Assembly (NCBI RefSeq): GCF_022385335.1
Contig: NZ_CP092431.1
Span: 124,001-188,000, forward strand
DNA: 64,000 nucleotides
From: Streptomyces deccanensis
Lineage (GTDB): Bacteria; Actinomycetota; Actinomycetes; Streptomycetales; Streptomycetaceae
Direction of reading: 5' to 3'
Within the stretch, counting starts at the first letter, position 1. The number at the start of each line of letters is the position of its first letter. Made by a program: the position numbers and the translations under genes. This document shows positions 1 to 64,000 of the stretch, piece by piece. Under the pieces are notes generated by a model. It had not been told where the DNA came from. It saw only the letters and a program-made list of their open reading frames with translations, and did not search any database.

Positions 1-2
1 CC

Positions 3-587
3 GACGGCGACTTCAACAAGTCGGTGTGGGCCCGCTGGAACGCGATGACCCCGGCCGAGCGCGCCGAAGGCTTCGTCACCGCCAACCAGGCGCTGGTCGA
101 GTGCTACGAGAGCCTCGACGCGGGGGCCCGCAGCGACCTCCGGATCGACCTCGGCTTCCTGCCCGCGCCGGTGGACGTCGCGACCGCGGCGGGGCTCCGG
201 CTCGGTGAGCTCGCCCACCACTCGTGGGACGTCGAGGTGACCTTCGACCCGTCGGCGACCCTGGCGTCCGCCGCGACCGCGCCGCTTCTCGACCAGGCCG
301 GCATGATGCTGGGCTTCATCGGCAAGGCGGACGCCCTGGAGAACCGCCCCGTCACCGTCGCGGTGCGCACCACCGCACCAGAGCGCGCCTTCGGTCTCTC
401 GGTCGGCGAGACGGTCGCGCTCACCGGGGAACCCGAGCACGCCGACGCCGTGCTGACGGCCCCCGCCGAGTGGTGGCTGCGACTCGTCGCCGGCCGGCAC
501 GCCCCCGCCCACACCCCGTCCTCCGTGACCCTCACCGGCGACACCGTCACCCTCGACGACCTGCGCAGGGTCTTCCCCGGGTTCTGA
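3..587 (+). CDS. Maleylpyruvate isomerase/DinB-type mycothiol-dependent protein (5' truncated by window)
   Basis: The reading frame is open from the left edge, so the start lies outside the window. The visible 194 residues begin with the stretch DGDFNKSVWARWN and continue with a helical bundle containing LGELAHHSWDVEV, which fits the middle of the mycothiol-dependent maleylpyruvate isomerase / DinB-like metalloenzyme superfamily, where a histidine in this helix helps bind the metal. The C-terminal part, about residues 115 to 194, resembles the small alpha/beta domain that follows the helical bundle in this family. Members use mycothiol as thiol cofactor in actinobacteria. Substrate is not predictable. 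Family assignment is by recognition of the pattern, not by search. Confidence 0.75.
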   Translation, partial: DGDFNKSVWARWNAMTPAERAEGFVTANQALVECYESLDAGARSDLRIDLGFLPAPVDVATAAGLRLGELAHHSWDVEVTFDPSATLASAATAPLLDQAGMMLGFIGKADALENRPVTVAVRTTAPERAFGLSVGETVALTGEPEHADAVLTAPAEWWLRLVAGRHAPAHTPSSVTLTGDTVTLDDLRRVFPGF

Positions 588-739
588 GCCCGGCGGTGAG
601 GCAACGGGCACGGGAACACGCCCGGGCCCGCCCGCTTCACTCGGGGTCGTGTCCGCAGCATGAGCGGCACAGCGAAAGTGCCTTCTGACCTGGGACGACA
701 GGGCTTGTCCAAGGCTTCTGTCGTCTCGCGGGGGAAGGC

Positions 740-1064
740 GCTTTCCGCGTGCGCACTACCGGGTCATGTCCGCGACTTGTCGTCTCGGCCGACGGTCGCG
801 GGTTGGCCGGCCATGCCGGATCCCGTCTGCTGGCCGATCTGGTCGACGTCGCCGGGCTGACCAGCGCCTTCACCAACGCGTTGCGTCGGCTGCGGCCGCG
901 CGGCACGGGGCACGGCCCCGGCCGGGTGGCGGTCGACCTGGCCGTGATGATCACCGACGGCGGCGAGACCGTCACTGACCTCGCTGTCCTGCGTGACCAG
1001 CGCGAGGTGTTCGGCCCGGTCGCCGCCACACCCACCGCCTGGCGTCTTCTCGCCGACATCGGTC
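740..1064 (+). pseudogene. IS1380-family transposase, N-terminal remnant
   Basis: An open stretch encodes VVSADGRGLAGHAGSRLLAD, then LTSAFTNALRRLRPRG, PGRVAVDLAVMITDGG and AVLRDQREVFGPVAATPTAW. These are the characteristic early blocks of IS1380-type DDE transposases, in the right order. The similarity stops abruptly after AWRLLADI near position 1060, and the next transposase segment is found on the other strand immediately downstream. Only about a quarter of the usual protein is present and no intact element ends were seen, so it is inactive. Confidence 0.75.
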
Positions 1065-1065
1065 C

Positions 1066-1290
1066 TCCCGGGTCCTCGGGTCCCGGTAGCCGAAGCCGCG
1101 CTGTAGGCGGCAGCTTGCCTGCTCCTTCCCGGAGTGGCAGGTGATTAGCGTGGCGTCGAGGTCCAGGACCAGGCAGGGCAGGTCGCGCCCGCCCGCGCGG
1201 GACGCTGGTATGCCGTCGCGTGTGTCGGCGGCTTGCAGTCAGGCGATTTCGCGTGCGGTGGCGCGCCCGGGCTTCTTGCAGGGCGGCCAG
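1066..1290 (-). pseudogene. IS1380-family transposase, inverted internal remnant
   Basis: Read on the minus strand this segment gives ALQEARARATAREIA, a stop, then IPASRAGGRDLPCLVLDLDA, TLITCHSGKEQ and GFGYRDPRT. That is the block carrying the first catalytic aspartate (LDLDATLITCHS) of IS1380 transposases, which normally lies just downstream of the plus-strand remnant. Its inverted orientation implies a local inversion of the old transposase gene followed by decay. The in-frame stop after AREIA confirms loss of function. Confidence 0.7.
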
Positions 1291-1638
1291 TGCATGACCG
1301 CCCCTCGACCAGCAACCCACATGGCGAGGAGGGTCGCCAGGAACTCGCAAGCGTCGTCCTCGTGCGGGGTCTCCCGTAGGAGGCGGGATCGCTGACGTGG
1401 AACACCGTGTCCTGCGCGGCGACCGTGCACCCAGGCCGACGTGGACGGCGTAGTGCGTGGGTTTCATGCCGACGTCGTCGGGGGTGTCCGGCCCGCCGCG
1501 CACACCCCGGCGTCCCCGGCGATGAGCGCGGCACGGGCCTCGCGGACACGGGGCCGGCCCAGCACACCGGCGAGACGGGTCAGCCCGTCGTCCCGGCCCC
1601 GCTGGGCGGGACGCTGGCGTCGATTCCGGTGCCCTTGG
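1291..1638. other. No convincing gene
   Basis: About 350 bases without a reading frame that I recognise. Several frames are open on both strands, as expected at this GC content. One minus-strand frame reads EDDACEFLATLLAMWVAGRG but matches nothing I can name. It is probably decayed DNA between the transposon fossil and the histidine kinase gene. Confidence 0.4.
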
Positions 1639-3111
1639 TCATGAGGGCTCCTGGGCCGGGCCGGGGACGGTATGGGGGTCGGTGGCGGTGAGGGGGAGCA
1701 GCACCTGGAAGCGGGTGTCGCCGGGTACGGACTCGACTTTCAGGTCACCGTGGTGCTTGTTGACGACGATCCGCCAGGAGATGTCGAGCCCCAGTCCCGT
1801 GCCCTCGCCCACCGGCTTGGTGGTGAAGAACGGGTCGAAGATCCGGCCGCGGATCTCGGCCGGCACTCCCGGGCCCGTGTCGCGGAACTCCACCAGCAAC
1901 CGGTCGTGCACCACAGCGGTGCGTACGGTCAACGTCCCTTCGCCGCCCGCGCTCTTGATGGCGGAGACCGCGTTGTCGATCAGGTTGGTCCACACCTGGT
2001 TCAGCTCGGCGGGGTAGGCCGGAATCCTCGGCACCGAACGGTCGTACTCCTTCACGACCTTGACCTGTGGACCGATCTTGCCCGACAGCATCAGCAGCGT
2101 GCTGTCGAGGAGTTCGTGCACATCGGCGACCTGGTAGGGCGCGCGGTCCAGCTGTGAGTACTGCTTGGCGGCGTCGACGAGGTGCGAGATACGGGTGGTG
2201 GAGTCCTGGATCTCGGACATCAACAGCTCAGCCTCGACCGTGTAGTTGAGACACTCGATGGCGCTGGGCAGGATCTCCTGCTCGTCGACGGCCGCCGCGA
2301 TCTGCTCCAGCCAGTCGACGTCGAGACCGCCCTGCACGAAGGTCGGCGCGATCTGCCAGCCGTTCGGGACACCGTGGTCGTCCAGCCAGTCGGCGAGTTC
2401 GTCCTCGCGGTCGGACGCTTCGAGGGGGCTCAGCGCCGGCGCCTTGGAGACCCGCTCGGCCGTACGCTCCTGGAGGTCGACCAAGGCCTTCAAGGCGTCG
2501 CCGTGGTCGGGGTCCGAGGCGATGGCGCTGAGCTTGTCGCGCATGTGCGCGACCCGGTCCCTGAGCGACGAGGAGGCTCGTGCGGCCGCCGCGGCCGGGT
2601 TGTTGAGCTCATGGGTGAGGCCTGCGGACAGCGAACCGAGCGCCAGCAGCCGTTCGCGCTGCCCGACGGCCCGCTGAAAGGTCTGCGAACCGAGGGCGAG
2701 CCCCTCCAGGAGATGGACCGCCATCGGAAACCACTCGTTCATGAAGTTCGCGAACGACTGGGCGGGCAGGACGAAGAACCGTGTCGGCTCCGACACCCGC
2801 AACGAGTTCATGTACCGATGCGGTTTCCCGTCCCAGAGATACGCCATCACGGCCCCCGCGTACACCCCTGGCTGGGACGTGCGGCTCACCTCGATGTCGT
2901 CGCTGCCCACCCGGCGCGACATGACGAGCGTGCCCTCGATCATCACGTAGAAGCAGGTCGCCGGGTCACCTTCGGTGAACACCGGCCCGGGGTCGAACAG
3001 TTCGACCCGACCCTCGGTGCACAGTCTGTCGAGCTGCTCGGCGCTGAGCTTCTCGAAGAGGAACAGCGAGCTGATCTCCGCCGGGCTGCACGGCATCGGC
3101 TGCCCGCTCAT
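1639..3111 (-). CDS. Cyclic-nucleotide-binding-domain sensor histidine kinase
   Basis: A soluble kinase of 490 residues. Residues 10 to 130 form a CNB-type (Crp-like) sensor domain, including FDPGPVFTEGDPATCFYVMI. The dimerisation and phosphoacceptor helix carries His167 in LTHELNNP. The C-terminal HATPase domain shows the N box (NLIDNA, about 375 to 381), the G1 box DTGPGVP (411 to 417) and the G2 region TGLGLDI (438 to 444). No membrane segment is visible, so it probably senses an intracellular ligand. Start: the ATG overlaps the TGA of the upstream gene as ATGA, which indicates translational coupling and decides against the longer upstream frame. The probable partner is the receiver domain in that upstream gene. 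The ligand is unknown, and CNB domains often bind something other than cAMP. Confidence 0.9.
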   Translation of the reverse strand: MSGQPMPCSPAEISSLFLFEKLSAEQLDRLCTEGRVELFDPGPVFTEGDPATCFYVMIEGTLVMSRRVGSDDIEVSRTSQPGVYAGAVMAYLWDGKPHRYMNSLRVSEPTRFFVLPAQSFANFMNEWFPMAVHLLEGLALGSQTFQRAVGQRERLLALGSLSAGLTHELNNPAAAAARASSSLRDRVAHMRDKLSAIASDPDHGDALKALVDLQERTAERVSKAPALSPLEASDREDELADWLDDHGVPNGWQIAPTFVQGGLDVDWLEQIAAAVDEQEILPSAIECLNYTVEAELLMSEIQDSTTRISHLVDAAKQYSQLDRAPYQVADVHELLDSTLLMLSGKIGPQVKVVKEYDRSVPRIPAYPAELNQVWTNLIDNAVSAIKSAGGEGTLTVRTAVVHDRLLVEFRDTGPGVPAEIRGRIFDPFFTTKPVGEGTGLGLDISWRIVVNKHHGDLKVESVPGDTRFQVLLPLTATDPHTVPGPAQEPS

Positions 3112-4784
3112 GACTGCTCCAGGTACCGGTGTACGAGCATCACGGCCATGGCTCCCTCTCCGACGGCGGACGCGACCCGCTTCGCCGACTCGGCGCGGGC
3201 GTCCCCGGCGACGAACACGCCGGGAATGTTGGTCTCCAGGTGGTAGGGCGGCCGGTCCAGCTCCCAGTTGGCCGGTGGCCGCCCGTCGGGGGTGAGGTCG
3301 GGTCCGGCGAGGATGAACCCGTGCTCGTCGCGCAGGACCGTGCCGTCCAGCCAGTCGGTCAGCGGGGCCGCGCCGATGAACACGAACAGCCACTGCGCGT
3401 CGACCCGTTCGGTCTGCCCGCTCTTCGTGTCGCGCAGCGTCAGCTGTTCCAGGTCGTTGTCGCCGTGCGCGGCCTCGACGACCGTGTGGGCCCGTACGAA
3501 GATGTTGGGCGACTCGGCGATCTGCTGGATCAGGTAGTGCGACATCGACGCGGTGAGGTCCGCTCCGCGCACCAGCAGGGTGACCGACTTGGCTCCCCTG
3601 GACAGGTACATCGCCGCCTGCCCGGCCGAGTTGGCGCCGCCGACGATGTACACGTCGTGGCCATGGCAGGCGGCGGCCTCGGTGAGCGCGGACCCGTAGA
3701 ACACCCCGCGGCCCGACAGCTCGTCGGCACCCGGCGCCTGAAGCTTCCGGTACGACACACCGGTCGCCAGGATCACGCTGTGCGCCGCGATCGCCGACCC
3801 GTCCGAGAAGCGTACGGTGCGGGCCGCGCCGTTGACCTCCAGGCCCGCCACCTCACGGGCGGTGAGGATCTCGGCGCCGAACTTCGTCGCCTGCCGACGG
3901 GCCCGGTCGGTGAGCTGGGCGCCGGACACACCGTCCGGGAAGCCCAGGTAGTTCTCGATCCGGGAGCTCTGCCCGGCCTGCCCGCCGGTCGCCGACCGCT
4001 CCACGAGCACCGTGCGCAGGCCCTCCGAGGCCCCGTACACGGCCGCGCCAAGACCAGCCGGCCCGCCACCGATGACGACCAGGTCGTAGAAGTCGGCGGT
4101 CGGGGTCGTGGCGAGACCCACGCGTGCGGCGAGGTCGGGCACCTCCGGCTCGACCAGGGGATCGCCGTCCGGGGTGATCACCACCGGCAGCCGCTGCCCG
4201 TCCTGCCCGGCGGCGGCCAGCAGCCGCTGACCCTCTGGCTCGTCCGAGGAGTACCAGCGGTAGGGCACCTGGTTGCGGGCCAGGAACTCCCGTACGTCCG
4301 AGGAGCGCGCCGACCAGCGGTGTCCGACCACCTTGGTGCTCGGCACCGGCCGGAAGTCACTGCACCGCCACGCCTCCAGCAGGTCGTCCAGGACCGGGTA
4401 GAGCTTCTCCTCCGGCGGGTCCCAGGGCTTGAGGAGGTAGTGGTCGAGGTCGACGACGTTGATCGCGTCGATCGCAGCGTTGGTGTCCGCGTACGCGGTC
4501 AGCAGCACGCGCCGGGCGCCCGGATAGAGGTCCAGGGCCTGTTCGAGGAACTCGATGCCGTTCATCTGCGGCATGCGGTAGTCGGCCAGGATCACCGCGA
4601 CCAGATCACCGCGCAGCTTCAGCTCCCGCAGCGCCTCCAGCGCGGACTCACCGGACTCCGCGCGCACGATCCGATACGACTGGCCGTAGCGCCGTCGCAG
4701 GTCACGGGCGACGGCCCGGGACACCCCGGGGTCGTCGTCCACGGTCATGATGACGGTTCGCGCCGATTCGGCGGCCTGTGCCAT
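3108..4784 (-). CDS. Response regulator fused to thioredoxin-reductase-like FAD oxidoreductase
   Basis: A 558-residue fusion. Residues 11 to 135 are a receiver domain with acidic pocket DDD (16-18), phosphoacceptor Asp68 in ILADYRMP, Thr96 and Lys119. Residues about 150 to 225 look like a thioredoxin/glutaredoxin-like fold without a CxxC. From residue 233 there is a TrxR-type flavoprotein: FAD motif IGGGPAGLGAA, TGGQAG, the ATG motif at 340-342, the second nucleotide motif GGANSAGQAA (382-391), and C-terminal GVFVAGDARA. The redox CxxC expected between them is missing; the position reads GVFYGSALTEA. It therefore may not reduce thioredoxin by the classical route. The ATG at 4784 follows GGGAG at good spacing; an ATG 24 codons upstream is possible. 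It is coupled to the kinase gene by an ATGA overlap, so the pair probably forms a redox-linked two-component system. Confidence 0.88.
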   Translation of the reverse strand: MAQAAESARTVIMTVDDDPGVSRAVARDLRRRYGQSYRIVRAESGESALEALRELKLRGDLVAVILADYRMPQMNGIEFLEQALDLYPGARRVLLTAYADTNAAIDAINVVDLDHYLLKPWDPPEEKLYPVLDDLLEAWRCSDFRPVPSTKVVGHRWSARSSDVREFLARNQVPYRWYSSDEPEGQRLLAAAGQDGQRLPVVITPDGDPLVEPEVPDLAARVGLATTPTADFYDLVVIGGGPAGLGAAVYGASEGLRTVLVERSATGGQAGQSSRIENYLGFPDGVSGAQLTDRARRQATKFGAEILTAREVAGLEVNGAARTVRFSDGSAIAAHSVILATGVSYRKLQAPGADELSGRGVFYGSALTEAAACHGHDVYIVGGANSAGQAAMYLSRGAKSVTLLVRGADLTASMSHYLIQQIAESPNIFVRAHTVVEAAHGDNDLEQLTLRDTKSGQTERVDAQWLFVFIGAAPLTDWLDGTVLRDEHGFILAGPDLTPDGRPPANWELDRPPYHLETNIPGVFVAGDARAESAKRVASAVGEGAMAVMLVHRYLEQS

Positions 4785-4879
4785 AGGTCTCCCACCCCGA
4801 GTGATCGGATCACCGGTCGGCGCCGGCTCGGTGCCGCGCCGCGTTTTTTCAGCCATCGTATGTTCGGTGCCCTGCTTCG

Positions 4880-5035
4880 CTCCGGTCGGCGATGCCGTGA
4901 GCCGAGCACGCGGGACTCGTTGCCCTCCGGGTCCACCAGTGTGGTCCAGGACCGCTCTCCCCGGCCGATGTCCGCGTGCCTCGCCCCGAGGGCCGGCAGT
5001 TGGTCCACCTCGGCCTGCCGGTCGGCCCTGCGACG
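4880..5035 (-). pseudogene. VOC/glyoxalase-family C-terminal fossil
   Basis: The minus strand encodes QAEVDQLPALGARHADIGRG followed by ERSWTTLVDPEGNE and SRVLGSR. This is the last third of a vicinal-oxygen-chelate (glyoxalase-like) domain, whose hallmark is the DPEGNEFCVL segment containing the metal-binding glutamate. The upstream part is absent: in this frame a stop lies just before it. The fragment is too short to fold alone and is best read as a decayed gene. Confidence 0.65.
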
Positions 5036-5074
5036 CCCATTCGGGTGGTCTCGCCGCGGGGGTCGAGTGATCCG

Positions 5075-5992
5075 CTATTGGGCCCATGCCGCGATCCGTT
5101 CCGCGATCGCCTCGGGGGCCTCGATGTGCAGGAAGTGACCGACGTCGGGGACGATCTCCAGCGCGTGCGCGGCGGCGAACCGATGCCGGTCGTCGATCTG
5201 CGGGGGGAGGATGCCGCCGTCGTCGGCACCGTGGAGCTGCAGCAGGGGCACCGTGATCGGCTGAGACGTGCGGCGCAACACCCCGAGCATGCTGGGTCTC
5301 ATCATCTGCCGGTAGTACTTCAGAGGCGCGGGCATGCTCGCCCGCAGGTCCTTGTGCAGCTCCGCCCGGAGAGCTGGATCGAGCGAGAGGCCGGGCGACC
5401 ACTGACGCCAGAGGTGGTCGATGAGGGCGAGATCGCGGGCGCCGGCCAGCCAGCCGGTTCCGGGCAGTTGAAATAGCCCCATGTGCCAGCTCCGGCGCAG
5501 CTGAGCGGGGCGCATCAGGGTCAGGAACGTGCGTGGGTGGGGGATGGCGAGCGTGACCGCGCGTTCGATCCGCTCCGGCGCGGTGGCGACGGCATCGTAG
5601 GTGAGGAAGGCGCCCCAGTCGTGGCCGATCAACTCAACGGCTCGCCCGGGAGACCAGCGGTCGATCAGCGCGAGCACGTCGCTGGTGAGGGATGCGAAGT
5701 CGAACGGCCCCGCGGTCGGGGACGGCGCGTAGCCGCGCAGCCAGGGTGCGAGGACGTGACGTCCGCGGCGGCCGAGCTCGGCGAGGAAGGGCTGCGCGGT
5801 CGGCGGATGGTCCGGGAAGCCGTGCAGGACGAGCGTGGGTCGACCGTCGGGGTCGCCGCCCTGCAGCGCGTGAAAGGTGCCGTGGGGCAGGTCGAAGGTG
5901 ACGTGTTCGAATTCCATGGGTGTCAGCCTTTTCCAAGAGCGGTCGGACGACAGATCGCCGATGCCTGCTTCGGTGTCTCTGGATGTGGACAT
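5075..5992 (-). CDS. Alpha/beta hydrolase, epoxide-hydrolase-like
   Basis: A 305-residue alpha/beta hydrolase. The oxyanion-hole motif HGFPDH, the nucleophile elbow GHDWGA with aspartate rather than serine as nucleophile, and the C-terminal histidine in PDVGHFLHIEAPE fit the epoxide hydrolase / haloalkane dehalogenase branch. The conserved WLRGYAPSP segment in the strand after the HGFPDH motif supports epoxide hydrolase. The ATG at 5992 is preceded by GAGGAG at ideal spacing; an internal ATG at 5917 (MEFEHV) is the alternative and would give a more typical family length. The gene is followed by a fossil and preceded by the SDR gene 34 bases away in the same direction, so the two may be co-transcribed. 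Substrate unknown. Confidence 0.85.
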   Translation of the reverse strand: MSTSRDTEAGIGDLSSDRSWKRLTPMEFEHVTFDLPHGTFHALQGGDPDGRPTLVLHGFPDHPPTAQPFLAELGRRGRHVLAPWLRGYAPSPTAGPFDFASLTSDVLALIDRWSPGRAVELIGHDWGAFLTYDAVATAPERIERAVTLAIPHPRTFLTLMRPAQLRRSWHMGLFQLPGTGWLAGARDLALIDHLWRQWSPGLSLDPALRAELHKDLRASMPAPLKYYRQMMRPSMLGVLRRTSQPITVPLLQLHGADDGGILPPQIDDRHRFAAAHALEIVPDVGHFLHIEAPEAIAERIAAWAQ

Positions 5993-6026
5993 GTGCGTCT
6001 CCTCGGGCGCCGGGTGTACCGCGGGG

Positions 6027-6842
6027 TCAGCCGACCAGGCGGTTGAGCTTGCGGACTTCTTTGTCGAAGGCGCGCGAGGGCACGATCCGGCGCAGGGCGC
6101 TGACGCGTCTGGCCATCGGGCCGGCGGTGTACCGGAGCTTGGGCTTGGAATCGGTGGCGGCCGCGACGATCACCTTCGCGACCACGTCCGGATGGTCGGC
6201 GTTGCGCACGGCCGTGGCCAGCACGTCCCGGGAGACCTCCCGCTGCGCGGCGTAGAGGGGCAGGGGCGAGTCGGGTGCCATGCTGCTCGCCTCGAAACTC
6301 GTGCTGGTGTAGGCCGGCTCGACCAGCAGCATCCGGACTCCGAACTCGCGAAGCTCGTGGTCGACGGACTCGGAGTAGCCCTCGACCGCGTGCTTGGTGG
6401 CGGCGTAGACGGCCATGTAGGGGGCTGGGATCAGACCGAGTACCGAGGAGACGTTGACCACGCGGCCACTGCGCTGGGCGCGCATGTGGGGCAGCACTGC
6501 GTTGGTCATCCGCATCACGCCGAAGACGTTGATGTCGAAGACCTCCTTGGCCTGGTCGATCGAGCTCTCCTCGGCGGCGCCGACCGCGCCCACGCCCGCG
6601 TTGTTGACGAGGACGTCGATCCGGCCGAACCGCTCGATCACCTCCTCGACCAGGGAGCGGACCGACTCGTCGCTGGCCACGTCGAGATCGAGGAACGTCA
6701 CCCCGGGGAGCGGCTCGGCCTTCGCCGCGTTGCGGCTCGTGCCCACCACCGCGAAGCCGGCGCGCACGAGGGCGCGCGCTGCCGCCCGCCCGATCCCGGA
6801 GGAGGCGCCCGTCACGAGGGCTACTGGGGAAGTTGTCTGCAT
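6027..6842 (-). CDS. Short-chain dehydrogenase/reductase
   Basis: A classical SDR of 271 residues. It has the cofactor motif TGASSGIG near the N-terminus, NNAGVG, the catalytic serine in VVNVSSVLG, and the YAATK motif with catalytic tyrosine and lysine. The arginine in TSRNAAK after the second strand favours NADPH. Start ATG at 6842 follows GGAACC. The gene is divergent from a TetR gene, with repeated operator-like sequences and a good promoter between them, so it is probably repressed by that TetR until an inducer appears. The hydrolase downstream may share the transcript. Substrate unknown. Confidence 0.88.
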   Translation of the reverse strand: MQTTSPVALVTGASSGIGRAAARALVRAGFAVVGTSRNAAKAEPLPGVTFLDLDVASDESVRSLVEEVIERFGRIDVLVNNAGVGAVGAAEESSIDQAKEVFDINVFGVMRMTNAVLPHMRAQRSGRVVNVSSVLGLIPAPYMAVYAATKHAVEGYSESVDHELREFGVRMLLVEPAYTSTSFEASSMAPDSPLPLYAAQREVSRDVLATAVRNADHPDVVAKVIVAAATDSKPKLRYTAGPMARRVSALRRIVPSRAFDKEVRKLNRLVG

Positions 6843-6903
6843 GGTGGTTCCTTCGGTTGTGTGCCATGACCGACACGGTGCGCACCGGTCCCGCAAGCCC
6901 GTA

Positions 6904-6981
6904 CCTAGCCGGTTCGGTGAGCCCAGGATGGTTGTGTACTGAACAGTCTGAAACCTAGGCGGTTCTGTACTGGGTTGTCAA
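6904..6981. promoter_or_regulatory. Promoter and TetR operator candidates between SDR and TetR genes
   Basis: On the minus strand TTGACA (6976-6981) and TAGGTT (6952-6957) are 18 bases apart and point at the SDR gene. A direct repeat, CCTAGCCGGTTCGGT (6904-6918) and CCTAGGCGGTTCTGT (6954-6968), matches at 13 of 15 positions. An inverted repeat, GTACTGAAC (6936-6944) and GTTCTGTAC (6962-6970), overlaps the -10 element. Either could be the binding site of the divergent TetR protein. Confidence 0.6.
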
Positions 6982-7010
6982 GAAGGGTGGGTCGGCCGTA
7001 CCTTCGATGC

Positions 7011-7634
7011 ATGGCCAGACCACGAAGCTTCGACCGCGACCACGTCCTGCATGCCGCCGAGCGACAGTTCCGCGCCTCCGGCTACAACGGCACGAGCGTC
7101 GACGACATCAGCGCCGCCACCGGCCTGGGCCGCGGCAGCCTCTACGCCGCGTTCGACGGCAAGCACGGCGTGCTGATGGAGGCGATGACCGGCTACTTCG
7201 CCCGGCTCGGGCAGGGTCCACGCAACATGCTCGCCGGACCGGACGAGGGCGCCCTGGAACGACTGCACCAGTACTTGCTCCGCGCCGTCCACGGCGTGCC
7301 ACTGGCCGCCGACGTACCCCCCGCCTCCGACCGGGCGGCGGCGGCCTGCTTCGCCGCCAAAATGGCCCTGGAGGTCGGCGCCTCCGACCCCGAGGTGAAA
7401 CGCCTGGCCAACGACTGCTTCTCCGTGGTCCGCACGGCGGTGGCCGAGTGCTTGCGAGCGGCGCAGCGCAACGGCGACATCGACCCCGACGCGGATCCCG
7501 ACGACCTTGCCTACCTCCTGCTGACCGTGATCCGTGGGAGCGATGTCGTCGGCGCGTACGGCCACAGTCCCGCCCGCCTGACCGCGATCGCGGAGAGCGC
7601 GTTCGCCTTGCTGCCTCGCCCGCGCCACCACTGA
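7011..7634 (+). CDS. TetR/AcrR-family repressor
   Basis: A 207-residue regulator. The N-terminal HTH reads FRASGYNGTSVDDISAATGL then GRGSLYAAFDGKHGVL, typical of TetR/AcrR. The C-terminal ligand domain has AACFAAKMALE and a long helical tail like the TetR_C group related to AcrR/ComR regulators. The start at 7011 (MARPRSFD) fits the conserved beginning of the family better than an in-frame GTG upstream at 6975. It is divergent from the SDR gene, and the repeats in between are the expected operator. It probably autoregulates and controls the SDR and perhaps the hydrolase behind it. Confidence 0.88.
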   Translation: MARPRSFDRDHVLHAAERQFRASGYNGTSVDDISAATGLGRGSLYAAFDGKHGVLMEAMTGYFARLGQGPRNMLAGPDEGALERLHQYLLRAVHGVPLAADVPPASDRAAAACFAAKMALEVGASDPEVKRLANDCFSVVRTAVAECLRAAQRNGDIDPDADPDDLAYLLLTVIRGSDVVGAYGHSPARLTAIAESAFALLPRPRHH

Positions 7635-8346
7635 CAAGGACACGGTCGGCCTCATCGCACAGGCATCCGATGCGGTCGGCACGTCGAGGCCGCGGAGGCA
7701 CGGCCCATGGCCCCCGCGGACCTGATTGACGTAGCCATCACGTGTCTCAACTCGCCGGGCGTCAGGCGTAGATCTGGGCGATCCCGACGCGAGCACTTGC
7801 TCGACCACGAGAGGCGGCAGACGAAGCCAGTCGTGACGAGCCGCCGGCGGGCACGGCGTTGCTGTCGCGGGCAACGCCGGCGGCAAAGCGCCATGGCCGC
7901 CGACGCGGCTGCGCCTGAGCCGGTCGCGGCGGTCACCGCGGGGAGGCTTCGGCAGGCCAGCGCCTCCCTGCCACGGTGACCGCTTGAGCACGCGCACGCT
8001 TTCCGAGGTCCTGCTGGGGCTTCGAGGTCTGCGCCCAGTTCTCTTCGTCCGCGTTCACTCGCCAGACACCCGGCACAGCACCCTGTGCATCGAGCGGCGA
8101 CAGATGCAAGCGGCACGTCATGTGCCGTATGCCGCGCTTCCGCCAGGGCGCCCAGACTCGTTGCCCTTGCTCATTCCCCCCTTCCGTCGTCGGCTCGCTG
8201 CCACGCAACGCCAACGCCTGGGCAGCCTCCGCGAGGCGCGCATCGCGCGCTGCGCGCCTTCCTCGTCGTCAACGCGGTTCCCTTCGCCGTCGGCAGCGTG
8301 TTGCCCTGCTTCACCGACGTTCCGCGGTGGGTGATCCCAGCCCATC
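7635..8346. other. Long intergenic stretch without a recognisable gene
   Basis: About 700 bases. All six frames contain open stretches but none shows a domain I recognise. A plus-strand frame ending near 8384 gives a hydrophobic LRAFLVVNAVPFAVGS followed by WVIPAHLSLLFY, which could be the tail of a decayed membrane protein; upstream coding continuity is absent. I treat the region as degenerate DNA plus the upstream control region of the next gene. Confidence 0.4.
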
Positions 8347-8368
8347 TGAGTTTACTTTTCTATACTCA
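8347..8368. promoter_or_regulatory. Inverted-repeat operator overlapping a -10-like TATACT
   Basis: TGAGTTTA (8347-8354) and TATACTCA (8361-8368) form arms matching at seven of eight positions around a six-base AT-rich spacer. TATACT (8361-8366) is a strong -10-like hexamer, with no clear -35. The site lies 82 bases upstream of the esterase start and stands out as AT-rich. Confidence 0.5.
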
Positions 8369-8449
8369 GCCAGTAGCGTCATGACCAGCGACCGACCCGG
8401 CTGCCGCAGAGGAACCCGGCACGGCACCCGCCCGAGAAGGAGCATCACC

Positions 8450-9361
8450 ATGGGAATAAGCCCAGAGGCACACGAGTTCGCGGAGTTTCTCGCGAGTGTG
8501 AGCGCGAAGACGTCGACACCGGGCCTCGACCTGGCCGTCATCCGTGACATCATCGACTCGAGCCAGAAGGCGTCGACCGAGCCGGAAGGCGTCACCTACG
8601 CCGAAGTGGACGCGGGTGGCGTCCCCGCCCTGTGGGCCATTCCCGAAGGCGCCGATCCCGACCGCGCGCTGCTGCACTTCCACTTCGGCGGATCCGTCGC
8701 CGCCTCCATGCACTCCGACCGCAAGGCCGCGGGACACATCGCGAAGGCCGCCGGCGCCCGCTCCCTGGTCGTGGACTTCCGTCTGGCGCCCGAACACCCC
8801 TATCCGGCGCAGCTCGACGACGCCGAGACCGCCTACCGCTGGCTGCTCTCGCAGGGCTACGAGCCGCAGAACATCGGCAGCACCGGCCACTCGATCGGCG
8901 GCACCCTCGCGGTGATGCTGCCGCTGCGCCTGCTCGCCAAGGGCGAGGCCACGCCTGGCGCGATCGTCAGCGTCTCCCCCTGGACCGATCTCACGCTCCA
9001 GAACCCCGCGGTGGACGCCAACGAGACGAACGACAAGATGCTCAGCCGAGGGTCCCTGGAGTTCTTCCGCCAAGCCTGGCTGCAGGATCCCGCCGTGGAC
9101 TTCACCGACCCGCAGATCAGCCTCGTACACGCCGACCTGACCGGCCTGCCGCCCACGCTCGTCCACTACGGCGAGTACGAGACCCTCGCCGACGACGGCG
9201 CCCAACTCGGCCGCCGACTCGCGGACTTCAAGGTCACCACCGAGACCCACGCGCTGCCCGAAGGGCAGCACTCGTTCATCATGGGCGCCGGACGCGTACC
9301 CGAGGTGGACCAGGCCATCGGGCAGATGGGCCAGTGGCTCCGCAAGCACCTCGGCGCGTGA
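8450..9361 (+). CDS. Alpha/beta hydrolase fold-3 esterase (hormone-sensitive lipase family)
   Basis: A 303-residue HSL-type esterase. The oxyanion motif is HFHFGGS (about 76-82), a variant of the usual HGGG. The nucleophile is Ser148 in GHSIGG. RLAPEHPYPAQLDDAE is the diagnostic HSL block after the oxyanion strand, and the C-terminal histidine is in LPEGQHSF. The ATG at 8450 has AAGGAG eight bases upstream; longer in-frame extensions lack coding character. The upstream inverted repeat suggests control by a repressor not encoded next to it. Likely cytoplasmic hydrolysis of short acyl esters. Confidence 0.88.
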   Translation: MGISPEAHEFAEFLASVSAKTSTPGLDLAVIRDIIDSSQKASTEPEGVTYAEVDAGGVPALWAIPEGADPDRALLHFHFGGSVAASMHSDRKAAGHIAKAAGARSLVVDFRLAPEHPYPAQLDDAETAYRWLLSQGYEPQNIGSTGHSIGGTLAVMLPLRLLAKGEATPGAIVSVSPWTDLTLQNPAVDANETNDKMLSRGSLEFFRQAWLQDPAVDFTDPQISLVHADLTGLPPTLVHYGEYETLADDGAQLGRRLADFKVTTETHALPEGQHSFIMGAGRVPEVDQAIGQMGQWLRKHLGA

Positions 9362-9414
9362 GCGAAAGCCGCGCCTGACGTCAGGCCTGTCCGCCGGGCC
9401 GCCGCACCACCGCG

Positions 9415-9447
9415 ATGCCGGTGACCGGGTTCACCGGTCACCGGCAT
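9415..9447. terminator. Perfect 14-bp stem-loop after the esterase gene
   Basis: The arms ATGCCGGTGACCGG (9415-9428) and CCGGTCACCGGCAT (9434-9447) are perfectly complementary around a five-base loop. There is no T tract. It lies 53 bases after the esterase stop and fits an actinobacterial GC-rich terminator. Confidence 0.6.
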
Positions 9448-9453
9448 CCTGCT

Positions 9454-9485
9454 CGACCACGCCGACCACGCCGACCACGCCGACC
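9454..9485 (+). repeat. Nine-base tandem repeat, 3.5 copies
   Basis: CGACCACGC is repeated three times without change, followed by CGACC. It lies between the hairpin and the ligase gene. The unit is a multiple of three but is not inside a recognised gene. Confidence 0.8.
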
Positions 9486-9560
9486 GGCATACGGTACGTG
9501 TGTCCGACACCGTGTTGCTCGCCACCACACCACCGCCCCGATGCCACAAAGGAGTGCGCG

Positions 9561-11450
9561 ATGGGAACGTACGAGGATGTCTTCCGCGCCAGTACCGAGG
9601 ACCCGGAGCGCTTCTGGCTGAAGGCGGCGGAAGGCATCGACTGGGATGTCGCTCCGCACCGCGCCCTGGACTCCTCGGGCGCGCCCTTCTACCGCTGGTT
9701 TCCCGACGGACGGCTCAACGTCTGTTTCAACGCCCTCGACCGGCACGTCGAAGCCGGCCGGGGTGAACAGCCCGCACTCGTCTACGACTCACCCGTGACC
9801 GACACCCGGCGCACCTACACGTACGCGCAGTTGAGGGACGAGGTCGCGGCCTTCGCCGGAGCACTGACGGGGCTCGGCGTAGGGCAGGGCGACCGCGTCG
9901 TCATCTACATGCCGATGGTCCCCGAGGCCGCTGTCGCGATGCTGGCCTGCGCACGGATCGGCGCGGTGCACTCGGTCGTCTTCGGCGGCTTCGCCCCACG
10001 CGAACTCGCCCTGCGCATCGACGACGCGACCCCCAAGGTCGTGGTCTCCGCCTCCTGCGGCATCGAGGGCAAGCGTGTCATCGCGTACAAGCCTCTGCTC
10101 GACCAGGCGATCGAACTCGCGGCCCACAAGCCCGAGAAGAGCGTGATCCTGCAACGCCCGCAGCAGTCCGCCGAGCTGGGGCCCGACGATCTCGACTGGG
10201 CGGATCTGGTCGCCGCCGCGCAGCCGGCCGACTGTGTTCCGGTGCCCGCCACCGACCCCCTCTACATCCTCTACACGTCCGGAACGACCGGAAAACCCAA
10301 GGGAGTCGTCCGCGACTGCGGCGGCTACGCGGTCGCCCTGCACTGGTCGATGGGCGCCGTCTATGACGTGGGCCCGGGCGAGACGATGTTCACCGGTTCC
10401 GACGTCGGCTGGGTCGTCGGTCACTCGTACATCGTCTACGCACCCCTGCTGGCCGGCGCCACGACCGTCCTGTACGAGGGCAAGCCGGTCGGCACACCCG
10501 ACGCGGGCCAGTTCTGGCGTGTCGCCGCCGAGCACCGAGTCAAGACGATGTTCACCGCGCCCACCGCCTTCCGGGCCATCCGCAAGGAGGACCCGAAGGG
10601 AACACTCGCGGCGGACCACGACCTGACCGGCCTGCGCCACCTCTTCCTCGCCGGTGAGCGCCTCGACCCCGAGACCTACCACTGGGCGAGCGATCTCCTG
10701 GGTATCCCGGTCATCGACCACTGGTGGCAGACCGAAACCGGCTGGCCCATCGTCGCCAACCCGGTCGGCATCGAGACCGCTCCCCTCAAGCCCGGCTCGC
10801 CCACCCGCCCGCTCCCGGGCTGGGACGTCCGTGTCCTCGACGCCTCGGGCGAGCCCGTGCCCGCCGGCGTCGACGGCGCGATCGTCGTGAAGCTCCCCCT
10901 GCCACCCGGCGCACTCCCCACTCTCTGGAACGACGACGACCGCTACATCGCCTCCTACCTCTCCGCCTACGACGGCTACTACCTCACCGGCGACAGCGGC
11001 CACATCGACGACGACGGCTACGTCTTCGTCATGGGCCGCACCGACGACGTCATCAACGTCGCCGGACACCGGCTGTCCACCGGCAGCATGGAAGAGGCCC
11101 TGGCCGCCCATCCCGACGTCGCCGAATGCGCCGTCATCGGCGTCGCCGACGCCCTGAAGGGGCAAGTCCCGCGCGGCCTCGTCGTCCTGAAGGCCGGCGT
11201 CGATCGCGACGCGAGCGAGGTCGAGGCCGAACTCGTCCAGCTCGTACGGACACGGATCGGCGCCGTCGCCTCCCTCAAGGACGTCACGGTCGTGGCCGCC
11301 CTGCCCAAGACCCGCTCGGGAAAGATCCTGCGCAAGACGATGCGCGGCATCGCCGACGGCCACGACGAACCCATCCCCTCCACCGTCGACGACCCCGCCG
11401 TCATCGAAACCCTGCGCCCCGTCCTCCGCCGCGCCGATCACACGACGTGA
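9561..11450 (+). CDS. prpE: Propionyl/acetyl-CoA synthetase
   Basis: A 629-residue acyl-adenylate-forming ligase that makes acyl-CoA from a short-chain acid, ATP and CoA. It has the AMP-binding motif YTSGTTGKPKGVV, WWQTETGWP, the hinge GRTDDVINVAGHRLSTG, and the C-terminal lysine in TRSGKILRKTMR. The FRASTEDPERFWLKAAEGID start and the overall length of about 630 match the PrpE branch rather than Acs, which is usually near 650. The ATG at 9561 follows AAAGGAG. It stands alone between two hairpins and probably assimilates propionate or a similar acid. No methylcitrate genes are nearby, so the physiological acid is uncertain. Confidence 0.85.
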   Translation: MGTYEDVFRASTEDPERFWLKAAEGIDWDVAPHRALDSSGAPFYRWFPDGRLNVCFNALDRHVEAGRGEQPALVYDSPVTDTRRTYTYAQLRDEVAAFAGALTGLGVGQGDRVVIYMPMVPEAAVAMLACARIGAVHSVVFGGFAPRELALRIDDATPKVVVSASCGIEGKRVIAYKPLLDQAIELAAHKPEKSVILQRPQQSAELGPDDLDWADLVAAAQPADCVPVPATDPLYILYTSGTTGKPKGVVRDCGGYAVALHWSMGAVYDVGPGETMFTGSDVGWVVGHSYIVYAPLLAGATTVLYEGKPVGTPDAGQFWRVAAEHRVKTMFTAPTAFRAIRKEDPKGTLAADHDLTGLRHLFLAGERLDPETYHWASDLLGIPVIDHWWQTETGWPIVANPVGIETAPLKPGSPTRPLPGWDVRVLDASGEPVPAGVDGAIVVKLPLPPGALPTLWNDDDRYIASYLSAYDGYYLTGDSGHIDDDGYVFVMGRTDDVINVAGHRLSTGSMEEALAAHPDVAECAVIGVADALKGQVPRGLVVLKAGVDRDASEVEAELVQLVRTRIGAVASLKDVTVVAALPKTRSGKILRKTMRGIADGHDEPIPSTVDDPAVIETLRPVLRRADHTT

Positions 11451-11485
11451 ACGGCAGCCCCAGGAGGTGAGCCACGGGGAGCATG

Positions 11486-11513
11486 TTCGACACCGACGGA
11501 CGTCGGTGTCGAA
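11486..11513. terminator. Perfect 12-bp stem-loop after prpE-like gene
   Basis: TTCGACACCGAC (11486-11497) and GTCGGTGTCGAA (11502-11513) pair perfectly around a GGAC loop, 36 bases after the ligase stop. A compact hairpin of this strength fits an intrinsic terminator without a T tract. Confidence 0.65.
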
Positions 11514-11619
11514 TCACCGCGCACGCGAGTGCGGGTGGAGACATTCACCGGGCTGCAGGTGACGCAGTTCGCGCGTTGGTCGAGTCGATCCGAGACCGGG
11601 GCTCACTGGGTGGGTCGTG

Positions 11620-12148
11620 TCATTCGCCGATGCCCTGGCCGAACCCGCCGTCCACGGGCAATCCACTCCGGTGGTGAAGGTGGCCTCGACGGCCAGGTAC
11701 AACGCGGCGGCGGCGATCTCCTCCACGGTGCGTCCTCGTCCCATCGGCGTGGAGGCATTGCCCTGTTCGATGAACTCGGCGCGCTGCTCATCGGTCAGCT
11801 CGGCGACACCCATGGTCGGGGTGATGATGAAGCCGGGGGCGATCGCGTTGACGCGGATCCTGCGGGGCAGCAGCTCGGCGGCGAGCACCTTGACGAAGGC
11901 AGCGACGGCCTCCTTCGCCCCGGAGTAGGCGCCGAGACCGGGGAAGATCTGGTCGTTGGAGACGGTGGTGAACACGATCGAGCCGCCCTCAGACATGAGC
12001 GGCGCCAGCCGCTGGACGGTGAAGAAGGCGCCCTTGGCGTTGACGTCGATGATGCGGTCCCATGATTCCTCGGTGACCTCTTCGAGCGTCTGGAACTCCG
12101 CGATGCCCTGGTTGACGAATAGGTAGTCGATGCGGCCGAGGCGGTCGG
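11620..12148 (-). pseudogene. SDR oxidoreductase, N-terminus lost and 3' frameshift
   Basis: The minus strand encodes most of an SDR: LGRIDYLFVNQGIAEFQ, then VNAKGAFFTVQ, FTTVSNDQ, AYSGAKEAVAAF with catalytic tyrosine and lysine, and RIRVNAIAPGFI. The first 60 or so residues, including the glycine-rich cofactor motif, are missing: the sequence changes near 12148 to an IS630 fragment on the other strand. At the 3' end a one-base loss after FTTGVD moves the frame; restoring it gives LPVDGGFGQGIGE and a stop at 11620. Both lesions make it inactive. Confidence 0.8.
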
Positions 12149-12153
12149 GTTTG

Positions 12154-12390
12154 GGACACTTTTGAACACCCACCTCACCGCCGGAATGAGCCACTACACC
12201 GCCGACCGCAAGTGGCTCACCGACATCCAACTGCCGCCCTACGCAACCCACCTCAACCCGGTGAAAAGCCTGTGGTCCGTGCCGCGGCGCACCAGCCGGG
12301 CGAACGGGGCCTTCGCCGACCCCGACGACCTGATCACCGCCATCCAGCGCGGCCTCCACCATGACGATGTCATGCACTCATGGTCAGTAA
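12154..12390 (+). pseudogene. IS630-family transposase, C-terminal fragment
   Basis: The plus strand reads NTHLTAGMSHYTADRKWLT, then DIQLPPYATHLNPVKSLWS and RRTSRANGAFADPDDL. This is the last catalytic part of IS630-type DDE transposases: the NTH(L) block and the LPPYAPxLNPVExxW block with the final acidic residue. Here the usual glutamate of NPVE is replaced by lysine (NPVK), itself a disabling change. The rest of the protein is missing, and it truncates the adjacent SDR. Confidence 0.8.
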
Positions 12391-12392
12391 CG

Positions 12393-12755
12393 CTAGGGCA
12401 GGGCGCGAAGCGCGCGGCCTACGTCCTTGCCGTAGATGCGCTGTACGTCCATGCCGGGAAGGCTCGGCATTTCGGCCCAGTGCGTGACTATTTCCTCGCT
12501 GGTCGGCCCACCGATGGGGAAGCGGACCACGCCGTCGGAGTCGTAAAAGCAGTTCTCGATGATCTCTCCGGTTTCCTCCACTGGATGGATGCGACGGAAG
12601 TACATGGGGAGTACCAGCCAGAACTCCTGACCGGAGAGCGAGTCGGGGTCATCCTCCTGCTCGCCCGGATAGCGACCGGTCACGGCTGCGAGGATGCCGG
12701 CACCGTCGTAGGGGAGTCGCTCGTCGGCTCGGATCCATTCGACTGTCGTATGCAT
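12393..12755 (-). CDS. Small hypothetical protein (DUF551-like)
   Basis: A 120-residue soluble protein starting MHTTVEWIRADERLPYDGAG. The opening, with a tryptophan, an acidic pair, LP and then a beta strand ILAAVTG, resembles the DUF551 type of short domain seen in phage and mobile DNA, though I cannot confirm it. The rest is acidic with conserved-looking aromatic residues (QEFWLVLPMYFRRIHP, ENCFYDSDGVVRFP). The ATG at 12755 has only a weak AGAAAG upstream; a longer frame extends to 12869. It is flanked on both sides by pieces of an IS630 element, so it may have been carried in or stranded there. No function assigned. Confidence 0.6.
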   Translation of the reverse strand: MHTTVEWIRADERLPYDGAGILAAVTGRYPGEQEDDPDSLSGQEFWLVLPMYFRRIHPVEETGEIIENCFYDSDGVVRFPIGGPTSEEIVTHWAEMPSLPGMDVQRIYGKDVGRALRALP

Positions 12756-12861
12756 GCTTTGCTTTCTGGTCGAGAGGCGTAGGTGAGTGCCAGTCCACCC
12801 GATCTCGTGGCTCGCCGCATCGGGGATGTCCCCCAGCACGCCCCTGAGATCACTCCAACCA

Positions 12862-13000
12862 TGCTGCACCGACGACCTGGGCGATGATCACGTTCTCGTC
12901 CCCGCTCTGGAACCACTCGGCCGCCTCCAACCGCAACTTCGCCCGGAAGGCCCGCCGTTCGTCCGTGAGTCCGCCACCCTGCGCGTACCTCGTACAGGCG
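12862..13000 (-). pseudogene. IS630-family transposase, N-terminal HTH fragment
   Basis: The minus strand encodes RYAQGGGLTDERRAFRAKLR followed by LEAAEWFQSGDENVIIAQ. This matches the N-terminal helix-turn-helix opening of actinobacterial IS630 transposases (RYxQGGGLT...RxxxRLEAAExF). The match ends within the recognition helix. It lies on the opposite strand to the C-terminal IS630 fragment, so the original element was broken and rearranged. Confidence 0.65.
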
Positions 13001-13054
13001 GCATACCGCAGGGATCACGAGCCGTCAGCCCCAACGACACCACGCTTTGCAGGG

Positions 13055-13415
13055 GTCGGTAGTTCACCAGGCTGGCCGCAGTGGTGTAGCGGACGCGGTA
13101 GCCCGCCGTGGCGGCCGCGGCGCCCAAGCCGATCAGCAGGTGGGACTTGGCGGTTCCGGAATTGCCGAGCAGGGACTGCTCGCGCGGGAAGTGAGCGGCC
13201 CGGATGCGGCGTTCGGCCCGGCGCCGGTCACGGTCCTCGCACTCGGTCCTCGGCAGCTCGGCGAGAGATCCGGCGTAAGAGAGCCCCTCGCGTTCGGCGC
13301 GAGCGATGGTGTCGGCGGCCTGGGCTCGCGTGGCGGGCAGCCGGAGCATGCGGCAGGGGGTGTCGATCGCGGCGTCAGGCGCCTGGGCGGTGAGCGCGTG
13401 GTGAGCGGCAGTCAT
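13055..13415 (-). pseudogene. IS21 IstB-like helper ATPase with internal deletion
   Basis: From an ATG at 13415 the minus strand reads AAIDTPCRMLRLPATRAQ, AREGLSYAGSLAELPRTE, RRRAERRIRAAHFPREQSL, and then GNSGTAKSHLLIGLGAAA. These are IstB blocks, but the stretch of about 35 residues between FPRExSL and the Walker A motif is missing. Walker A itself is altered (GNSGTAKS instead of GxxGTGKS), and everything after YRVRYTTAASLVN is lost. Inactive remnant of an IS21-family transposition helper. Confidence 0.75.
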
Positions 13416-13864
13416 GATGAATCCGTCCGGCGCAGGTGGAGCAGTTCGTCCACTGCTCCAGGGGCAGAGGATGGGCGTCTTCGGGCAGGGGCTCGGCCAG
13501 GCGACGCGCACTGAGGTGGCTGCCTCCTTCAGCTGCGGGTCGGGCGGCCCGAAGGGGTCTGGCGGTAGTGGGGTGGCGGTGACGGACCGAGCCGGCAGCC
13601 CGCACCACAGCACTCAGCGCCTACGCCATGATGGCCGGACCCTGCAGCCCTCACGGGTCCTCGCCGACAGGCGGCTCGCCGATGAACCGCTCGAACAGGG
13701 CATCCGCAACGCCTTCACCCTGCTGGGCATCGAGCATGAGCACGCCAGGGCTGTGACCTGACCCGCCCGCAGAGCGCGCACCCGCACATGACATGAGCTC
13801 CCGCGCCCACACCGCCTCGGAACTGATGGCGAAGGTCCTGCTTGCCGCCTACCGAGTCACCACG
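13416..13864. other. No recognisable gene; probable decayed mobile DNA
   Basis: About 450 bases upstream of the dehydrogenase promoter. A plus-strand frame ending at 13761 closes with LEQGIRNAFTLLGIEHEHAR and a minus-strand frame gives PLEQWTNCSTCAGRI; neither is a family I can name. Position next to the IstB remnant suggests further transposon debris. Confidence 0.35.
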
Positions 13865-13890
13865 TTAGGATTATGAACATAATTCTATAT
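13865..13890 (+). promoter_or_regulatory. AT-rich palindromic operator and promoter before the oxidoreductase
   Basis: ATTATG (13870-13875) and CATAAT (13878-13883) form a perfect inverted repeat separated by AA, directly upstream of TATATG (13886-13891). It is a striking AT-rich island in GC-rich DNA, 56 bases before the start of the dehydrogenase, and fits a repressor site within a promoter. Confidence 0.55.
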
Positions 13891-13945
13891 GTTGCCAGGA
13901 GGCACAGCACCCCCGTCCGCTCGCGGACGAGATACGGAGACGACG

Positions 13946-14950
13946 ATGAGGGCCCTCACCGTGGAGCGCTACGGGGACAAGGCCGGCGTGCGGATCGGCG
14001 AAGTGCCGGACCCGCAGGTGGGTGCGGACGACGTCCTGGTACGCGTGCACGCCGCGAGCATCAACCCGCTCGACCGCATGATCCGGGACGGGGAGATGAA
14101 GACGATCCTGCCGTACAAGGTCCCGTTCGTCCTGGGCAACGACCTGGCCGGAGTGGTGATCGAGGTGGGGTCGGCCGTCACGCGGTTCGCGGTGGGCGAC
14201 GAGGTCTTCGCGCGGCCCGACAAGGACCGGATCGGGACGTTCGCCGAACTCATCGCGGTGCACCAGGACGACGTGGCGCTCAAGCCGGCCTCGCTGACCA
14301 TGGAGGAGGCCGCGTCCCTTCCCTTGGTCGGCCTGACCTCGTGGCAGGCGCTGGTCGAGCGAGCACACATCCAGCCGGGTCAGAGGGTTCTCATCCACGC
14401 CGGTTCCGGCGGACTGGGCAGCATCGCCATCCAGCTGGCGAAGCAGCTGGGCGCGCATGTGGCGACCACCGCGAGCACCGCCAACATCGACCTCGTGAAG
14501 CACCTGGGCGCGGACGTCGTCGTCGACTACAAGAAGCAGGCGTTCGAGACAGTGCTGCACGACTACGACGTCGTGCTGGACTCGCTCGGCGGCCAGACGC
14601 TTCAGAAGTCCCTGGAGGTGCTCAAGCCCGGTGGAAAGGTCATCAGTGTCGCGGGTCCGCCCGACGCCGCACTCGGCAGGGAACTGGGAGCCAATCCCGT
14701 CATCCGGCTGGCGATGTCCGCACTGAGCTTCCGCATCCGACGCGCTGCCCGGCGCCGCAACGTGACGTACTCGTTCCTGTTCATGAAGGCCAGCGGCGAC
14801 CAGCTGCGCGAACTCACTTCTCTCGTCGAGGCCGACAAGATCCACCCCGTCGTCGACACCGTCTTCCCGTTCGAGTCGGCCCGAGAAGCACTGGAGTACC
14901 TCGAAGCGGGCCACGCGAAGGCGGGCAAGGTCGTCGTCAAGATGACGTGA
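13946..14950 (+). CDS. NADP-dependent medium-chain dehydrogenase (quinone oxidoreductase type)
   Basis: A 334-residue MDR-superfamily enzyme. The N-terminal GroES-like domain has VRVHAASINPLDRMI and NDLAGVV; the Rossmann domain has the AGSGGLGSIAIQLAK motif (about residues 153 to 167) and the LGADVVVDY block. The usual structural and catalytic zinc cysteines are absent, so it belongs to the zinc-independent quinone oxidoreductase/zeta-crystallin group. The ATG at 13946 lies after an A/G-rich stretch; no perfect ribosome site. The upstream palindrome suggests a regulator elsewhere. It may act with the following hydrolases on a carbonyl or quinone substrate, but that is only proximity. Confidence 0.87.
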   Translation: MRALTVERYGDKAGVRIGEVPDPQVGADDVLVRVHAASINPLDRMIRDGEMKTILPYKVPFVLGNDLAGVVIEVGSAVTRFAVGDEVFARPDKDRIGTFAELIAVHQDDVALKPASLTMEEAASLPLVGLTSWQALVERAHIQPGQRVLIHAGSGGLGSIAIQLAKQLGAHVATTASTANIDLVKHLGADVVVDYKKQAFETVLHDYDVVLDSLGGQTLQKSLEVLKPGGKVISVAGPPDAALGRELGANPVIRLAMSALSFRIRRAARRRNVTYSFLFMKASGDQLRELTSLVEADKIHPVVDTVFPFESAREALEYLEAGHAKAGKVVVKMT

Positions 14951-14961
14951 GGGCACAAGCC

Positions 14962-15014
14962 CGCCAGAGCGTCAGGGCCCTCCCGCCCACGCCAGAGCGT
15001 CAGAGCCCTCCCGC
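14962..15014 (+). repeat. Tandem direct repeat, 25-base unit, two copies
   Basis: The units 14962-14986 and 14990-15014 match at 24 of 25 positions and both begin CGCCAGAGCGTCAG. They lie in the 133-base gap between the dehydrogenase and the hydrolase. Confidence 0.85.
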
Positions 15015-15083
15015 ACACCGGATGGACCCGCCACCGCCCTCGGCACGAAAGCATCCTGAGACCCGTTACAGAAGGACCCGGAC

Positions 15084-15953
15084 ATGAGCACACCGCAGAA
15101 CTCCCCCTCCCCCTCGACGGCCTCGTACAAGAGCGCGGTGACCCGCTCCGTATCCGTTCGCGGCGAGGACTTCGCCTACCGGGAACTCGGCCCCGAGGAC
15201 GGCGTACCGCTCATCCTCCTGGTTCACCTGGCCGGCGTGCTGGACAACTGGGACCCGCGCGTCGTCGACGGACTCGCCGCACGACGTCGGGTCATCACCT
15301 TCGACAACCGCGGTGTGGGCGCATCGAGCGGCTCCACACCCGACACGATCGAGGCGATGGCCCGCGACGCCGTACTGTTCATCCGGGCTCTCGGGTTCGA
15401 CCAGGTCGACCTGTTCGGCCTGTCGATGGGCGGCTTCGTCGCGCAGGTCATCGCGGCCGAAGAGCCGCACCTCGTCCGCAAGGTCATCCTCGCCGGCACC
15501 GGCCCCGCCGGGGGCCCCGGCATCGACAAGGTCCCGGCTCTCACCATCCGGGCCACACTCAAGGGCGCCCTGACCCGGCAGGACCCCAAGCTCTCCCTCT
15601 TCTTCACCGACACCGCAGGTGGCCGGAAGGCCGGACGCGACTTCCTCGAACGGCTGAAGGAGCGCACGCACGACCGCGACAAGGACATCGCGCTGCCGTC
15701 GCTCCGCGCCCAGCTGAAGGCCGTCAAGCGCTGGGGCCGCCAAGCGCCGTCGGACCTGTCCGCCATTCGCCAACCGGTCCTGGTGGCGAACGGCGAGAAC
15801 GACCGGATGGTGCCCAGCCACAACACACTCGACCTGGCCGCCCGCCTGCCCCACGGCGAACTCATCCCCCTCTACCCGGATGCCGGGCACGGGGGTGTCT
15901 TCCAGCACCACGAGGACTTCGTGCCCCGGGCGCTTGAATTCCTCAAGTCCTGA
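15084..15953 (+). CDS. Alpha/beta hydrolase (paralogue A)
   Basis: A 289-residue alpha/beta hydrolase. Nucleophile Ser114 lies in VDLFGLSMGGF, the acid is in NGENDRMVP, and the histidine is in YPDAGHGGVF. The conserved NWDPRVVDGLAARRRVITFD then NRGVGAS pattern is that of the many uncharacterised proteins related to 3-oxoadipate enol-lactonase and chloroperoxidase-like hydrolases. The expected HG oxyanion motif is replaced by VHLAGV. ATG 15084 follows AGAAGGA at good spacing. It is closely related in layout to the hydrolase at 16899: same VDLxGxSxGG, GENDxM and YPDAGHG motifs. Likely cytoplasmic; substrate unknown. Confidence 0.85.
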   Translation: MSTPQNSPSPSTASYKSAVTRSVSVRGEDFAYRELGPEDGVPLILLVHLAGVLDNWDPRVVDGLAARRRVITFDNRGVGASSGSTPDTIEAMARDAVLFIRALGFDQVDLFGLSMGGFVAQVIAAEEPHLVRKVILAGTGPAGGPGIDKVPALTIRATLKGALTRQDPKLSLFFTDTAGGRKAGRDFLERLKERTHDRDKDIALPSLRAQLKAVKRWGRQAPSDLSAIRQPVLVANGENDRMVPSHNTLDLAARLPHGELIPLYPDAGHGGVFQHHEDFVPRALEFLKS

Positions 15954-16158
15954 CTGAACTTGAGCGGCTCCGCAGGAATGGGGCCGCACGGCCATCGAGT
16001 TGACGCCCGCCGACCGGCAGAGCGCTGGGCCATCCGGCGCCGGACAGCGCGAGGCTGGCGAGGCGTCAGCAGATGGACGGGACGTTCAGTACCAGCGCCC
16101 GTGCGGCGTCGATGGGCCCTGACCGGCGGGGGGTTGGGCTCGCCTCGGTCCGCTTCGG

Positions 16159-16768
16159 TCAGACTTCTGTGCCGCGAGCCGCCGGCTGGTCGCTGTTGTC
16201 GTGCGCCAGCGAGGCGAGAATCTCCTCGCGGCAGGCATCGAAAACTTCGTCCGCCAGCGGAGAATCGTCAGGGCATGCCCGCGACAGCATGATCGCGCCG
16301 ATCGAATGGGCGAGCATGTTGATCACCCTGATGCGGGCCGCGCGTTGCTCGGCATCCCCCAGCGTGTCGCTTGGGGCCTGAAGGGCCGTCAGCAGGTTCT
16401 CGATCCCGGCCGCGAACTCCCCTTTGAGGTCCGCCGGCTGACGTGCGGCGTCGCCGCTGAGGGCCGCGACGGTGCAGCCGTCGCCGCGCCCGTCGCGATG
16501 CTCCCGGGAGACGTAACTGTCCACGAACTCGGCCGGGTCCAGACCCTTCCGCCCGTGCCGCGGTCTGCGAGAGCCCGCTCGCGGACGCTTCGGCCATCAG
16601 GTCGACCTTGGAGCGGAAGTGCTTGTAGAACCCGCCGTGGGTGAACCCGGCGGCCGCCATCAGTTCCGCCACGCCGACACCGTCATAGCCGCGCTCACGG
16701 AACAGCCGGGCGGCGGTCGCGACGAAGTGCGCACGGTTCTGCTCCGCCTGCGCCTTGGTCACTCGCAT
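16159..16768 (-). pseudogene. TetR-family repressor gene with single-base frameshift
   Basis: The N-terminal part (from ATG 16768, MRVTKAQAEQNR) carries a TetR HTH: ERGYDGVGVAELMAAAGFTH then GGFYKHFRSK. The frame then changes near 16560. Removing one T from GGGTCTGG restores a continuous protein, running from QTAARAEG into LDPAEFVDSYVSREHRD and through to the stop at 16159, with the typical C-terminal domain DEVFDACREEILASL. Start has GGAGAAGG upstream. It is divergent from the hydrolase at 16899 with an operator-like palindrome between. A sequencing error cannot be excluded; if genuine, the repressor is truncated and the neighbour may be constitutive. Confidence 0.8.
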
Positions 16769-16839
16769 GCCCAGCCAGCCCTTCTCCGGTCGACGCTCGA
16801 CGGCCAAGCATGCATAGATGATGACCGACATCTAAAGGG

Positions 16840-16866
16840 TTGACTTTTTAGATTACGATCGTCATC
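16840..16866 (+). promoter_or_regulatory. -35 element and palindromic operator before hydrolase B
   Basis: TTGACT (16840-16845) resembles a -35 element pointing at the hydrolase. Just after it, GATTACGATCGTCATC (16851-16866) is a 16-base palindrome with one mismatched pair around a perfect ACGATCGT core. It lies where a -10 would be expected, so binding by the divergent TetR protein would block the promoter. Confidence 0.55.
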
Positions 16867-16898
16867 GTATTGCTCACCTCTCCAGGAAGGCTCAGACC

Positions 16899-17738
16899 AT
16901 GAGCGATACGCATGTGACCGCCCCGACCCAGTACGTCGAGGTCGACGGCGACCGGTTCGCCTACCGCCGCTGGGGCAAGCCCTCCGGTGTCCCGATCCTC
17001 CTCGTCCAGCACCTCCGCGGGGGAATGGACCACTGGGACCCCCTGCTCACCGACGGCCTGGCCGAAAGCCGCGAGGTCATCCTGTTCAACGGGCGCGGCA
17101 TAGCCTCCTCATCCGGCACCCCGCGCAACCGCATGGAGGACATGGCCGACGACATCGCCGCGGTCATCCGGGCCCTGGGACTGGAGCAGGTCGATCTGCT
17201 CGGGTTCTCGATCGGCGGCTGGCAGGCCGAGGAAGTCGCACTGCGCCACCCGCAGTTGGTGCGCAAGCTCCTCCTGCTCGGTACTGGGCTCCGCGGCGGG
17301 GACCCGACGATGGATCCCAAGGTGCCCGAGGTGGCGACGAATCCGGTCCCCACGGTGGAGGACTTCCTCTTCCTGTTCTTCGGCCGCTCGCAAGCCGCCG
17401 TCGAAGCGGGCCGGGCTTTCTGGGAGCGCCGCCACCAGCGGGCCGACCAGGACCCGCCGAGCTCGCTCGACGTCGCACAGGCGCAGCTCGAAGCAGTCGC
17501 CGCCTACGCCGAACCTCTGCCCGGCGAGAACCCGTACGCCTACCTGAACGCGATCACCCAGCCGACGCTGGTCCTCAACGGCGAGAACGACGTGATGATC
17601 ACCTCGATCAACTCCTGGCACCTCGCCCAGAACATCCCCGACGCCCAACTGCTGATCTACCCCGACGCCGGACACGGAGCGCACTTCCAGTACCCCCAGC
17701 GGTTCCTGCAACACACCCTTCAGTTCCTCGACGAGTAG
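16899..17738 (+). CDS. Alpha/beta hydrolase (paralogue B)
   Basis: A 279-residue hydrolase. Nucleophile Ser104 lies in VDLLGFSIGGW, the acid in NGENDVMI, and the histidine in YPDAGHGAHF. It parallels the hydrolase at 15084 throughout, including MDHWDPLLTDGLA against DNWDPRVVDGLA, so the two are probably an old duplication. A conserved arginine/glycine motif, NGRGIASSSG, follows the third strand. The ATG at 16899 follows CCAGGAAGG at good spacing. Divergent from a frameshifted TetR that would have been its regulator. Substrate unknown. Confidence 0.86.
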   Translation: MSDTHVTAPTQYVEVDGDRFAYRRWGKPSGVPILLVQHLRGGMDHWDPLLTDGLAESREVILFNGRGIASSSGTPRNRMEDMADDIAAVIRALGLEQVDLLGFSIGGWQAEEVALRHPQLVRKLLLLGTGLRGGDPTMDPKVPEVATNPVPTVEDFLFLFFGRSQAAVEAGRAFWERRHQRADQDPPSSLDVAQAQLEAVAAYAEPLPGENPYAYLNAITQPTLVLNGENDVMITSINSWHLAQNIPDAQLLIYPDAGHGAHFQYPQRFLQHTLQFLDE

Positions 17739-17938
17739 ACAGCTGCAAGGCGCCGCCCACTTGGTCGGTCACGGGGTGGGGGACGTGTCGGGCGGCGTCA
17801 GAGCTGCACCGACAACCGACCGCGTCATGCGGGGTGGACCGGGCCCCGACCGAGCCGTGACCGGCAGATCCGCCGAACGAACATGCGCGCCTGCCGACGC
17901 CCATTCCCGAACCACTACGAAGAGAACGGCAACATCCC

Positions 17939-18769
17939 ATGAGTGAGCCCAGCACCATCCGCCTCGAGCGGACGACCCCGCAGATCGCCAAGATCACGTT
18001 CGCGAACCCGCCGGTGAACCTGGTGGTTCCCGAGACCGTCGTCAGGTTGCACGAGATCGTCGCAGGGTTCGAGAAGGACACCGACCTCCAGGTCGTCGTC
18101 TTCACCAGCGAGGTCCCCGACTACTTCTTCAACCACTTCGACGCCTCCCAGGCCGGCGGCATCCCCGCCCCCGAACACGAGGGCGACAACCCGGTCTGGA
18201 CCGATATCGTTCTGCGGTTGAGCAAGGCCCCGTATGTCAGCATCGCCTCCATCCGCGGCCGCACCCGCGGCGCCGGCAACGAACTGGCCCTCGCCTGCGA
18301 CCTGCGCTACGCCAGCCGTGAGAAGGCGTTCTTCTCGCAGCCCGAGGTCGGCCTCGGCCTCGTTCCCGGCGGAGGCGGGGCGGAGCGGCTCCCCCGTTCG
18401 ATCGGCCGCGACCGGGCGCTCGAGGCCATCCTCGGCAGCGCCGACTACGACGCCGACCTGGCCGAGCGCTGGGGATGGGTCACCCGAGCCCTGCCCGACG
18501 CCGAACTCGACGCCTTCGTCGACGCGACGGCCGCCCGCCTCGCCTCCTTCGACCGGGAGGCCCTGGCGACCGCGAAGTCCCAGGTCAACCGGGCGACACT
18601 GCCGCCGGACGCCGATCTCGTCGCCTCCTTCGCCGCGTTCGGAAGCACCCTGACGCAGCCTGGGTTCCTCGCGCGTGCGGCCGGACTCGGCGCGTTCGTC
18701 GCCGAGAAGGGGCTCGACGTCGAGTACCGGCTCGGCGAGTACATCGGCCTGGTGAACGAGACGCCCTGA
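17939..18769 (+). CDS. Enoyl-CoA hydratase/isomerase family protein
   Basis: A 276-residue crotonase-fold protein. The oxyanion-hole loops are recognisable as IRGRTRGAGNELALACDLRY and the following FSQPEVGLGLVPGGGG. The glutamate in QPEVGLG matches one catalytic position of enoyl-CoA hydratase; the first glutamate, usually in the GGGxExA loop, appears as GAGNELA. The N-terminal half carries VPDYFFNHFDAS instead of the more common AFCAGADL, so the reaction may not be simple hydration. It lies 215 bases upstream of a thiolase in the same direction, which suggests beta-oxidation-like degradation, but the genes are probably separately promoted. Confidence 0.85.
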   Translation: MSEPSTIRLERTTPQIAKITFANPPVNLVVPETVVRLHEIVAGFEKDTDLQVVVFTSEVPDYFFNHFDASQAGGIPAPEHEGDNPVWTDIVLRLSKAPYVSIASIRGRTRGAGNELALACDLRYASREKAFFSQPEVGLGLVPGGGGAERLPRSIGRDRALEAILGSADYDADLAERWGWVTRALPDAELDAFVDATAARLASFDREALATAKSQVNRATLPPDADLVASFAAFGSTLTQPGFLARAAGLGAFVAEKGLDVEYRLGEYIGLVNETP

Positions 18770-18925
18770 TCCCCACCTCATCGGCAGCGACGTACTGCGC
18801 TTGCGGCGTTCGACCCCACAGGGAGAGTGACCTCGCTGCCGGGGGCGGCGCCGCTGCCTTGCGGATGCACGGGCCGTAGGGCTGCGAGGGGGCCAGTTCC
18901 GGGAGTCCCACCTCACAACCACATA

Positions 18926-18956
18926 GGTTGGAATTTCAAACCCACTCCCCTAGGGT
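18926..18956 (+). promoter_or_regulatory. Promoter with overlapping near-palindrome before the thiolase
   Basis: TTGGAA (18928-18933) and TAGGGT (18951-18956) are 17 bases apart. A 17-base near-perfect palindrome, GGTTGGAATTTCAAACC (18926-18942), overlaps the -35 element with one mismatched pair. It fits a repressor-controlled promoter for the thiolase gene that begins 29 bases downstream. Confidence 0.6.
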
Positions 18957-18984
18957 GACGGCACCATCGTGAAAGGGAACCGTC

Positions 18985-20151
18985 ATGACCGTTGCCGTCA
19001 TCGTCGACGCAGTCCGCACCCCCATCGCCAAGGGCAAGCCGGGCGGCGCGTACTCCGAGATCCATCCGGTGGACCTGCACGCTCACGTGCTGCGCGCGCT
19101 GGTTGACCGCACCGGCATCGACCCCGCGCGGGTGGACGATGTCATCAGCGGTGCGGTCGGCCAGGTAGGGGAGCAGTCGGGCGACACCGCGCGATGGGCC
19201 CTGCTGGGGGCCGGCTTCCCGGAGTCGGTGCCCGGTGTGACCGTCGACCGTCAGTGCGGCAGCAGTCAGCAGGCCCTTCACTTCGCCGCCCAGGGCGTCA
19301 TCGCGGGCGCGTACGACGTCGCGATCGCCTCCGGCGTGGAGTCGATGAGCCGGATCCCCATCGGCTCCCAGTTCGCGGGCAAGGACTTCTTCGGCCCCCA
19401 AGTGAACGCCCGCTACGACGGCGGCCTGGTGCCGCAGGGCATCAGTGCCGAGCTCATCGCCCACCGCTGGGAGCTTTCGCGCCAGCAGCTCGACGAGTTC
19501 TCCGCCCAGTCACACCAGCGCGCCGCGAAGGCTTGGAAGGACGGCCTGTTCGACGGCCAGGTCAGTCACGTCAACGGCCTCGACACGGACGAGACGATCC
19601 GGCCCTCGACCACCGTCGAGACGCTGTCCGGCCTCCGGCTGGCGTTCAGGAACGAGCACTGGGAGCAGCGGTTCCCGCACCTGGACTGGAGGGTCACGGC
19701 AGGCAACAGTTCTCCGGTCAACGACGGTTCCGCCGCGCTCCTGGTCACCAGCGAGGAGGCGGCCGCGCAGCTCGGCCTCAGGCCGCGCGCCCGGATCCAT
19801 TCCGTCGCCGTCGTCGGCGACGACCCGATCTTCATGCTCACCGGGATCATCCCGGCGACGCGGAAGGTTCTGGCCCGTGCCGGGCTGAGCATCGACGACA
19901 TCGACGCGTTCGAGGTCAACGAGGCTTTCGCGTCGGTCGTGCTGGCCTGGCAGAAGGAGACGGGCGCCGACCTGTCCAAGGTGAACATCGACGGCGGCGC
20001 CATCGCCATCGGCCATCCCCTGGGCGCCTCCGGTGCCCGCCTGATGACCTCTCTGCTCAACGTGCTGGAGCGGCGTGGCGGCCGCTACGGCCTTCAGGTC
20101 ATGTGCGAGGCCGGCGGCCAGGCCAACGCCACGATCATCGAGAGGATCTGA
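18985..20151 (+). CDS. Acetyl-CoA acetyltransferase (thiolase)
   Basis: A 388-residue thiolase II-type enzyme that joins or cleaves acyl-CoA units. Catalytic Cys91 lies in VDRQCGSSQQALH; the C-terminal domain holds the histidine of IAIGHPLGASGARL and the cysteine of MCEAGGQANA. NEAFASVVLAWQKE is the conserved NEAF block. The ATG at 18985 is preceded by GAAAGGGAA. Length and motif order are complete. It is the last clear gene of this catabolic stretch; with the enoyl-CoA hydratase upstream it suggests breakdown of an acyl-CoA, but the substrate is unknown. Confidence 0.9.
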   Translation: MTVAVIVDAVRTPIAKGKPGGAYSEIHPVDLHAHVLRALVDRTGIDPARVDDVISGAVGQVGEQSGDTARWALLGAGFPESVPGVTVDRQCGSSQQALHFAAQGVIAGAYDVAIASGVESMSRIPIGSQFAGKDFFGPQVNARYDGGLVPQGISAELIAHRWELSRQQLDEFSAQSHQRAAKAWKDGLFDGQVSHVNGLDTDETIRPSTTVETLSGLRLAFRNEHWEQRFPHLDWRVTAGNSSPVNDGSAALLVTSEEAAAQLGLRPRARIHSVAVVGDDPIFMLTGIIPATRKVLARAGLSIDDIDAFEVNEAFASVVLAWQKETGADLSKVNIDGGAIAIGHPLGASGARLMTSLLNVLERRGGRYGLQVMCEAGGQANATIIERI

Positions 20152-20454
20152 GCGGACGGTTCACGCGGTACTCGGCCGCTCTGTCGCCAGTTGATGTGGG
20201 AGGTGTCGGCAGATAGGCCGTGTGCGGCCGGGGTGTCGCGTGGACGAGTGTCCGCGGCACCCCGGCGTTGTCCGACGAACCGGCTGAACCGCGCGTCCGC
20301 GGCGGCCCTTGTCTCGCCTTGCCCTACGCCGTTTGCCGGACGATCGTGGAGGTGCCCCGGCACACGGCAACTGAACACGGCCCACCTCCCGGATTCCGTG
20401 ACCATGGCGGTGGCGGGCGGGGACGCACGTGTGGCCCATTGGACGTGCCCGAGG
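20152..20454. other. No recognisable gene
   Basis: Roughly 300 bases between the thiolase stop and the SpoIIE-type fossil. No frame shows family motifs. It may hold an eroded upstream part of the fossil gene, since its domain begins without any preceding PAS or GAF sequence. Confidence 0.4.
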
Positions 20455-21005
20455 GCGGCGACGCCGGAGTGGGCGGCGACTGGTTCGACGTGATCCCGCT
20501 CCTCACCCACCTCGACGACATCGTGACCCACTCCGGGCTCCCCAGGACGCCGACGACGCCGATGACACCGGCAACGCCTCGCCGTCACAGATCCCGGGTG
20601 ACGTGGCGCCACCTGCCTGTAACGCCGTCTACGACCCCGTCTCCCGCACGTGCTCCCGGGCCCGCGCCGACCATCCGCCCCCGATCCAGAGCCTGGCCAC
20701 CTGGGAGCGGGCCAGTGATCCTTCGACCGTGGCCGAGGCACGCACGCGCGCCGGCGAGCGTCTCACCGAGTGGGGGCTCGAAGAGGCCTTGTTCGTCACG
20801 GAACTCGTCGTCAGCGAGTTGGTCACCAATGCCATCCGCTACGGCACCGGCCCGATCCGGCTGCGGCTGATCAAGGACCGGACACTCACCTGCGAGGGCC
20901 GATGGCAGCAGCACCAGCCCGCACCTGTGCAGGGCCCGGCTGAGCGACGAGGGCGGCCGCGGCCTGCTGCTGGTCGCCCCGCTCACCGAGCGGTGGGGCA
21001 CCCGC
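20455..21005 (+). pseudogene. SpoIIE-type phosphatase/anti-sigma ATPase fossil
   Basis: Three blocks of a streptomycete SpoIIE phosphatase with C-terminal HATPase occur in order but in different frames. They are GGDWFDVIPL near 20471; NAVYDPVSRTCSRARADHPP near 20620; and then the ATPase part, ALFVTELVVSELVTNAIRYG with GPIRLRLIKDRTLTCE up to 20895. A frame change follows, giving LSDEGGRGLLLVAPLTERWG up to 21005. Most of the phosphatase domain between the first two blocks is deleted. The gene is broken by deletion and frameshift and ends at a junction with another fossil. Confidence 0.75.
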
Positions 21006-21131
21006 TGGCGCCAGGTTTCCGACGCCGTCGGCCGACAGCGTGCTGACCCATGCGATGGGCCGCGGAATGACGCTGCCGATCAGCAACTTGTACGATTCCG
21101 CAGCCGTGAGCTTCTCGGCGTCGATATGCAT
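21006..21131 (-). pseudogene. Flavin reductase-like protein, N-terminal fossil
   Basis: From an ATG at 21131 the minus strand reads MHIDAEKLTAAESYKLLIGS, VIPRPIAWVSTLSADG and VGNLAP. This is the N-terminal beta strand and flavin-binding opening of flavin-reductase-domain proteins (IPRPIAWVST...G..NLAPFS). The similarity ends exactly where the oppositely oriented SpoIIE-type fossil ends, so both were cut at the same junction near 21005. Confidence 0.7.
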
Positions 21132-21465
21132 TCAGTCGATGAGCCGGGCCATATCCGCCTCGAACTGACCTCAGGAACCGAGCGGAGTCGGTCCCGGAGG
21201 CCAACGCTTCGGCACTGCCCTCACTTCGACGGGATCCCTTGAGAGACTCCTCCGCCATGAACGAAAAAGCTAGCAGTGACTATAGGAAATGTATAGCATC
21301 GTGGAATCGGCTACAGCCTGGCGACACGGCTCATCCACTGCTCTCCGGTCGGACGCCGAACAGTTCCGTGCTCCGAAGAGTTGAGCCCACGAAACGACGC
21401 GGACAGCGGCGGACGAACGGGGCCCTGAACGCGGCGCCGCGCCCGGCGGCGTGTCACGCGGCGTG
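21132..21465. other. Intergenic, no gene seen
   Basis: About 330 bases. It contains an AT-richer patch near 21270-21300 with a small inverted repeat, CTATA and TATAG seven bases apart. No frame has coding character. It could contain the lost promoter of the flavin reductase fossil. Confidence 0.4.
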
Positions 21466-21980
21466 TCACGCGGCGAGCCAACCGACCTTGTCGACGACTT
21501 CTCGAGCCGCGTCCTCCTCCGACCTTTCGTGCGTGGAGACGAGGAAGTCACGGATCCTGTAGAGATCGTTCCGCGCGTGGTACACGTCGACCCAGCGACG
21601 CAGTCGATCCCGCCAGAACTCGTTCGGCTCACGCGCCGTGACCCGCTCCTTCAAAACGGCCTCCGGCGCGGTCAGCTCGCACACGGCGAGGCTGGCGCCG
21701 GGGAGGGCCTCGCGCAGGAGCACCAGCTCCCCCTCGTCCGCGATGACGCTCGGCAGCACGAGTCTGAGACCGGGGACCGCAGCGTAACGGGGCCAGATGG
21801 CCTTGAGATTCTCGCGCGCGAAGGAACGGCCCTGGTCGGGATGCACCAGCGAGATGTCATCCAGATCGATCACCCGTGGGCCAGATCGGCCTCCCGCAGG
21901 ATTTCGGAGACCGCCCGCGCCAGGGTCGTCTTCCCCGCACCCGGTGAGCCGTGCAGGACGAGCACATCGATGTCTCTCAC
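21466..21980 (-). pseudogene. Small P-loop kinase-like ATPase with frameshift
   Basis: From a GTG at 21980 the minus strand encodes RDIDVLVLHGSPGAGKTTLA with a perfect Walker A motif (GSPGAGKTT), then RAVSEILREADLAHG and a premature TGA. One inserted G would give HGVIDLDDISLVHPDQGRSF and restore the remaining 140 residues, including CELTAPEAVLKERVTARE and FWRDRLRRWVD, to the stop at 21466. The whole resembles AAA_33/gluconate-kinase-like small kinases. A one-base deletion near 21870 inactivates it unless the base is a sequencing error. Confidence 0.75.
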
Positions 21981-22112
21981 GAGCTGAACGTAGCGGCGGC
22001 AGTTCGGAGCGCTCCATCAGATTTCGCCGCCTGATCCGCACACCCTGCGGCACCCTGCGGCGCTGCATCAGGACCGAACCGGCCCGGCCTGGGGCGATGT
22101 GCGCGACTGCCG

Positions 22113-22724
22113 TCAGCTGTTCAGCAGGTCGCGGAAGCCGATGAGCAGGGCGCGCAGCCCGAGGTCGAAGGCCAGGGTCGCGCGGCTGCGATCGGCGGGA
22201 GTCTGGTCGAGTACGGCGCTGAGGTGGGGGGTCGCGTCGCGGGCGACGTCGGAGACCATCACGGGCGGCGCCACCAGGTCGAGTGCGGAGCCGAGCACGA
22301 AACTCTCCAGTGCGGTGATCAGCGGCATGACCTGATGCGTGTCGAAGCCCGCGTCCAGGAGCAGCTTCGCGACCTTCTCGTACATCACGTGCATGAACGG
22401 TTCGGCCAGCGGGGCGGTGGCGAGCAGGGGAACCGCCCCCGGGTGGGCGGCGAAGGCGGCCAGATAGGAGCGGGCCCAGCTCTCCAGGACCTCCTCCCAG
22501 GGCTGCGACCAGTCCTGGTCGTCTCCGGTCGTCAGGGCGAGTTCCTCCCGCATGAGCGAGATGATCTCGTCGCGGCCGGCGACGTGGTGGTAGAGCGCGG
22601 ACGGCGCGACACCCAGGGCTTTGGCCAGAGCCGGGATGGAGAAGGCGCCCTTCTCGTCAGCCAGGCGCAGTGCCGCGGCACCGATGCGCCGACGGTCCAG
22701 CAGGGGTGTGCGCGGCCGTCCCAC
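22113..22724 (-). CDS. TetR-family repressor with TetR_C1-type domain
   Basis: A 203-residue repressor starting MGRPRTPLLDRRRIGAAALR. The HTH reads FSIPALAKALGVAPSALYHH then VAGRDEI. The C-terminal part (PWEEVLESWARSYLAAFAAH and so on) resembles the tetracycline-repressor-type ligand domain. It is divergent from the amidohydrolase gene, and the intergenic region carries two copies of one operator. It probably represses the amidohydrolase-permease operon and itself; the ligand may be the substrate of that operon. Confidence 0.88.
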   Translation of the reverse strand: MGRPRTPLLDRRRIGAAALRLADEKGAFSIPALAKALGVAPSALYHHVAGRDEIISLMREELALTTGDDQDWSQPWEEVLESWARSYLAAFAAHPGAVPLLATAPLAEPFMHVMYEKVAKLLLDAGFDTHQVMPLITALESFVLGSALDLVAPPVMVSDVARDATPHLSAVLDQTPADRSRATLAFDLGLRALLIGFRDLLNS

Positions 22725-22763
22725 GGTGACTCCTCGTCCCTTGTGTGCCGTAACCCAGACGTT

Positions 22764-22840
22764 ACCGAATGGCTTTCAGTAAAACTCTTCCCAGCCGCCC
22801 GGACGGCGCCTACATTACCGGAAACCGAACGCCTTTCAGT
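22764..22840. promoter_or_regulatory. Paired operators for the divergent TetR
   Basis: ACCGAATGGCTTTCAGT (22764-22780) and ACCGAACGCCTTTCAGT (22824-22840) match at 15 of 17 positions and are exactly 60 bases apart. Each is itself an interrupted near-palindrome, ACCGAA-N5-TTCAGT. They occupy both promoter halves of the 153-base divergent region. Confidence 0.75.
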
Positions 22841-22877
22841 TAGGCGGTCGGCCCTAGGAGAGGCACCGCCACACGCC

Positions 22878-24533
22878 ATGTACGCCGACATCGTCTTCAC
22901 CGGAGGGACCGTCCGGACCGGGGCCCCAGAGGGCTCCGTCCACGGTGCCCTCGCCGTCACCGGCGGCCGGATCACCGCCCTTGGAGCACAGGCGCTGGAT
23001 GCCCGGGGACCGCGTACCGCCGTCGTCGACCTGGCCGGCGGGGCCCTGCTGCCGGCGTTCGGCGACGGACATGTGCACCCGGTGATGGGAGGCCTGGGTC
23101 TGGCGGGCGTGCCGGTCCGGGACCTGGGAAGCGTCGAGGAGATCGTCGAGACCGTTCGAGGCTGGGCCGCCGAACACCCGGAGACGGAGTGGATCACCGG
23201 TGACGGCTTCGACCCGTGGCTCGCCCCCGACGGCAGATTCGACGCGCGGTGGCTGGACGCCGCCGTGCCCGACCGTCCCGTCGTCCTGCGCACCATGGAC
23301 CACCACACCGCCTGGGTGAACAGCGAGGCCCTGCGCCGGGCCGGTTACACCGCCGCGACCCCCGATCCGGCCGGCGGGGAGATCCTGCGCCGCGACGGAT
23401 CCGCGGAGCCGCTGGGCACCCTGCGCGAGTTCGGTGCCCTCGGCCCGGTGCTCGCCCTCATTCCCACGGCGTCCCACGAGGCACAGGTGGCGGCCCTGCG
23501 CGAAGCCGCGGCCCGGTTCGCCGCGGCCGGCGTGACCTGGGTGCAGGACGCCTGGGTCGAACCGCACCAGGCCGACGTCTGGGTCACCGCCGCGACCACC
23601 GGGCCGGGGCTTCCCGTACGGGCCGACCTCGCCTTCGTCCTGGAACCCGACGGCTGGCGCGAGCGCGTCCTCCGGTTCACGGCGGACCGGGACAAGGTGG
23701 AGAGCTCCGCTCCCGGGCTGCTGACCGCGCGGAGCGTGAAGTTCTTCGCCGACGGCGTCGTCGAGGCCGGCACCGCCGCCCTGCTCGAGCCCTACACCGA
23801 CTGCCCGCACTCGCACGGCATCGCCAATTGGTCCCACGAAGAGCTGGCCGAGGCCGTCACCGCCGTCGACGCTCTCGGCTTCCGCGCACACCTGCACGCC
23901 ATCGGCGACGGCGGGGTCCGGATGGCTCTGGACGCGATCGAGGCCGCCGCCCGCGCCAACGGCGCCCGCGACCGCCGTCCGGTCATCGCCCACGCCCAGC
24001 TGATCGACCCCGGCGACCTGGCCCGGTTCGCCGCCCTCGGCGTGATCGCCAACCTCCAGCCGCTATGGGCCCAGCCCGACCCTCTGATGACCGAGCTGAC
24101 CCTGCCGAGGATCGGCCCGGTGCGCGGCGCGCGGCAGTACCAGATCGCCGCCCTGCTCGCCTCCGGCGCCCGGCTCTCGTTCGGCAGCGACTGGCCGGTC
24201 ACCGCCCATGAACCACTGCGGGGCATCGCCACCGCGGTCACCCGCCAGACGCCCGAGGGTCTTCCCGAGGGCGGCTGGCTCCCCGAGGAGCGGATAGACA
24301 TCGACACCGCTCTCACCGCCTACTCCGCGGGATGCGCCCACCAGGCGTTCGAGGAGAAGGAATGGGGCGCGCTGCGTCCCGGAATGCGCGCCGACCTGGT
24401 GCATCTCGCCGCCGACCCGGCCGGGATCGCCCCCGCTGACCTCGCGCATCTCCCCGTCCTGGGCACCTGGCTCGCCGGCCGGCGTACCCACGACGCCACC
24501 ACTCCCCACTCCACGCGTGCCGGGAGACGATAG
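22878..24533 (+). CDS. YtcJ-like metal-dependent amidohydrolase
   Basis: A 551-residue amidohydrolase of the YtcJ/LAF3 group. It begins MYADIVFTGGTVRTGAPEGS and has the first metal site GDGHVHP, the middle-barrel FFADGVVEAGTAALLEPY, HLHAIGDGGVRMALD with metal-binding histidines, HAQLI, and the last aspartate in SFGSDWPV. Such enzymes hydrolyse C-N bonds of small organic molecules. The ATG is at 22878, with AGGAGAGG somewhat far upstream. The permease gene follows 76 bases later, so import followed by hydrolysis of an amide or cyclic nitrogen compound is a reasonable inference. Control by the divergent TetR is likely. Confidence 0.87.
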   Translation: MYADIVFTGGTVRTGAPEGSVHGALAVTGGRITALGAQALDARGPRTAVVDLAGGALLPAFGDGHVHPVMGGLGLAGVPVRDLGSVEEIVETVRGWAAEHPETEWITGDGFDPWLAPDGRFDARWLDAAVPDRPVVLRTMDHHTAWVNSEALRRAGYTAATPDPAGGEILRRDGSAEPLGTLREFGALGPVLALIPTASHEAQVAALREAAARFAAAGVTWVQDAWVEPHQADVWVTAATTGPGLPVRADLAFVLEPDGWRERVLRFTADRDKVESSAPGLLTARSVKFFADGVVEAGTAALLEPYTDCPHSHGIANWSHEELAEAVTAVDALGFRAHLHAIGDGGVRMALDAIEAAARANGARDRRPVIAHAQLIDPGDLARFAALGVIANLQPLWAQPDPLMTELTLPRIGPVRGARQYQIAALLASGARLSFGSDWPVTAHEPLRGIATAVTRQTPEGLPEGGWLPEERIDIDTALTAYSAGCAHQAFEEKEWGALRPGMRADLVHLAADPAGIAPADLAHLPVLGTWLAGRRTHDATTPHSTRAGRR

Positions 24534-24609
24534 ACCTACGTCGGTCACGACCGGTCTGCGTCTCCTGGACGTTCCGCCCCTCCTCGACACACACCACGCG
24601 GAGACCTCC

Positions 24610-26097
24610 ATGACCGAGCCCCTCGTCCCCACCGCTCCCCAGCAGCCCCCACCGGCCGCCGGGTCGGACCAGAGCCCTCACCTCCAGCGCGGCAGCCTCG
24701 GCGTCGCCGACATCGTCTTCTTCGTCGTCGCCGCGGCCGCCCCGCTCACCGTGATGGCCGGCGTGGCTCCCCTCGCCATCCTCTTCGGCGGCATCGGCGC
24801 CCCGGTCGCCTACCTCGCCGTCGGCGTGGTGCTGGTCCTCTTCGCGGTCGGCTTCACCGCGATGACGCCGTACATCCGCAACGCCGGTGCCTTCTACTCG
24901 TACATCGCCCGAGGTCTCGGACGTCCGGCGGGGCTGGGGGCGGCGTTCCTCGCGGTGTTCTCGTACAACTCCCTGCAGATCGGCATGTTCGGCGCCTTCG
25001 GGTTCTTCGCCGCCACCACCGCGAACGACCTCCTCGGCGTCGACCTGCCGTGGCCGGTGTACGCCTTCGCCGGGATCGCCGTCGTCTGGTTCCTGGGCTT
25101 CCGCTCCATCAACCTCGGCGCCAAGGTCCTGGCCGCCCTGCTGATCGCGGAGACCGCCATCCTGGTGCTGCTCGCCGGCGCGGTCCTGGTCAAGGGCGGC
25201 GCGAGCGGACTGACCTTCGACTCCTTCGCCCCCTCGAACGTCTTCGTCTCCGGGATGAGCGGACCGCTCGGTCTCGCCGTCGCCGCGTTCATCGGCTTCG
25301 AGGCCACCGCCATCTACCGTGAGGAGGCCCGTCACCCCAACCGCACCGTGCCCCGCGCCACCTACCTCGCGATCGGCTTCCTCGGCCTCTTCTACGCCTT
25401 CATCAGCTGGATCATCGTGCAGGCGTTCGGCAGCGGCCAGGCCGTCGCCGCCGCCGCGCAGAACCCGGCGGAGATGTTCTTCACCGCCATGACCCAGTAC
25501 GTCGGCGGCTGGGCGACCGACGTCCAGCGCGTCCTGATCGTCACCAGCGTGCTCGCCGCCCTGCTCGCCTTCCACAACGCCATCACCCGCTACGTCTACG
25601 CCCTCTCCGTCGAGAGTGTCGCCCCCGCGGCCCTGGGCCGGGTGCACCCCAGGCATGGCTCGCCGTGGGTGGCCGGTGTCGCCCAGAGCGTCCTGGCGGC
25701 CGTGGTCGTCGCCGTCTTCGCCATGACCGGCGTCGACCCCTACACCAAGTTCTTCCTGTGGGTGAACACTCCCGGTGTGGTCGGCATCCTCGTGCTGCAG
25801 GCCCTGGCGGCCTTCGCGGTGGTCGCGTTCTTCCGCCGCAACTCCGCCGAGCACGGCGAGGGACCTCTGCGGACCCTCCTCGCGCCCGCCGCGGCCGGCG
25901 TCCTGCTCACCGCCGTCACCGTGCTGGTCTGCAAGCGCCTGGACCTGTTCACCGGCGCCGGCCCGGCCGTCAACTGGTCGCTGGTCGCGCTCACACCGGC
26001 GGTGTTCCTGTCCGGTGTGGCTGTCGCCGCACGCATCCGCCGGAGCCGGCCCGATGTCTACGGCAAGCTGGCCACCACCGACGTCGACGCCGCCTGA
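24610..26097 (+). CDS. APC-superfamily amino acid/amine permease
   Basis: A 495-residue inner-membrane transporter with about 12 predicted membrane helices. The first helix contains the APC signature VADIVFFVVAAAAPLTVMAG; GFEATAIYREEARHPNRTVP is the conserved loop after helix 6. The N-terminal 30 residues are cytoplasmic and proline-rich. The start ATG at 24610 has GGAGACC upstream; a longer frame overlapping the amidohydrolase end is less likely. It probably imports the substrate of the amidohydrolase with a cation. The exact substrate cannot be read from sequence. Confidence 0.88.
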   Translation: MTEPLVPTAPQQPPPAAGSDQSPHLQRGSLGVADIVFFVVAAAAPLTVMAGVAPLAILFGGIGAPVAYLAVGVVLVLFAVGFTAMTPYIRNAGAFYSYIARGLGRPAGLGAAFLAVFSYNSLQIGMFGAFGFFAATTANDLLGVDLPWPVYAFAGIAVVWFLGFRSINLGAKVLAALLIAETAILVLLAGAVLVKGGASGLTFDSFAPSNVFVSGMSGPLGLAVAAFIGFEATAIYREEARHPNRTVPRATYLAIGFLGLFYAFISWIIVQAFGSGQAVAAAAQNPAEMFFTAMTQYVGGWATDVQRVLIVTSVLAALLAFHNAITRYVYALSVESVAPAALGRVHPRHGSPWVAGVAQSVLAAVVVAVFAMTGVDPYTKFFLWVNTPGVVGILVLQALAAFAVVAFFRRNSAEHGEGPLRTLLAPAAAGVLLTAVTVLVCKRLDLFTGAGPAVNWSLVALTPAVFLSGVAVAARIRRSRPDVYGKLATTDVDAA

Positions 26098-26202
26098 CGT
26101 GCGCACCGCGGCGGTCCCTGCTCTCGGCCGCAGGCCGGGCACGGGACCGCCCCGCGCGGTACGTCCGACCCACGAGACGCCCCATGAGGAGGGTCGACGG
26201 TC

Positions 26203-27147
26203 ATGATCCGTGGCCTGGGCAGAAAGCCGGCACCGCGCCTCGCCGCGGAACTCGACGACGCCGAACTGGGCCGCGTGTGCCGGCAACTCACCGGCAGAGG
26301 CACCGCACGGACGCTCGCCGCCCCGATCGTCGAGCGGCTGCTCGACAACACTGGTCGCGACTGGGACCGCCGGGCCCATCGACTGGCCGCCCTGGCCACC
26401 GTGACGCGCCCGGGCATCCAGCGGTCCTGGGCGGAACTGCGTCCCGACCGCCCCGACGCGCACACCCTGTTCGCCTGGGGCGTCATGGCGCGCGGCGCCC
26501 GCACGCACGTGCACCACGGCGAGTTCGAACAGGCCTTCCGGGCCTGCGCGACGGCGGCCCGCCTGGATCCCCACGACCCCAACCCGTGGGTGGTGCGCCT
26601 CGGGCTGCTCCGCCGGTGGGGCAGGCCGCGCTCGGAGGTCTTCCCCGTATGGCGGGAGATCGTCGCGCGAGACCCCTGGCACCGCGAGGCTCATCTGCAG
26701 ATGTACGGCTACCTCTCGCCCCGGGAATGCGGCTCCCTCGCCCAGTCCATCGACTTCGTCGACCAGGTGAGGGCCACTGCCCCGGCCACGGCACCGACAG
26801 CCGGCCTCCCGCTGCTGCCGTTGATCGACCGCTACCACACCGCCCGGTCCAAAGGCGGTGTCCAGGCGCTCATGGCCGACCGCCTTTGGAGCGGGTACGA
26901 AGCCACGGGGATCCTGGGACCGGCACAGGCCGCCTGGCCCGAGGCGGGCCACCTGCCGTACGCGGCGGCCGTCGCCGACCTCAACCTTCTGGCCTACGCC
27001 CTCTGCGCCGCCGGAGAACCGGCCCGCGCTGCCCCGGTCTTCGGCGCCATCGCCGGCCTCGTCACCCCCTTCCCCTGGGGACACGACGGCCGCGACTCCG
27101 TCCTGGCCTTCACCGCCGCCCGGCGACGAGCCGACGCAACTTCTTGA
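26203..27147 (+). CDS. Hypothetical protein, TPR-like helical repeats
   Basis: A 314-residue soluble protein that I do not recognise by name. It is helical and has tetratricopeptide-like character, for example FEQAFRACATAARLDPHDPN and EVFPVWREIVARDPWHREAH, where an acidic-aromatic pattern recurs about every 34 residues. No signal peptide or membrane segment. Conserved-looking tryptophans (DPHDPNPWVVRLGLLRRW) are notable. The ATG at 26203 follows GAGGAGGG with good spacing. It follows the permease gene by 105 bases in the same direction and is probably in its operon. Role unknown; a helper or regulatory scaffold is possible. Confidence 0.75.
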   Translation: MIRGLGRKPAPRLAAELDDAELGRVCRQLTGRGTARTLAAPIVERLLDNTGRDWDRRAHRLAALATVTRPGIQRSWAELRPDRPDAHTLFAWGVMARGARTHVHHGEFEQAFRACATAARLDPHDPNPWVVRLGLLRRWGRPRSEVFPVWREIVARDPWHREAHLQMYGYLSPRECGSLAQSIDFVDQVRATAPATAPTAGLPLLPLIDRYHTARSKGGVQALMADRLWSGYEATGILGPAQAAWPEAGHLPYAAAVADLNLLAYALCAAGEPARAAPVFGAIAGLVTPFPWGHDGRDSVLAFTAARRRADATS

Positions 27148-27195
27148 CCCGGGCCACAGGCATTTAGTCAGTACGTCGCTGACGAACACCGGCCC

Positions 27196-27238
27196 GGCCG
27201 CCCCCGATGTGTCCGCGCCGCTGGTGTCGGGGGCGGCC
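27196..27238. terminator. Strong bidirectional hairpin between convergent genes
   Basis: GGCCGCCCCCGA (27196-27207) and TCGGGGGCGGCC (27227-27238) are perfectly complementary over 12 bases with a 19-base loop. The site lies between the plus-strand hypothetical gene and the minus-strand aldo-keto reductase. Confidence 0.7.
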
Positions 27239-27339
27239 TACGCCGAGCCCACCTCGCCGGCAGGCCGCCGAGAAGGCCGGCTCCGGGGGATCCGACGAGG
27301 AGTACCCACACATGGGCGATCGGTACGAACGCCACGGAG

Positions 27340-28439
<1,100 letters not shown>

Positions 28440-28451
28440 TATCCTGGCCCT

Positions 28452-29084
28452 ATGCCTCGACCGACGACCGATCCGACCCCCGCGCCCGCCGCTTCGGAAG
28501 GCGCCGACTCCACCCGCGAGCGGATCGTCGCCGCCGCCACGGAGGAGTTCGCCCGGCACGGAATCGCCGGGGCCCGGGTGGACCGCATCGCCAAGCAGGC
28601 CAGGACCAGCAAGGAGCGCGTCTACGCGTACTTCCGCGGCAAGGAGGCGCTCTACGCCCACGTCTCCCTGCTCGAACTGGCCCGGGTCGCGCAGGCCACC
28701 CCCATGGACCCGGACGATCTACCGGGCTACGCGGGCCGCCTCTACGACCACTTCACGATCACCCGCCCGGACCACCACCGGCTGATCGCCTGGGGCCGCC
28801 TCGAACTCGCCGGCACCGCCGCTTCGTCCGGCGCCGACACGGTTCGGGACACCGTCGCCGGCAAGCTCGACCAGTTGCGCGAGGCTCAGCGGGCGGGGCG
28901 GCTGGATCCGGTCTGGGACCCGGTCGACGTCCTCGCCCTGGTCAACCAGATCGCCACCACGTGGGCGGCACAGACCGAGATCGGCGCGATAGCGGCGGAA
29001 CAGGCCACGGACCCGTCCCTCGCCGCTCGCCGCGCCGCCGTGGTCGCCGCCGTCGAACGTATCTTCCCGCGCGCGGCGCGGTGA
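28452..29084 (+). CDS. TetR-family repressor
   Basis: A 210-residue regulator. After a proline-rich N-terminal tail, the HTH region reads ATEEFARHGIAGARVDRIAK then QARTSKERVYAYFRGKEALY, which is standard TetR. The C-terminal domain (YDHFTITRPDHHRLIAWGRL, TWAAQTEIGAIA) resembles the TetR_C group with a conserved RLIAWGRLE helix. It starts only 13 bases after operator 2, so autoregulation is very likely. Its main target is the divergent aldo-keto reductase. Confidence 0.9.
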   Translation: MPRPTTDPTPAPAASEGADSTRERIVAAATEEFARHGIAGARVDRIAKQARTSKERVYAYFRGKEALYAHVSLLELARVAQATPMDPDDLPGYAGRLYDHFTITRPDHHRLIAWGRLELAGTAASSGADTVRDTVAGKLDQLREAQRAGRLDPVWDPVDVLALVNQIATTWAAQTEIGAIAAEQATDPSLAARRAAVVAAVERIFPRAAR

Positions 29085-29370
29085 GCCGATCGGGCGCGTG
29101 ACGCGGTGAGCCCGTCCGGCTCTCGCCGACCCGGCGCACGGGACGCCGATCCGCGGATGCCGACCAGCGGGCGTCCCGGCTCCGGTCTCCAGGTGTCGTC
29201 GCCCTTTTCGCCGGGCTCGACGCGCACGACGGGCTCCGTGGCCACAACGCGACGCTGGGGCGTGTCCGGGCTGATCCACGACCGTTCGGCTGACGGCGAC
29301 AGCGGCGCCCGCGTCGACCAGTGACCGCTCGATGAAACTCGCACATCCAGGTGTACGAGTCATCGCGGCC
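29085..29370. other. Gap with an unidentified eroded frame
   Basis: 286 bases between the TetR and ptsI genes. A minus-strand stretch near 29130-29260 reads VVATEPVVRVEPGEKGDD then TWRPEPGRPLVGIRGSASR. This looks protein-like but is not a family I recognise, and its surroundings lack coding character. Possibly a fossil. Confidence 0.35.
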
Positions 29371-31041
29371 TCACTCGCCGGACAGCACCGCCTGCGCGGC
29401 GCCGCGCGCCTCCTCGGCCGTGTCCGTCGCGCGGGCGGCCGCCGCTGCACGCTCGCACTGCGCCAGCGTGTACTGCGCGAGGGTGGCCCGCACATAGGGA
29501 ATCGACGCGGCGCCCATCGACAGGGAGGTGACCCCCAGGCCGGTCAGCACACAGGCGAGCAACGGGTCGGACGCGGCCTCGCCGCACACCCCGCAGCTCT
29601 TGCCCTCGGCCTTCGCCGCCTCCGCGGACAGCGCGACGAGGTCGAGCAACGCGGGCTGCCAGGGGTCCTGCAGCCGCGAGACCGCACCCACCTGCCGGTC
29701 GGCCGCGAACGTGTACTGCGCGAGGTCGTTGGTCCCCAGCGAGAGGAACTCGACCTCCCGGAGGATCGACCGCGCCCGCAGCGCCGCCGACGGGATCTCC
29801 ACCATGGCACCGAACTTGGCCCGCAGCCCCGCCTCACGACACGCGTCGGCGAACGCCTTGGCCTCGCGACGGTCGGCGACCATCGGTGCCATCACCTCGA
29901 GCTGGACCGGCAGCCCTTCCGAGGCTTTCGCCAGCGCCCGCAGCTGCGTCCGCAGCACCTCGGGGTGATCGAGCAGCGTCCGCAGACCGCGCACACCGAG
30001 AGCGGGGTTCGGCTCGTCCGCCGGAGTCAAGAAGTCCAGAGGCTTGTCGGCACCCGCATCGAGCACACGCACGACCACACGCCCCTCGGGGAAGGCCTCC
30101 AGCACCTGGCGGTACGCCTCGACCTGCTTGTCCTCGGACGGCGCCTGCTCGCTGTCGTCCAGGAACAGGAACTCCGTACGGAACAGCCCGACACCCTCCG
30201 CTCCGGCCTCCACCGCAGCCGGCACGTCGGCCGGGCCCCCGACGTTGGCGAGCAGCGGCACCTTGTGCCCGTCGGAGGTGGCACCCGGGCCGGTGGAAGC
30301 GGCCAGTGACGCCTTCCGCTCTGCGGCCTCGGCCGCCATCCGCTCCGTCTTCTCCTTGCTCGGATTCACGAAGATCTCGCCGGTGCCGCCGTCCACGGCG
30401 ATCATCGTGCCCTCGGCCAGCTCCCCCGCCCCCGGCAGCGCGACGACGGCCGGAACGCCGAGCGCCCGCGCGAGGATCGCGCTGTGACTCGTAGGCCCGC
30501 CCTCCTCGGTCACGAAACCGAGTACCAAAGAGGGGTCGAGCAGCGCGGTGTCCGCCGGCGCGAGATCCCGGGCGATGAGCACGTACGGCTCGTCGCTCTC
30601 CGGCAGACCGGGCATGGGAACGCCCAGCAGCCGGGCGACGATACGATTCCGCACGTCGTCGAGGTCGGCCACCCGCCCGGCGAGGTACTCCCCCGCACCG
30701 GCCAGCAGTGCGCGATACGCGGCGAACGCGTCGCAGACCGCGTGCTCCGCACCGCTGCCGACCGTGATCCGGCGCTCCACATCGGCCATCAGCTCGGGGT
30801 CCTGGGCCATCAGGGCCTGCGCCTCCAGCACCGCCTGGGCGTCACCGCCGGCCAGGTCGCCGCGCTTGATCAGATCGGCGGCCACGGCCTCCATGGCCGT
30901 GCGGGCGCGCCCCTGTTCACGTTCCACGTCCTCCGCCGGTATCCGCTTCGCGGGCGGCTCCAGCACCGCTGTGCCCATGTGCCGAACTTCGCCGATCGCC
31001 ACACCGTGGCTCACGCCGACGCCTCGCAGCGTTGTCTCCAT
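29371..31041 (-). CDS. ptsI: Phosphoenolpyruvate-protein phosphotransferase (PTS Enzyme I)
   Basis: A 556-residue Enzyme I that transfers phosphate from PEP to HPr. The active-site histidine is His186 in GGPTSHSAILAR. The PEP-binding barrel shows GLFRTEFLFLD, KPLDFLTPADEPNPALGVRG, and the C-terminal cysteine of KSCGVCGEAASDP. The N-terminal HPr-binding helices are present and the length is complete. It is encoded near an HPr gene and a glucitol-type permease, so it probably serves this local PTS, though Enzyme I is usually shared by all permeases in the cell. No crr-like gene lies beside it. Start ATG 31041. Confidence 0.95.
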   Translation of the reverse strand: METTLRGVGVSHGVAIGEVRHMGTAVLEPPAKRIPAEDVEREQGRARTAMEAVAADLIKRGDLAGGDAQAVLEAQALMAQDPELMADVERRITVGSGAEHAVCDAFAAYRALLAGAGEYLAGRVADLDDVRNRIVARLLGVPMPGLPESDEPYVLIARDLAPADTALLDPSLVLGFVTEEGGPTSHSAILARALGVPAVVALPGAGELAEGTMIAVDGGTGEIFVNPSKEKTERMAAEAAERKASLAASTGPGATSDGHKVPLLANVGGPADVPAAVEAGAEGVGLFRTEFLFLDDSEQAPSEDKQVEAYRQVLEAFPEGRVVVRVLDAGADKPLDFLTPADEPNPALGVRGLRTLLDHPEVLRTQLRALAKASEGLPVQLEVMAPMVADRREAKAFADACREAGLRAKFGAMVEIPSAALRARSILREVEFLSLGTNDLAQYTFAADRQVGAVSRLQDPWQPALLDLVALSAEAAKAEGKSCGVCGEAASDPLLACVLTGLGVTSLSMGAASIPYVRATLAQYTLAQCERAAAAARATDTAEEARGAAQAVLSGE

Positions 31042-31380
31042 GTCACGCGTCTCCGATCAGTGCGGCAGGGCCCCGCAGCCGCGGTGGTTGTGCGATTCGC
31101 ATGCGACCGCGTCATGGGCGCGATCGTTGTCACTGCCGGCCGAACAGCGCGTCGTCGGCGCTCACTCCGTCGTCCTCACGGACGTCGGAGAGGGAGTCGG
31201 CCCGTGGCTTCCAGGGCCGCAACCGGACAGATCGAGGACGTGCCCGCGGTCGACGGGGGCGGCATCCCACCGGACCACGAACGGTCCACGGTCCACGACC
31301 CCACGACAACGCCGTTTACCGGGCGTGGACTTCGGCAGGCGGGCGGGCGGTGTCGATCGACGGGCGGCGAGCTGAACGGG
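31042..31380. other. Intergenic, probable ptsI control region
   Basis: About 340 bases between two minus-strand genes. It should hold the ptsI promoter but I see no clear hexamers. Near 31285-31305 the words GGTCCACGGTCCACG form a short direct repeat. No gene found. Confidence 0.4.
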
Positions 31381-31692
31381 TCAGGTTCGGGCGATCAGCT
31401 TGATCTCGTGCACCACTTGGGCAAGTTTGTTGATCGCCTTGACCGGCAGGCCGACGACGAAGCGCACCGGATGGTCCTGTGCGTCCGACCGGAGTTTGGC
31501 GGGCAGCCGGCCGAGACGGCCTCGGAAGTCCCGCGTGTACTGCCCTATGACCAGTTCCCTGGGCATCATGGTGGTTTTCTTGCAGTTGTCACAGATGATC
31601 GTGAGCAGGCAGCCGTGGACGTAGGTCAGCCGATGAAGTTGCTCTCCGCCACAGGTGCACTCCAGATACGCGGTTTCCGTGCTCTCGGTCAT
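31381..31692 (-). CDS. Small hypothetical protein with two cysteine pairs
   Basis: A 103-residue protein starting MTESTETAYLECTCGGEQL. Two cysteine clusters, CTC near residue 12 and CDNCKK near residue 37, suggest a small zinc ribbon. The middle is hydrophobic (HGCLLTIICDN), followed by a basic helix (RDFRGRLGRLPAKLRSD) and a tail with VRFVVGLPVKAINKLAQVVH. The ATG at 31692 follows AAGGAGCC with perfect spacing; an upstream in-frame start at 31785 is unlikely. Located between ptsI and a SorC regulator, it may be part of the PTS island. I do not recognise a family. Confidence 0.65.
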   Translation of the reverse strand: MTESTETAYLECTCGGEQLHRLTYVHGCLLTIICDNCKKTTMMPRELVIGQYTRDFRGRLGRLPAKLRSDAQDHPVRFVVGLPVKAINKLAQVVHEIKLIART

Positions 31693-31893
31693 TGTCGGCT
31701 CCTTGGCTTCCTCAAAGCTCACCGCGCCCGTCGGGCAAGTAGTGCAGCAGGCGATCGGGGTGGGGCGGGCGACGGTCAGCGGCATGAGCAGCCCCGGCTT
31801 CTGCCATCAGTCAGCAGGTGCGCCTGGCGCGTGAGCTGAGTGGCGCGTTCAGCCCCAACGATACGCTCACGGCCACCAGACCCCACCCACACG

Positions 31894-31927
31894 TCACATC
31901 TGTGAGTACTCAATTCACGTACGTGAA
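31894..31927. promoter_or_regulatory. Palindromes upstream of the first SorC regulator
   Basis: TCACATCTGTGA (31894-31905) has perfect five-base arms, and TTCACGTACGTGAA (31914-31927) is a perfect 14-base palindrome. They are 140 to 173 bases before the regulator start. They differ from the TTTGCAC motif of the rest of the island, so a different protein may bind here. Confidence 0.45.
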
Positions 31928-32066
31928 AATAGTCCCACGCCGGCCCACCCTTGTCCAGGTCCGCGCAGGAGGGGAACTACGAGTAAGTCCCCAGGCGGGA
32001 CGACCTCCTGGTCGGCTGTGCAACAATCTGGACAGATGTGACGACATGGCGAGGGGAGGGGTGGAC

Positions 32067-33014
32067 ATGCCGGCGTCCCGCGAGCGTGACCTGTTGGCAA
32101 AGGCGGCACGGCTCTACTACCTGGACAACTTGTCGCAGCAACAGGTGGCCAGCGCTTTGGGTGTCAGCCGATCGAACGTCTCACGCATCCTCACTGCCGC
32201 ACGGGACCAGGGGATCGTGGAGATCCGGATCAACGATCCGGCCGGACGTGATCTGGATCTGGAGGAGCGGCTGCAGACCGCCTTCGGGGTGTCCTCCTGC
32301 CGTGTGGCCTCGGTGCACACCGACGAGTCGGCACTGGCCAAGGTGGGAGAGCTGGCGGCCGCCTGGATGCTGGACATGGTCAAGCCCGGCAGAAGCATCT
32401 CGCTCTCCTGGGGGAGCACGCTCCAGGCCATGGTGCACGCCGTCCCTTTCGGGCAGGACCTCGCGGTGGAGATCCTCCCCTTGGTGGGCGGACTTTCCTC
32501 CGTGGCCTCGGAGATCACCGGCGAGGAACTGGTCCGGGAGCTGGCCGACCGCCTGGGCACCACCTACCAGCGACTCCACGCGCCCGCCCTGCTGGAGGCC
32601 AAGGCATCGCGTGACACCCTGATGACCGAGCCGGCCATCGTGAACGTGCTGCACGCCGGTCGCGAGTCCTCTGTCGCCTTCCTCGGTATCGGTGCGATGG
32701 GGGTGGGCTCCTCCGCCGCGATCATCGAGTCGCTCCACCTGAGCGATGGCGATCGGGCGGCCTTCGAAGCGGCGAAGCCGGTGGGCGATGTGTGCGCCCG
32801 GTTCTTCGACGAGGACGGCAACCCGGTGCGCGGGGCGGTCGAGGACAGGGTGCTGGCCATCTCGCTCGACGACCTCCGCCGGATACCCACGGTGGTGGGT
32901 CTGGCGGCAGGCGTCGAGAAGGTCCGGGGAGTGCTGGGCGCGCTGCGCGGACGCTACGTGGACGCCCTCATCTGTGACGCCCCGCTGGCAGAGGCGCTGC
33001 TTGCCGCGGCCTGA
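32067..33014 (+). CDS. SorC-family sugar-binding transcriptional regulator (copy 1)
   Basis: A 315-residue regulator. The N-terminal HTH is LSQQQVASALGVSRSNVSRI (about residues 23-42). The C-terminal sugar-phosphate-binding domain has the family blocks ISLSWGSTLQAMV, ILPLVGGLSS and the FLGIGAMGVGSSA segment, ending GVEKVRGVLGALRGRYVDAL. Members sense phosphorylated sugars or polyols and control catabolic operons. Start ATG 32067 follows GGGGAGGGG and aligns with the start of the second copy at 41881; upstream starts are less likely. The two copies share layout along their whole length and bracket the PTS and dehydrogenase genes. Confidence 0.9.
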   Translation: MPASRERDLLAKAARLYYLDNLSQQQVASALGVSRSNVSRILTAARDQGIVEIRINDPAGRDLDLEERLQTAFGVSSCRVASVHTDESALAKVGELAAAWMLDMVKPGRSISLSWGSTLQAMVHAVPFGQDLAVEILPLVGGLSSVASEITGEELVRELADRLGTTYQRLHAPALLEAKASRDTLMTEPAIVNVLHAGRESSVAFLGIGAMGVGSSAAIIESLHLSDGDRAAFEAAKPVGDVCARFFDEDGNPVRGAVEDRVLAISLDDLRRIPTVVGLAAGVEKVRGVLGALRGRYVDALICDAPLAEALLAAA

Positions 33015-33102
33015 GCCGATCCGGCATCCGGCATCGGCTCCGTACCCGCACCCGCATCCGCGTCCGGCCAGGGCGTGCCCCCTGCCCGCAGGCCGAGGAG
33101 CA

Positions 33103-33159
33103 CGCTGCCGCCACGTCCACTGGCAGTCAGGGCAAGGACAATGTGGACGGGCGGCAGCG
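33103..33159. terminator. Hairpin between convergent SorC and E2 genes
   Basis: The arms 33103-33120 (CGCTGCCGCCACGTCCAC) and 33143-33159 (GTGGACGGGCGGCAGCG) are complementary with a single bulge and a 22-base loop. The position suits a bidirectional terminator ending both transcripts. Confidence 0.65.
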
Positions 33160-33233
33160 CGTTCATGGGGCCACCGGGGTGGCAAGGGCGCCTGCTGACT
33201 GATCGTCGGAGCGCTCCCGGATGAGTGGCGGGG

Positions 33234-34424
33234 TCACCGCCATCCGAACCAGTTCGGGTCGTCCAGGCGTCGCTGGACCGCGTTCAGCAGGCGCGCGGCG
33301 TCCGCGCAGTCACCGACGCGGTGATCGACGGTGAGACCGACCCGGCAGCGGGTGCGCACCCCGACTCCGCCGCCGACGGGGACGACGTGCGGGGCCACCG
33401 CACCGACCGAGAGCGCGGTCGCCTGGGGCGGGTTGAGCAGTTCCTGGAAGGCGTCGACACCCAGGGTGCCCAGGTCGTGCACGGTGGTGGTGGCCGCGGT
33501 CAGGTACTCCACCGGCACCTTGCCGCTGCGGGCGTGGTCGGCCACGCGCCCGAGTCGCTCGTCGAGTTCCTGGATCGGGAACCGGTCCGGGTTGACCAAC
33601 ACCGGGGCGACCGGGCCGAGTTCGGTGTCCACCATCAACCCGACCGCGACGTCGGACCATACCTCGCTGCCCTCCCCGGTCCACCGGGCGTTGAGCGGGC
33701 TGTCCCGCAGGGCATCCGCGTAGGCCCGTACGATCAGGCTGAGCCAGCCGCACTGCCCGCGACGCTCCGCGACGGCCTCGAGGTCGAGGTCACGGAAGAC
33801 GACGGCCTGGGGGACGGCGGCGCTCGCGCTGGTCTGGCGGGCGACGGTCCTGCGGGACCTGTGCCGTGCGGCCGGTGTGGCTGTACCCGCCGGTACTCCG
33901 TTGGTGACTGACGGGGTAGGGGGCACGTGGGGTGCGGGCGCCACGAGTGGGGAGGTCACGGCCTCGACATCGAGCACTCTGATGGTCCCGCCCGGCCCGG
34001 TGCCGTTGAGGGTCGCGAGGTCCACGCCGAGTTCCACCGCCCGGCGTCGGGCGAGCGGCACGGCCGACACGACGGTCGAGAGGGGCGGCGGCGCAGCCGG
34101 CGTGGTGGCGAGCGCCGCCGCAGCGGGCGGTGGAGCCTCCGCCTCGGCCGGCCCGTCGAGGAGGTCGCCCAGCAGGTCGTCCGCGTCGCTGCTGAGGTAG
34201 GCGATCGGCTCGCCGACAGCGATCACATCGTCGGGCTGCGCCACCAGTCGGAGCAGGATTCCGTCGACGGGAGATTCGACCTCCATGTCGACCTTGTCGG
34301 TCGCGACCTCGCACACCACGTCGCCGGCGCGGATCTCGTCGCCCTCCGCCTTGTGCCAGGTGAGGAACGTGCCCTCCTCCATCGTCATGGACATCTTGGG
34401 CATGACCAGGGGGATCTCAGCCAT
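33234..34424 (-). CDS. Lipoyl E2 acyltransferase of a 2-oxoacid/acetoin-type dehydrogenase complex
   Basis: A 396-residue E2 core protein that moves an acyl group from E1 to CoA. Residues 1-80 are a lipoyl domain with lipoyl-lysine Lys44 in ATDKVDME. An alanine/proline linker follows, then a peripheral subunit-binding domain (VPLARRRAVELGVDLATLNG) and the catalytic domain from about 190. The active-site block reads VDHRVGDCADA: catalytic His368 and the aspartate are kept, but the usual glycine of HxxxDG is cysteine. Its ATG overlaps the E1-beta stop as ATGA, so it is translationally coupled. No E3 gene is in the window; the general dihydrolipoamide dehydrogenase would serve. Confidence 0.92.
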   Translation of the reverse strand: MAEIPLVMPKMSMTMEEGTFLTWHKAEGDEIRAGDVVCEVATDKVDMEVESPVDGILLRLVAQPDDVIAVGEPIAYLSSDADDLLGDLLDGPAEAEAPPPAAAALATTPAAPPPLSTVVSAVPLARRRAVELGVDLATLNGTGPGGTIRVLDVEAVTSPLVAPAPHVPPTPSVTNGVPAGTATPAARHRSRRTVARQTSASAAVPQAVVFRDLDLEAVAERRGQCGWLSLIVRAYADALRDSPLNARWTGEGSEVWSDVAVGLMVDTELGPVAPVLVNPDRFPIQELDERLGRVADHARSGKVPVEYLTAATTTVHDLGTLGVDAFQELLNPPQATALSVGAVAPHVVPVGGGVGVRTRCRVGLTVDHRVGDCADAARLLNAVQRRLDDPNWFGWR

Positions 34425-35473
34425 CACCACGACCTGACCAGGCGGGTGGCCTCGGCCACGATGTCGGGGACCTGGGGCACGGCCGCGCGCTCCAGCTGGG
34501 GCGCGTAGGGGATCGGTACGTCCAGGCCGCTGAGGCGGCGGATCGGAGCCCGAAGGCGGCCGAACGCGTCCGAGTCGGCGATCAGTGCGGCGATCTCGGC
34601 CATGTAGCCGCAGGTCTTGGGGGCTTCCTGGACCAGCAGGGCGCGCCCGGTGGCGGCCACTTCCGAGATGATCGTCGCCTCGTCCAGCGGGACGAGGGTG
34701 CGGGGGTCGACGACGGTTGCGGTGATGCCCTCCTCGGCGAGCAGTTGCTGGGCGGCTTCCTCGGCGCGGGACACCATGATGCCGGTGGCCACGATGGTGA
34801 GGTCCTGGCCCTGCCGGCGGACCGCCGCCTGCCCGAGAGGGATGCGGTCGGCGCCGGCGGGCACGGGTCCGCTCTGCTTGTAGAGCAGTTTGTGTTCGAG
34901 GACGATGACCGGGTTGGGGTCGTCGATGGCGGCCAGCAGCAGGCCCTTGGCCTCTGCCGGGGTGGCGGGCATGACGACCTTCAGCCCGGGGATGTGGGCG
35001 AACCAGGTCTCCAGGCTCTGGGAGTGCTGGGCGGCGGCGCCGGTGCCGGAGCCGGTGGGGGCACGCAGCACCATCGGAACGCGGGCCGCGCCACCGAGCA
35101 TGAAGTGGATCTTCGCGGCCTGGTTGGCGATCTGGTCCATGGCCTGGGCCGTGAAGTCGGAGAACTGGATCTCCACGATGGGCCGCATGTCGGCCAGCGC
35201 GGCGCCGACCGCCGCGCCGACGATGCCCAGTTCGCTGATCGGGGTGTCGCGCACCCGCTCCTCGCCGAAGCGGTGCACCAGGTCGCCGGTGACGCCGAAG
35301 GCGCCTCCGTAGATGCCGATGTCCTCGCCGAGGACGAAGACGCGGGGGTCGGTCTGCATGGCCTCGGCGAGGGCCTCGCGGACCGCCTCGGCGTAGGTGA
35401 GGGTGCGCTCCGACGGGTCGGCCGGCGGCCGCGCCGTCGTCGCGGCCGCCGGGCTCGGGAGTGTGGTGGTCAT
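34424..35473 (-). CDS. E1-beta subunit, TPP-dependent dehydrogenase
   Basis: A 349-residue transketolase-like E1 beta subunit. It has [20 protein letters not shown] with the TPP-contacting glutamate, the block [28 protein letters not shown], and the C-terminal transketolase domain with [11 protein letters not shown]. The first 25 residues are a disordered-looking alanine/proline tail. Together with the alpha subunit 18 bases upstream it forms the heterotetrameric E1 that decarboxylates a 2-oxoacid or cleaves a ketol, leaving the acyl group on lipoate. Family resemblance covers pyruvate, branched-chain and acetoin dehydrogenases; sequence alone does not choose. Confidence 0.92.
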
Positions 35474-35491
35474 GTGCAGGTCTCCGATGAG

Positions 35492-36460
35492 TCAGACGGC
35501 GTAGACGGCGGAGGTGAGTTCCGCGGCGCTGGCGTCGGGGGCGGCGTTCGCCGTGCGTACGGCGTCGCGCACCGCGTCACGTGCGTCGGCCTGGCACTGC
35601 TGTGCCTCGGCTTCGGTGAGGGTGCCGGCGTCGAGCAGGGTGGCGGTGTAGCGGGCGATCGGGTCACGGTCGCGCCACTCGTCGATCTCCTGGCGCGTGC
35701 GGTAGAGGTTCTTGTCGCTCTTGGAGTGGCCCTTCCAGCGGTAGGTGAGTGCTTCCACGAAGGTGGGGCCGCCGCCCGCGCGGGCCCGCTCCACGGCGGT
35801 GCGGACGACTTCCTGTACGGCGGCCACGTCGTTGCCGTCGACGGTGACGCCGGGGATGCCGTAGCCGGCGGCGCGCTCGGCCAGGCGCTCCACGCGGAAC
35901 GCCCGCTGGACGGACATGGACATTCCGTAGTTGTTGTTCTCGCAGATGAACACCACGGGCAGGTCCCAGATGGCGGCGAGGTTGACTCCCTCGTGCCAGG
36001 CGCCCTCGTTGACCGCGCCGTCGCCGAAGAAGCTCAGCGCCACCCGGTCCTCGCCGCGCAGCCGGCTGGCCAGGGCGGCACCGGCGGCGATGGGGACACC
36101 ACCGGCGACGATGCCGTTCGCGCCCAGGTTGCCCGTCGCCACGTCGGCGATGTGCATCGAGCCGCCGCGGCCCCGGCAGTACCCGGTCTCCTTGGCGAGC
36201 AACTCGGCCATCATGCGGTCGAGTTGGGCGCCGCGGGCGATGCAGTGTCCGTGGCCGCGGTGGGTGGAGGTGATGTAGTCGCCGTCGCGCAGTTCGGCGC
36301 AGGCACCGACCGGCACCGCCTCCTGACCGATCGACAGGTGCATGGTGCCGTGCATCATGCCGCGGGCGAAGAGGTCGTCGACGGCCTCCTCGAACCGGCG
36401 GATGGTCCACATCGTGGTGAGGGCGGAACGGGCCGCCTCGGCGTCCTTGATCAGGTCCAT
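35492..36460 (-). CDS. E1-alpha subunit, TPP-dependent dehydrogenase
   Basis: A 322-residue E1 alpha subunit. The thiamine diphosphate motif begins at GDG (146-148) and closes at ENN (174-176). [39 protein letters not shown] and [17 protein letters not shown] are conserved E1-alpha blocks. The length of about 320 and the THRGHGH... GxGGSMH layout are those of acetoin/pyruvate-type E1 alpha, not the longer branched-chain type. Start ATG 36460 follows GAAGGGGAC. It is 14 bases downstream of the SAF-domain dehydrogenase, so all four genes form one operon and probably one pathway. Confidence 0.92.
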
Positions 36461-36474
36461 GCTCACAGTCCCCT

Positions 36475-37803
36475 TCACGCGGCCAGAGGGTCGGTCGGCG
36501 CCACCGGCAGGTCGATCCGCTCCCCCGCCAACAGTCGGTCCTGCAGACGCCTCAGGGTCGCGATCATGGCGTTCTGGTCGATCCGCACGTCCTGGTGGGT
36601 GAGCACGGTCCCGGCGGGGACGTCCCGCACCACCTCGGCGCCGGCGGCGAGGCCCAGGGGCACCAGAGCGTCGGCCGCCGTCGCCTCGGCGCTCTCGGCG
36701 AGTCCGTACACGGTGGATCCGCCGATGCCGTCTATGCGTTCGCCGGCCCGCAGGTCCCGCTTGGCGACCGCGACCACCTCGGCGTTCCACACCGTCGGCG
36801 CGAGGCTCGGGACGCGGTCCAGCACTGCCTCGGCGACGGAGAGCGGAGCCTCGACGCTGGCCAGGTGGTAGGGCCGGTAAAACGAGTAGTAGGGCCCCTC
36901 GCCCATCCCGAGGTACTCCATCTCGGCGGTGACGACCGGGTCGTCGCTGTGACCGATGACAAACACACCGGGCGCGACCGGACCGGTGCAGTAGTCCACC
37001 ACCCCGGCGGCGGGAAGCACGCCGCCGTCCGCCTCCGGGCGGAAGGTCTTGGCCAGGTCGGCGACCGTCGAGTGGGGACCGGTCATGCCGCGCCGGCTGA
37101 GCCGGAGGTCCGTCGCGTTGGCCAGCGCCACCATCTCGATCATCGTCTTGGAGCCGTCGACGAAACTGGCCAGCATCTTCGGGTTCATGCCCTTGGCCGT
37201 GGCCTGATCGGTCAGCGCCTCGGGGGTGGCCGTCGGGTCGAGGGGGTTGTTCTTGCCCTTGCCGGCACAGACCACGCTGAACCCGATGTCCCGCACGTAG
37301 TCCACCAGCCGCTTGCACTCCACCGGTTCGTCACCGCGACAGACCGTGTAGACGCGGCCCATGCGCTGCGCGACCGTCGACAGCAGCAGACCGATCGTCA
37401 CATCGCACTCCACGTTGAGCAGTGCGATGTCCTTGCCCGCGAGCAGGCCGAAGAAAGCGACCGAGGCACCGACGTCCGGCACACCGCTGGCGTCGACGAT
37501 GATGTCGATCGGCAGCGAGACGAGGTCCAGCGCGTCGGTGACGACGACCGGCCTGCCTCCCAGCACCGCGGCGGCCCGCTCGTCGGCCGTGCCGCCGCTG
37601 AGCGCCTGGCCCCGGTCCGAGCGCTTGAACGCCTCGTGACCGCGTTCCGGGTCGATGTCGGCGATCGCGGAGATCTCCATGCCCGGGATGTGCGCCACCT
37701 GCGCGACGAAACCGAGTCCCATCTGCCCAGCGCCCACGAGGCCCACCCGAACCGGCCGGCCGAGCTTCTGCTCCCGCTCCCGCAACTGATCCCTGTAGCT
37801 CAT
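36475..37803 (-). CDS. COG4091-type NAD(P)-dependent oxidoreductase with SAF domain (DRL-like)
   Basis: A 442-residue oxidoreductase. Residues 17-160 form a Rossmann domain with GAGQMG (24-29) and IADIDPERG; the middle shows the block [20 protein letters not shown]; the last 70 residues are a SAF domain ([27 protein letters not shown]). This architecture is COG4091, annotated as homoserine-dehydrogenase-like. From memory, that family contains the DXR-like (DRL) enzyme of Brucella, which interconverts deoxyxylulose 5-phosphate and methylerythritol 4-phosphate. Start ATG 37803 (MSYRDQ) follows GGAAGGGACCGG. First gene of the operon with E1-alpha, E1-beta and E2; downstream of a polyol PTS operon. 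It probably acts on the phosphorylated polyol. The exact substrate is inferred. Confidence 0.85.
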
Positions 37804-37850
37804 GCTCCGGTCCCTTCCTGCCACCCGGTCGATCTCCGACCCACTGGGCG

Positions 37851-37923
37851 CATTTGCACATCCGTGCATTTGATATGCACGTTGGTGATTTACTTGGTAG
37901 CACGGGTGCGGCACCCAGGACAA
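37851..37923 (-). promoter_or_regulatory. Promoter and SorC-type operators before the dehydrogenase operon (site A)
   Basis: On the minus strand TTGTCC (37918-37923) and TACCAA (37894-37899) are 18 bases apart. Downstream, plus-strand TTTGCACATCCGTGCAT (37853-37869) has the form TTGCA-N6-TGCA and is followed by a second palindrome, GTGCATTTGATATGCAC (37865-37881). The first word is nearly the same as the site before ptsH. Position downstream of the promoter suits a repressor. Confidence 0.7.
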
Positions 37924-37988
37924 GGCCTGGGTCGACTCCTCCCGTCGGCGGGCGGTGAGCGACTGCCGACAGGTGAATGTCATGGCCA

Positions 37989-38012
37989 TGTCAGACACAT
38001 ATGTCAGGCACA
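37989..38012 (+). repeat. Direct repeat TGTCAGrCACA, two copies
   Basis: TGTCAGACACA (37989-37999) and TGTCAGGCACA (38002-38012) are 13 bases apart, a spacing close to one helical turn. They lie in the 311-base gap between gutM and the SAF dehydrogenase, upstream of its predicted promoter, so an activator site is possible. Confidence 0.6.
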
Positions 38013-38047
38013 CGCAGCCCCGGCGCTGCGGGACGCGGTATGAGACA

Positions 38048-38079
38048 GGCGCCGCCGGCGACTACTCGCAGGCGGCGCC
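38048..38079. terminator. Hairpin at the end of the srl operon
   Basis: GGCGCCGCC (38048-38056) and GGCGGCGCC (38071-38079) pair perfectly, with an extra internal GCG/CGC pairing in the loop. It lies 36 bases after the gutM stop. Confidence 0.6.
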
Positions 38080-38114
38080 CACGAACCGCACCGTGCTCCT
38101 GTAGTGGAGGTCGT

Positions 38115-38537
38115 TCACCGTGTCGACCACATCCGGAGAGCGGGGCCGTGATCGACCGTGGCGCCGGACTGCATCCGGCGGTAGCGGTCGCGGGCGTCCT
38201 CAACCGCGCGTGCCATGGCGGTGGATCCGGCCCGGGACGACGCCGTGCTCAGCTTCCCGGTGAGCTGCGGGCGTTCGCGGAAGCGGGCGAGAACGGAAGC
38301 CCCCTGCATCACCAGGGCTCGTTCGACGACGCTGTCGCTCCGCCGCACGAGCAGCAGCACCACGGCGCCGCGAAGCCGCCCGGTGGCGCGGCCGGAGACG
38401 AGGGTGACACCCGCCCGGTGCTCCTGGCCGGCGAGCTTGTTCACGGTGCGCATGTAGTAGCGGTGCTGGGCCACGCTCGCCAGAAGCGAGAGCACGAAGC
38501 CGCCGAGCAGCAGCAGGGCCAAGGGCAGGTATTCCAT
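38115..38537 (-). CDS. gutM: GutM/SrlM-family glucitol operon protein
   Basis: A 140-residue protein with one N-terminal membrane helix (PLALLLLGGFVLSLLA) followed by a soluble domain with GQEHRAGVTLVSGRATGRLR and ERALVMQGASVLARFRERPQ. The pattern, a short helix, then a G-x-G strand pair, then the ILKGITVFA-type block, is that of GutM/SrlM, the glucitol operon activator of enterobacteria. Here it is 20 residues longer at the C-terminus. It is the last gene of the srl operon, 11 bases after a small zinc-ribbon gene. The membrane anchor is odd for a transcription activator and suggests a role at the permease. Confidence 0.75.
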   Translation of the reverse strand: MEYLPLALLLLGGFVLSLLASVAQHRYYMRTVNKLAGQEHRAGVTLVSGRATGRLRGAVVLLLVRRSDSVVERALVMQGASVLARFRERPQLTGKLSTASSRAGSTAMARAVEDARDRYRRMQSGATVDHGPALRMWSTR

Positions 38538-38548
38538 GAGTCCTCTTT

Positions 38549-38923
38549 TCAGGGGCCTTCGGTTCCGGCCCCTCGTTCAGGAGGGGAGGGGACTGCCGGC
38601 CGCTCCTGTCCGTCACCCTCGGGGAGGAAGGGCGAGCGGGCCGGCAGTCCCGGTATGCGGGGCAGGCCGAAGGAGGAGCGGTGGCGGACCTTCCTGGCCG
38701 CCACCGCACTCCGTATCCGATCGGGATTCCGGCCGCGCAGCCGGACCGTTCCGCAGCTCAGACACATCAGGGCCGCCACCTCGGTGGTGACTTCGGTGGT
38801 GCCGAGACGGTAGGCGAAGCGAGGTGAGCCGAGCAGTGGCAGTGCCATGGATCCCTCGACGAGCGTCCCGCCGCAGTCGCGACAGGCGTCCTCCGCCGGG
38901 GCGCTGTCATCAGGGGCGTTCAT
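38549..38923 (-). CDS. Small hypothetical zinc-ribbon-like protein
   Basis: A 124-residue protein that I cannot name. Two cysteine pairs, CRDCGG (about residues 14-19) and CLSCG (about 54-58), are 40 residues apart as in a rubredoxin-like zinc ribbon. After this comes a basic helix RNPDRIRSAVAARKVRHRSS and a proline-rich tail. ATG 38923 follows AAGGAG. It lies between srlB and gutM in the same operon. No such gene belongs to the classical srl operon, so it is a lineage-specific addition; a regulatory or protein-binding role is possible. Confidence 0.65.
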   Translation of the reverse strand: MNAPDDSAPAEDACRDCGGTLVEGSMALPLLGSPRFAYRLGTTEVTTEVAALMCLSCGTVRLRGRNPDRIRSAVAARKVRHRSSFGLPRIPGLPARSPFLPEGDGQERPAVPSPPERGAGTEGP

Positions 38924-38987
38924 GGTGTGCTGCTCCTTCCGCCTCGCCGCGGCCGCGCCGCGTGCGCACCTCGGTCCGGCCGCACCG

Positions 38988-39359
38988 TCACGCGCGGACG
39001 AGCCTCAGTTCGGTTCCCGGTGCGGGAACCTCGAGCGGACCGTCTGCGTGCAACGCTCCGGGCAGCAGCCCGGCGGCCGGATCGGGGTCCACGTAGACGA
39101 CCACGTGACCGAGGGTCGTCAGGTTCTCCTGGGCGCGCTCCCCCACCGCGGTCAGGGTCAGCCGGGTCTCGCCGAGCCACAGCTCGTCGCCCGGTCGGAT
39201 CTCCTGGGCGGGGGTGTCGGCCGGCTCGTGCACCACGCTGAGGCTCTCCAGGTCCCCCGGAAGCGGCTCACCGAAGAGGATGAGGACGCCGCCGTTGATG
39301 AGGTCCGCGGCTTCGTCGCCGACGCGGAGGATGGTGCTCTGGTAGTAGAGGTCGTTCAT
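38988..39359 (-). CDS. srlB: PTS glucitol/sorbitol-family EIIA
   Basis: A 123-residue EIIA that passes phosphate from HPr to EIIB. It matches the small beta-rich Gut-type IIA: YYQSTILRVGDEA at the start, ESLSVVHEPADTP with the probable phosphoacceptor His44, RLTLTAVGERAQENLTTLGH, and the closing VPAPGTELRLV. Length is that of the family. Its ATG overlaps the stop of the upstream EIIBC gene as TGATG, so it is coupled. Substrate specificity lies in the membrane subunits, not here. Confidence 0.92.
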   Translation of the reverse strand: MNDLYYQSTILRVGDEAADLINGGVLILFGEPLPGDLESLSVVHEPADTPAQEIRPGDELWLGETRLTLTAVGERAQENLTTLGHVVVYVDPDPAAGLLPGALHADGPLEVPAPGTELRLVRA

Positions 39360-40411
39360 CAGTACATCCCGAAGCTGACGAGCCAGGCAAGGGCCACGGC
39401 GAGGGGCGAGGTGATCAGACGGCTGAGCAGTACCGCCGGCGTACCGACCGCCACCGTCTCGGGTTTCGCCTCACCGAGGGCGAGACCGACGGGGATGAAG
39501 TCGCAGCCGACCTGGCCGTTGATGGCGAACAGGGTGGGCAGAGCGTACTCGACGGGGATGGTTCCCGCGGCGATCTGCGTGCCCATCAGCACCCCGATGA
39601 TCTGGGCGATCGCCGCTCCGGGCCCCAGGATCGGGGACAGGAAGGGCAGGGCCACCACGGCACCGAGGGCGATGAGACCGAGCGGATTCGAGGCCAGCGG
39701 CTTGAGGCCCTCGCCCATCGCCTCGGCGACGCCGGTGTAGAGGACGAACCCCAGCAGCAGGCTGACGTACGCCATGAACGGAAGGATGGTGCTGATCGTC
39801 AGGGTGATGGCCTGCCGGCCCGAGGCCAGAAGGGTGTTGACCGCGTAGCCGATGCCGGAGCTGAACTTGATGAACCCGTCGGATATCCGGGAGAAGAGTC
39901 CGCCGCCACCCGACGGCTGGGCGACGGGCTCGGTGACCGGGTCCGCGGTCTGGTCGCGGTTGTCCCCGGCCGATGGCGAGTCCGGTGCCGGCGCCGCCTC
40001 GGCGTCGTCCTCCGCCCCCTCCTCGACCACGACATCGTCCACCCCCACGTCGGAGACGAAGATGTCCTCGGTGATGAACTGGGCGAGCGGGCCGCCGGGC
40101 GCGCCGGGATACACGTCGATCGTCGGTATCCGCTTGCGTGGATAGACACCTATCCGAGCGGTGCCGCCGCAGTTGATCACCGCGCAGAGGACCTCGTCGT
40201 CGGGGACGGTGGTGCGGAACCCGTCGACGGCCTCCGCCCCGGTCAGCTCCGCGATCCGCTGGGCGACGGGGTGAATACCCCCGCCCGTGACCGACAGCAC
40301 CTTGTTGCGGGTCTCGGTGCGGCGCAGGGTGAGTCCGTCGCCCCAACCGCCCGAGCCCTTGCGGACGAACACCGAGGGGTAGGTGCGCGGGCTCTGCTCG
40401 GTGGTCGTCAT
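39359..40411 (-). CDS. srlE: PTS glucitol/sorbitol-family EIIB/EIIC2
   Basis: A 350-residue subunit. Residues 10-125 are the cytoplasmic IIB domain, with phosphocysteine candidate Cys81 in AVINCGGTARIGVYPRKRIP, very close to the enterobacterial pattern CGGTxRCGIYP. An acidic proline-rich linker follows (about 125-165). The C-terminal half is the membrane part with about five helices and the block GQVGCDFIPVGLALGEAKPE. The start overlaps the EIIC stop as ATGA. It phosphorylates the polyol during import at the inner membrane. Sorbitol is the textbook substrate of the family, but relatives with other polyols exist. Confidence 0.92.
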   Translation of the reverse strand: MTTTEQSPRTYPSVFVRKGSGGWGDGLTLRRTETRNKVLSVTGGGIHPVAQRIAELTGAEAVDGFRTTVPDDEVLCAVINCGGTARIGVYPRKRIPTIDVYPGAPGGPLAQFITEDIFVSDVGVDDVVVEEGAEDDAEAAPAPDSPSAGDNRDQTADPVTEPVAQPSGGGGLFSRISDGFIKFSSGIGYAVNTLLASGRQAITLTISTILPFMAYVSLLLGFVLYTGVAEAMGEGLKPLASNPLGLIALGAVVALPFLSPILGPGAAIAQIIGVLMGTQIAAGTIPVEYALPTLFAINGQVGCDFIPVGLALGEAKPETVAVGTPAVLLSRLITSPLAVALAWLVSFGMY

Positions 40412-41079
40412 CGTGTGCCTCCGGTCACCGTGAGCGCGCTGCTGGCGTTGCCCGTGGTGAATTCCTCGTCGAACTTGCGGAAGATCTCGGTGCGGCCGGT
40501 TCTCTTGATCAGGATGAGAGTGATCCGCTCGGTGACGACGCCCCTGATGAAGATCACCACGACGCCCGTGGCGAGGTAGTACAGCGCCAGGGGCACGGTG
40601 GACAGACCCAGCTTCTGCACGCCACTGGCGATGCCCAGCCAGACGAACAGCTCGCCGGCGTTGGCGTAGGGGAAGAACGAGGTCACCGGGTGGACGAAGG
40701 AGACCGCCGAGTCGTAGAAGGCCGGCTTGTACTTCTCGGGCAGGAACCTGCCGAACGAGTAGCACATCGGGTTGGTGAGCATCAGCACGGCGAGCACCGG
40801 CATGACGGTGTACCGGGTGATCCACCAGCGCGAGGACCACTCGACGGCCCGGGTCACGCGCTTCTCGCCGACGAACGTCACCAGCGCGTACATGGCGGTG
40901 AGCAGGACGATCAGCGTGGGGAGAATCCCGGTCACCAGACCGGTGAACTGCTTGCCGGCCTCGTTGAACAGGCCGATGAAATGGGAGCCGACCCAGACTG
41001 CGCCACGAATGACGGGGTTGTCACTCTCCTCGCCCTGGGGTGTCGACGCCGCCAGGGCTGCCGCGGCAACGGTAACCAT
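40408..41079 (-). CDS. srlA: PTS glucitol/sorbitol-family EIIC
   Basis: A 223-residue membrane subunit with four to five helices. Blocks FIGLFNEAGKQFTGLVTGIL, NPMCYSFGRFLPEKYKPAFY and SFVHPVTSFFPYANAGELFV are characteristic of GutA/SrlA. The first 30 residues carry an alanine-rich helix and are longer than in enterobacteria. ATG 41079 with GGAGGG upstream fixes the start; the longer frame to 41265 lacks coding character. First gene of the srl operon, divergent from ptsH, with a TTTGCAC site between. Forms the translocation pore with EIIC2. Confidence 0.9.
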   Translation of the reverse strand: MVTVAAAALAASTPQGEESDNPVIRGAVWVGSHFIGLFNEAGKQFTGLVTGILPTLIVLLTAMYALVTFVGEKRVTRAVEWSSRWWITRYTVMPVLAVLMLTNPMCYSFGRFLPEKYKPAFYDSAVSFVHPVTSFFPYANAGELFVWLGIASGVQKLGLSTVPLALYYLATGVVVIFIRGVVTERITLILIKRTGRTEIFRKFDEEFTTGNASSALTVTGGTR

Positions 41080-41258
41080 CTCGGCCCTCCTCTCTGTTTC
41101 TGAGCGGGGATACGGAGGTCTCTGTCTCCGAGTGGGGATGCGGAGGCCGGCCGGAGCCCATGGCCCGTACGGCGGAGACGAGTAGGCGGCTCTGGTGGGG
41201 TGGGGAGCCGGCGTGATCGGGATGCGACGGGAGGAACGGGGATCATGCAGCACGTGGG

Positions 41259-41329
41259 TTTGCACGTCTGCTCAGAGTTCCTCACCTCTGTTCGATAGAG
41301 GTGTAGCACCGGGCAGCGCGGCGCGACAA
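41259..41329 (-). promoter_or_regulatory. srl operon promoter region (site B) with inverted repeat
   Basis: On the minus strand TTGTCG (41324-41329) and CTACAC (41301-41306) are 17 bases apart. Perfect seven-base arms CACCTCT (41283-41289) and AGAGGTG (41297-41303) overlap the -10. Plus-strand TTTGCACGTCTGCTCA (41259-41274) is a weaker copy of the SorC-type word found at sites A and C. Confidence 0.6.
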
Positions 41330-41434
41330 GATGTCGAACCTAATTACGCTGTGTGACAGCCAGGGAAACTCGGCCCGCCGGCCCGAGCCTCGCCCGCGCC
41401 CTCAAGGGCGCGCACCGGGCATCGACGGCCGCCG

Positions 41435-41451
41435 TTTGCACATTGATGCAA
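41435..41451 (+). promoter_or_regulatory. SorC-type operator before ptsH (site C)
   Basis: TTTGCACATTGATGCAA contains perfect arms TTGCA and TGCAA around six bases and shares TTTGCACAT-N3-TGCA with site A. It lies 100 bases upstream of ptsH. Regulation by the SorC protein encoded behind ptsH is the simplest idea. Confidence 0.65.
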
Positions 41452-41550
41452 TTCTTCTTCACATCTGTCCACCGGCTGTGTAACGTGCAGCTTCGCCCAG
41501 CCCTCGGCCAACGAGAGCGTACTTTGCCGGACAAATCGAAGGAGAACGCT

Positions 41551-41823
41551 GTGCCTGAGACCCGTGTCACGATCGCGTCCGAGGTGGGACTGCACGCCCG
41601 GCCCGCGGCGGCCTTCGTCCAGGCGGCCGCGAAGCAGCCGTGCCAGGTGTCGATAGGCAGGGAGGAAGGGGCGCCGGTGAACGCGAAGAGCATGCTCGCC
41701 GTGCTGTCCCTCGCACTCCGACACGGCGAGCAGGTCGTGCTGCGTACCGAAGGCACCGAGGAGGAGGCGGCTCTTGCCGACCTCGCCGACCTGCTCGCGC
41801 GAGACCTCGACGCGGTGTCATGA
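41551..41823 (+). CDS. ptsH: HPr phosphocarrier protein
   Basis: A 90-residue HPr. Active-site His15 lies in GLHARPAAAFVQAA, and the regulatory-serine region reads NAKSMLAVLSLA with Ser47 in the place of Ser46 of Gram-positive HPr. GTG 41551 follows AAGGAG at ideal spacing; an upstream in-frame start at 41353 is not supported. It carries phosphate from Enzyme I to EIIA. It sits back to back with the srl operon and in front of a SorC gene, so it is probably expressed with this PTS. Whether the genome has another HPr is not visible here. Confidence 0.93.
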   Translation: MPETRVTIASEVGLHARPAAAFVQAAAKQPCQVSIGREEGAPVNAKSMLAVLSLALRHGEQVVLRTEGTEEEAALADLADLLARDLDAVS

Positions 41824-41880
41824 CGCGCGTTTTCCGCGGTCACCGCACAGCACCGCTTGACGCACCCCCGAGGAAGCACC

Positions 41881-42867
41881 ATGCCGACGGCACGTGATCA
41901 GCACCTGCTGGTGAAGGTCGCCCGCATGTACTACGAGGAGGGTCGCTCCCAGCAGGAGATCGCCCATGCCCTCAGCGTCAGCCGGCCCAACGTCTCCCGG
42001 ATGCTCGCCGCTGCCCGGGAGAGAGGGATCGTCGAGATCAGCATTCACGATCCGGCAGGGCGCGACCTGTCCCTGGAGAGCGAGCTGCGCGCGAGGTTCG
42101 GGCTGCGCGACTGCCGGGTGGCCGATGCCCCGGGAAGTGACCGCACGCTTGCCCACGTCGGGGACCTCGGAGCCCGCTGGCTGCTGGAGACCATGCGGCC
42201 CGAGCAGCGCGTGGGGGTGTCCTGGGGGCGCACGCTTCAGGCGGTTGTGCAGCACGTCCCCGACAACGGCGGGCTCAATGTCGAAGTGCTCCCCCTTGTC
42301 GGCGGGCTGTCCTCCGTGGACAGCGAGATCACCGGTGAGGAGCTGGTACGGGACCTGGCCGCCCGCCTCGGCGGCCGCTTCCGCCACCTGCACGCTCCCG
42401 CCCTGCTCACCACCCCGGCGAGCAGACAGATCCTGCTCGCCGAGCCCTCCGTCCAGGACGCGCTCGAAGCAGCCGAACAGGTCGCTATCGCGCTGGTCGG
42501 CATCGGCAGCCACGGCGTCGGATCGTCCGCGGCGATCATCGACGCGCTGGCACTCGACCCGCGGGAAAGGGAGGAGTTCGACAACCGCCAACCAGCAGGC
42601 GACCTTTGCGCGCGCTTCTTCGACGTCGACGGAAGACCCATTCCCGGTCCGGTCGACGAGCGGGTGCTGGCCGTATCCCTGGAGCAACTCTCCAGAATCC
42701 CGCTCGTGGCGGGGGTGGCGGCGGGCGCGGAGAAGGCCCGCGGCGTGCTCGGCGCCCTGCGCAGCGGTGCGCTCGACGTACTGATCTCCGACAGCTCCCT
42801 CGCTCGCGCCCTGCTCTCCGCCCAGGGCACTTCCGCGAAGTCCTCTTCGGCACCAGCTACTCGATGA
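41881..42867 (+). CDS. SorC-family sugar-binding transcriptional regulator (copy 2)
   Basis: A 328-residue regulator parallel to the one at 32067. HTH: RSQQEIAHALSVSRPNVSRM. Effector domain: VGVSWGRTLQAVVQ, VLPLVGGLSSVDSEITGEEL and ALVGIGSHGVGSSAAIIDAL. The start MPTARDQHLLVKVARMYY aligns with copy 1 (MPASRERDLLAKAARLYY). It follows ptsH by 57 bases and is likely co-transcribed. Two regulators of the same type in one island suggest division of work: one could answer the phosphorylated polyol and the other a later intermediate. Confidence 0.9.
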   Translation: MPTARDQHLLVKVARMYYEEGRSQQEIAHALSVSRPNVSRMLAAARERGIVEISIHDPAGRDLSLESELRARFGLRDCRVADAPGSDRTLAHVGDLGARWLLETMRPEQRVGVSWGRTLQAVVQHVPDNGGLNVEVLPLVGGLSSVDSEITGEELVRDLAARLGGRFRHLHAPALLTTPASRQILLAEPSVQDALEAAEQVAIALVGIGSHGVGSSAAIIDALALDPREREEFDNRQPAGDLCARFFDVDGRPIPGPVDERVLAVSLEQLSRIPLVAGVAAGAEKARGVLGALRSGALDVLISDSSLARALLSAQGTSAKSSSAPATR

Positions 42868-43001
42868 TCACCCATGCCCGGCGCTGTGAACTCCCAGCCA
42901 GCACCAGCGAATGCCCCGCACCTGCCCCGCCCCGGCCGGTGCGTCGACGTCGGCCTGCGAGGCGGTGGGGACGTCGGCCCGCACGGTCGGTCGGTACCGG
43001 C

Positions 43002-44462
43002 TCAGCCACGCACCACCCGTAGGGTCCGTACCGACGGGTCGGCCGCGTCCGGGATCAGGACTCCGTGCTCGAAGCCGCTGCGCAGATAGTCGAGGACTTC
43101 GTCGGTGATCACCTCGCCGGGCGCGATCACGGGCACACCGGGCGGGTACGGGCTGATCATCTCCGCGGCGATCCGACCCGTCGCCTGCTCGGCGGGCACA
43201 TGGTCGACCTCGGCGAAGAACGCTTTCCTCGGTGACATCGCCTGTTCCAGTTCCAGGGCGGAGGGTTCAGGCAGACGAACCGGTGGCTGCCGTTCGAGCG
43301 AGCCGGCCTCCTCGGTGAGCGCGCGCAGGGCGTCCAGCAGGGTCTTCTCGGTCTCGTCGTCGTCGGCGTAGGTGATCGAGGCGCTGAGTCGGCAGGTGTC
43401 GGAGCCGCCGACGTCCACCTGCCGGTTCTTCCTGAGCCACTCGGCGGCCTGCATGCCGCTGATGCCGAGGTCCCGTACATCGATCACGATCTTCAGGGGG
43501 TCGTAGGAGGCGGCGAGGCCCTCCTCCACGATCTCGCCGCCCATCGGACGCAGGGCGGGCAGCTCGCCGACGGTCGTGCGGATCCGTTCGGCGCGGTGCA
43601 GCGCGGTGTCCAGAAGGTCGTGTCCCTGCTCGACCATCTGGCGGCGCCAGCCATCGAGTGTCGCGTACACGAGTGAGGACGCGCTGGTGGTACCGAGCAG
43701 GTCCTCCCGCTGCTTGAGGACTTCCGCCGACACCCGGTCGTACTGCACGTGGAAGACGGAACTCTGCTCGATGGCGCTGCCCGTCTTGTGGACGCTGGTG
43801 ACGACCAGGTCGGCCTCGGCATCCATGCCCCACGGCGGAAGCCCGGGGTGGAACGGGAAGACCGCCCCCCACGCCTCGTCGACGATCAGGGGCACGTCGT
43901 GTTCGTGGCAAACCCGGGCCACACCACGGATGTCGGCGCAGGTGCCCCAGTCCGTGGGCGTGATCAGCAGCATGCCTTTGGCGTCCGGATGCTCCCGCAG
44001 CCGTCGTCGTACGTCGTCGGGCTCCGGCGGGTGAGCGATGTGGCGTTCGGTGTCGAACTTCGGGTGGACCCAGATCGGTTCGACTCCGCCCACGATGACG
44101 GCCGCGATCACCGATTTGTGCGCGTTTCGGGAGATCAGCAGTTTCTCGCCGGGCCCGGCCACCGAGAGCATGGCGGTCTTGACCGACAGGGAGCTGCCGC
44201 AGGTGGAGAAGAACGCCTGGTCGGCGCCGACCGCGTCCGCCATCAGGTCCTGGGCCCGGCTCAGGACGCCCCGGGACTGGCGGCGGTCGTCCAGCCCGTT
44301 GAGTGAGAGGACGTCGGAGCGGAACACGTCGAGGCCGACGATCTCAGCGACTCGCGGATCCGCACCGCGGCCCTGCTTGTGCCCCGGCGGGCCGTAGGCG
44401 ATGTCACCCCGGCTGCGGAAGTCCCGCAGCGCCTCCAGCACGGGTACCTGCGCATGGTCCAT
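43002..44462 (-). CDS. Orn/Lys/Arg decarboxylase-family PLP enzyme
   Basis: A 486-residue PLP enzyme. PPGHKQGRGADP, QAFFSTCGSSLSVKTAML, LIVDEAWGAVFPFH and the Schiff-base lysine in VVTSVHKTGSAIEQSS are the order of blocks in the short, wing-less Orn/Lys/Arg decarboxylase group (SpeA/YaaO-like). The C-terminal domain (FFAEVDHVPAEQATGRIAAE, ISPYPPGVPVIAPGE) is complete. Start ATG 44462 follows GGGAGGAACC. It would release CO2 from a basic amino acid, giving a polyamine precursor; substrate not decided. Divergent from an M20 hydrolase, with 175 bases between. Confidence 0.87.
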   Translation of the reverse strand: MDHAQVPVLEALRDFRSRGDIAYGPPGHKQGRGADPRVAEIVGLDVFRSDVLSLNGLDDRRQSRGVLSRAQDLMADAVGADQAFFSTCGSSLSVKTAMLSVAGPGEKLLISRNAHKSVIAAVIVGGVEPIWVHPKFDTERHIAHPPEPDDVRRRLREHPDAKGMLLITPTDWGTCADIRGVARVCHEHDVPLIVDEAWGAVFPFHPGLPPWGMDAEADLVVTSVHKTGSAIEQSSVFHVQYDRVSAEVLKQREDLLGTTSASSLVYATLDGWRRQMVEQGHDLLDTALHRAERIRTTVGELPALRPMGGEIVEEGLAASYDPLKIVIDVRDLGISGMQAAEWLRKNRQVDVGGSDTCRLSASITYADDDETEKTLLDALRALTEEAGSLERQPPVRLPEPSALELEQAMSPRKAFFAEVDHVPAEQATGRIAAEMISPYPPGVPVIAPGEVITDEVLDYLRSGFEHGVLIPDAADPSVRTLRVVRG

Positions 44463-44637
44463 GGTTCCTCCCAGCAGGCCCCCGGGAACGACTCCGCACA
44501 TTCGTACGACGTCGAGCGTCACCTGTCCCTGCCCGTGTACACCACGAGCGGATTCCGAAACGCGGCGGTTGGAGTCCGGTCGAGGAGGAACTCGGAAGCG
44601 GGAGCGAAGACGATCGCCGACCCCTTGGAGTTCCGAC

Positions 44638-45822
44638 GTGTCCAGCCTCCCGCCTCCGTCGTATCCAGGACTCCACGAGGAGGTCGCCCGGCGCGCAGAC
44701 GCCCTGTGGGAGGTGGCGTGCGCTCTGCACGCGGATCCAGAGACCGCCTTCGCCGAACACCGGGCGACGGCCCTGCTCACCGACCGACTGCGCCGTGCGG
44801 GCTTCGAGGTGAGACGGAACGTGGCGGGCCTGCCCACGGCGTTCACGGCGGTCTCGGGCCGCGGCCGGCCCGCCGTGGCGCTCCTGCTGGAGTACGACGC
44901 CCTGCCCGGGCTCGGGCACGCCTGCGGCCACAATCTGATCGCCGCCGCCGGCCTCGGCGCCGCGCTGGTCGTGCACGCCCTACGGCACGGTACCGAGGGC
45001 TCGGTGGTGGCAGTGGGGACGCCGGCCGAGGAGGGCGGCGGCGGCAAGGCACTCGAGGTGCAGGCAGGTGTGTTCGACGACGTCGACGCCGCCCTGATGT
45101 TCCATCCCGGCGTGTACGACTGGGTACGGGCGCCCCTGACGGCGCAGGAGCAGTACCGGGTCGCCTTCCGGGGCCGGGCTGCCCATCCCACGGGCGACCC
45201 GACCCAAGGCATCGACGCCCTCGCGGCGTTGATCGAGCTGTTCAACGTCCTGTCGGCGCTCGGCCGTCGGCTGCCGCAGGGATCGCACGTCCAGGGGATC
45301 ATCACGCACGGCGGCACCGCGACCAACGTCGTGCCCGACCTCGCCGAGGGCCGCTTCGGACTGCGGGCGGCGACCACCGCCGCCCTGGACGACCTGGCCG
45401 CGCGCTTGCACGCCGCGGCGGAGGGCGTCGCGCGAGCCACCGGCACCTCCTGCCAGGTGGAGCGGGCCGGCGTTCGCTATGAACACTTCCGGGACAGCCG
45501 GGTGCTGTCCGACCGCTTCGCCGACCGTCTCAGCCGGTCCGGGATCACCCTCACACCACCCGAACCCGGCGTCTACCTGGGCTCATCGGACATCGGCAAC
45601 GTCAGCGGCCGTGTGCCCGCCATCCACCCCTTCGTCGCGATCATGGACTCCGGCGGCAGCGACCACACCCCCGAGTTCGCCACGGCCGCAGCCTCCGAAC
45701 CCGCCCGCAAGGTCCTCACAGCCGTGGTCGAGGCGCTGGCCGGCACGGCGTTGGACGTCCTGCGAGACCCGGATCTACGCAATCGTGCCTGGGACCGGCA
45801 CGCCGCCCGCGACGGAGGTTGA
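44638..45822 (+). CDS. M20-family amidohydrolase (AbgB/PM20-like)
   Basis: A 394-residue metallopeptidase-fold hydrolase. LLEYDALPGLGHACGHNLIA carries the first metal ligands, GTPAEEGGGGKALE the catalytic and bridging glutamates, and FRGRAAHPTGDPTQGIDAL the dimerisation domain. The EYDALPGLGHACGHN form is that of AbgB/p-aminobenzoyl-glutamate and N-acyl-peptide hydrolases. GTG 44638 follows TTGGAG. Divergent from the PLP decarboxylase; the two could act on the same amino-acid derivative, but there is no direct evidence. Confidence 0.87.
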   Translation: MSSLPPPSYPGLHEEVARRADALWEVACALHADPETAFAEHRATALLTDRLRRAGFEVRRNVAGLPTAFTAVSGRGRPAVALLLEYDALPGLGHACGHNLIAAAGLGAALVVHALRHGTEGSVVAVGTPAEEGGGGKALEVQAGVFDDVDAALMFHPGVYDWVRAPLTAQEQYRVAFRGRAAHPTGDPTQGIDALAALIELFNVLSALGRRLPQGSHVQGIITHGGTATNVVPDLAEGRFGLRAATTAALDDLAARLHAAAEGVARATGTSCQVERAGVRYEHFRDSRVLSDRFADRLSRSGITLTPPEPGVYLGSSDIGNVSGRVPAIHPFVAIMDSGGSDHTPEFATAAASEPARKVLTAVVEALAGTALDVLRDPDLRNRAWDRHAARDGG

Positions 45823-46184
45823 ACGCTGTTCTCATGCCGGACCCGCCTGCCGAACCCTTATGCAGGACCTTGGTCCTGGGGGCGGCGGCCTCGTTCACAG
45901 GGGCTTCATGTGTTCGTCCGGCCAACTTCCCATCCGACAGGCGAGATTGGCACGGCTCACCGCAGATGCGGCCTGGCGGGCCGGGCCTGGCGGGTGAACG
46001 TACGTATGCGATTACGTAGTTCTACTGGCGCCTCGGGAAGGCAGCCTTGCGAGACTCGCCGATGCCGCTTTCTGACGGAGCGGTGGTGCCACGCCAGGGA
46101 GCTTGCTGCCTCCCTACAGGGCAACCGTCGCTAGCCGTCCAACAGGTAGCAAACACTGTCCGGTCAAGAGAGCCCGGCTGAACA
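45823..46184. other. Intergenic with a TACGTA inverted repeat
   Basis: About 360 bases. Perfect arms TACGTA (46001-46006) and TACGTA (46013-46018) around TGCGAT form a clear operator-like or promoter-proximal palindrome. No other gene is seen. Confidence 0.45.
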
Positions 46185-46385
46185 TTGGAGCGTCCTCCGT
46201 TGGTTTCCAAGACTCGTGTCCTTCTGGGCATGCTCGTGCTCCTGGCGCTGGCCCTCGGCGCCATCGCCCTGCTCGCGGCCATGAAAGCCGATGCCACCTG
46301 GTTCACGATCGTGCCTCTCGGCATCCTCGTGATCGGCGCGTCCGTCGTCCAGTCGCTCGGATGGTTCAACAAGAAGGGCCAGTGA
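46185..46385 (+). CDS. Small two-helix membrane protein
   Basis: A 66-residue protein read from a TTG at 46185, or 61 residues from the TTG at 46200. It has two hydrophobic segments, VLLGMLVLLALALGAIALLA and WFTIVPLGILVIGASVVQSL, separated by a short charged loop (AMKADAT) and closed by GWFNKKGQ. It looks like the small membrane proteins commonly found in streptomycetes; no function is known to me. The ribosome site is weak, so the exact start is uncertain. Confidence 0.55.
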   Translation: MERPPLVSKTRVLLGMLVLLALALGAIALLAAMKADATWFTIVPLGILVIGASVVQSLGWFNKKGQ

Positions 46386-46642
46386 CTGGCCTGGTGACTC
46401 GCAGGGCACGCAGGCTCATCCGGTGCCGTCGAGCAGCGAGTCTGCAACCTTCCTGCCCGACTGATCGCGGCCACGGCTGACCGCCGCCGCCCGTGTAGGA
46501 CGGCAGTTCATGGGAGGGAGACTTCGTATCGCCGGGACTGCTCGTCGCAGTCGACGCACTGGCGGTTGCTCGACGAGACCCTGTCGTGCCGCAGGATCGG
46601 AATCCGATTGCTCCTTCGCGACCGGTTGCGGATCCTGCTGGG

Positions 46643-47506
46643 ATGCGCTTCTCCATCAACATCCCCAACTTCGGTGACTTCGCCGACCCCCGTAACGTCG
46701 CGGCCGTGGCGGTTGCCGCCGAACAGGCCGGCTGGGACGGACTCTTCGTCTGGGACCACGTACTGCATCGACAACATCAGGGCCGCCCCTTCGGAGACCC
46801 GTGGATGCTGCTGACTGCGGCCGCGTTGGCGACCTCGCGGATCCGGTTGGGCACGTTACTGACGCCGGTCCCCCGTTATCGTCCGCAGCAACTTGCCCGC
46901 CAGGTGGCCACCCTGGACCATCTCAGCGGCGGCCGGGTGATCTTCGCAGCCGGTCTGGGAGGGCCGGTCGAGGACGAGTACCGCAGCTTCGGAGACACCG
47001 CTGAGCCACGCTTCCTCGCCGAGCGGCTGGACGAGGGACTGGGGTTGTTGAGGCGCTGGTGGTCCGGTGAGTCGGTGGACCACCGTGGCCGGCACTACGA
47101 GGTCCGGGACGTGACGCTGTTGCCTGCAACAGTGCAGCGGCCTGGTCCGCCGGTGTGGATCGGCGGGTTCTGGCCGCGTCGCCCGCCGATGCGGCGGGCA
47201 GCACGGTGGGACGGGGCGGTGCCTCTTTTCGAGACGGCCCGGCATGGGCATGTGCCCGATGTGGCAGAGGTTCGGGAGCTTGTCGGTTATGTGCGCAAGC
47301 ACCGTAGGGGTGGGGCCGAGCGGCCCTTCGAGTTCGTGCTCGGCGGTGCCACGTCCTCGGACGCCGTGAAGGCCAAGGACGTGACCGGTCCGCTGCGTGA
47401 CGCCGGCGCCACCTGGTGGGACGAGCGGCAGGTCCAGACGGGCCCCGATCTGGATCGCCTGTCCCCGGTAATGCGCCGGATCGAGGCGGGGCCGCCGGTG
47501 ATCTGA
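46643..47506 (+). CDS. LLM-class flavin-dependent oxidoreductase, contains a TTA codon
   Basis: A 287-residue luciferase-like flavoenzyme (F420 or FMN dependent). It has INIPNFGDFADP, AEQAGWDGLFVWDHVL, IRLGTLLTPVPRYRPQQLAR, LDHLSGGRVIFAAGLG and PPVWIGGFWPRR, all conserved LLM blocks. Codon 72 (46856-46858) is TTA, the rare leucine codon that in Streptomyces needs the bldA tRNA, so its translation may be delayed to development. Start ATG at 46643 has only a weak upstream site (GCTGGG). Followed directly by a transposase fossil. Substrate unknown. Confidence 0.88.
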   Translation: MRFSINIPNFGDFADPRNVAAVAVAAEQAGWDGLFVWDHVLHRQHQGRPFGDPWMLLTAAALATSRIRLGTLLTPVPRYRPQQLARQVATLDHLSGGRVIFAAGLGGPVEDEYRSFGDTAEPRFLAERLDEGLGLLRRWWSGESVDHRGRHYEVRDVTLLPATVQRPGPPVWIGGFWPRRPPMRRAARWDGAVPLFETARHGHVPDVAEVRELVGYVRKHRRGGAERPFEFVLGGATSSDAVKAKDVTGPLRDAGATWWDERQVQTGPDLDRLSPVMRRIEAGPPVI

Positions 47507-47956
47507 TCAGCGTTTCGTGGGTGTGCCGGGTTTGTCGGTGGGCTTCTTCGGTCGCTTGTCGGGCCGGTAGCTGGGGCCGTTCATGATGACCTGCGGACGC
47601 TTGCGGCCTGCCGGATGGCGAGGTGGCCCGACCGGGCCGAACAGGATGACGGACCCGCCGGAGTGAGCCATCGCAGGGCGGCCAGGTCGCGGATCTGGGC
47701 GCCGGCCAGTTTCGGGGAGGCGTTGAAGTCGAACCCTTCCAGGGTGGATTCTGCTCGAACTTCGCTTTGCGCAGGGGGCGTTCGAAGTCAACGGTCTCGC
47801 GACGGGTGTCTCGTCCTGCAGAGCGCCCTGGAGGAAGTCGGGGTGGCCGAGTTCGCCGCCGTGGGCCTGGGTGAGGCGGGCGTCGAAAGTTTCCAGCATC
47901 CCTGACAGCCGCAGGGTCTTGAGCGATTCACGCAGGGCGGTGGTCATCACGCTCAT
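47507..47956 (-). pseudogene. IS21 IstB-like gene, frameshifted with internal deletion
   Basis: From the ATG at 47956 it reads MSVMTTALRESLKTLRLSGM and TFDARLTQAHGGELGHPDFL, standard IstB. The frame then shifts: EGFDFNASPKLAGAQIRDLA is found in another frame, then it returns to SGGSVILFGPVG. After this first half of Walker A the sequence jumps straight to the very end of IstB, VIMNGPSYRPDKRPKK. More than 100 residues, including the rest of the ATPase core, are deleted. No istA partner survives. Confidence 0.85.
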
Positions 47957-48049
47957 CGGGCGGCCTCCTCGGCGTCACCGCGGTCCTGGTCGTCGTGGAG
48001 CCGGCCCGGAGTCTGCTGGGGATGGCGAACAGGCCCTCAGCTTGTTCTT

Positions 48050-48087
48050 CAACCTCCGTCGGCGTTGTGTGGTGCCGACGGAGGTTG
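48050..48087. terminator. Perfect 14-bp stem-loop
   Basis: CAACCTCCGTCGGC (48050-48063) and GCCGACGGAGGTTG (48074-48087) pair perfectly around a ten-base loop. It is just downstream of the minus-strand dehydrogenase stop at 48110, so it probably terminates that gene; an IS end is the alternative. Confidence 0.6.
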
Positions 48088-48109
48088 GGACGGTGTCGAA
48101 TCCGGCCGC

Positions 48110-49042
48110 TTACTCGAGATCGAGGACGGCTTTGCCGTGAAGGCGCCGGCCGAGCAGTGCCTGTACTGCCTCGGAGTGGCGAGTCCAGGGGCCGCGCCAG
48201 CTGATGCCCGGATCGAGTCGGCCTGCAGCGATCTCTCTGGCCAGCCAGGTCAGATCGGCGGAGAAGTCGATGGTGGGGTCGCCGAAGAGGAAGAAGGTGC
48301 GGATCGACCGGTCGTGCCGTCCTCCGTTGCCCAGCAGAGCATCCGGTGGCAGCACTACGTCGGCCTCGGAGGAGCGGCCCACGCTGTAGAGGATGCCGCC
48401 GGCCGACAAGGTGGCGAAGGCGTCGACGAGGTACTGTCCGCCGACGTTGTCGAGAACGGCAGACACGGGCTGCCGCGCGGCGGCCGGCTCGGGGTGGACC
48501 TCGTGGGCGCCCAGGGCTCGCAGTCCGTCCGCCTGGGCGGGGTTCCGGCTGATGGCAACGACGTGCGCGCCCGAGCGGGCGGCCAACTGGACGGCGTAGC
48601 GGCCGACGCCGCCGGAAGCACCGGTGACCATCACGCGGCGACCGAGCAGCGATCCCATCCGGCGCAGCACGTGCAGGGCGCTCAGTCCGGCGACGGGGAC
48701 GGTGCTCAGTGCGCCGGGGTCGGCGTCCTTCGGTGCGGTGCCGAGCCGGGCGGCGGGTACGGCTCGCAGCTCGGCCCAGCCGGTCTCGCCGAGAGTGACG
48801 ACCCTCTCTCCCTCAGCCGGGCCGGAGCCGTCGGCGGCCGCTTGGACGACCACGCCGGCCGCGTCCCAGCCGAGCACGGTGCCGCCCGGCATCTGCGGAC
48901 GGGTCGCCTCATGGACTTCACCGAAGTTCAGCGATACCGCCTCAACCCGCACGAGCGCCTCGTGGGCGGCGGGCCGCGGTGCGGGGATGTCCGTCAGTGA
49001 CAGGTGACCGGGTGAGGTGTGGTCGACGACGAGTGCGCGCAC
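48110..49042 (-). CDS. Zinc-independent MDR oxidoreductase (quinone oxidoreductase type)
   Basis: A 310-residue enzyme of the MDR superfamily. N-terminal RALVVDHTSPGHLSLTDIPA and SLNFGEVHEA (GroES-like), then VMVTGASGGVGRYAVQLAAR for NADPH and ISRNPAQADGLRALGAHEV. Zinc ligands are absent. The start is chosen as GTG 49042 (VRALVVDH), which matches the usual family opening and has AAAGGGAT upstream; a longer frame to 49069 begins before this. Divergent from a TetR gene across a 54-base gap with a repeated AAGTGCCA word. Probably NADPH-dependent reduction of a quinone or enone. Confidence 0.86.
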   Translation of the reverse strand: MRALVVDHTSPGHLSLTDIPAPRPAAHEALVRVEAVSLNFGEVHEATRPQMPGGTVLGWDAAGVVVQAAADGSGPAEGERVVTLGETGWAELRAVPAARLGTAPKDADPGALSTVPVAGLSALHVLRRMGSLLGRRVMVTGASGGVGRYAVQLAARSGAHVVAISRNPAQADGLRALGAHEVHPEPAAARQPVSAVLDNVGGQYLVDAFATLSAGGILYSVGRSSEADVVLPPDALLGNGGRHDRSIRTFFLFGDPTIDFSADLTWLAREIAAGRLDPGISWRGPWTRHSEAVQALLGRRLHGKAVLDLE

Positions 49043-49096
49043 GGGGAGATCCCTTTCATGAAGTGCCACAGTGTGGCGTTTGCCTCAGTAGAGCAT

Positions 49097-49735
49097 ATGC
49101 TCGGTCTCGGCATGCTTGATAAAGTGCCAAGGGTGACCACCTCCGAGCAGCCCGCCACCTTGCGCGAACGGAAGAAGCTCCGCACTCGCCAGGCATTGAT
49201 CGATACCGCCGTCACGCTCTTCGGCGACCGCGGATTCGACAACACTCCTCTGGACGCGCTGCTGGAGCAGGTGGAGGTGTCCCGGCGGACCTTCTTCCGC
49301 AACTTCCGCTCCAAGGAGGACGTGGCACTCACCGCCGTAACGCAGCTCTGGGACGTCTACCTGGAAGTGTTGGACGGCATCAAGAAGTCCGGGCCGCTGG
49401 CCGACGTCTTCCTCGACGCCATGCTGACCACTCTCGAGCGCATGGATGAGGACTGGTACCGACGCTTCCCACTCACGCTGCGGCTGATTGCCGATTCGCC
49501 CGCACTCGACGGGTACACGCGCCGACACTGCGCCGAAGTCCAGGCCGAGATCGCTCGCAGGCTCGGCGGACAGAGCCGTCTCGAGCTGCGGCTCGTCATC
49601 GAGTTCTTCTTGGCATCCTGGCGCTGCACTCTGGACGAATGGCTGCCCGACTGCATACCGGGCGAACTTCCCGCACTCTTGCGCCGGTCCTGCTCATCCA
49701 TGAACTCCGCCCTCAGCTTGTCTTTCATGGCCTGA
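49097..49735 (+). CDS. TetR-family repressor
   Basis: A regulator of 212 residues from ATG 49097, or 200 from GTG 49133 (VTTSEQPATLRERKKLRTRQ). The HTH reads FGDRGFDNTPLDALLEQVEV then SRRTFFRNFRSKEDVAL. The C-terminal domain has YRRFPLTLRLIADSPALDGY, as in a group of actinobacterial TetRs. AAGTGCCA at 49061-49068 and 49122-49129 and a GCCA-N5-TGGC palindrome near 49065 are candidate operators. GATAAA at 49117 shortly before GTG 49133 would allow a leaderless message, which would make the shorter form correct. Likely target: the divergent MDR gene. Confidence 0.82.
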   Translation: MLGLGMLDKVPRVTTSEQPATLRERKKLRTRQALIDTAVTLFGDRGFDNTPLDALLEQVEVSRRTFFRNFRSKEDVALTAVTQLWDVYLEVLDGIKKSGPLADVFLDAMLTTLERMDEDWYRRFPLTLRLIADSPALDGYTRRHCAEVQAEIARRLGGQSRLELRLVIEFFLASWRCTLDEWLPDCIPGELPALLRRSCSSMNSALSLSFMA

Positions 49736-49894
49736 GGTCGAGATGGGCCTCGAACTTGCCTGCACACCTGGGCGTTCGTCGGACGCCGGGGCGGCTTTCG
49801 TCTGATCATGTGCTCCCACCAAGGTGCACCGATCAAGACGAAGGCCGCGAAGGTCAGTCTGCTGCAGACGCTGGCCCCGGGGATGTGTTCGCAC

Positions 49895-50176
49895 AAGCGT
49901 CCGGCTTCCGGGCCGACTTATTCGACTGCCTGACCACGCGCGGGGACGAACCGTTCGAGCTCGTGGACGCGTTGCTCTGCGCGCCCGGTCCGGTGACCAC
50001 CCCGGTGGACCTCACGCTGCTGGCCGAGCACCGGCGCGGGCAGGGCACGATGTAAGACGCGCTGAACTGCGGGAACGTGGACGTTCCCCGGCTGCGGCAG
50101 GTGCTGGCCGGCCTGCCGATGCCGCAGGCCGCCGACGGGCGCCTGGTCCTCGCGGTTGACATCAGCCCCTGGCTTG
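49895..50176 (+). pseudogene. IS701-family transposase, N-terminal fossil with in-frame stop
   Basis: The plus strand encodes SGFRADLFDCLTTRGDEPFE, LVDALLCAPGPVTTPVDLTL, LAEHRRGQGTM, a stop (TAA at 50053), then DALNCGNVDVPRLRQVLAGL and ADGRLVLAVDISPWL. These are the opening blocks of streptomycete IS701-type transposases in order. The stop replaces a tyrosine codon. The match ends where an oppositely oriented IS110 fossil begins. Confidence 0.75.
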
Positions 50177-50440
50177 GCACCGGGGACAGGCCGGCGAACG
50201 CCGCCAGACGGTCGGCGGTGCCAAGGGCTTCCATGTCACCGACCGTTGCGGCGATGAAGGTGGCTCCGAGCATGGCGCCCATGCCGGGCAGGCTGCGGAT
50301 CACCTTGGCGTGCGGGTGATCGTGGAACCGGGCCTCCATGCGCGTCGCCGCACTTCTTCCGCAGGCCAGGAACCCCTTGGGCCACGCGGAGCGGTAGAGC
50401 GCGCTGGCCTCCAGGAGCAGCTGCCGGGTTGGCGCGACGA
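50177..50440 (-). pseudogene. IS110-family transposase, C-terminal fossil
   Basis: The minus strand encodes MEARFHDHPHAKVIRSLPGM, GAMLGATFIAATVGDMEALG and TADRLAAFAGLSPVP. This is the conserved transposase_20 region of IS110 (PGMG..LGA.FLA..GD...F.SADRLAAYAGLAP), with decayed sequence before it. It is fused to the IS701 fossil near 50177, and neither element is complete. Confidence 0.75.
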
Positions 50441-50640
50441 TCTTGCTTGCATGTGCGCGGACTGCTGGAGGCGTTCGGTGCCGGAGGCATCGACACCGCC
50501 TTCGTTTTCGCCTTCGCGCGCTGCGGCTTCCCGCACGGCATCTCGAAAACGGCTCCGGCGCTGCCTACCCCGACATGCTGCGGGAGCCCGAGGCTGCGCG
50601 TTCAGGACGGACCATCGCCGACTGCTGCCGCGGCTGAAGG
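50441..50640 (+). pseudogene. C-terminal fossil of a conserved streptomycete protein
   Basis: The plus strand reads VRGLLEAFGAGGIDTAFVFA and FARCGFPHG, then changes frame to LENGSGAAYPDMLREPEAA and TIADCCRG. This looks like the tail of a glycoside-hydrolase-like protein common in streptomycetes, in which an IDTAFVF(T)FARY segment is followed by GxxYPDMPWEPKAAFxALAxxY. Internal residues between the two blocks are deleted. Assignment is from memory of the pattern and is tentative. Confidence 0.5.
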
Positions 50641-50748
50641 GCTGAACCCCGCCCTCGCAGGCGTCGAGAGTATGCGAGCGAATACATAGGTGGGTGGGGA
50701 ACGGGACGGGGCACTCGTATTCTCCCGACCGATCGAAGGAGTCGATTC

Positions 50749-50991
50749 GTGATCATCGCCGCAGTTGTCGGAGTGTGTGTCGTCCTGGCCGTGCTGGCCT
50801 TCCTCGTCCCGCGTCTGTCCCGTCATCCCGAACGCGGTACCCAGCGTTCGCTCGGCGCCGGCGCGCGAGCCGGCGGCAAGGCGCCCGGTGTCCTGGGTCG
50901 GCTCTTCAGCAAGCCGTTCCGGACGAGTTCCCGCGCCGTGGGCCGCAGCGGCTCGGCCGGCCGCCGCACCCGTGGCCGCATGCCCCTCTGA
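50749..50991 (+). CDS. Small membrane-anchored basic protein (conserved in streptomycetes)
   Basis: An 80-residue protein from a GTG at 50749 with AAGGAG nine bases upstream. One N-terminal membrane helix, IIAAVVGVCVVLAVLAFLVP, is followed by a glycine/arginine/serine-rich basic tail: RSLGAGARAGGKAPGVLGRL, FSKPFRTSSRAVGRSGSAGR. I recognise the overall form as a small conserved streptomycete protein of unknown function. The tail faces the cytoplasm by the positive-inside rule and may bind nucleic acid or polyphosphate; it lies 36 bases before a polyphosphate kinase gene. Confidence 0.75.
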   Translation: MIIAAVVGVCVVLAVLAFLVPRLSRHPERGTQRSLGAGARAGGKAPGVLGRLFSKPFRTSSRAVGRSGSAGRRTRGRMPL

Positions 50992-51027
50992 CCTCGGCGC
51001 ATACAGAGCTCACTCGGGAGTGGTGTG

Positions 51028-51984
51028 ATGAACGCTGAACAGGGCGACCGGCTCCTGGACGGGCTGACCGTGGACACCAGCCGACGAGAGCGGCCGGTCC
51101 TGCTGGACGGGGCCGGCCGCCCCCTCAGGACTTGGCGCGAGAACCATCCGTACGACCACAGGGTCAGCCGCCAGGCGTACGAGCGGCGCAAGCGTGTCCT
51201 CCAGATCGAGCTGCTCAAGCTTCAGCGGTGGGTCAAGGACACCGGCGCACGCGTGATCGTGGTGTGCGAAGGGCGCGACGCGGCGGGCAAAGGCGGCACG
51301 ATCCAACGCCTCACCGAGCGTCTCAACCCCCGCGGCGCACGTGTTGTGGCCCTGGACAGGCCCACCGAGCGGGAGACGGGGCAGTGGTACTTCCAGCGGT
51401 ACGTCACCCACCTGCCGACGGCGGGAGAGATCGTGTTCTTCGACCGTTCCTGGTACAACCGGGCCGGCGTGGAGCGTGTGATGGGCTACTGCTCGAAGGA
51501 CGAGTACGAGCTGTTCCTCGCTCAGTGCCCTGCCTTCGAGCGGATGCTCGTCGACGACGGCATCGTGCTGGTCAAGTTCTGGTTCTCCGTCTCCCGCGCC
51601 GAACAGCGCACCCGTTTCGCCATCCGGCAGGTCGACCCGGTACGCCAGTGGAAACTCTCCCCCACCGACCTGGCCTCGCTGGACCGGTGGGACGACTACA
51701 CCGAGGCCAAGGTCGACATGTTCCGCGCCACCGACACCGAATGCGCCCCCTGGACCGTCGTCAAGAGCAACGACAAACGTCGCGCGCGACTGGAGACCAT
51801 GCGCAGTCTGCTGTCGCGCATCGACTACGCCAGCAAGGATCCCGAGGCGGTGGGCACCCCTGATCCGCTCATCGTCGGCGCCGCGAACACCCTGCTGGAG
51901 CCCGGAGAGGAAGACACCACGCTGTCACCCACCCCTCTGTCCCCCCGCACCAGCGGGCCCGGCAACCACCCCGAAAACCCCTGA
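51028..51984 (+). CDS. ppk2: Polyphosphate kinase 2
   Basis: A 318-residue PPK2 that transfers phosphate between polyphosphate and nucleotides. Walker A is CEGRDAAGKGGTIQ, the lid region PTERETGQWYFQRYVTHLPT, and Walker B with DRSWYNRAGVERVMGYC. FRATDTECAPWTVVKSNDKR is the conserved C-terminal block. The length and the one-domain form put it in the PPK2 class I or III group; the direction (GTP or ATP synthesis) cannot be read. The ATG at 51028 follows GGGAG; an adjacent GTG is possible. A non-family tail of about 40 residues is proline/threonine-rich. Confidence 0.92.
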   Translation: MNAEQGDRLLDGLTVDTSRRERPVLLDGAGRPLRTWRENHPYDHRVSRQAYERRKRVLQIELLKLQRWVKDTGARVIVVCEGRDAAGKGGTIQRLTERLNPRGARVVALDRPTERETGQWYFQRYVTHLPTAGEIVFFDRSWYNRAGVERVMGYCSKDEYELFLAQCPAFERMLVDDGIVLVKFWFSVSRAEQRTRFAIRQVDPVRQWKLSPTDLASLDRWDDYTEAKVDMFRATDTECAPWTVVKSNDKRRARLETMRSLLSRIDYASKDPEAVGTPDPLIVGAANTLLEPGEEDTTLSPTPLSPRTSGPGNHPENP

Positions 51985-52175
51985 CCGCCGACCACCGTGA
52001 TCGTCCGGTCGTACGGTTCTCCCTACTCGCCGGACAGGATCTGTAAACGTGCAGGCCAGGGCTACATGAAAGTGTGCGGTGACCGGATGCGCCGGACGCC
52101 GGCATGGGGCGTCGGACCAGGCTCGCTGAGCTTCGGCATAGGGAATCGTGAGCCGCGTTTCGGCGTTCTCGCAGC

Positions 52176-52619
52176 ATGGGTGATGCATCCCGTCAGGACC
52201 CCGACGCCCCCGGTCCGCCCATCTCCTCGGACGCCCGCGCGCGCCTCGTAGCCGCCCGCGCCGAGACGCTCGCCCGGGCTGCCGCGCTGAGCCGCGACTT
52301 CGACGGGATCGTCGCGGCGAATGCCCTGATCGCTGTCGACGACGAGCACGACCCCGAAGGAGGCACCACGGCTTTCGAGCGTGCCCACGTGGCCGCCCTC
52401 ATGGCGCAAGCACGCGAGGACCTGAAGGAGCTGGACCGGGCGCTGGAACGACTCGACCGAGGACAGTACGGACGCTGCGAAGGCTGCGGCATGACGATCC
52501 CGCCCGAGCGTCTGGAGATCCGTCCGGCGACGACCACGTGTGTCCGCTGCGCCGAATCCGACGCACGCCGGCCGCCGCGCACCGGCCACCCGCTACGGCG
52601 TCCGCCGCACAACCCATGA
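52176..52619 (+). CDS. TraR/DksA-type zinc-finger protein
   Basis: A 147-residue DksA/TraR-family protein. The central coiled-coil region includes EDLKELDRALERLDRGQYGR, and the C4 zinc finger is CEGCG with CVRCA 21 residues later. The N-terminal part is longer than in TraR. The conserved GQYGRCEGCGxxIPxERL is diagnostic. Such proteins bind the RNA polymerase secondary channel; in actinobacteria the role is less clear. The ATG at 52176 has no strong ribosome site. It lies alone between ppk2 and a small ORF; both stress-related families may be linked. Confidence 0.85.
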   Translation: MGDASRQDPDAPGPPISSDARARLVAARAETLARAAALSRDFDGIVAANALIAVDDEHDPEGGTTAFERAHVAALMAQAREDLKELDRALERLDRGQYGRCEGCGMTIPPERLEIRPATTTCVRCAESDARRPPRTGHPLRRPPHNP

Positions 52620-52745
52620 GGGAGCATCGTGGGAAGTGCCCTGGCGCCTCCAGCGTCCGAGTAGCTACGGAAGGGGCCGAGCACCTGTTCGTCGTCGCTC
52701 AGGGCGATGGGTCGTCGGGTTCGTCGAGGTCGCTGGTCCTCGTGT

Positions 52746-52982
52746 ATGGAGGCGTGGGCGGAGTTCGTTGCGGACGTCGAAGAGGGCTTCGACACGATGT
52801 GGGCCTGGGAGTTTCTCCATGACATCGCCGATCGCGACTGGCTCCGCGACGCCTGGCCGATCCTGACCGAGCGGGTACGCGGACACCGTCAGGCCGAACT
52901 CGACGCCCTGGACGAGCGGTTCCGCGTGGCCACGGCACCGATCAGACCGATCGGTGCGAGCCACAACCTGATGTGCAACTGA
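52746..52982 (+). CDS. Small acidic hypothetical protein
   Basis: A 78-residue helical protein starting MEAWAEFVADVEEGFDTMWA. It is rich in tryptophan and acidic residues, with AWEFLHDIADRDWLRDAWPI then a helix RVRGHRQAELDALDERFRVA. No signal peptide or cysteine. I do not recognise it. Codon bias supports coding. ATG 52746 has GTCCTCGTGT before it and no good ribosome site, so the true start may be an in-frame GTG or ATG further upstream (to 52707). Confidence 0.5.
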   Translation: MEAWAEFVADVEEGFDTMWAWEFLHDIADRDWLRDAWPILTERVRGHRQAELDALDERFRVATAPIRPIGASHNLMCN

Positions 52983-53100
52983 GCCACTGCCTCCCACGTG
53001 GTCCCCGGCACCCGTCCATGTCGAGTGACTACGACCGCGACCCGTCGTGCAGCCAGAAAGCCAGCGGTGAAGGCGCGGGCCTGACGGGCGCAGCGCACCC

Positions 53101-53286
53101 TTACAGGGACCTGGAGGGAGCTGTCGAGCCCGGGGAGTTGCGCGGCGTGTTCAGGGGGGATGCGGGTGCCTGGCGCAGGACACGGGCCAAGTCGCGTTGT
53201 ATGCGCTCGGCTTCGCCGCGCACCTGGGCGGGGATGTCGCCGCGCTCGTCGACGAGGCGGCTGAAGATGGGGGTCTCCTGGAACAC
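53101..53286 (-). CDS. Small conserved hypothetical protein
   Basis: A 61-residue protein from GTG 53286: FQETPIFSRLVDERGDIPAQ, VRGEAERIQRDLARVLRQ, then a proline/serine tail. The opening with E-TPI-SRLV-ERGD-PA-VR-EAERI is a pattern I associate with small, uncharacterised actinobacterial proteins. It is mostly one amphipathic helix. Convergent to the small acidic gene. No function known. Confidence 0.55.
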   Translation of the reverse strand: MFQETPIFSRLVDERGDIPAQVRGEAERIQRDLARVLRQAPASPLNTPRNSPGSTAPSRSL

Positions 53287-53670
53287 GGCGGGATCTGCTC
53301 TCTGTCGGACTTTCCCGGCGGCGCGGCCGGTGGGTGGTCAACTGCGGGTCGAGGCCGGTATACGGCCACGCCAGGCACCCTACGTCGGGGCACTGACAGC
53401 GCGGTGTCCTCGGGTGGGCCGTTCGTCGGCCCGGCCCCGCCAAACACCGCTGGTGGCAATCGACTCCGCGACCGACAGGGGCGAGTTGACCGCGTCAGTC
53501 GCATGAGAACTCGCCACCGCCGGGACGGCGGAGAGAGTGCTCACGCAGCCGACGGGGCGGTCCGTGGGTGACCGTCAGATCCAGCCAGAGTTGCGAGCGG
53601 GCGGTGACGTGAGCGGGAGCTTTTCGTAGGGTGTGCCGATCTTGTCTTGTGCTGGGAAGGGGGATGGTCG
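53287..53670. other. Intergenic, no gene seen
   Basis: About 380 bases between divergent small genes. No family motifs in any frame. It should hold promoters for both the minus-strand small gene and the secreted protein gene, but I see no strong hexamers. Confidence 0.4.
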
Positions 53671-54081
53671 ATGAGGTGGGTGCGACGATTCGGTCTGGTG
53701 GTCGCCACGGGGTTGGCCGTTGTGTTCGGTGTCGGGACGCAGGCGAACGCGGCGGAGCCGCCCCAGAACGTCGGCTGGCTCTACACGGCGGGTGGCAGCG
53801 GCGCGGTGTTCTTCGACGCCGACCTCGCCGGCTATCCGTCGATGGAGAAGATCACGGTGTGCGACAACGACTCCAATGAGCGGGGTGTCGTCGCCGTCGT
53901 GAGCGGCACCGACCCCCGTGGCGGTGACATGGCGGTCATCCTGCGCGACCCGTCCAACAACGGCAGCTGCACCGCGGACGTCGGGAACTTCTTCGCCGAC
54001 GGGTTCTACGTGTACGTCACGGTCTGCGAGTACTGGGGCAACAACGAGGACAACTGCCGAAGCGCCAGGGGTGTCGCGTAG
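53671..54081 (+). CDS. Small secreted protein
   Basis: A 136-residue exported protein. A Sec signal peptide is clear: basic MRWVRRFG, hydrophobic LVVATGLAVVFGVG, and a cleavage region TQANA-AEPP near residue 29. The mature part of about 105 residues has four cysteines (VCDNDS, GSCTAD, VTVCEYW, DNCRS), suggesting two disulfides, and a beta-rich composition with ITVCDNDSNERGVVAVVSG. Small streptomycete secreted proteins of this form are common and unassigned. ATG 53671 follows GGGGGA. Possibly a lipid-free extracellular factor or inhibitor; no function assigned. Confidence 0.75.
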   Translation: MRWVRRFGLVVATGLAVVFGVGTQANAAEPPQNVGWLYTAGGSGAVFFDADLAGYPSMEKITVCDNDSNERGVVAVVSGTDPRGGDMAVILRDPSNNGSCTADVGNFFADGFYVYVTVCEYWGNNEDNCRSARGVA

Positions 54082-54117
54082 CTTCCGGTCACGGGCCCGA
54101 GGCAGCCGGAGACCTGG

Positions 54118-55392
54118 CTACTCGGTGCCGACCGCACGCAGCGTGGCGAGTACCAGTGCCCTGGTGACGGTGACGATTTCGCTCACGCGGACCTGTTCCT
54201 GCGGGCCGTGCGCGAGGCGTACGTCGCCGGGGCCGTACTGGAGCGTGGGGATGCCCGCCCCTGAGTACAGCCGCAGGTCGCTGCCGTAGGGAGCGCCTCG
54301 CTCCGGCGGGCGGGGGCCGCCGGTGACGTCGGCGTGCGCGTCGCCGACCAGGGCTGCGAGCGGGTGGCCGGCGGGCAGCTGTCCGCTGGCGAACTGGCCT
54401 CCGGGCCACGTCACCGTGGCGGGGTGAGAGCGCAGCCACGGATCGTCCGCGCAGGCCTCGGCCACGCACACCTCCAGTTCGGTGCGTGCCCGGGCCGGAT
54501 CCTCGCCCAGGCGGACACCCAGTCTTCCCTCAGCCACCAGCAGGTCGGGCACGCTGCTGGCCCAGTCGCCGGCCCGGACGGTACCCACGGACAGCGGGTA
54601 GGGAATGGGGTAGTCGGCCATCAGGGGTCCGGCGCCGGTGTTGCGGCGGGCTTCGAGACGGGCGAGCGCGCGGTGGATGGGCAGGTAGGCGTCGATCGCG
54701 CTCACTCCGACGTATCTGGTGCTGCCGTGGGTGGCGCGGCCGGGTACCTCGATACGGAAAGTCAGGGCGCCGGCGTTCGCGGTCATGAGAGCGCCGCTGG
54801 TCGGTTCCGTGATGATGCAGGCATCACCGGTGTGGCCGCGTTCGAGGGTTCCGAACGCTCCGAGGCCTCCGTCCTCCTCGCTGACGACGAAGTGCGCGGA
54901 CACCTGGCCGCGCAGCTTCGCGCCCGCTCGGCGTATCGCGGCCAGGGTGGCGAGTATCGCCACCACGCCCGCCTTCATGTCGCACGCTCCTCGTGCGTGC
55001 ACCAAGTCCCCGGTGATCCGGGGGCGGAACGGGTCGCCCTGCCATTGCGCCAGGTCCCCGGAAGGGACGACGTCGACGTGTCCCTGGAGGACCAGGGTCG
55101 GCCCGTCGCCCTGGGGCCGCGTGCCGCCCACCAGGCCCCACGACTCCGTGCGCGGGGCCTCGCTGCCGGGAAACCGGGGATGGGCACGTAGCTCGGGCAG
55201 GTTCATGGACCACAGGTCCACATCGAGGTCCATCCGCTCCAACTGCCGGGCCAGGACGTGCTGAAGCTCTGACTCCGCGGCGCTCCCCGTCACGCTCGGA
55301 ACAGCGAGAAGTTCCAGCAGCAGTCGGCCGATGGCCGCCTCGTCCACCGCGGCCAGTGCCGAGGCTTCCACATCGCTCAGGCTTGCTGTCAT
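54118..55392 (-). CDS. M20/ArgE-type peptidase or deacylase
   Basis: A 424-residue M20 metallopeptidase of the ArgE/DapE group. Motifs: LQGHVDVVPSGDLAQWQGDP with the first metal histidine and aspartate, GACDMKAG for the bridging aspartate, FVVSEEDGGLGAFG with the catalytic and metal-binding glutamates, RATHGSTR in the dimer domain, and a late histidine in DVRLAHGPQEQV. It removes an acyl or amino acid group from a small peptide-like substrate. Start ATG 55392. Divergent from an Lrp/AsnC regulator, a pairing that suggests amino-acid-responsive control. Confidence 0.87.
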   Translation of the reverse strand: MTASLSDVEASALAAVDEAAIGRLLLELLAVPSVTGSAAESELQHVLARQLERMDLDVDLWSMNLPELRAHPRFPGSEAPRTESWGLVGGTRPQGDGPTLVLQGHVDVVPSGDLAQWQGDPFRPRITGDLVHARGACDMKAGVVAILATLAAIRRAGAKLRGQVSAHFVVSEEDGGLGAFGTLERGHTGDACIITEPTSGALMTANAGALTFRIEVPGRATHGSTRYVGVSAIDAYLPIHRALARLEARRNTGAGPLMADYPIPYPLSVGTVRAGDWASSVPDLLVAEGRLGVRLGEDPARARTELEVCVAEACADDPWLRSHPATVTWPGGQFASGQLPAGHPLAALVGDAHADVTGGPRPPERGAPYGSDLRLYSGAGIPTLQYGPGDVRLAHGPQEQVRVSEIVTVTRALVLATLRAVGTE

Positions 55393-55458
55393 CCCCACCC
55401 TGCTCCGGCACACGTGACATCAGGACAAGCCGGAGACTATGTTCGGGCCGACAATGCA

Positions 55459-55475
55459 AGCAATCGCCATTTGCT
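55459..55475. promoter_or_regulatory. Inverted repeat in the peptidase/Lrp divergent region
   Basis: AGCAA (55459-55463) and TTGCT (55471-55475) are perfect arms seven bases apart. Flanking ACAATGCAAG (55451-55460) and CTTGCAATGT (55494-55503) form a wider imperfect inverted pair. AT-rich half-sites of this type suit an Lrp/AsnC-family protein. Confidence 0.5.
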
Positions 55476-55576
55476 GCTGCCTCCTGTCGATTTCTTGCAA
55501 TGTCAGGGGGATCGTGGCGAATACTTGCGCCGCGGCGCGCGAGGCCAGCCACAGGTTCCGACGTCTGGAGTGGGGT

Positions 55577-56014
55577 ATGGACGCCATCGACGAAGCGATC
55601 ATCCGCTACGTGCTGCACAACGCACGTGCCACGTACGCCCAGATCGGCAAGGCGGCCGGGCTGTCCGCGCCCGCTGCCAAGCGGCGTCTCGGCCGTTTGG
55701 AGGCCACGGGCGCGATCCGCGGTTACACCGCTCTCATCGACCCTCAGGCATTGGCCTGGCACACCGAGGCTTTCGTCGAGGTCTACTGCACCGGCAATCC
55801 CACCCCCGCCGAACTGCGCCGCGCCCTGGAGGGCATCCCCGAGGTCGTCGAAGCCTGTACCGTCTCCGGCGCCGCCGACGCAGTCGTCCACATGCTCGCC
55901 AGGGACATCCATCACCTGGAACAGGCCATCCAGCGCGTGCGCGCCACGGCTCCTGTCGAACGGACCGAGAGCGCCATCGTGCTCTCCCGGCTGTTGAACC
56001 GGCCTCGCGTGTGA
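55577..56014 (+). CDS. Lrp/AsnC-family regulator
   Basis: A 145-residue regulator. The N-terminal HTH is ARATYAQIGKAAGLSAPAAK followed by RRLGRLEATGAIRGYTALID, and the C-terminal RAM domain has FVEVYCTGNPTPAELRRAL, VVEACTVSGAADAVVHMLAR. Both domains are complete. ATG 55577 follows GGAGTGGGGT; a longer frame from 55439 would add a cysteine-rich stretch unlike the family. It probably binds an amino acid and controls itself and the divergent peptidase. Confidence 0.88.
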   Translation: MDAIDEAIIRYVLHNARATYAQIGKAAGLSAPAAKRRLGRLEATGAIRGYTALIDPQALAWHTEAFVEVYCTGNPTPAELRRALEGIPEVVEACTVSGAADAVVHMLARDIHHLEQAIQRVRATAPVERTESAIVLSRLLNRPRV

Positions 56015-56171
56015 TCGAACACCACCATGGGATCACCGCGGGTGCCGGGCTCGCGTCGGCCGACGAGCGCCGCGTCCGCGACCGGATCGTTCTCAGCTGC
56101 CTGCGCTGGGACAACCTCTCCCGGGACTACCTGCGGCGGGAGGCGGCGGAGGCAGTGCCGGCGCATCCCGT

Positions 56172-56790
56172 TCACCGCGTGACCCGCAGGACTGCCTTTC
56201 CGGAGACGCGGCGCCCGCGGAGGGCCTCGGCGGCCTCGGCGAAATGGGCCCAGGATCCCTGCCAGCCGATCTCGACAGAGATGGCCCCCTCGGCAGCCAG
56301 TTCGGTGAGAGCGGTCAGGTCCGGGCCGGTATCGCCCTCGATGACGAAGGACGTCAGCGACCTGGTCGGGCCCACGGTCGCATACGGGGGGAAGACCGCC
56401 GGCTCCCCGGAAGTCCAGCCGACGCTCTGCACGCTGCCCCCGGGAGCGAGCAGGTTCCATGCCGCCACCAGCTGGGGACCGCCGACGCTGTCGATGACCA
56501 CGTCGACGGCTCGCTCGAGTCCCTCCAGGCCGACCAGCACCTCGTCGGCGCCCGAGGCCGACCAGCCCCTCCCCGCGGGCCGTCGAGCCCACGGACGCGA
56601 TCACGTGGGCACCCGCCCTCGCCGCCAACTGGACGGCGAAGCGGCCGACCCCGCCGGACGCGCCGGTGATCAAGACCCTCTTGTCCGGCCCGAGCCCGGC
56701 GGCCCGCAGCGAGCGCAGTGCGGCCACGCCGGCGACCGGAAGGGCGACCGCCTTCGCCGGGTCCAAGCCCCGGCACTTGCGGCACCTCAG
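56172..56790 (-). pseudogene. Zinc-binding-dehydrogenase-type gene, N-terminus lost and frameshifted
   Basis: The minus strand has LDPAKAVALPVAGVAALRSL, VLITGASGGVGRFAVQLAAR and AGAHVIASVGSTARGEG, the Rossmann half of an MDR oxidoreductase. A frame change near 56570 is followed by SGADEVLVGLEGLERAVDVV, IDSVGGPQLVAAWNLLAPGG and the family's tail to VSGKAVLRVTR at 56172. The GroES-like N-terminal half is missing: the gene runs into the 3' end of the peptidase gene. It resembles the intact MDR gene at 48110 and is non-functional. Confidence 0.85.
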
Positions 56791-56797
56791 GCCATGC

Positions 56798-59700
56798 CTA
56801 CCGGGTCAAGCGCCCCTGACCTGTGGCGATGCGGTAGGCCCGTATGACGGTCTGGGTGACGGTGTTGCCTGCCTTGTCCGCTGCGCTGATCCGCAGGGAG
56901 GCATGGCCGGTGCGATTCGGGTGGTGGAGCAGGGCGCTGCCGGTGGTGCCGTGGCGGGCGACGCGGACGGTCTTCCATGTGCGGCCGTCGTCGTACGAGA
57001 CCTGGAGGGTCAGCCGGGTCACCGCCGACCGTTCGGCACCCGGGGGGCGCTGCACGGTGAGCGGGACGCGGAAGGTACGGCCGAAGGGGGCGGTGCTGTT
57101 GAGGTCGACCCCTCCCCCGGCGCGTACGGTCAGCAGCGGAAGCGTCGAGGACGTCGAGCCGCGAGGCCGTGCCGAGGTGAAGCCCCAGGTCGCCGTGGAG
57201 CGGGTGCCGAGCGCCGTCCAGTCGACCGTGCGCGTGGTGCGGGTGGTCAGGGTGTAGCGGCGCTTGGCGGCGCCGGGGACGGTGAAGCCGATGTTCGAGA
57301 GGTCGCCCGTTCGGTCGATGACCCGTCCACCGGAGGAGAGCACGACGTCGCCGTCGACCTCGAAGTTGGAGGAACCGTCGAGGCGCTGCCCGGTGCCGGC
57401 GGCGGCATAAGGGGCCATGTCCAGGGACAGGTGGTTGCCCTTGCGGGTGGAGCTGTAGACGGCCGGGCCGACGGGGGCGCGGTTCCAGTCGACGGTGTAC
57501 GTGCGTCCGGCCCGGTAGCGACGGACCGCGGTCGTCTCGTCATGGTCCGGGAGAGTGCCGTCGGGCCTGTTGTCCGTCGTCCCGAAGAGGTCGAGGTAGT
57601 GCGTCCAGGTGAGTCCGGGGGCGGCTGAGTAGTACTCGGTTACCCGGCTCGGGAGCGCGGTGGGCAACGTCGGGATGAACGGCATCAACGCCACATCGGT
57701 CGTCGGCTGATCGGAGCGCACGGCTGCGACCCGCTTGCCGCCCTGGGAGGCGTAACTGGCGCGCACGGTGGCCAGTTGCCGGTCGTGGACGACGGGGTCG
57801 GTGTCGGCGGGTATGCCGCCCTTGTGTGTCTGCCACAAGGAGTAGCGGTGGGCGCCGCCGGTGTCCTTGCCCGTGAGGGTGGTGGAGGCGGCGTAGCGGA
57901 CGCCCCGGGCCTGTGCGGTGGGCGTGGCGTACAGGGTGGCCTTGCTGCCGACGACGACGGTGAGTGAGTAGGTGTCGTCTTCCTGCCCTCCGGCCAGCGC
58001 GAGGGTCGCCGAGGTGGAGATCGCTGTGGTGTCACGGCGGTCGACGCGGGCCGAGACCTTGCCGGCCTTGCGGCCGTCGAGTGTCACGGTGCGGTCCCGG
58101 TCGGTGCGGATGCCGGTGGCGGCGAGCAGGGTCCGGGTGCCGGTACGGGTGCCGGAACCGTCGAGCTCGGCCAGGCTGTCGTCGACGCCGAGGATGGTGT
58201 AGTCGTCCTCCGGCAGGCGCAGCCGGAACGTGCCGTCGCTCCCCAGCCGGATGTCCTGCTGGATGCCGGTGCGCGGGCCGACGACGGTCAGCGGTTCGCC
58301 CGCGGCCGGCTTGCCCTCACGGTTGAGGCCGGTGACGGTCAGGGTGTGGCGTTCCGGTTCGGCGAACAGGCCGACGGCGGTGCGTACCGTGGTGTCTCCG
58401 GCGGTGGCGAGGACTGCGCCGCCGTAGCGGCCGATCTGGGCCTTGGTGGTACGGCCGGTGACGTTGGCGGTGGCGGTGCCGTGCGCGGGGACGGTCACGC
58501 TGGTGGCGCCCAGGGCGAACATGCCGGCCGGGGCCCGCTTGCCGCCGGGCCCGTAGGTGTCCAGGGCGAGCTTGAGAGTGACCGCCTGGTCGCCGTCGTT
58601 GCGGTACGTGATCTGCCGGGTGGCGGTGGTGTCGGCGTGCGGCCAGGCGAACAGGCCCAGGTTGGCGGCGCCGGAGGTGGCGTGGACCTTCTGTTTCAGG
58701 GCGCGCCCGATGTCGAGGCGGCCGGAGCCCTGCTGGAAGGCGGTCAGGTTCTTCAGGCCGTGCGCCGAGGAGGTCAGGGCCCGCTTGAAGTCGGCGGCCT
58801 TCCAGGTGGGGTGGGCCTCGGCGAGCAGGGCCACGGCACCGGTGACGTGCGGGGTGGCCATGGAGGTGCCGGACGCCTGCTCGTAGCGCGGGTTGGGCGT
58901 GGGCGTATCCATGTTGGTGCCGTCGGCGCGGGCCGCGATGATGTCCTCGCCGGGTGCCACCAGGTCGGGCTTGACGGCGGCGTCGCCGAGTCGGGGGCCC
59001 TGGCTGGAGAAGTCGCTGAGGGTGTCGCGCTTGGTGGTGCTGCCGACGGTGAGTGCGGCGTCGGCGCTGCCGGGGCTGCCGATCGTGCCGTCCACGCCGG
59101 TGCCCTCCGGCCCGCCGTCATTGCCGGCGGCCACCACGAACAGGGTGCCGGTCTGTGCGGTGAGCCGGTTCAGGGCGGTGGACACGGGGTCGGTTCCGTC
59201 GGTGGCGGTGTCACCGAGGCTCATGTTGACGGCGACCGCGTGCTGGGCCGCGGCCCACTCCATGCCGGCGATGATCGCGCTGTCGGGGCAGGCGCCGTTG
59301 TCGTCGCACACCTTGCCGATGAGCAGTCTGGCGCCCGGCGCGACGCCCGCGTACGTGCCTCGGGATGCCGCGCCGGTGCCGGCGATGGTCGAGGCGGTGT
59401 GGGTGCCGTGCCCGAATCCGTCCTTGAGGCTGGTCCCGGTGAAGACCTTCGATGCGGCGATGCGGCCTTTGAAGTCGGGGTGGTGGGCGTCGATGCCGGT
59501 GTCCAGATCGGCTATCAGCACGTTCTTGCCGGTGAGGCCGGACTTCCAGGCGGTGGGGGCTCCGATGATCTTGTTGCTCTCGTCGTCCAGGACCTTCGCC
59601 TTGCCGTCCAGCCAGAGCTTGTTGACGCGACTGGACAACGGTCCCTTGCGCAGGGACTGCCACAGGGCACCGGTGTGCTTCTTGGGCTGGGTGAGGGTGC

Positions 59701-60205
59701 CGCCGTTCAGCACGCGCAGGGTGCGGCCGAGGTCGGCTCCGTGTGCGGTGAGGGCGGATCGGGCGGCCCCCTTGCCCGCCCGCTCCATGACGATCAACGG
59801 CAGTGAGCGCGAGCGCGCGTCGTCCTGACCGATGCGGATCAGCTCCGTGACGTCGAACAGGCGCGCGTCCAACTTCCCGGTGGACAGGGCGTGTTCGGCG
59901 TCAGTCGGAATCACGCTGATGTGCCGTGTCCCGGCTCGGAGGGAGCGTACGAGGCGGAAGGCCATGTCCTCCCGGCCCTTGCCGGGGAGCACGGACACGG
60001 CGGGGGTCTTGCCGCCGGGCTGGGGGCGCAGGATGACCCGGTCGCCGGTGATGAGGGTCACGGTTCTGGCTGTCCCCGTGTGCCTCCCCACCGACGCTGC
60101 TTCGGGGGCGACGGCCTGGGCGGCGGGGCCCGGCACGGCGAGCGAGACGGCCACCACACCTGCGAGGGCGGGGAGCGTCCCCCACCTGACTGACTTGGGC
60201 AGCAA
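56798..60205 (-). CDS. Large secreted subtilisin-like serine protease
   Basis: A 1135-residue S8 peptidase. A Sec signal peptide (residues 1-32, ending in AAQAVA) is followed by a propeptide-like region and the catalytic domain at about 210-510, with triad Asp235 (DLDTGID), His266 (GHGTHT) and Ser448 (GTSMATPH). Residues about 520-1130 form beta-rich C-terminal domains, including FN3-like and carboxypeptidase-regulatory-like segments (LTVTGLNREGKPAAGEPLTV; RISAADKAGNTVTQTVIRAY). The enzyme is exported and acts outside the cell. The start ATG at 60205 follows AAGGAGAA. It is one of a set of very large Streptomyces subtilisins with long C-terminal extensions. Confidence 0.92.
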   Translation of the reverse strand: MLPKSVRWGTLPALAGVVAVSLAVPGPAAQAVAPEAASVGRHTGTARTVTLITGDRVILRPQPGGKTPAVSVLPGKGREDMAFRLVRSLRAGTRHISVIPTDAEHALSTGKLDARLFDVTELIRIGQDDARSRSLPLIVMERAGKGAARSALTAHGADLGRTLRVLNGGTLTQPKKHTGALWQSLRKGPLSSRVNKLWLDGKAKVLDDESNKIIGAPTAWKSGLTGKNVLIADLDTGIDAHHPDFKGRIAASKVFTGTSLKDGFGHGTHTASTIAGTGAASRGTYAGVAPGARLLIGKVCDDNGACPDSAIIAGMEWAAAQHAVAVNMSLGDTATDGTDPVSTALNRLTAQTGTLFVVAAGNDGGPEGTGVDGTIGSPGSADAALTVGSTTKRDTLSDFSSQGPRLGDAAVKPDLVAPGEDIIAARADGTNMDTPTPNPRYEQASGTSMATPHVTGAVALLAEAHPTWKAADFKRALTSSAHGLKNLTAFQQGSGRLDIGRALKQKVHATSGAANLGLFAWPHADTTATRQITYRNDGDQAVTLKLALDTYGPGGKRAPAGMFALGATSVTVPAHGTATANVTGRTTKAQIGRYGGAVLATAGDTTVRTAVGLFAEPERHTLTVTGLNREGKPAAGEPLTVVGPRTGIQQDIRLGSDGTFRLRLPEDDYTILGVDDSLAELDGSGTRTGTRTLLAATGIRTDRDRTVTLDGRKAGKVSARVDRRDTTAISTSATLALAGGQEDDTYSLTVVVGSKATLYATPTAQARGVRYAASTTLTGKDTGGAHRYSLWQTHKGGIPADTDPVVHDRQLATVRASYASQGGKRVAAVRSDQPTTDVALMPFIPTLPTALPSRVTEYYSAAPGLTWTHYLDLFGTTDNRPDGTLPDHDETTAVRRYRAGRTYTVDWNRAPVGPAVYSSTRKGNHLSLDMAPYAAAGTGQRLDGSSNFEVDGDVVLSSGGRVIDRTGDLSNIGFTVPGAAKRRYTLTTRTTRTVDWTALGTRSTATWGFTSARPRGSTSSTLPLLTVRAGGGVDLNSTAPFGRTFRVPLTVQRPPGAERSAVTRLTLQVSYDDGRTWKTVRVARHGTTGSALLHHPNRTGHASLRISAADKAGNTVTQTVIRAYRIATGQGRLTR

Positions 60206-60287
60206 TGCGTTCTCCTTCGGTGTCCGGCTCCATGCCGGAATCTGGTGGTTCGGCGACTGGGGCCAGCAGGATGAGCGGGGCGACTGT

Positions 60288-61712
60288 TCAGAGGCTGGCG
60301 CGCAGGTGGCTCACCGTGACGAAGTGGTAGCCGCGGGCGGTGAGGGTGCGCAGGATCTGCGGGACCGCGGCGACGGAGGTGGGGTGGATGTCGTGCAAGA
60401 GGACGACACTGTTGCGCTGCGCCTTGTCGATGACGGTTTGGGCGACCTTGGCGGCGTCGGGATACTTCCAGTCCTCCGTGTCCACGTCCCACAGGACGGG
60501 GGAAAGCCTGGTGGCGGACCGGACGGTGGAGTTGATGGCGCCATAGGGCGGGCGGAAGAGGGTGGGCTCCTTGCCGGTGGCGGCCTTGATGGCGGCGCTG
60601 GTCCGGTTGAGTTGGGAGGCGATCTGCTCGGGGGTGAGCTTGGTGAGGTCGGGGTGGTTCCAGGAGTGGTTGCCGACCTCGTGTCCGGCGCGGGCCTCGG
60701 CGCGGACCAGGTCGGGGTGGGCGGCGACGTTCTGTCCGGTGGTGAAGAAGGTGGCGCGGGCCTTGTACTGGGCCAGGTGGTTCAGCAGGGTCGCGGTCTC
60801 CGGGGCCGCCGGTCCGTCGTCGAAGGTCAGCGCGATGCAGGTGACCTGCTTGCAGTCGGTGTCGTCGTCGCCGGAGGCGGTGTGGGTGGGGACGGCCGGG
60901 CCGAGGGTGTGCGTCGCGCCCAGGTCGAGCGAACGGCTGGGCGTCGTGGTCTGCCGCTGGGCGCGCTTGCCGAACGCGGACAGCCAGGGGGTGACCGTCT
61001 CTTTGGAGAGCGTCGCCAGGAAGGTTCCGGCGGGCGGTACACCCACCTCGCCGCTGTCGAAGGTCACCTGCAGACCGCCGTCAGCGGTGAAGGCCATGTT
61101 GTCCAGCGCGGGGACGCGGGAGGTGGCGTCGGAGAGCGTGCCGTCGAAGACGGTCGTGTCGAAGCCTTCGCGCCCCTCGAGTTCGTCCTTCAAGGCGGAG
61201 ATGAAGGCGTTCCGGGAGTCGTCGGCGATGAGTTCGAGAGCGGTGCCGTAGTCGCCCGCGTCCCCGTCGTACCAGTACGTCCTGCTCGACAGCCCGGACC
61301 CGGCGCCGCTCCCGTCCTGTGTGGTGAGCCGGACGCCGAGTACATCGCCGGAGGCCACCAGGAACCTGTGGCTGACGTTGAGCTCGCCGACTGAGCCGTT
61401 AGCGCACGCCCACTCGCGGAATGTGGCCAGGCGCTGCTCCACGTCCTTCTTCATCGCGGCCGTCATCGCCTCCGCGCCGGGCACGTCCGGGTAGCTCGTG
61501 GCGAAGGGGCAGGAGCGCTGCTCGCTGCTGTTGGTGACGATCCGCAGGCCCTTGATCTTCGACGGGTCGACACTGTGGACGGGCGAGGGGGACTGGGTGG
61601 CGTCTCGTGGCGGGCCGGCGGATGCCGGCTCCGAGGAACCGGGAGAACAGGCCGTGGTGATCGAGAGTGTGCCGAGCAGCAGGAGCGAGGGCAGCAGGGT
61701 GTGAGTGCGCAT
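60288..61712 (-). CDS. Lipoprotein polysaccharide deacetylase
   Basis: A 474-residue lipoprotein. The signal peptide ends in a lipobox LSITTAC with Cys22. Residues about 45-250 form an N-terminal domain reminiscent of the DUF3298/PdaC type, with EVGVPPAGTFLATLS. The C-terminal NodB domain begins at about 278 with CIALTFDDGPAAPETATLLN, and continues HEVGNHSWNHPDLTKL, RPPYGAINSTVRSA, WDVDTEDWKYPD and VVLLHDIHPTSVAAVPQIL, which cover the five catalytic motifs. It probably removes N-acetyl groups from cell-wall peptidoglycan or another polysaccharide on the outer surface. Start ATG 61712. Confidence 0.9.
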   Translation of the reverse strand: MRTHTLLPSLLLLGTLSITTACSPGSSEPASAGPPRDATQSPSPVHSVDPSKIKGLRIVTNSSEQRSCPFATSYPDVPGAEAMTAAMKKDVEQRLATFREWACANGSVGELNVSHRFLVASGDVLGVRLTTQDGSGAGSGLSSRTYWYDGDAGDYGTALELIADDSRNAFISALKDELEGREGFDTTVFDGTLSDATSRVPALDNMAFTADGGLQVTFDSGEVGVPPAGTFLATLSKETVTPWLSAFGKRAQRQTTTPSRSLDLGATHTLGPAVPTHTASGDDDTDCKQVTCIALTFDDGPAAPETATLLNHLAQYKARATFFTTGQNVAAHPDLVRAEARAGHEVGNHSWNHPDLTKLTPEQIASQLNRTSAAIKAATGKEPTLFRPPYGAINSTVRSATRLSPVLWDVDTEDWKYPDAAKVAQTVIDKAQRNSVVLLHDIHPTSVAAVPQILRTLTARGYHFVTVSHLRASL

Positions 61713-61855
61713 GGGTGACCAGAACCTGGGAGAGGGGAGGGCGGACGCCGTCGGCGGGCGCCGCGGTCGTTCTGGTCACGAGCGTCCAGGTCAGAGGCGT
61801 TTTTCAGCGACCCTCGACGCCACTGTGAAAAATCCGGTTCCGGTGACCGGCCGCG

Positions 61856-64000
61856 TCAGCCGCTGGTGGGGCAGACGCTCTCGTACGGCGCGTCGGGGAC
61901 GTAGGTCCGCCATTGCTCCGCGGTCAGTCCGCCACCGGCGCGCGCGCAGACGATGTCCGCGACGTGGTCCGGGTCGACAGGGAAACGCAGGAGCGGCACG
62001 TGGGGGCTGACGGCGTAGACCGTGCCGCCGTCCTCGGTGAAGGCAAGGGAATGGATCTCGTCGCCGGGCGTGGGCAGGTCCGCCCCGAGCAGCTGATGGC
62101 TCTCGGTGTCCCACAGCCTCAGCGTCCCGTTCGCGCCGCCCACGGCGAGCGTGGCGCCGTCGGAGGAGAAGGCGAGCGCCCCCACTGCCTCCGGTTCGCC
62201 CTGGGTGACCGTGTCGGAGGTGCCGGTGAGTGCGCCGGTGCGGTCTCGGATCGCGCCGTCCCACAGGGTGACGTGGCCGGTGGAATCGCCGACGGCGAGC
62301 TGGGTGCCGTCGGGGCTGAAAGCGAGCGAGGTGACCTGGCGGCCGTCGGCGAGCGCGCGTCCACGGACCCTTGCGGCCCCTGGATCGACGTACTGGTCGT
62401 CGGAGCTGACGAGCAGACCCCCGTCGGGTCGCCCGGCCAGTGCCTCCCCGGAGAAGCCACGCACGGTCCTCGATCGCCGGTGGTCGCGGGTGTTCCAGAC
62501 CTCCGTCGTGGAGGTGCCGTCGGTGAAGCGGACGGCCAGCAGAGTGCGGCCGCCGGGTCCCAGGGCGAGGGCCTTGGCAGGGCGGTCGGCCGCGCCGGAG
62601 GTGTCGAAGACCGTACGGATCCGGTGGGCCCGTACGTCCCACACGGTGAAGCGCAGCCGCGACGAGCCGTGGGAGGACGCGGTGTCGGCGAGGGCCAGGG
62701 CGCGGCCGTCCGGGCTGAAGGCCAGCAGGGGAACGTCCTCGTCGGAGGTGCTCGGCAGCGGGCCGAGCTTCGCGTGCGCGAGGACCTTGCCCGTGCGCGT
62801 GGCGCGCAGCTCGAAGCGGTAGTCGGCGCCGGAACGGGTGACGGTGGCCAAGGTGGTGCCGTCCGGGCTGAGCAGGCTCGCGTCGGTCGGTGTGTCGTGC
62901 CACCGCGGGGTGAGACGGGCGGTCAGGTCAAGGGTGTGAACGGTGGCGCCGTCGAGGTAGCGCAGGAGGCCGGGCTCACCCGGGTCCCACGCCAGCCCGG
63001 TGACCTCGTCCTTGGACATCGGCCGGTGGAAGACCTGGGTCCCGCCGGTGGCCAGTCGCCAGACGGCGAGTTCCTGGTCGTCCGCTGTGGCCACGAACTC
63101 GCCGTCGGTGGAGAGCGCTGCCTGCGTGAAGCCGGTGCTGCCGTCACCGGCGAAGTCGGCGAGCGTGCTTCCGCCGCGGACGTCCCAGACAAGGGCCCGC
63201 GTGCCGTAGACGGCGGCCAGCCGCCTGCCGTCCGCGCTGAACCGCAGCAGGCGGGAGCCGCCGTCGGCACCGGAACCGGTTCCGCAGACGGTGCTGTCCG
63301 CCTTCTCCCAGGTTCCCGGCAGCCGCTTGCGGGCGGCGGTGTCCCACAGTTGGAGCGGCCCATCGGCGGGACAGAGGGCGAGCAGGCGTCCGCCGGGGCC
63401 GATGGCCGCCGAGGAGAGCGTGCGCGGGAGGTCGGTGGTGAACAGGACCTGGCCGTCGTCCGTCCGGTGCAAGGCGACCGCGCCCGGGCCGTCCGGCGGC
63501 GCGGTGAGGTACGTTCCCCCGTCCGTCGAGCTGCCCCACTGTGACGCGTTGCCCAGCTCGGCCTCGGATCTGCCCTCCGGCAGGTTCCACAGCCTGCCTC
63601 CCCCGTCCGGGCCGATGACGTCGAGGAACCGGGAGTCGGGCCCGACGTCGCCCACCTCCGTGCCGCTCGGCAGGCGGTGGGTGGCGGTGACCTGGTGGTC
63701 GGTCACGTTCCGGGTGGTCACCGTGGTGCCCTCGACGCTGAGCAGCGTCCGGCCGCTGTCGGAGAGGAAGCGCCGGACGTCCCTTCCGGCCAAGGGGTCG
63801 GTGAACGCGTCGCGTTCCGGCTGTGTCAGGGATCCCAGGAGGGCCGAGCGGGACTCGGTGAGCGGGGCCGTCTTCCATGCCGCCACGCCGAGCAGGGCGG
63901 CGGTGCGCGGGTCGGTGGAGCGCAGACTGCCGGCCACGGTGGCCAGGCGGCGGGCCGTGGCCTTGGCGGATTCCTCCCGGCTCACCTCGTTGCGCTGCCA
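61856..64000 (-). CDS. WD40-repeat protein, N-terminus outside the window
   Basis: The minus-strand frame is open to the right edge, so the start lies beyond it; at least 714 residues are visible. It begins WQRNEVSREESAKATARRLA, a helical stretch usually placed after a protein kinase, AAA or nSTAND region in streptomycete WD40 proteins. About ten WD40 blades follow, with repeats such as VTSLAFSPDGTQLAVGDSTG, VGALAFSSDGATLAVGGANG and IHSLAFTEDGGTVYAVSPH. A C-terminal tail CARAGGGLTAEQWRTYVPDA with cysteines is characteristic of this group (C...L...EW..Y.P). Probable scaffold or signalling protein; the effector domain would be to the right of the window. Confidence 0.88.
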   Translation of the reverse strand, partial: WQRNEVSREESAKATARRLATVAGSLRSTDPRTAALLGVAAWKTAPLTESRSALLGSLTQPERDAFTDPLAGRDVRRFLSDSGRTLLSVEGTTVTTRNVTDHQVTATHRLPSGTEVGDVGPDSRFLDVIGPDGGGRLWNLPEGRSEAELGNASQWGSSTDGGTYLTAPPDGPGAVALHRTDDGQVLFTTDLPRTLSSAAIGPGGRLLALCPADGPLQLWDTAARKRLPGTWEKADSTVCGTGSGADGGSRLLRFSADGRRLAAVYGTRALVWDVRGGSTLADFAGDGSTGFTQAALSTDGEFVATADDQELAVWRLATGGTQVFHRPMSKDEVTGLAWDPGEPGLLRYLDGATVHTLDLTARLTPRWHDTPTDASLLSPDGTTLATVTRSGADYRFELRATRTGKVLAHAKLGPLPSTSDEDVPLLAFSPDGRALALADTASSHGSSRLRFTVWDVRAHRIRTVFDTSGAADRPAKALALGPGGRTLLAVRFTDGTSTTEVWNTRDHRRSRTVRGFSGEALAGRPDGGLLVSSDDQYVDPGAARVRGRALADGRQVTSLAFSPDGTQLAVGDSTGHVTLWDGAIRDRTGALTGTSDTVTQGEPEAVGALAFSSDGATLAVGGANGTLRLWDTESHQLLGADLPTPGDEIHSLAFTEDGGTVYAVSPHVPLLRFPVDPDHVADIVCARAGGGLTAEQWRTYVPDAPYESVCPTSG

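Follow-up and report, generated by a model that had tools for sequence, protein, structure and literature searches.

A candidate pathway for 2-C-methyl-D-erythritol catabolism in a PTS-linked gene island of Streptomyces deccanensis

We analysed a window of 64,000 nucleotides of Streptomyces deccanensis (NZ_CP092431.1, positions 124,001 to 188,000), where the features of Table 1 form an island between positions 29,371 and 42,867. All the genes that the first-pass annotation had listed here, namely those for Enzyme I, HPr, the glucitol-type (Gut) EIIC, EIIBC and EIIA, GutM, two SorC regulators, the DRL-type oxidoreductase, E1-alpha, E1-beta and E2, were found within these limits. The Gut-type PTS permease set is complete, with the EIIC, EIIBC, EIIA and GutM families all matched. 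Enzyme I and HPr carry their active-site motifs, and E2, which has lipoyl, E3-binding and catalytic domains, carries its lipoyl motif. Both Enzyme I and HPr have two matches in the genome, the island copy being one of them in each case. The absence of a sorbitol-6-phosphate dehydrogenase (SrlD), also claimed before, was confirmed: each island protein was scanned with Pfam or NCBIfam and none was an SrlD. The viral_contigs scan gave zero matches.

Two small genes on the minus strand (31381-31692 and 38549-38923) were absent from the earlier list. The zinc-ribbon-like protein encoded by the first has homologues at 26 of the 80 related loci in chained searches, and a longer frame over it (31381-31785) matched no Pfam family. 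The CxxC protein encoded by the second has matches only in the Streptomyces copies of the cluster.

Table 1. Genes and operator-like sites of the island, in positions of the window
Feature	Position	Strand	Evidence
Enzyme I of PTS	29371..31041	-	TIGR01417 437.8 bits, over cut-off; GGPTSHSA motif
103-aa zinc-ribbon-like protein, recurrent cluster companion	31381..31692	-	homologues in related loci
SorC-family sugar-binding regulator 1	32046..33014 (alternative start 32067)	+	PF04198 198 bits
E2 dihydrolipoamide acyltransferase	33234..34424	-	PF00198, PF00364, PF02817; lipoyl motif TDK
E1-beta, TPP-dependent dehydrogenase	34424..35473	-	PF02779, PF02780; NF006667 over cut-off
E1-alpha, cluster-specific clade near acetoin E1-alpha	35492..36460	-	PF00676 310 bits; trees
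DRL / DXR-II-type oxidoreductase, 442 aa	36475..37803	-	PF21135 (DRL_cat) 217 bits, SAF 36.6 bits; 3UPY match
Operator-like palindrome, some 50 bp upstream of DRL	37855..37868	+	pattern search
GutM	38115..38537	-	PF06923 51 bits
124-aa protein with CxxC pairs	38549..38923	-	no Pfam family
PTS EIIA, glucitol type	38988..39359	-	PF03829 84 bits
PTS EIIBC, glucitol type	39359..40411	-	NF049924 427 bits, over cut-off; tree
PTS EIIC, glucitol type	40408..41079	-	NF049923 218 bits, over cut-off
Operator-like site 2, located between the EIIC gene and HPr/SorC2	41437..41450	+	pattern search
HPr, GTG start	41551..41823	+	TIGR01003 84.4 bits; GLHARPAA motif
SorC-family sugar-binding regulator 2	41881..42867	+	NF053881 194.9 bits, below its cut-off

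An operator-like site precedes both operons, and the SorC regulators would control both of them through this shared palindrome. A site within one mismatch was found upstream of DRL in only 11 of 80 loci, and the shuffle test of the pattern is not an independent one, because the same sites had first suggested the pattern.

Regarding the DRL enzyme, its proposed kinship with the Brucella DRL holds both in the alignment and at the residues that anchor fosmidomycin. The island protein aligns with the Brucella abortus DXR-II/DRL (3UPY/3UPL) with an E-value of about 1e-94, and its predicted model (pLDDT 94.4) superposes on 3UPY with a TM of 0.92 and an rmsd of 1.7 A over 431 columns. The two enzymes have in common the DXR-II architecture, that is, DRL_cat and SAF on a Rossmann domain, as well as Lys191, Lys193, Thr229, Arg320 and Tyr322. 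The first three of these residues anchor fosmidomycin in DXR-II, according to a passage of PMC3847144. Both lysines are kept in all 84 distinct cluster-linked DRLs, where position 229 is Thr in 78 and Ala in 6. A DLO1/DLO2-type dehydrogenase was set aside, since Thr229 is present in the island enzyme. Nevertheless, Brucella His250 is replaced by Thr, and of the four dimer-cavity residues (Glu174, Phe178, Arg320 and Tyr322) the first two are replaced by Arg and Tyr, and residue 48 is Asp in the island enzyme, whereas Brucella has Ala followed by Arg-Arg. Another difference is that the island DRL sits in an operon with the PTS and E1/E2, in a host genome that has its own DXR-I. Residue 48 is acidic in all 83 readable distinct cluster DRLs and also in 52 of the 79 readable non-cluster DRLs, including the IspD-paired DRLs of genomes that lack DXR-I. 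We counted it for the oxidative direction, yet it is no proof of direction, because it is common in non-cluster DRLs too. In a quick tree (127 rows, midpoint root) a clade of 108 rows holds both Brucella 3UPY and the island DRL (SH-aLRT 84), and the Brucella DXR-II is nested inside rhizobial DRL-E1-E2 enzymes (support 99).

The E1/E2 complex had been described as acetoin-type. In our trees, where the acetoin and sorbitol reference sequences are few, acetoin E1-alpha is the nearest group, whereas the cluster E1-alphas lie outside the acetoin clade, split from nine other sequences by a branch with support 98/83. The island E1-alpha scored 372.5 bits with TIGR03182 (pyruvate dehydrogenase E1-alpha), under the equivalog cut-off of 393.85. 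A plain acetoin or pyruvate dehydrogenase was set aside on account of this score and of the separate clade. The island shares with the acetoin dehydrogenase (aco) complex the gene order E1-alpha/E1-beta/E2, and both would cleave a methyl ketol to an acetyl group and an aldehyde; unlike the aco clusters compared, it has no sigma-54 regulator, acetoin reductase or butanediol dehydrogenase. As for the srl (gut) operon of E. coli K-12, the EIIC, EIIBC, EIIA and GutM families are common to both, but the island has SorC regulators instead of SrlR, a private Enzyme I and HPr, and no SrlD, the absence of which led us to set sorbitol catabolism aside. The NCBIfam equivalog models label EIIBC and EIIC as glucitol/sorbitol proteins. 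In the EIIBC tree, two srlD-linked and two SDR-linked sequences, which are the only four references, form a separate sorbitol clade (support 100) with the island EIIBC outside it.

The co-occurrence of DRL (COG4091), a Gut-type PTS and E1/E2, which had been put forward for actinobacteria, was also found outside them. Among 80 related DRL loci, 56 carry the Gut PTS, 51 an E1 and 48 both; for the 38 loci whose two flanks each span at least 8 kb, the counts are 33, 31 and 31 respectively. The linkage was found in Actinomycetota, Chloroflexota, Bacillota and Pseudomonadota, and plasmids of Rhizobium and Pseudoroseomonas carry the full set plus ptsP. Within the order Streptomycetales, 3 of 293 genomes have a close DRL, and EIIBC-GUT occurs in those 3 only. 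As the linkage recurs in several phyla, the grouping of DRL, PTS and E1 is more than chance. In some relatives an ABC transporter and a PfkB-type kinase replace the PTS, thus the common point is a phosphorylated substrate. Some loci with PTS and DRL have no visible E1, and at 21 of the 80 loci neither PTS nor E1 was seen, 9 of these 21 carrying IspD instead. One relative has PTS and DRL together with fructose-6-phosphate aldolase (FSA) and transketolase; FSA is conceivable as an alternative cleaver of DXP.

Of the 48 PTS+E1 loci, 27 have a gene for IspD, the MEP cytidylyltransferase, within or next to the cluster, as do 5 of 8 PTS loci, whereas no IspD was found at the 22 control loci (210 kb); this points to MEP. 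The best model was TIGR00453 (ispD), and not the ribitol-5-phosphate model, for all 10 cluster-linked IspD proteins tested, 3 of them above the cut-off. Ribitol catabolism was set aside for this reason. Some DRL relatives are found directly before IspD, or within operons of polyprenyl-synthetase/hopanoid type. These neighbourhoods, with IspD in the cluster and DRL relatives in isoprenoid operons, favour MEP/DXP over another polyol. In 25 PTS+E1 loci with IspD whose genomes were searched, a second strong IspD was found elsewhere in 13 and none was listed in 12; because of the latter, the linked IspD may be the housekeeping copy there. IspD is absent from the Streptomyces clusters. The source genome has its IspD elsewhere, and the island DRL would not be needed for isoprenoids there, as DXR-I is present. 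DXR-I was likewise found in 16 of 23 cluster genomes, versus 0 of 30 genomes with other DRLs.

From the gene content, recurrence, phylogeny, active-site residues and operator-like sites we infer a substrate, a direction, a cofactor, an E1 reaction and a regulation, and the island probably encodes a catabolic route for 2-C-methyl-D-erythritol (ME) that is self-contained. The Gut PTS would convert ME and PEP to MEP. DRL would act as an NAD-dependent MEP oxidoisomerase, the biosynthetic reaction being reversed, and yield DXP and NADH, and E1/E2, with an E3 from elsewhere, would split the methyl ketol DXP into acetyl-CoA and glyceraldehyde 3-phosphate. This route would have MEP and DXP in common with the MEP pathway of isoprenoid synthesis, and in the many relatives with a linked IspD part of the MEP could be diverted to isoprenoids; however, it is proposed to lead to acetyl-CoA and glyceraldehyde 3-phosphate, not to IPP. 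The first-pass annotation had already read the island as ME catabolism, and the 48 linked loci, the clustered IspD (27/48 against 0/22) and the DRL site residues support it.

We consider it unlikely that the cluster serves isoprenoid supply, either by salvage of ME to MEP and CDP-ME or with E1 making DXP that DRL then reduces. The IspD genes of the 27 PTS+E1 clusters agree with such a role, as do the DRL-IspD pairs of genomes without DXR-I and an E. coli PDH mutant that raises DXP (described in a part of PMC3424233). Furthermore, 10 cluster-bearing genomes (L066, L070, L085, L092, G309, G315, G354, G409, G485 and G559) have neither DXR-I nor HMG-CoA reductase, therefore DRL may also be biosynthetic in them, making MEP. 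Nevertheless, 8 cluster-bearing genomes with no DXR-I and no IspD match above about 51 bits do have HMG-CoA reductase; they look MVA-only by gene content, and thus DRL would hardly work for isoprenoids there. Isoprenoid supply is also disfavoured by the source genome, with DXR-I and IspD outside the cluster, by the E2, which DXP formation does not need, and by the PTS and SorC regulators, which suit the use of a carbon source.

Catabolism of another branched or deoxy polyol (e.g. a 2-C-methylthreitol isomer, apiitol or a 1-deoxy-hexitol), by oxidation-rearrangement on DRL and cleavage by E1/E2, is quite unlikely. It would fit the glucitol/sorbitol labels of the EII proteins, the departures from Brucella at His250, Glu174 and Phe178, and the relative with FSA and transketolase. 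However, FSA can make 1-deoxyxylulose using hydroxyacetone, as a passage of PMC7767278 describes, so its presence beside PTS and DRL fits DXP too. A hydroxymethyl-branched polyol would, by chemical reasoning, give an ordinary ketopentose phosphate, with no E1/E2 required, and the MEP-acting IspD of many clusters and the relatives in isoprenoid-type operons also speak against another polyol.

An ordinary sorbitol PTS whose neighbours, a dehydrogenase with no relation to it and a complex for acetoin or pyruvate, are there by chance agrees with the equivalog names of EIIBC and EIIC, but it is highly improbable in view of the linkage at 48 of 80 loci in several phyla, the 3-of-3 co-occurrence among 293 genomes, the separate clade of the four EIIBC sequences linked to srlD or an SDR, the cluster-specific E1-alpha clade and the operator-like site ahead of both operons, and was set aside.

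Methylerythritol is a plant product and is also formed by isoprene oxidation in air, therefore it may be a common substrate. In a full-text search of open-licence PubMed Central, no paper on its catabolism, uptake or utilisation was found among the matches listed. For the DXR-II family as a whole, we are mildly inclined to a catabolic root, in which the enzyme would have served ME use together with phosphorylating uptake and either a lipoamide complex that cleaves DXP or an aldolase, for example FSA. The isoprenoid roles that it has in Brucella, Planktophila-type actinobacteria and one further actinobacterial family would then stem from separate recruitments, and in two of these cases the acidic NAD-type residue would have been lost. 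If true, this root would explain the patchy distribution of DXR-II and its presence in bacteria that lack the other steps of the MEP pathway. The presence of DXR-II would not necessarily mean the presence of the MEP pathway, and this is relevant to annotation and to drug-target arguments.

Read along the minus strand in the order of transcription, the island (29371..42867) runs EIIC, EIIBC, EIIA, a CxxC protein, GutM, the DXR-II-type oxidoreductase (DRL), E1-alpha, E1-beta and E2. Neighbouring genes overlap or are separated by 11 to 64 bases, and only DRL is preceded by a longer gap, of 311 bases. Divergently from EIIC run HPr and one of the two SorC genes; past E2 lie the second SorC gene, the gene for a small zinc-ribbon-like protein, and Enzyme I (EI). 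The window genome, a single contig of 10.1 Mb, has two EI and two HPr copies. Each protein family of the island was confirmed in Pfam or NCBIfam with the exception of two small proteins, which gave no match when searched against Pfam; all the functions in the cluster are predicted ones, read from sequence. The zinc-ribbon-like protein recurs with the DRL-PTS cluster in 26 of 80 loci, often directly after the MEP cytidylyltransferase gene (IspD).

Features with coordinates in the window and in individual DRL loci (L-numbers)
Feature	Locus	Position	Strand	Remark
DRL	window	36475-37803	-	442 aa
Zinc-ribbon-like protein	window	31381-31692	-	about 100 aa; no Pfam family over cut-off
Protein with CxxC pairs	window	38549-38923	-	124 aa, between EIIA and GutM; matches in Streptomyces clusters only
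Zinc-ribbon-like homologue	L035	15050-15418		
Zinc-ribbon-like homologue	L057	6245-6562		
Zinc-ribbon-like homologue	L086	6520-6933		
Second, divergent IspD-like gene	L063	11947-12561		convergent to DRL-IspD pair
Second, divergent IspD-like gene	L057	6559-7212		convergent to DRL-IspD pair
Second, acetoin-type E1/E2 set	L034	18285-20607		Pseudonocardiaceae, after cluster
Second, acetoin-type E1/E2 set	L036	18322 onward		Pseudonocardiaceae, after cluster

As to regulation, the 64-kb window contains two copies of a TGCACA-NN-TGTGCA-like palindrome, one about 50 bases ahead of DRL and the other between EIIC and HPr/SorC. Allowing at most one mismatch, we found it within 350 bases upstream of DRL in 11 of the 80 loci, of which ten are from Streptomyces or Pseudonocardiaceae; together the 80 loci have 40 sites of this kind. 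The pattern had been picked after the sites had been seen. The common palindrome suggests a single regulon with putative operators at these sites.

The first-pass annotation had likened the DRL to that of Brucella, and this holds for the fold and for the residues anchoring fosmidomycin. The window protein matches Brucella DRL (3UPY) at 5e-95, and its AlphaFold2 model (22 sequences, mean pLDDT 94.4) superposes on 3UPY with a TM of 0.92 and 1.7 A, other proteins reaching at most 0.42 among the 50 PDB matches listed. Fosmidomycin is anchored by Thr229 together with Lys191 and Lys193, and Thr229 is the residue that tells DXR-II from the look-alikes DLO1 and DLO2, according to Carretero-Paulet et al. 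2013 (PMC3847144). All three are present in the window DRL; among the 84 distinct DRLs with PTS and/or E1 genes both lysines are found in all, and Thr229 in 78, the other 6 having Ala. However, the likeness does not extend to His250, Glu174 and Phe178 of Brucella, replaced here by Thr, Arg and Tyr.

Where the second Rossmann strand ends, an acidic residue usually indicates NAD. This position holds Asp or Glu in all 83 readable distinct cluster DRLs, and Ala followed by Arg-Arg in Brucella. Non-cluster DRLs are acidic in 52 of 79 readable cases. The DRL-IspD enzymes retain Asp, the wider Ser229 group has it in 9 of 26 readable, and the polyprenyl-synthetase-linked enzymes are non-acidic in 8 of 9 readable. 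The acidic residue in the cluster DRLs would be compatible with the direction of oxidation, without being proof of it.

The proposed linkage of DRL with Gut-type PTS and E1 genes was borne out across genomes. From a species-genome scan with at least 587 DRL relatives, many of them MAGs of unstated completeness, the best 80 were taken as loci; the nearest named relative of the window DRL was in Streptomyces spongiae (93 percent), represented in strain NBRC 106415 by locus L033. Gut PTS accompanied DRL in 56 of the 80 loci, E1 in 51, both in 48 and neither in 21, and, since the labels come from tblastn with the window proteins and a few plasmid proteins, distant or truncated partners were scored as absent. 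In the subset of 38 flanked by 8 kb on each side, the figures were 33, 31 and 31 for Gut PTS, E1 and both. In the phylum, the domain occurs in 64 of 396 genomes. Of the 60 loci read, 58 came from this sample and two, both Streptomyces, from the search of the order; the 80 loci already included several of these sequences. Both partners were present in 19 of the 60, E1 alone in 4 and neither in 37. In the order the domain was found in 23 of 293 genomes, exceeding 200 bits in just 3, and none of the 293 other than these 3 has EIIBC-GUT.

The set also stands together with ptsP on plasmids of Rhizobium and Pseudoroseomonas, with E3 in a Priestia plasmid record, and with an ABC transporter, a PfkB-type kinase, E3 and lipoyl synthase in Agrobacterium and Sinorhizobium meliloti plasmid records. 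Sinorhizobium fredii NGR234 and Listeria innocua both appear in the 2013 DXR-II table (PMC3847144). The only DRL match of the NGR234 replicon sits in a SorC-DRL-E1-E2-E3 operon, and the order in L. innocua is SorC-DRL-GutM-EIIC-EIIB-EIIA.

Regarding the cleavage step, 56 cluster E1-alpha rows (55 distinct) and one Clostridioides plasmid gene form one side of a branch in the careful tree (98/83). That C. difficile plasmid (L155) carries a SorC gene with cluster-clade E1-alpha, E1-beta, E2 and E3, and no DRL is annotated within the 14.8 kb read. In a quick tree, the group nearest to the cluster comprised four acetoin E1-alphas, which come from clusters carrying acetoin reductase, butanediol dehydrogenase or a sigma-54 regulator, together with two second copies and two other genes; the E1-alphas of PDH and BCKDH lay farther away on long branches. 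Few acetoin and sorbitol enzymes served as references in the analysis. Like acetoin, DXP is a methyl ketol. One report describes DXP rising about 20-fold with a mutant E. coli PDH, whose E1 is of another type (PMC3424233). In a Ligilactobacillus PTS-DRL cluster, fructose-6-phosphate aldolase and transketolase take the place of E1/E2. FSA can make 1-deoxyxylulose from hydroxyacetone (PMC7767278), so that DXP could conceivably be cleaved there by an aldol route.

In 27 of the 48 PTS+E1 loci the cluster contains or adjoins an IspD-type gene, never more than 1.2 kb away from the closest cluster gene. Such a gene is likewise in or next to the cluster in 5 of the 8 PTS loci, versus none of 22 control loci (210 kb searched, against 1281 kb for the 80). 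In ten Pseudonocardiaceae loci it follows E2 within 120 bases on the same strand. The ispD model was the best match in all 10 linked genes tested, above its cut-off in 3. Another strong IspD (E below 1e-20) exists elsewhere in 13 of the 25 PTS+E1 genomes searched, the linked gene there thus being an added copy; none is listed in the other 12 (e.g. Klenkia, Kocuria, Cryobacterium), whose linked copy may thus serve as the housekeeping one.

DRLs without PTS and E1 directly precede IspD in small-genome actinobacteria (for example Planktophila and Nanopelagicales), and in the actinobacterial family f14 they stand with a polyprenyl synthetase, some loci adding squalene-hopene cyclase, a radical SAM protein with DUF3463, an FMN-dependent dehydrogenase and a GHMP kinase. 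One f14 subclade (L216, L214, L221, L196 and kin), adjoining polyprenyl synthetase and hopanoid-type genes, has mostly Ser229. Brucella DXR-II branches from within the rhizobial DRL-E1-E2 enzymes (tree support 99*). The linked IspD, the isoprenoid-type settings and this nested place argue for MEP as the substrate.

DXR-I is present in the window genome. In the phylum sample it occurs in 16 of 23 cluster genomes versus none of the 30 that have other DRLs (Fisher 1.7e-8, a value made too favourable by the relatedness of the genomes); given this absence, the f14 DRLs look like a further isoprenoid DXR-II set. Among 50 genomes reached via named loci, DXR-I was found in 27 of 37 with PTS+E1, 1 of 6 with PTS and none of 7 without either. 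Eight cluster genomes (Sediminivirga, Terrimesophilobacter, Pseudoclavibacter, Nakamurella and four Chloroflexota; six with PTS+E1, two with PTS only) possess HMG-CoA reductase but neither DXR-I nor any IspD match above about 51 bits. In these genomes, of unstated completeness, the mevalonate route should therefore supply the isoprenoids. Terrimesophilobacter mesophilus DSM 19267 (L051) shows this combination of HMG-CoA reductase without DXR-I. On the other hand, ten cluster genomes lack DXR-I and HMG-CoA reductase alike (four of the 50 and six from the phylum sample), and there DRL probably has a part in isoprenoid synthesis as well. As cluster genomes often have DXR-I or appear to use the mevalonate route, the role of DRL in the cluster would be catabolic.
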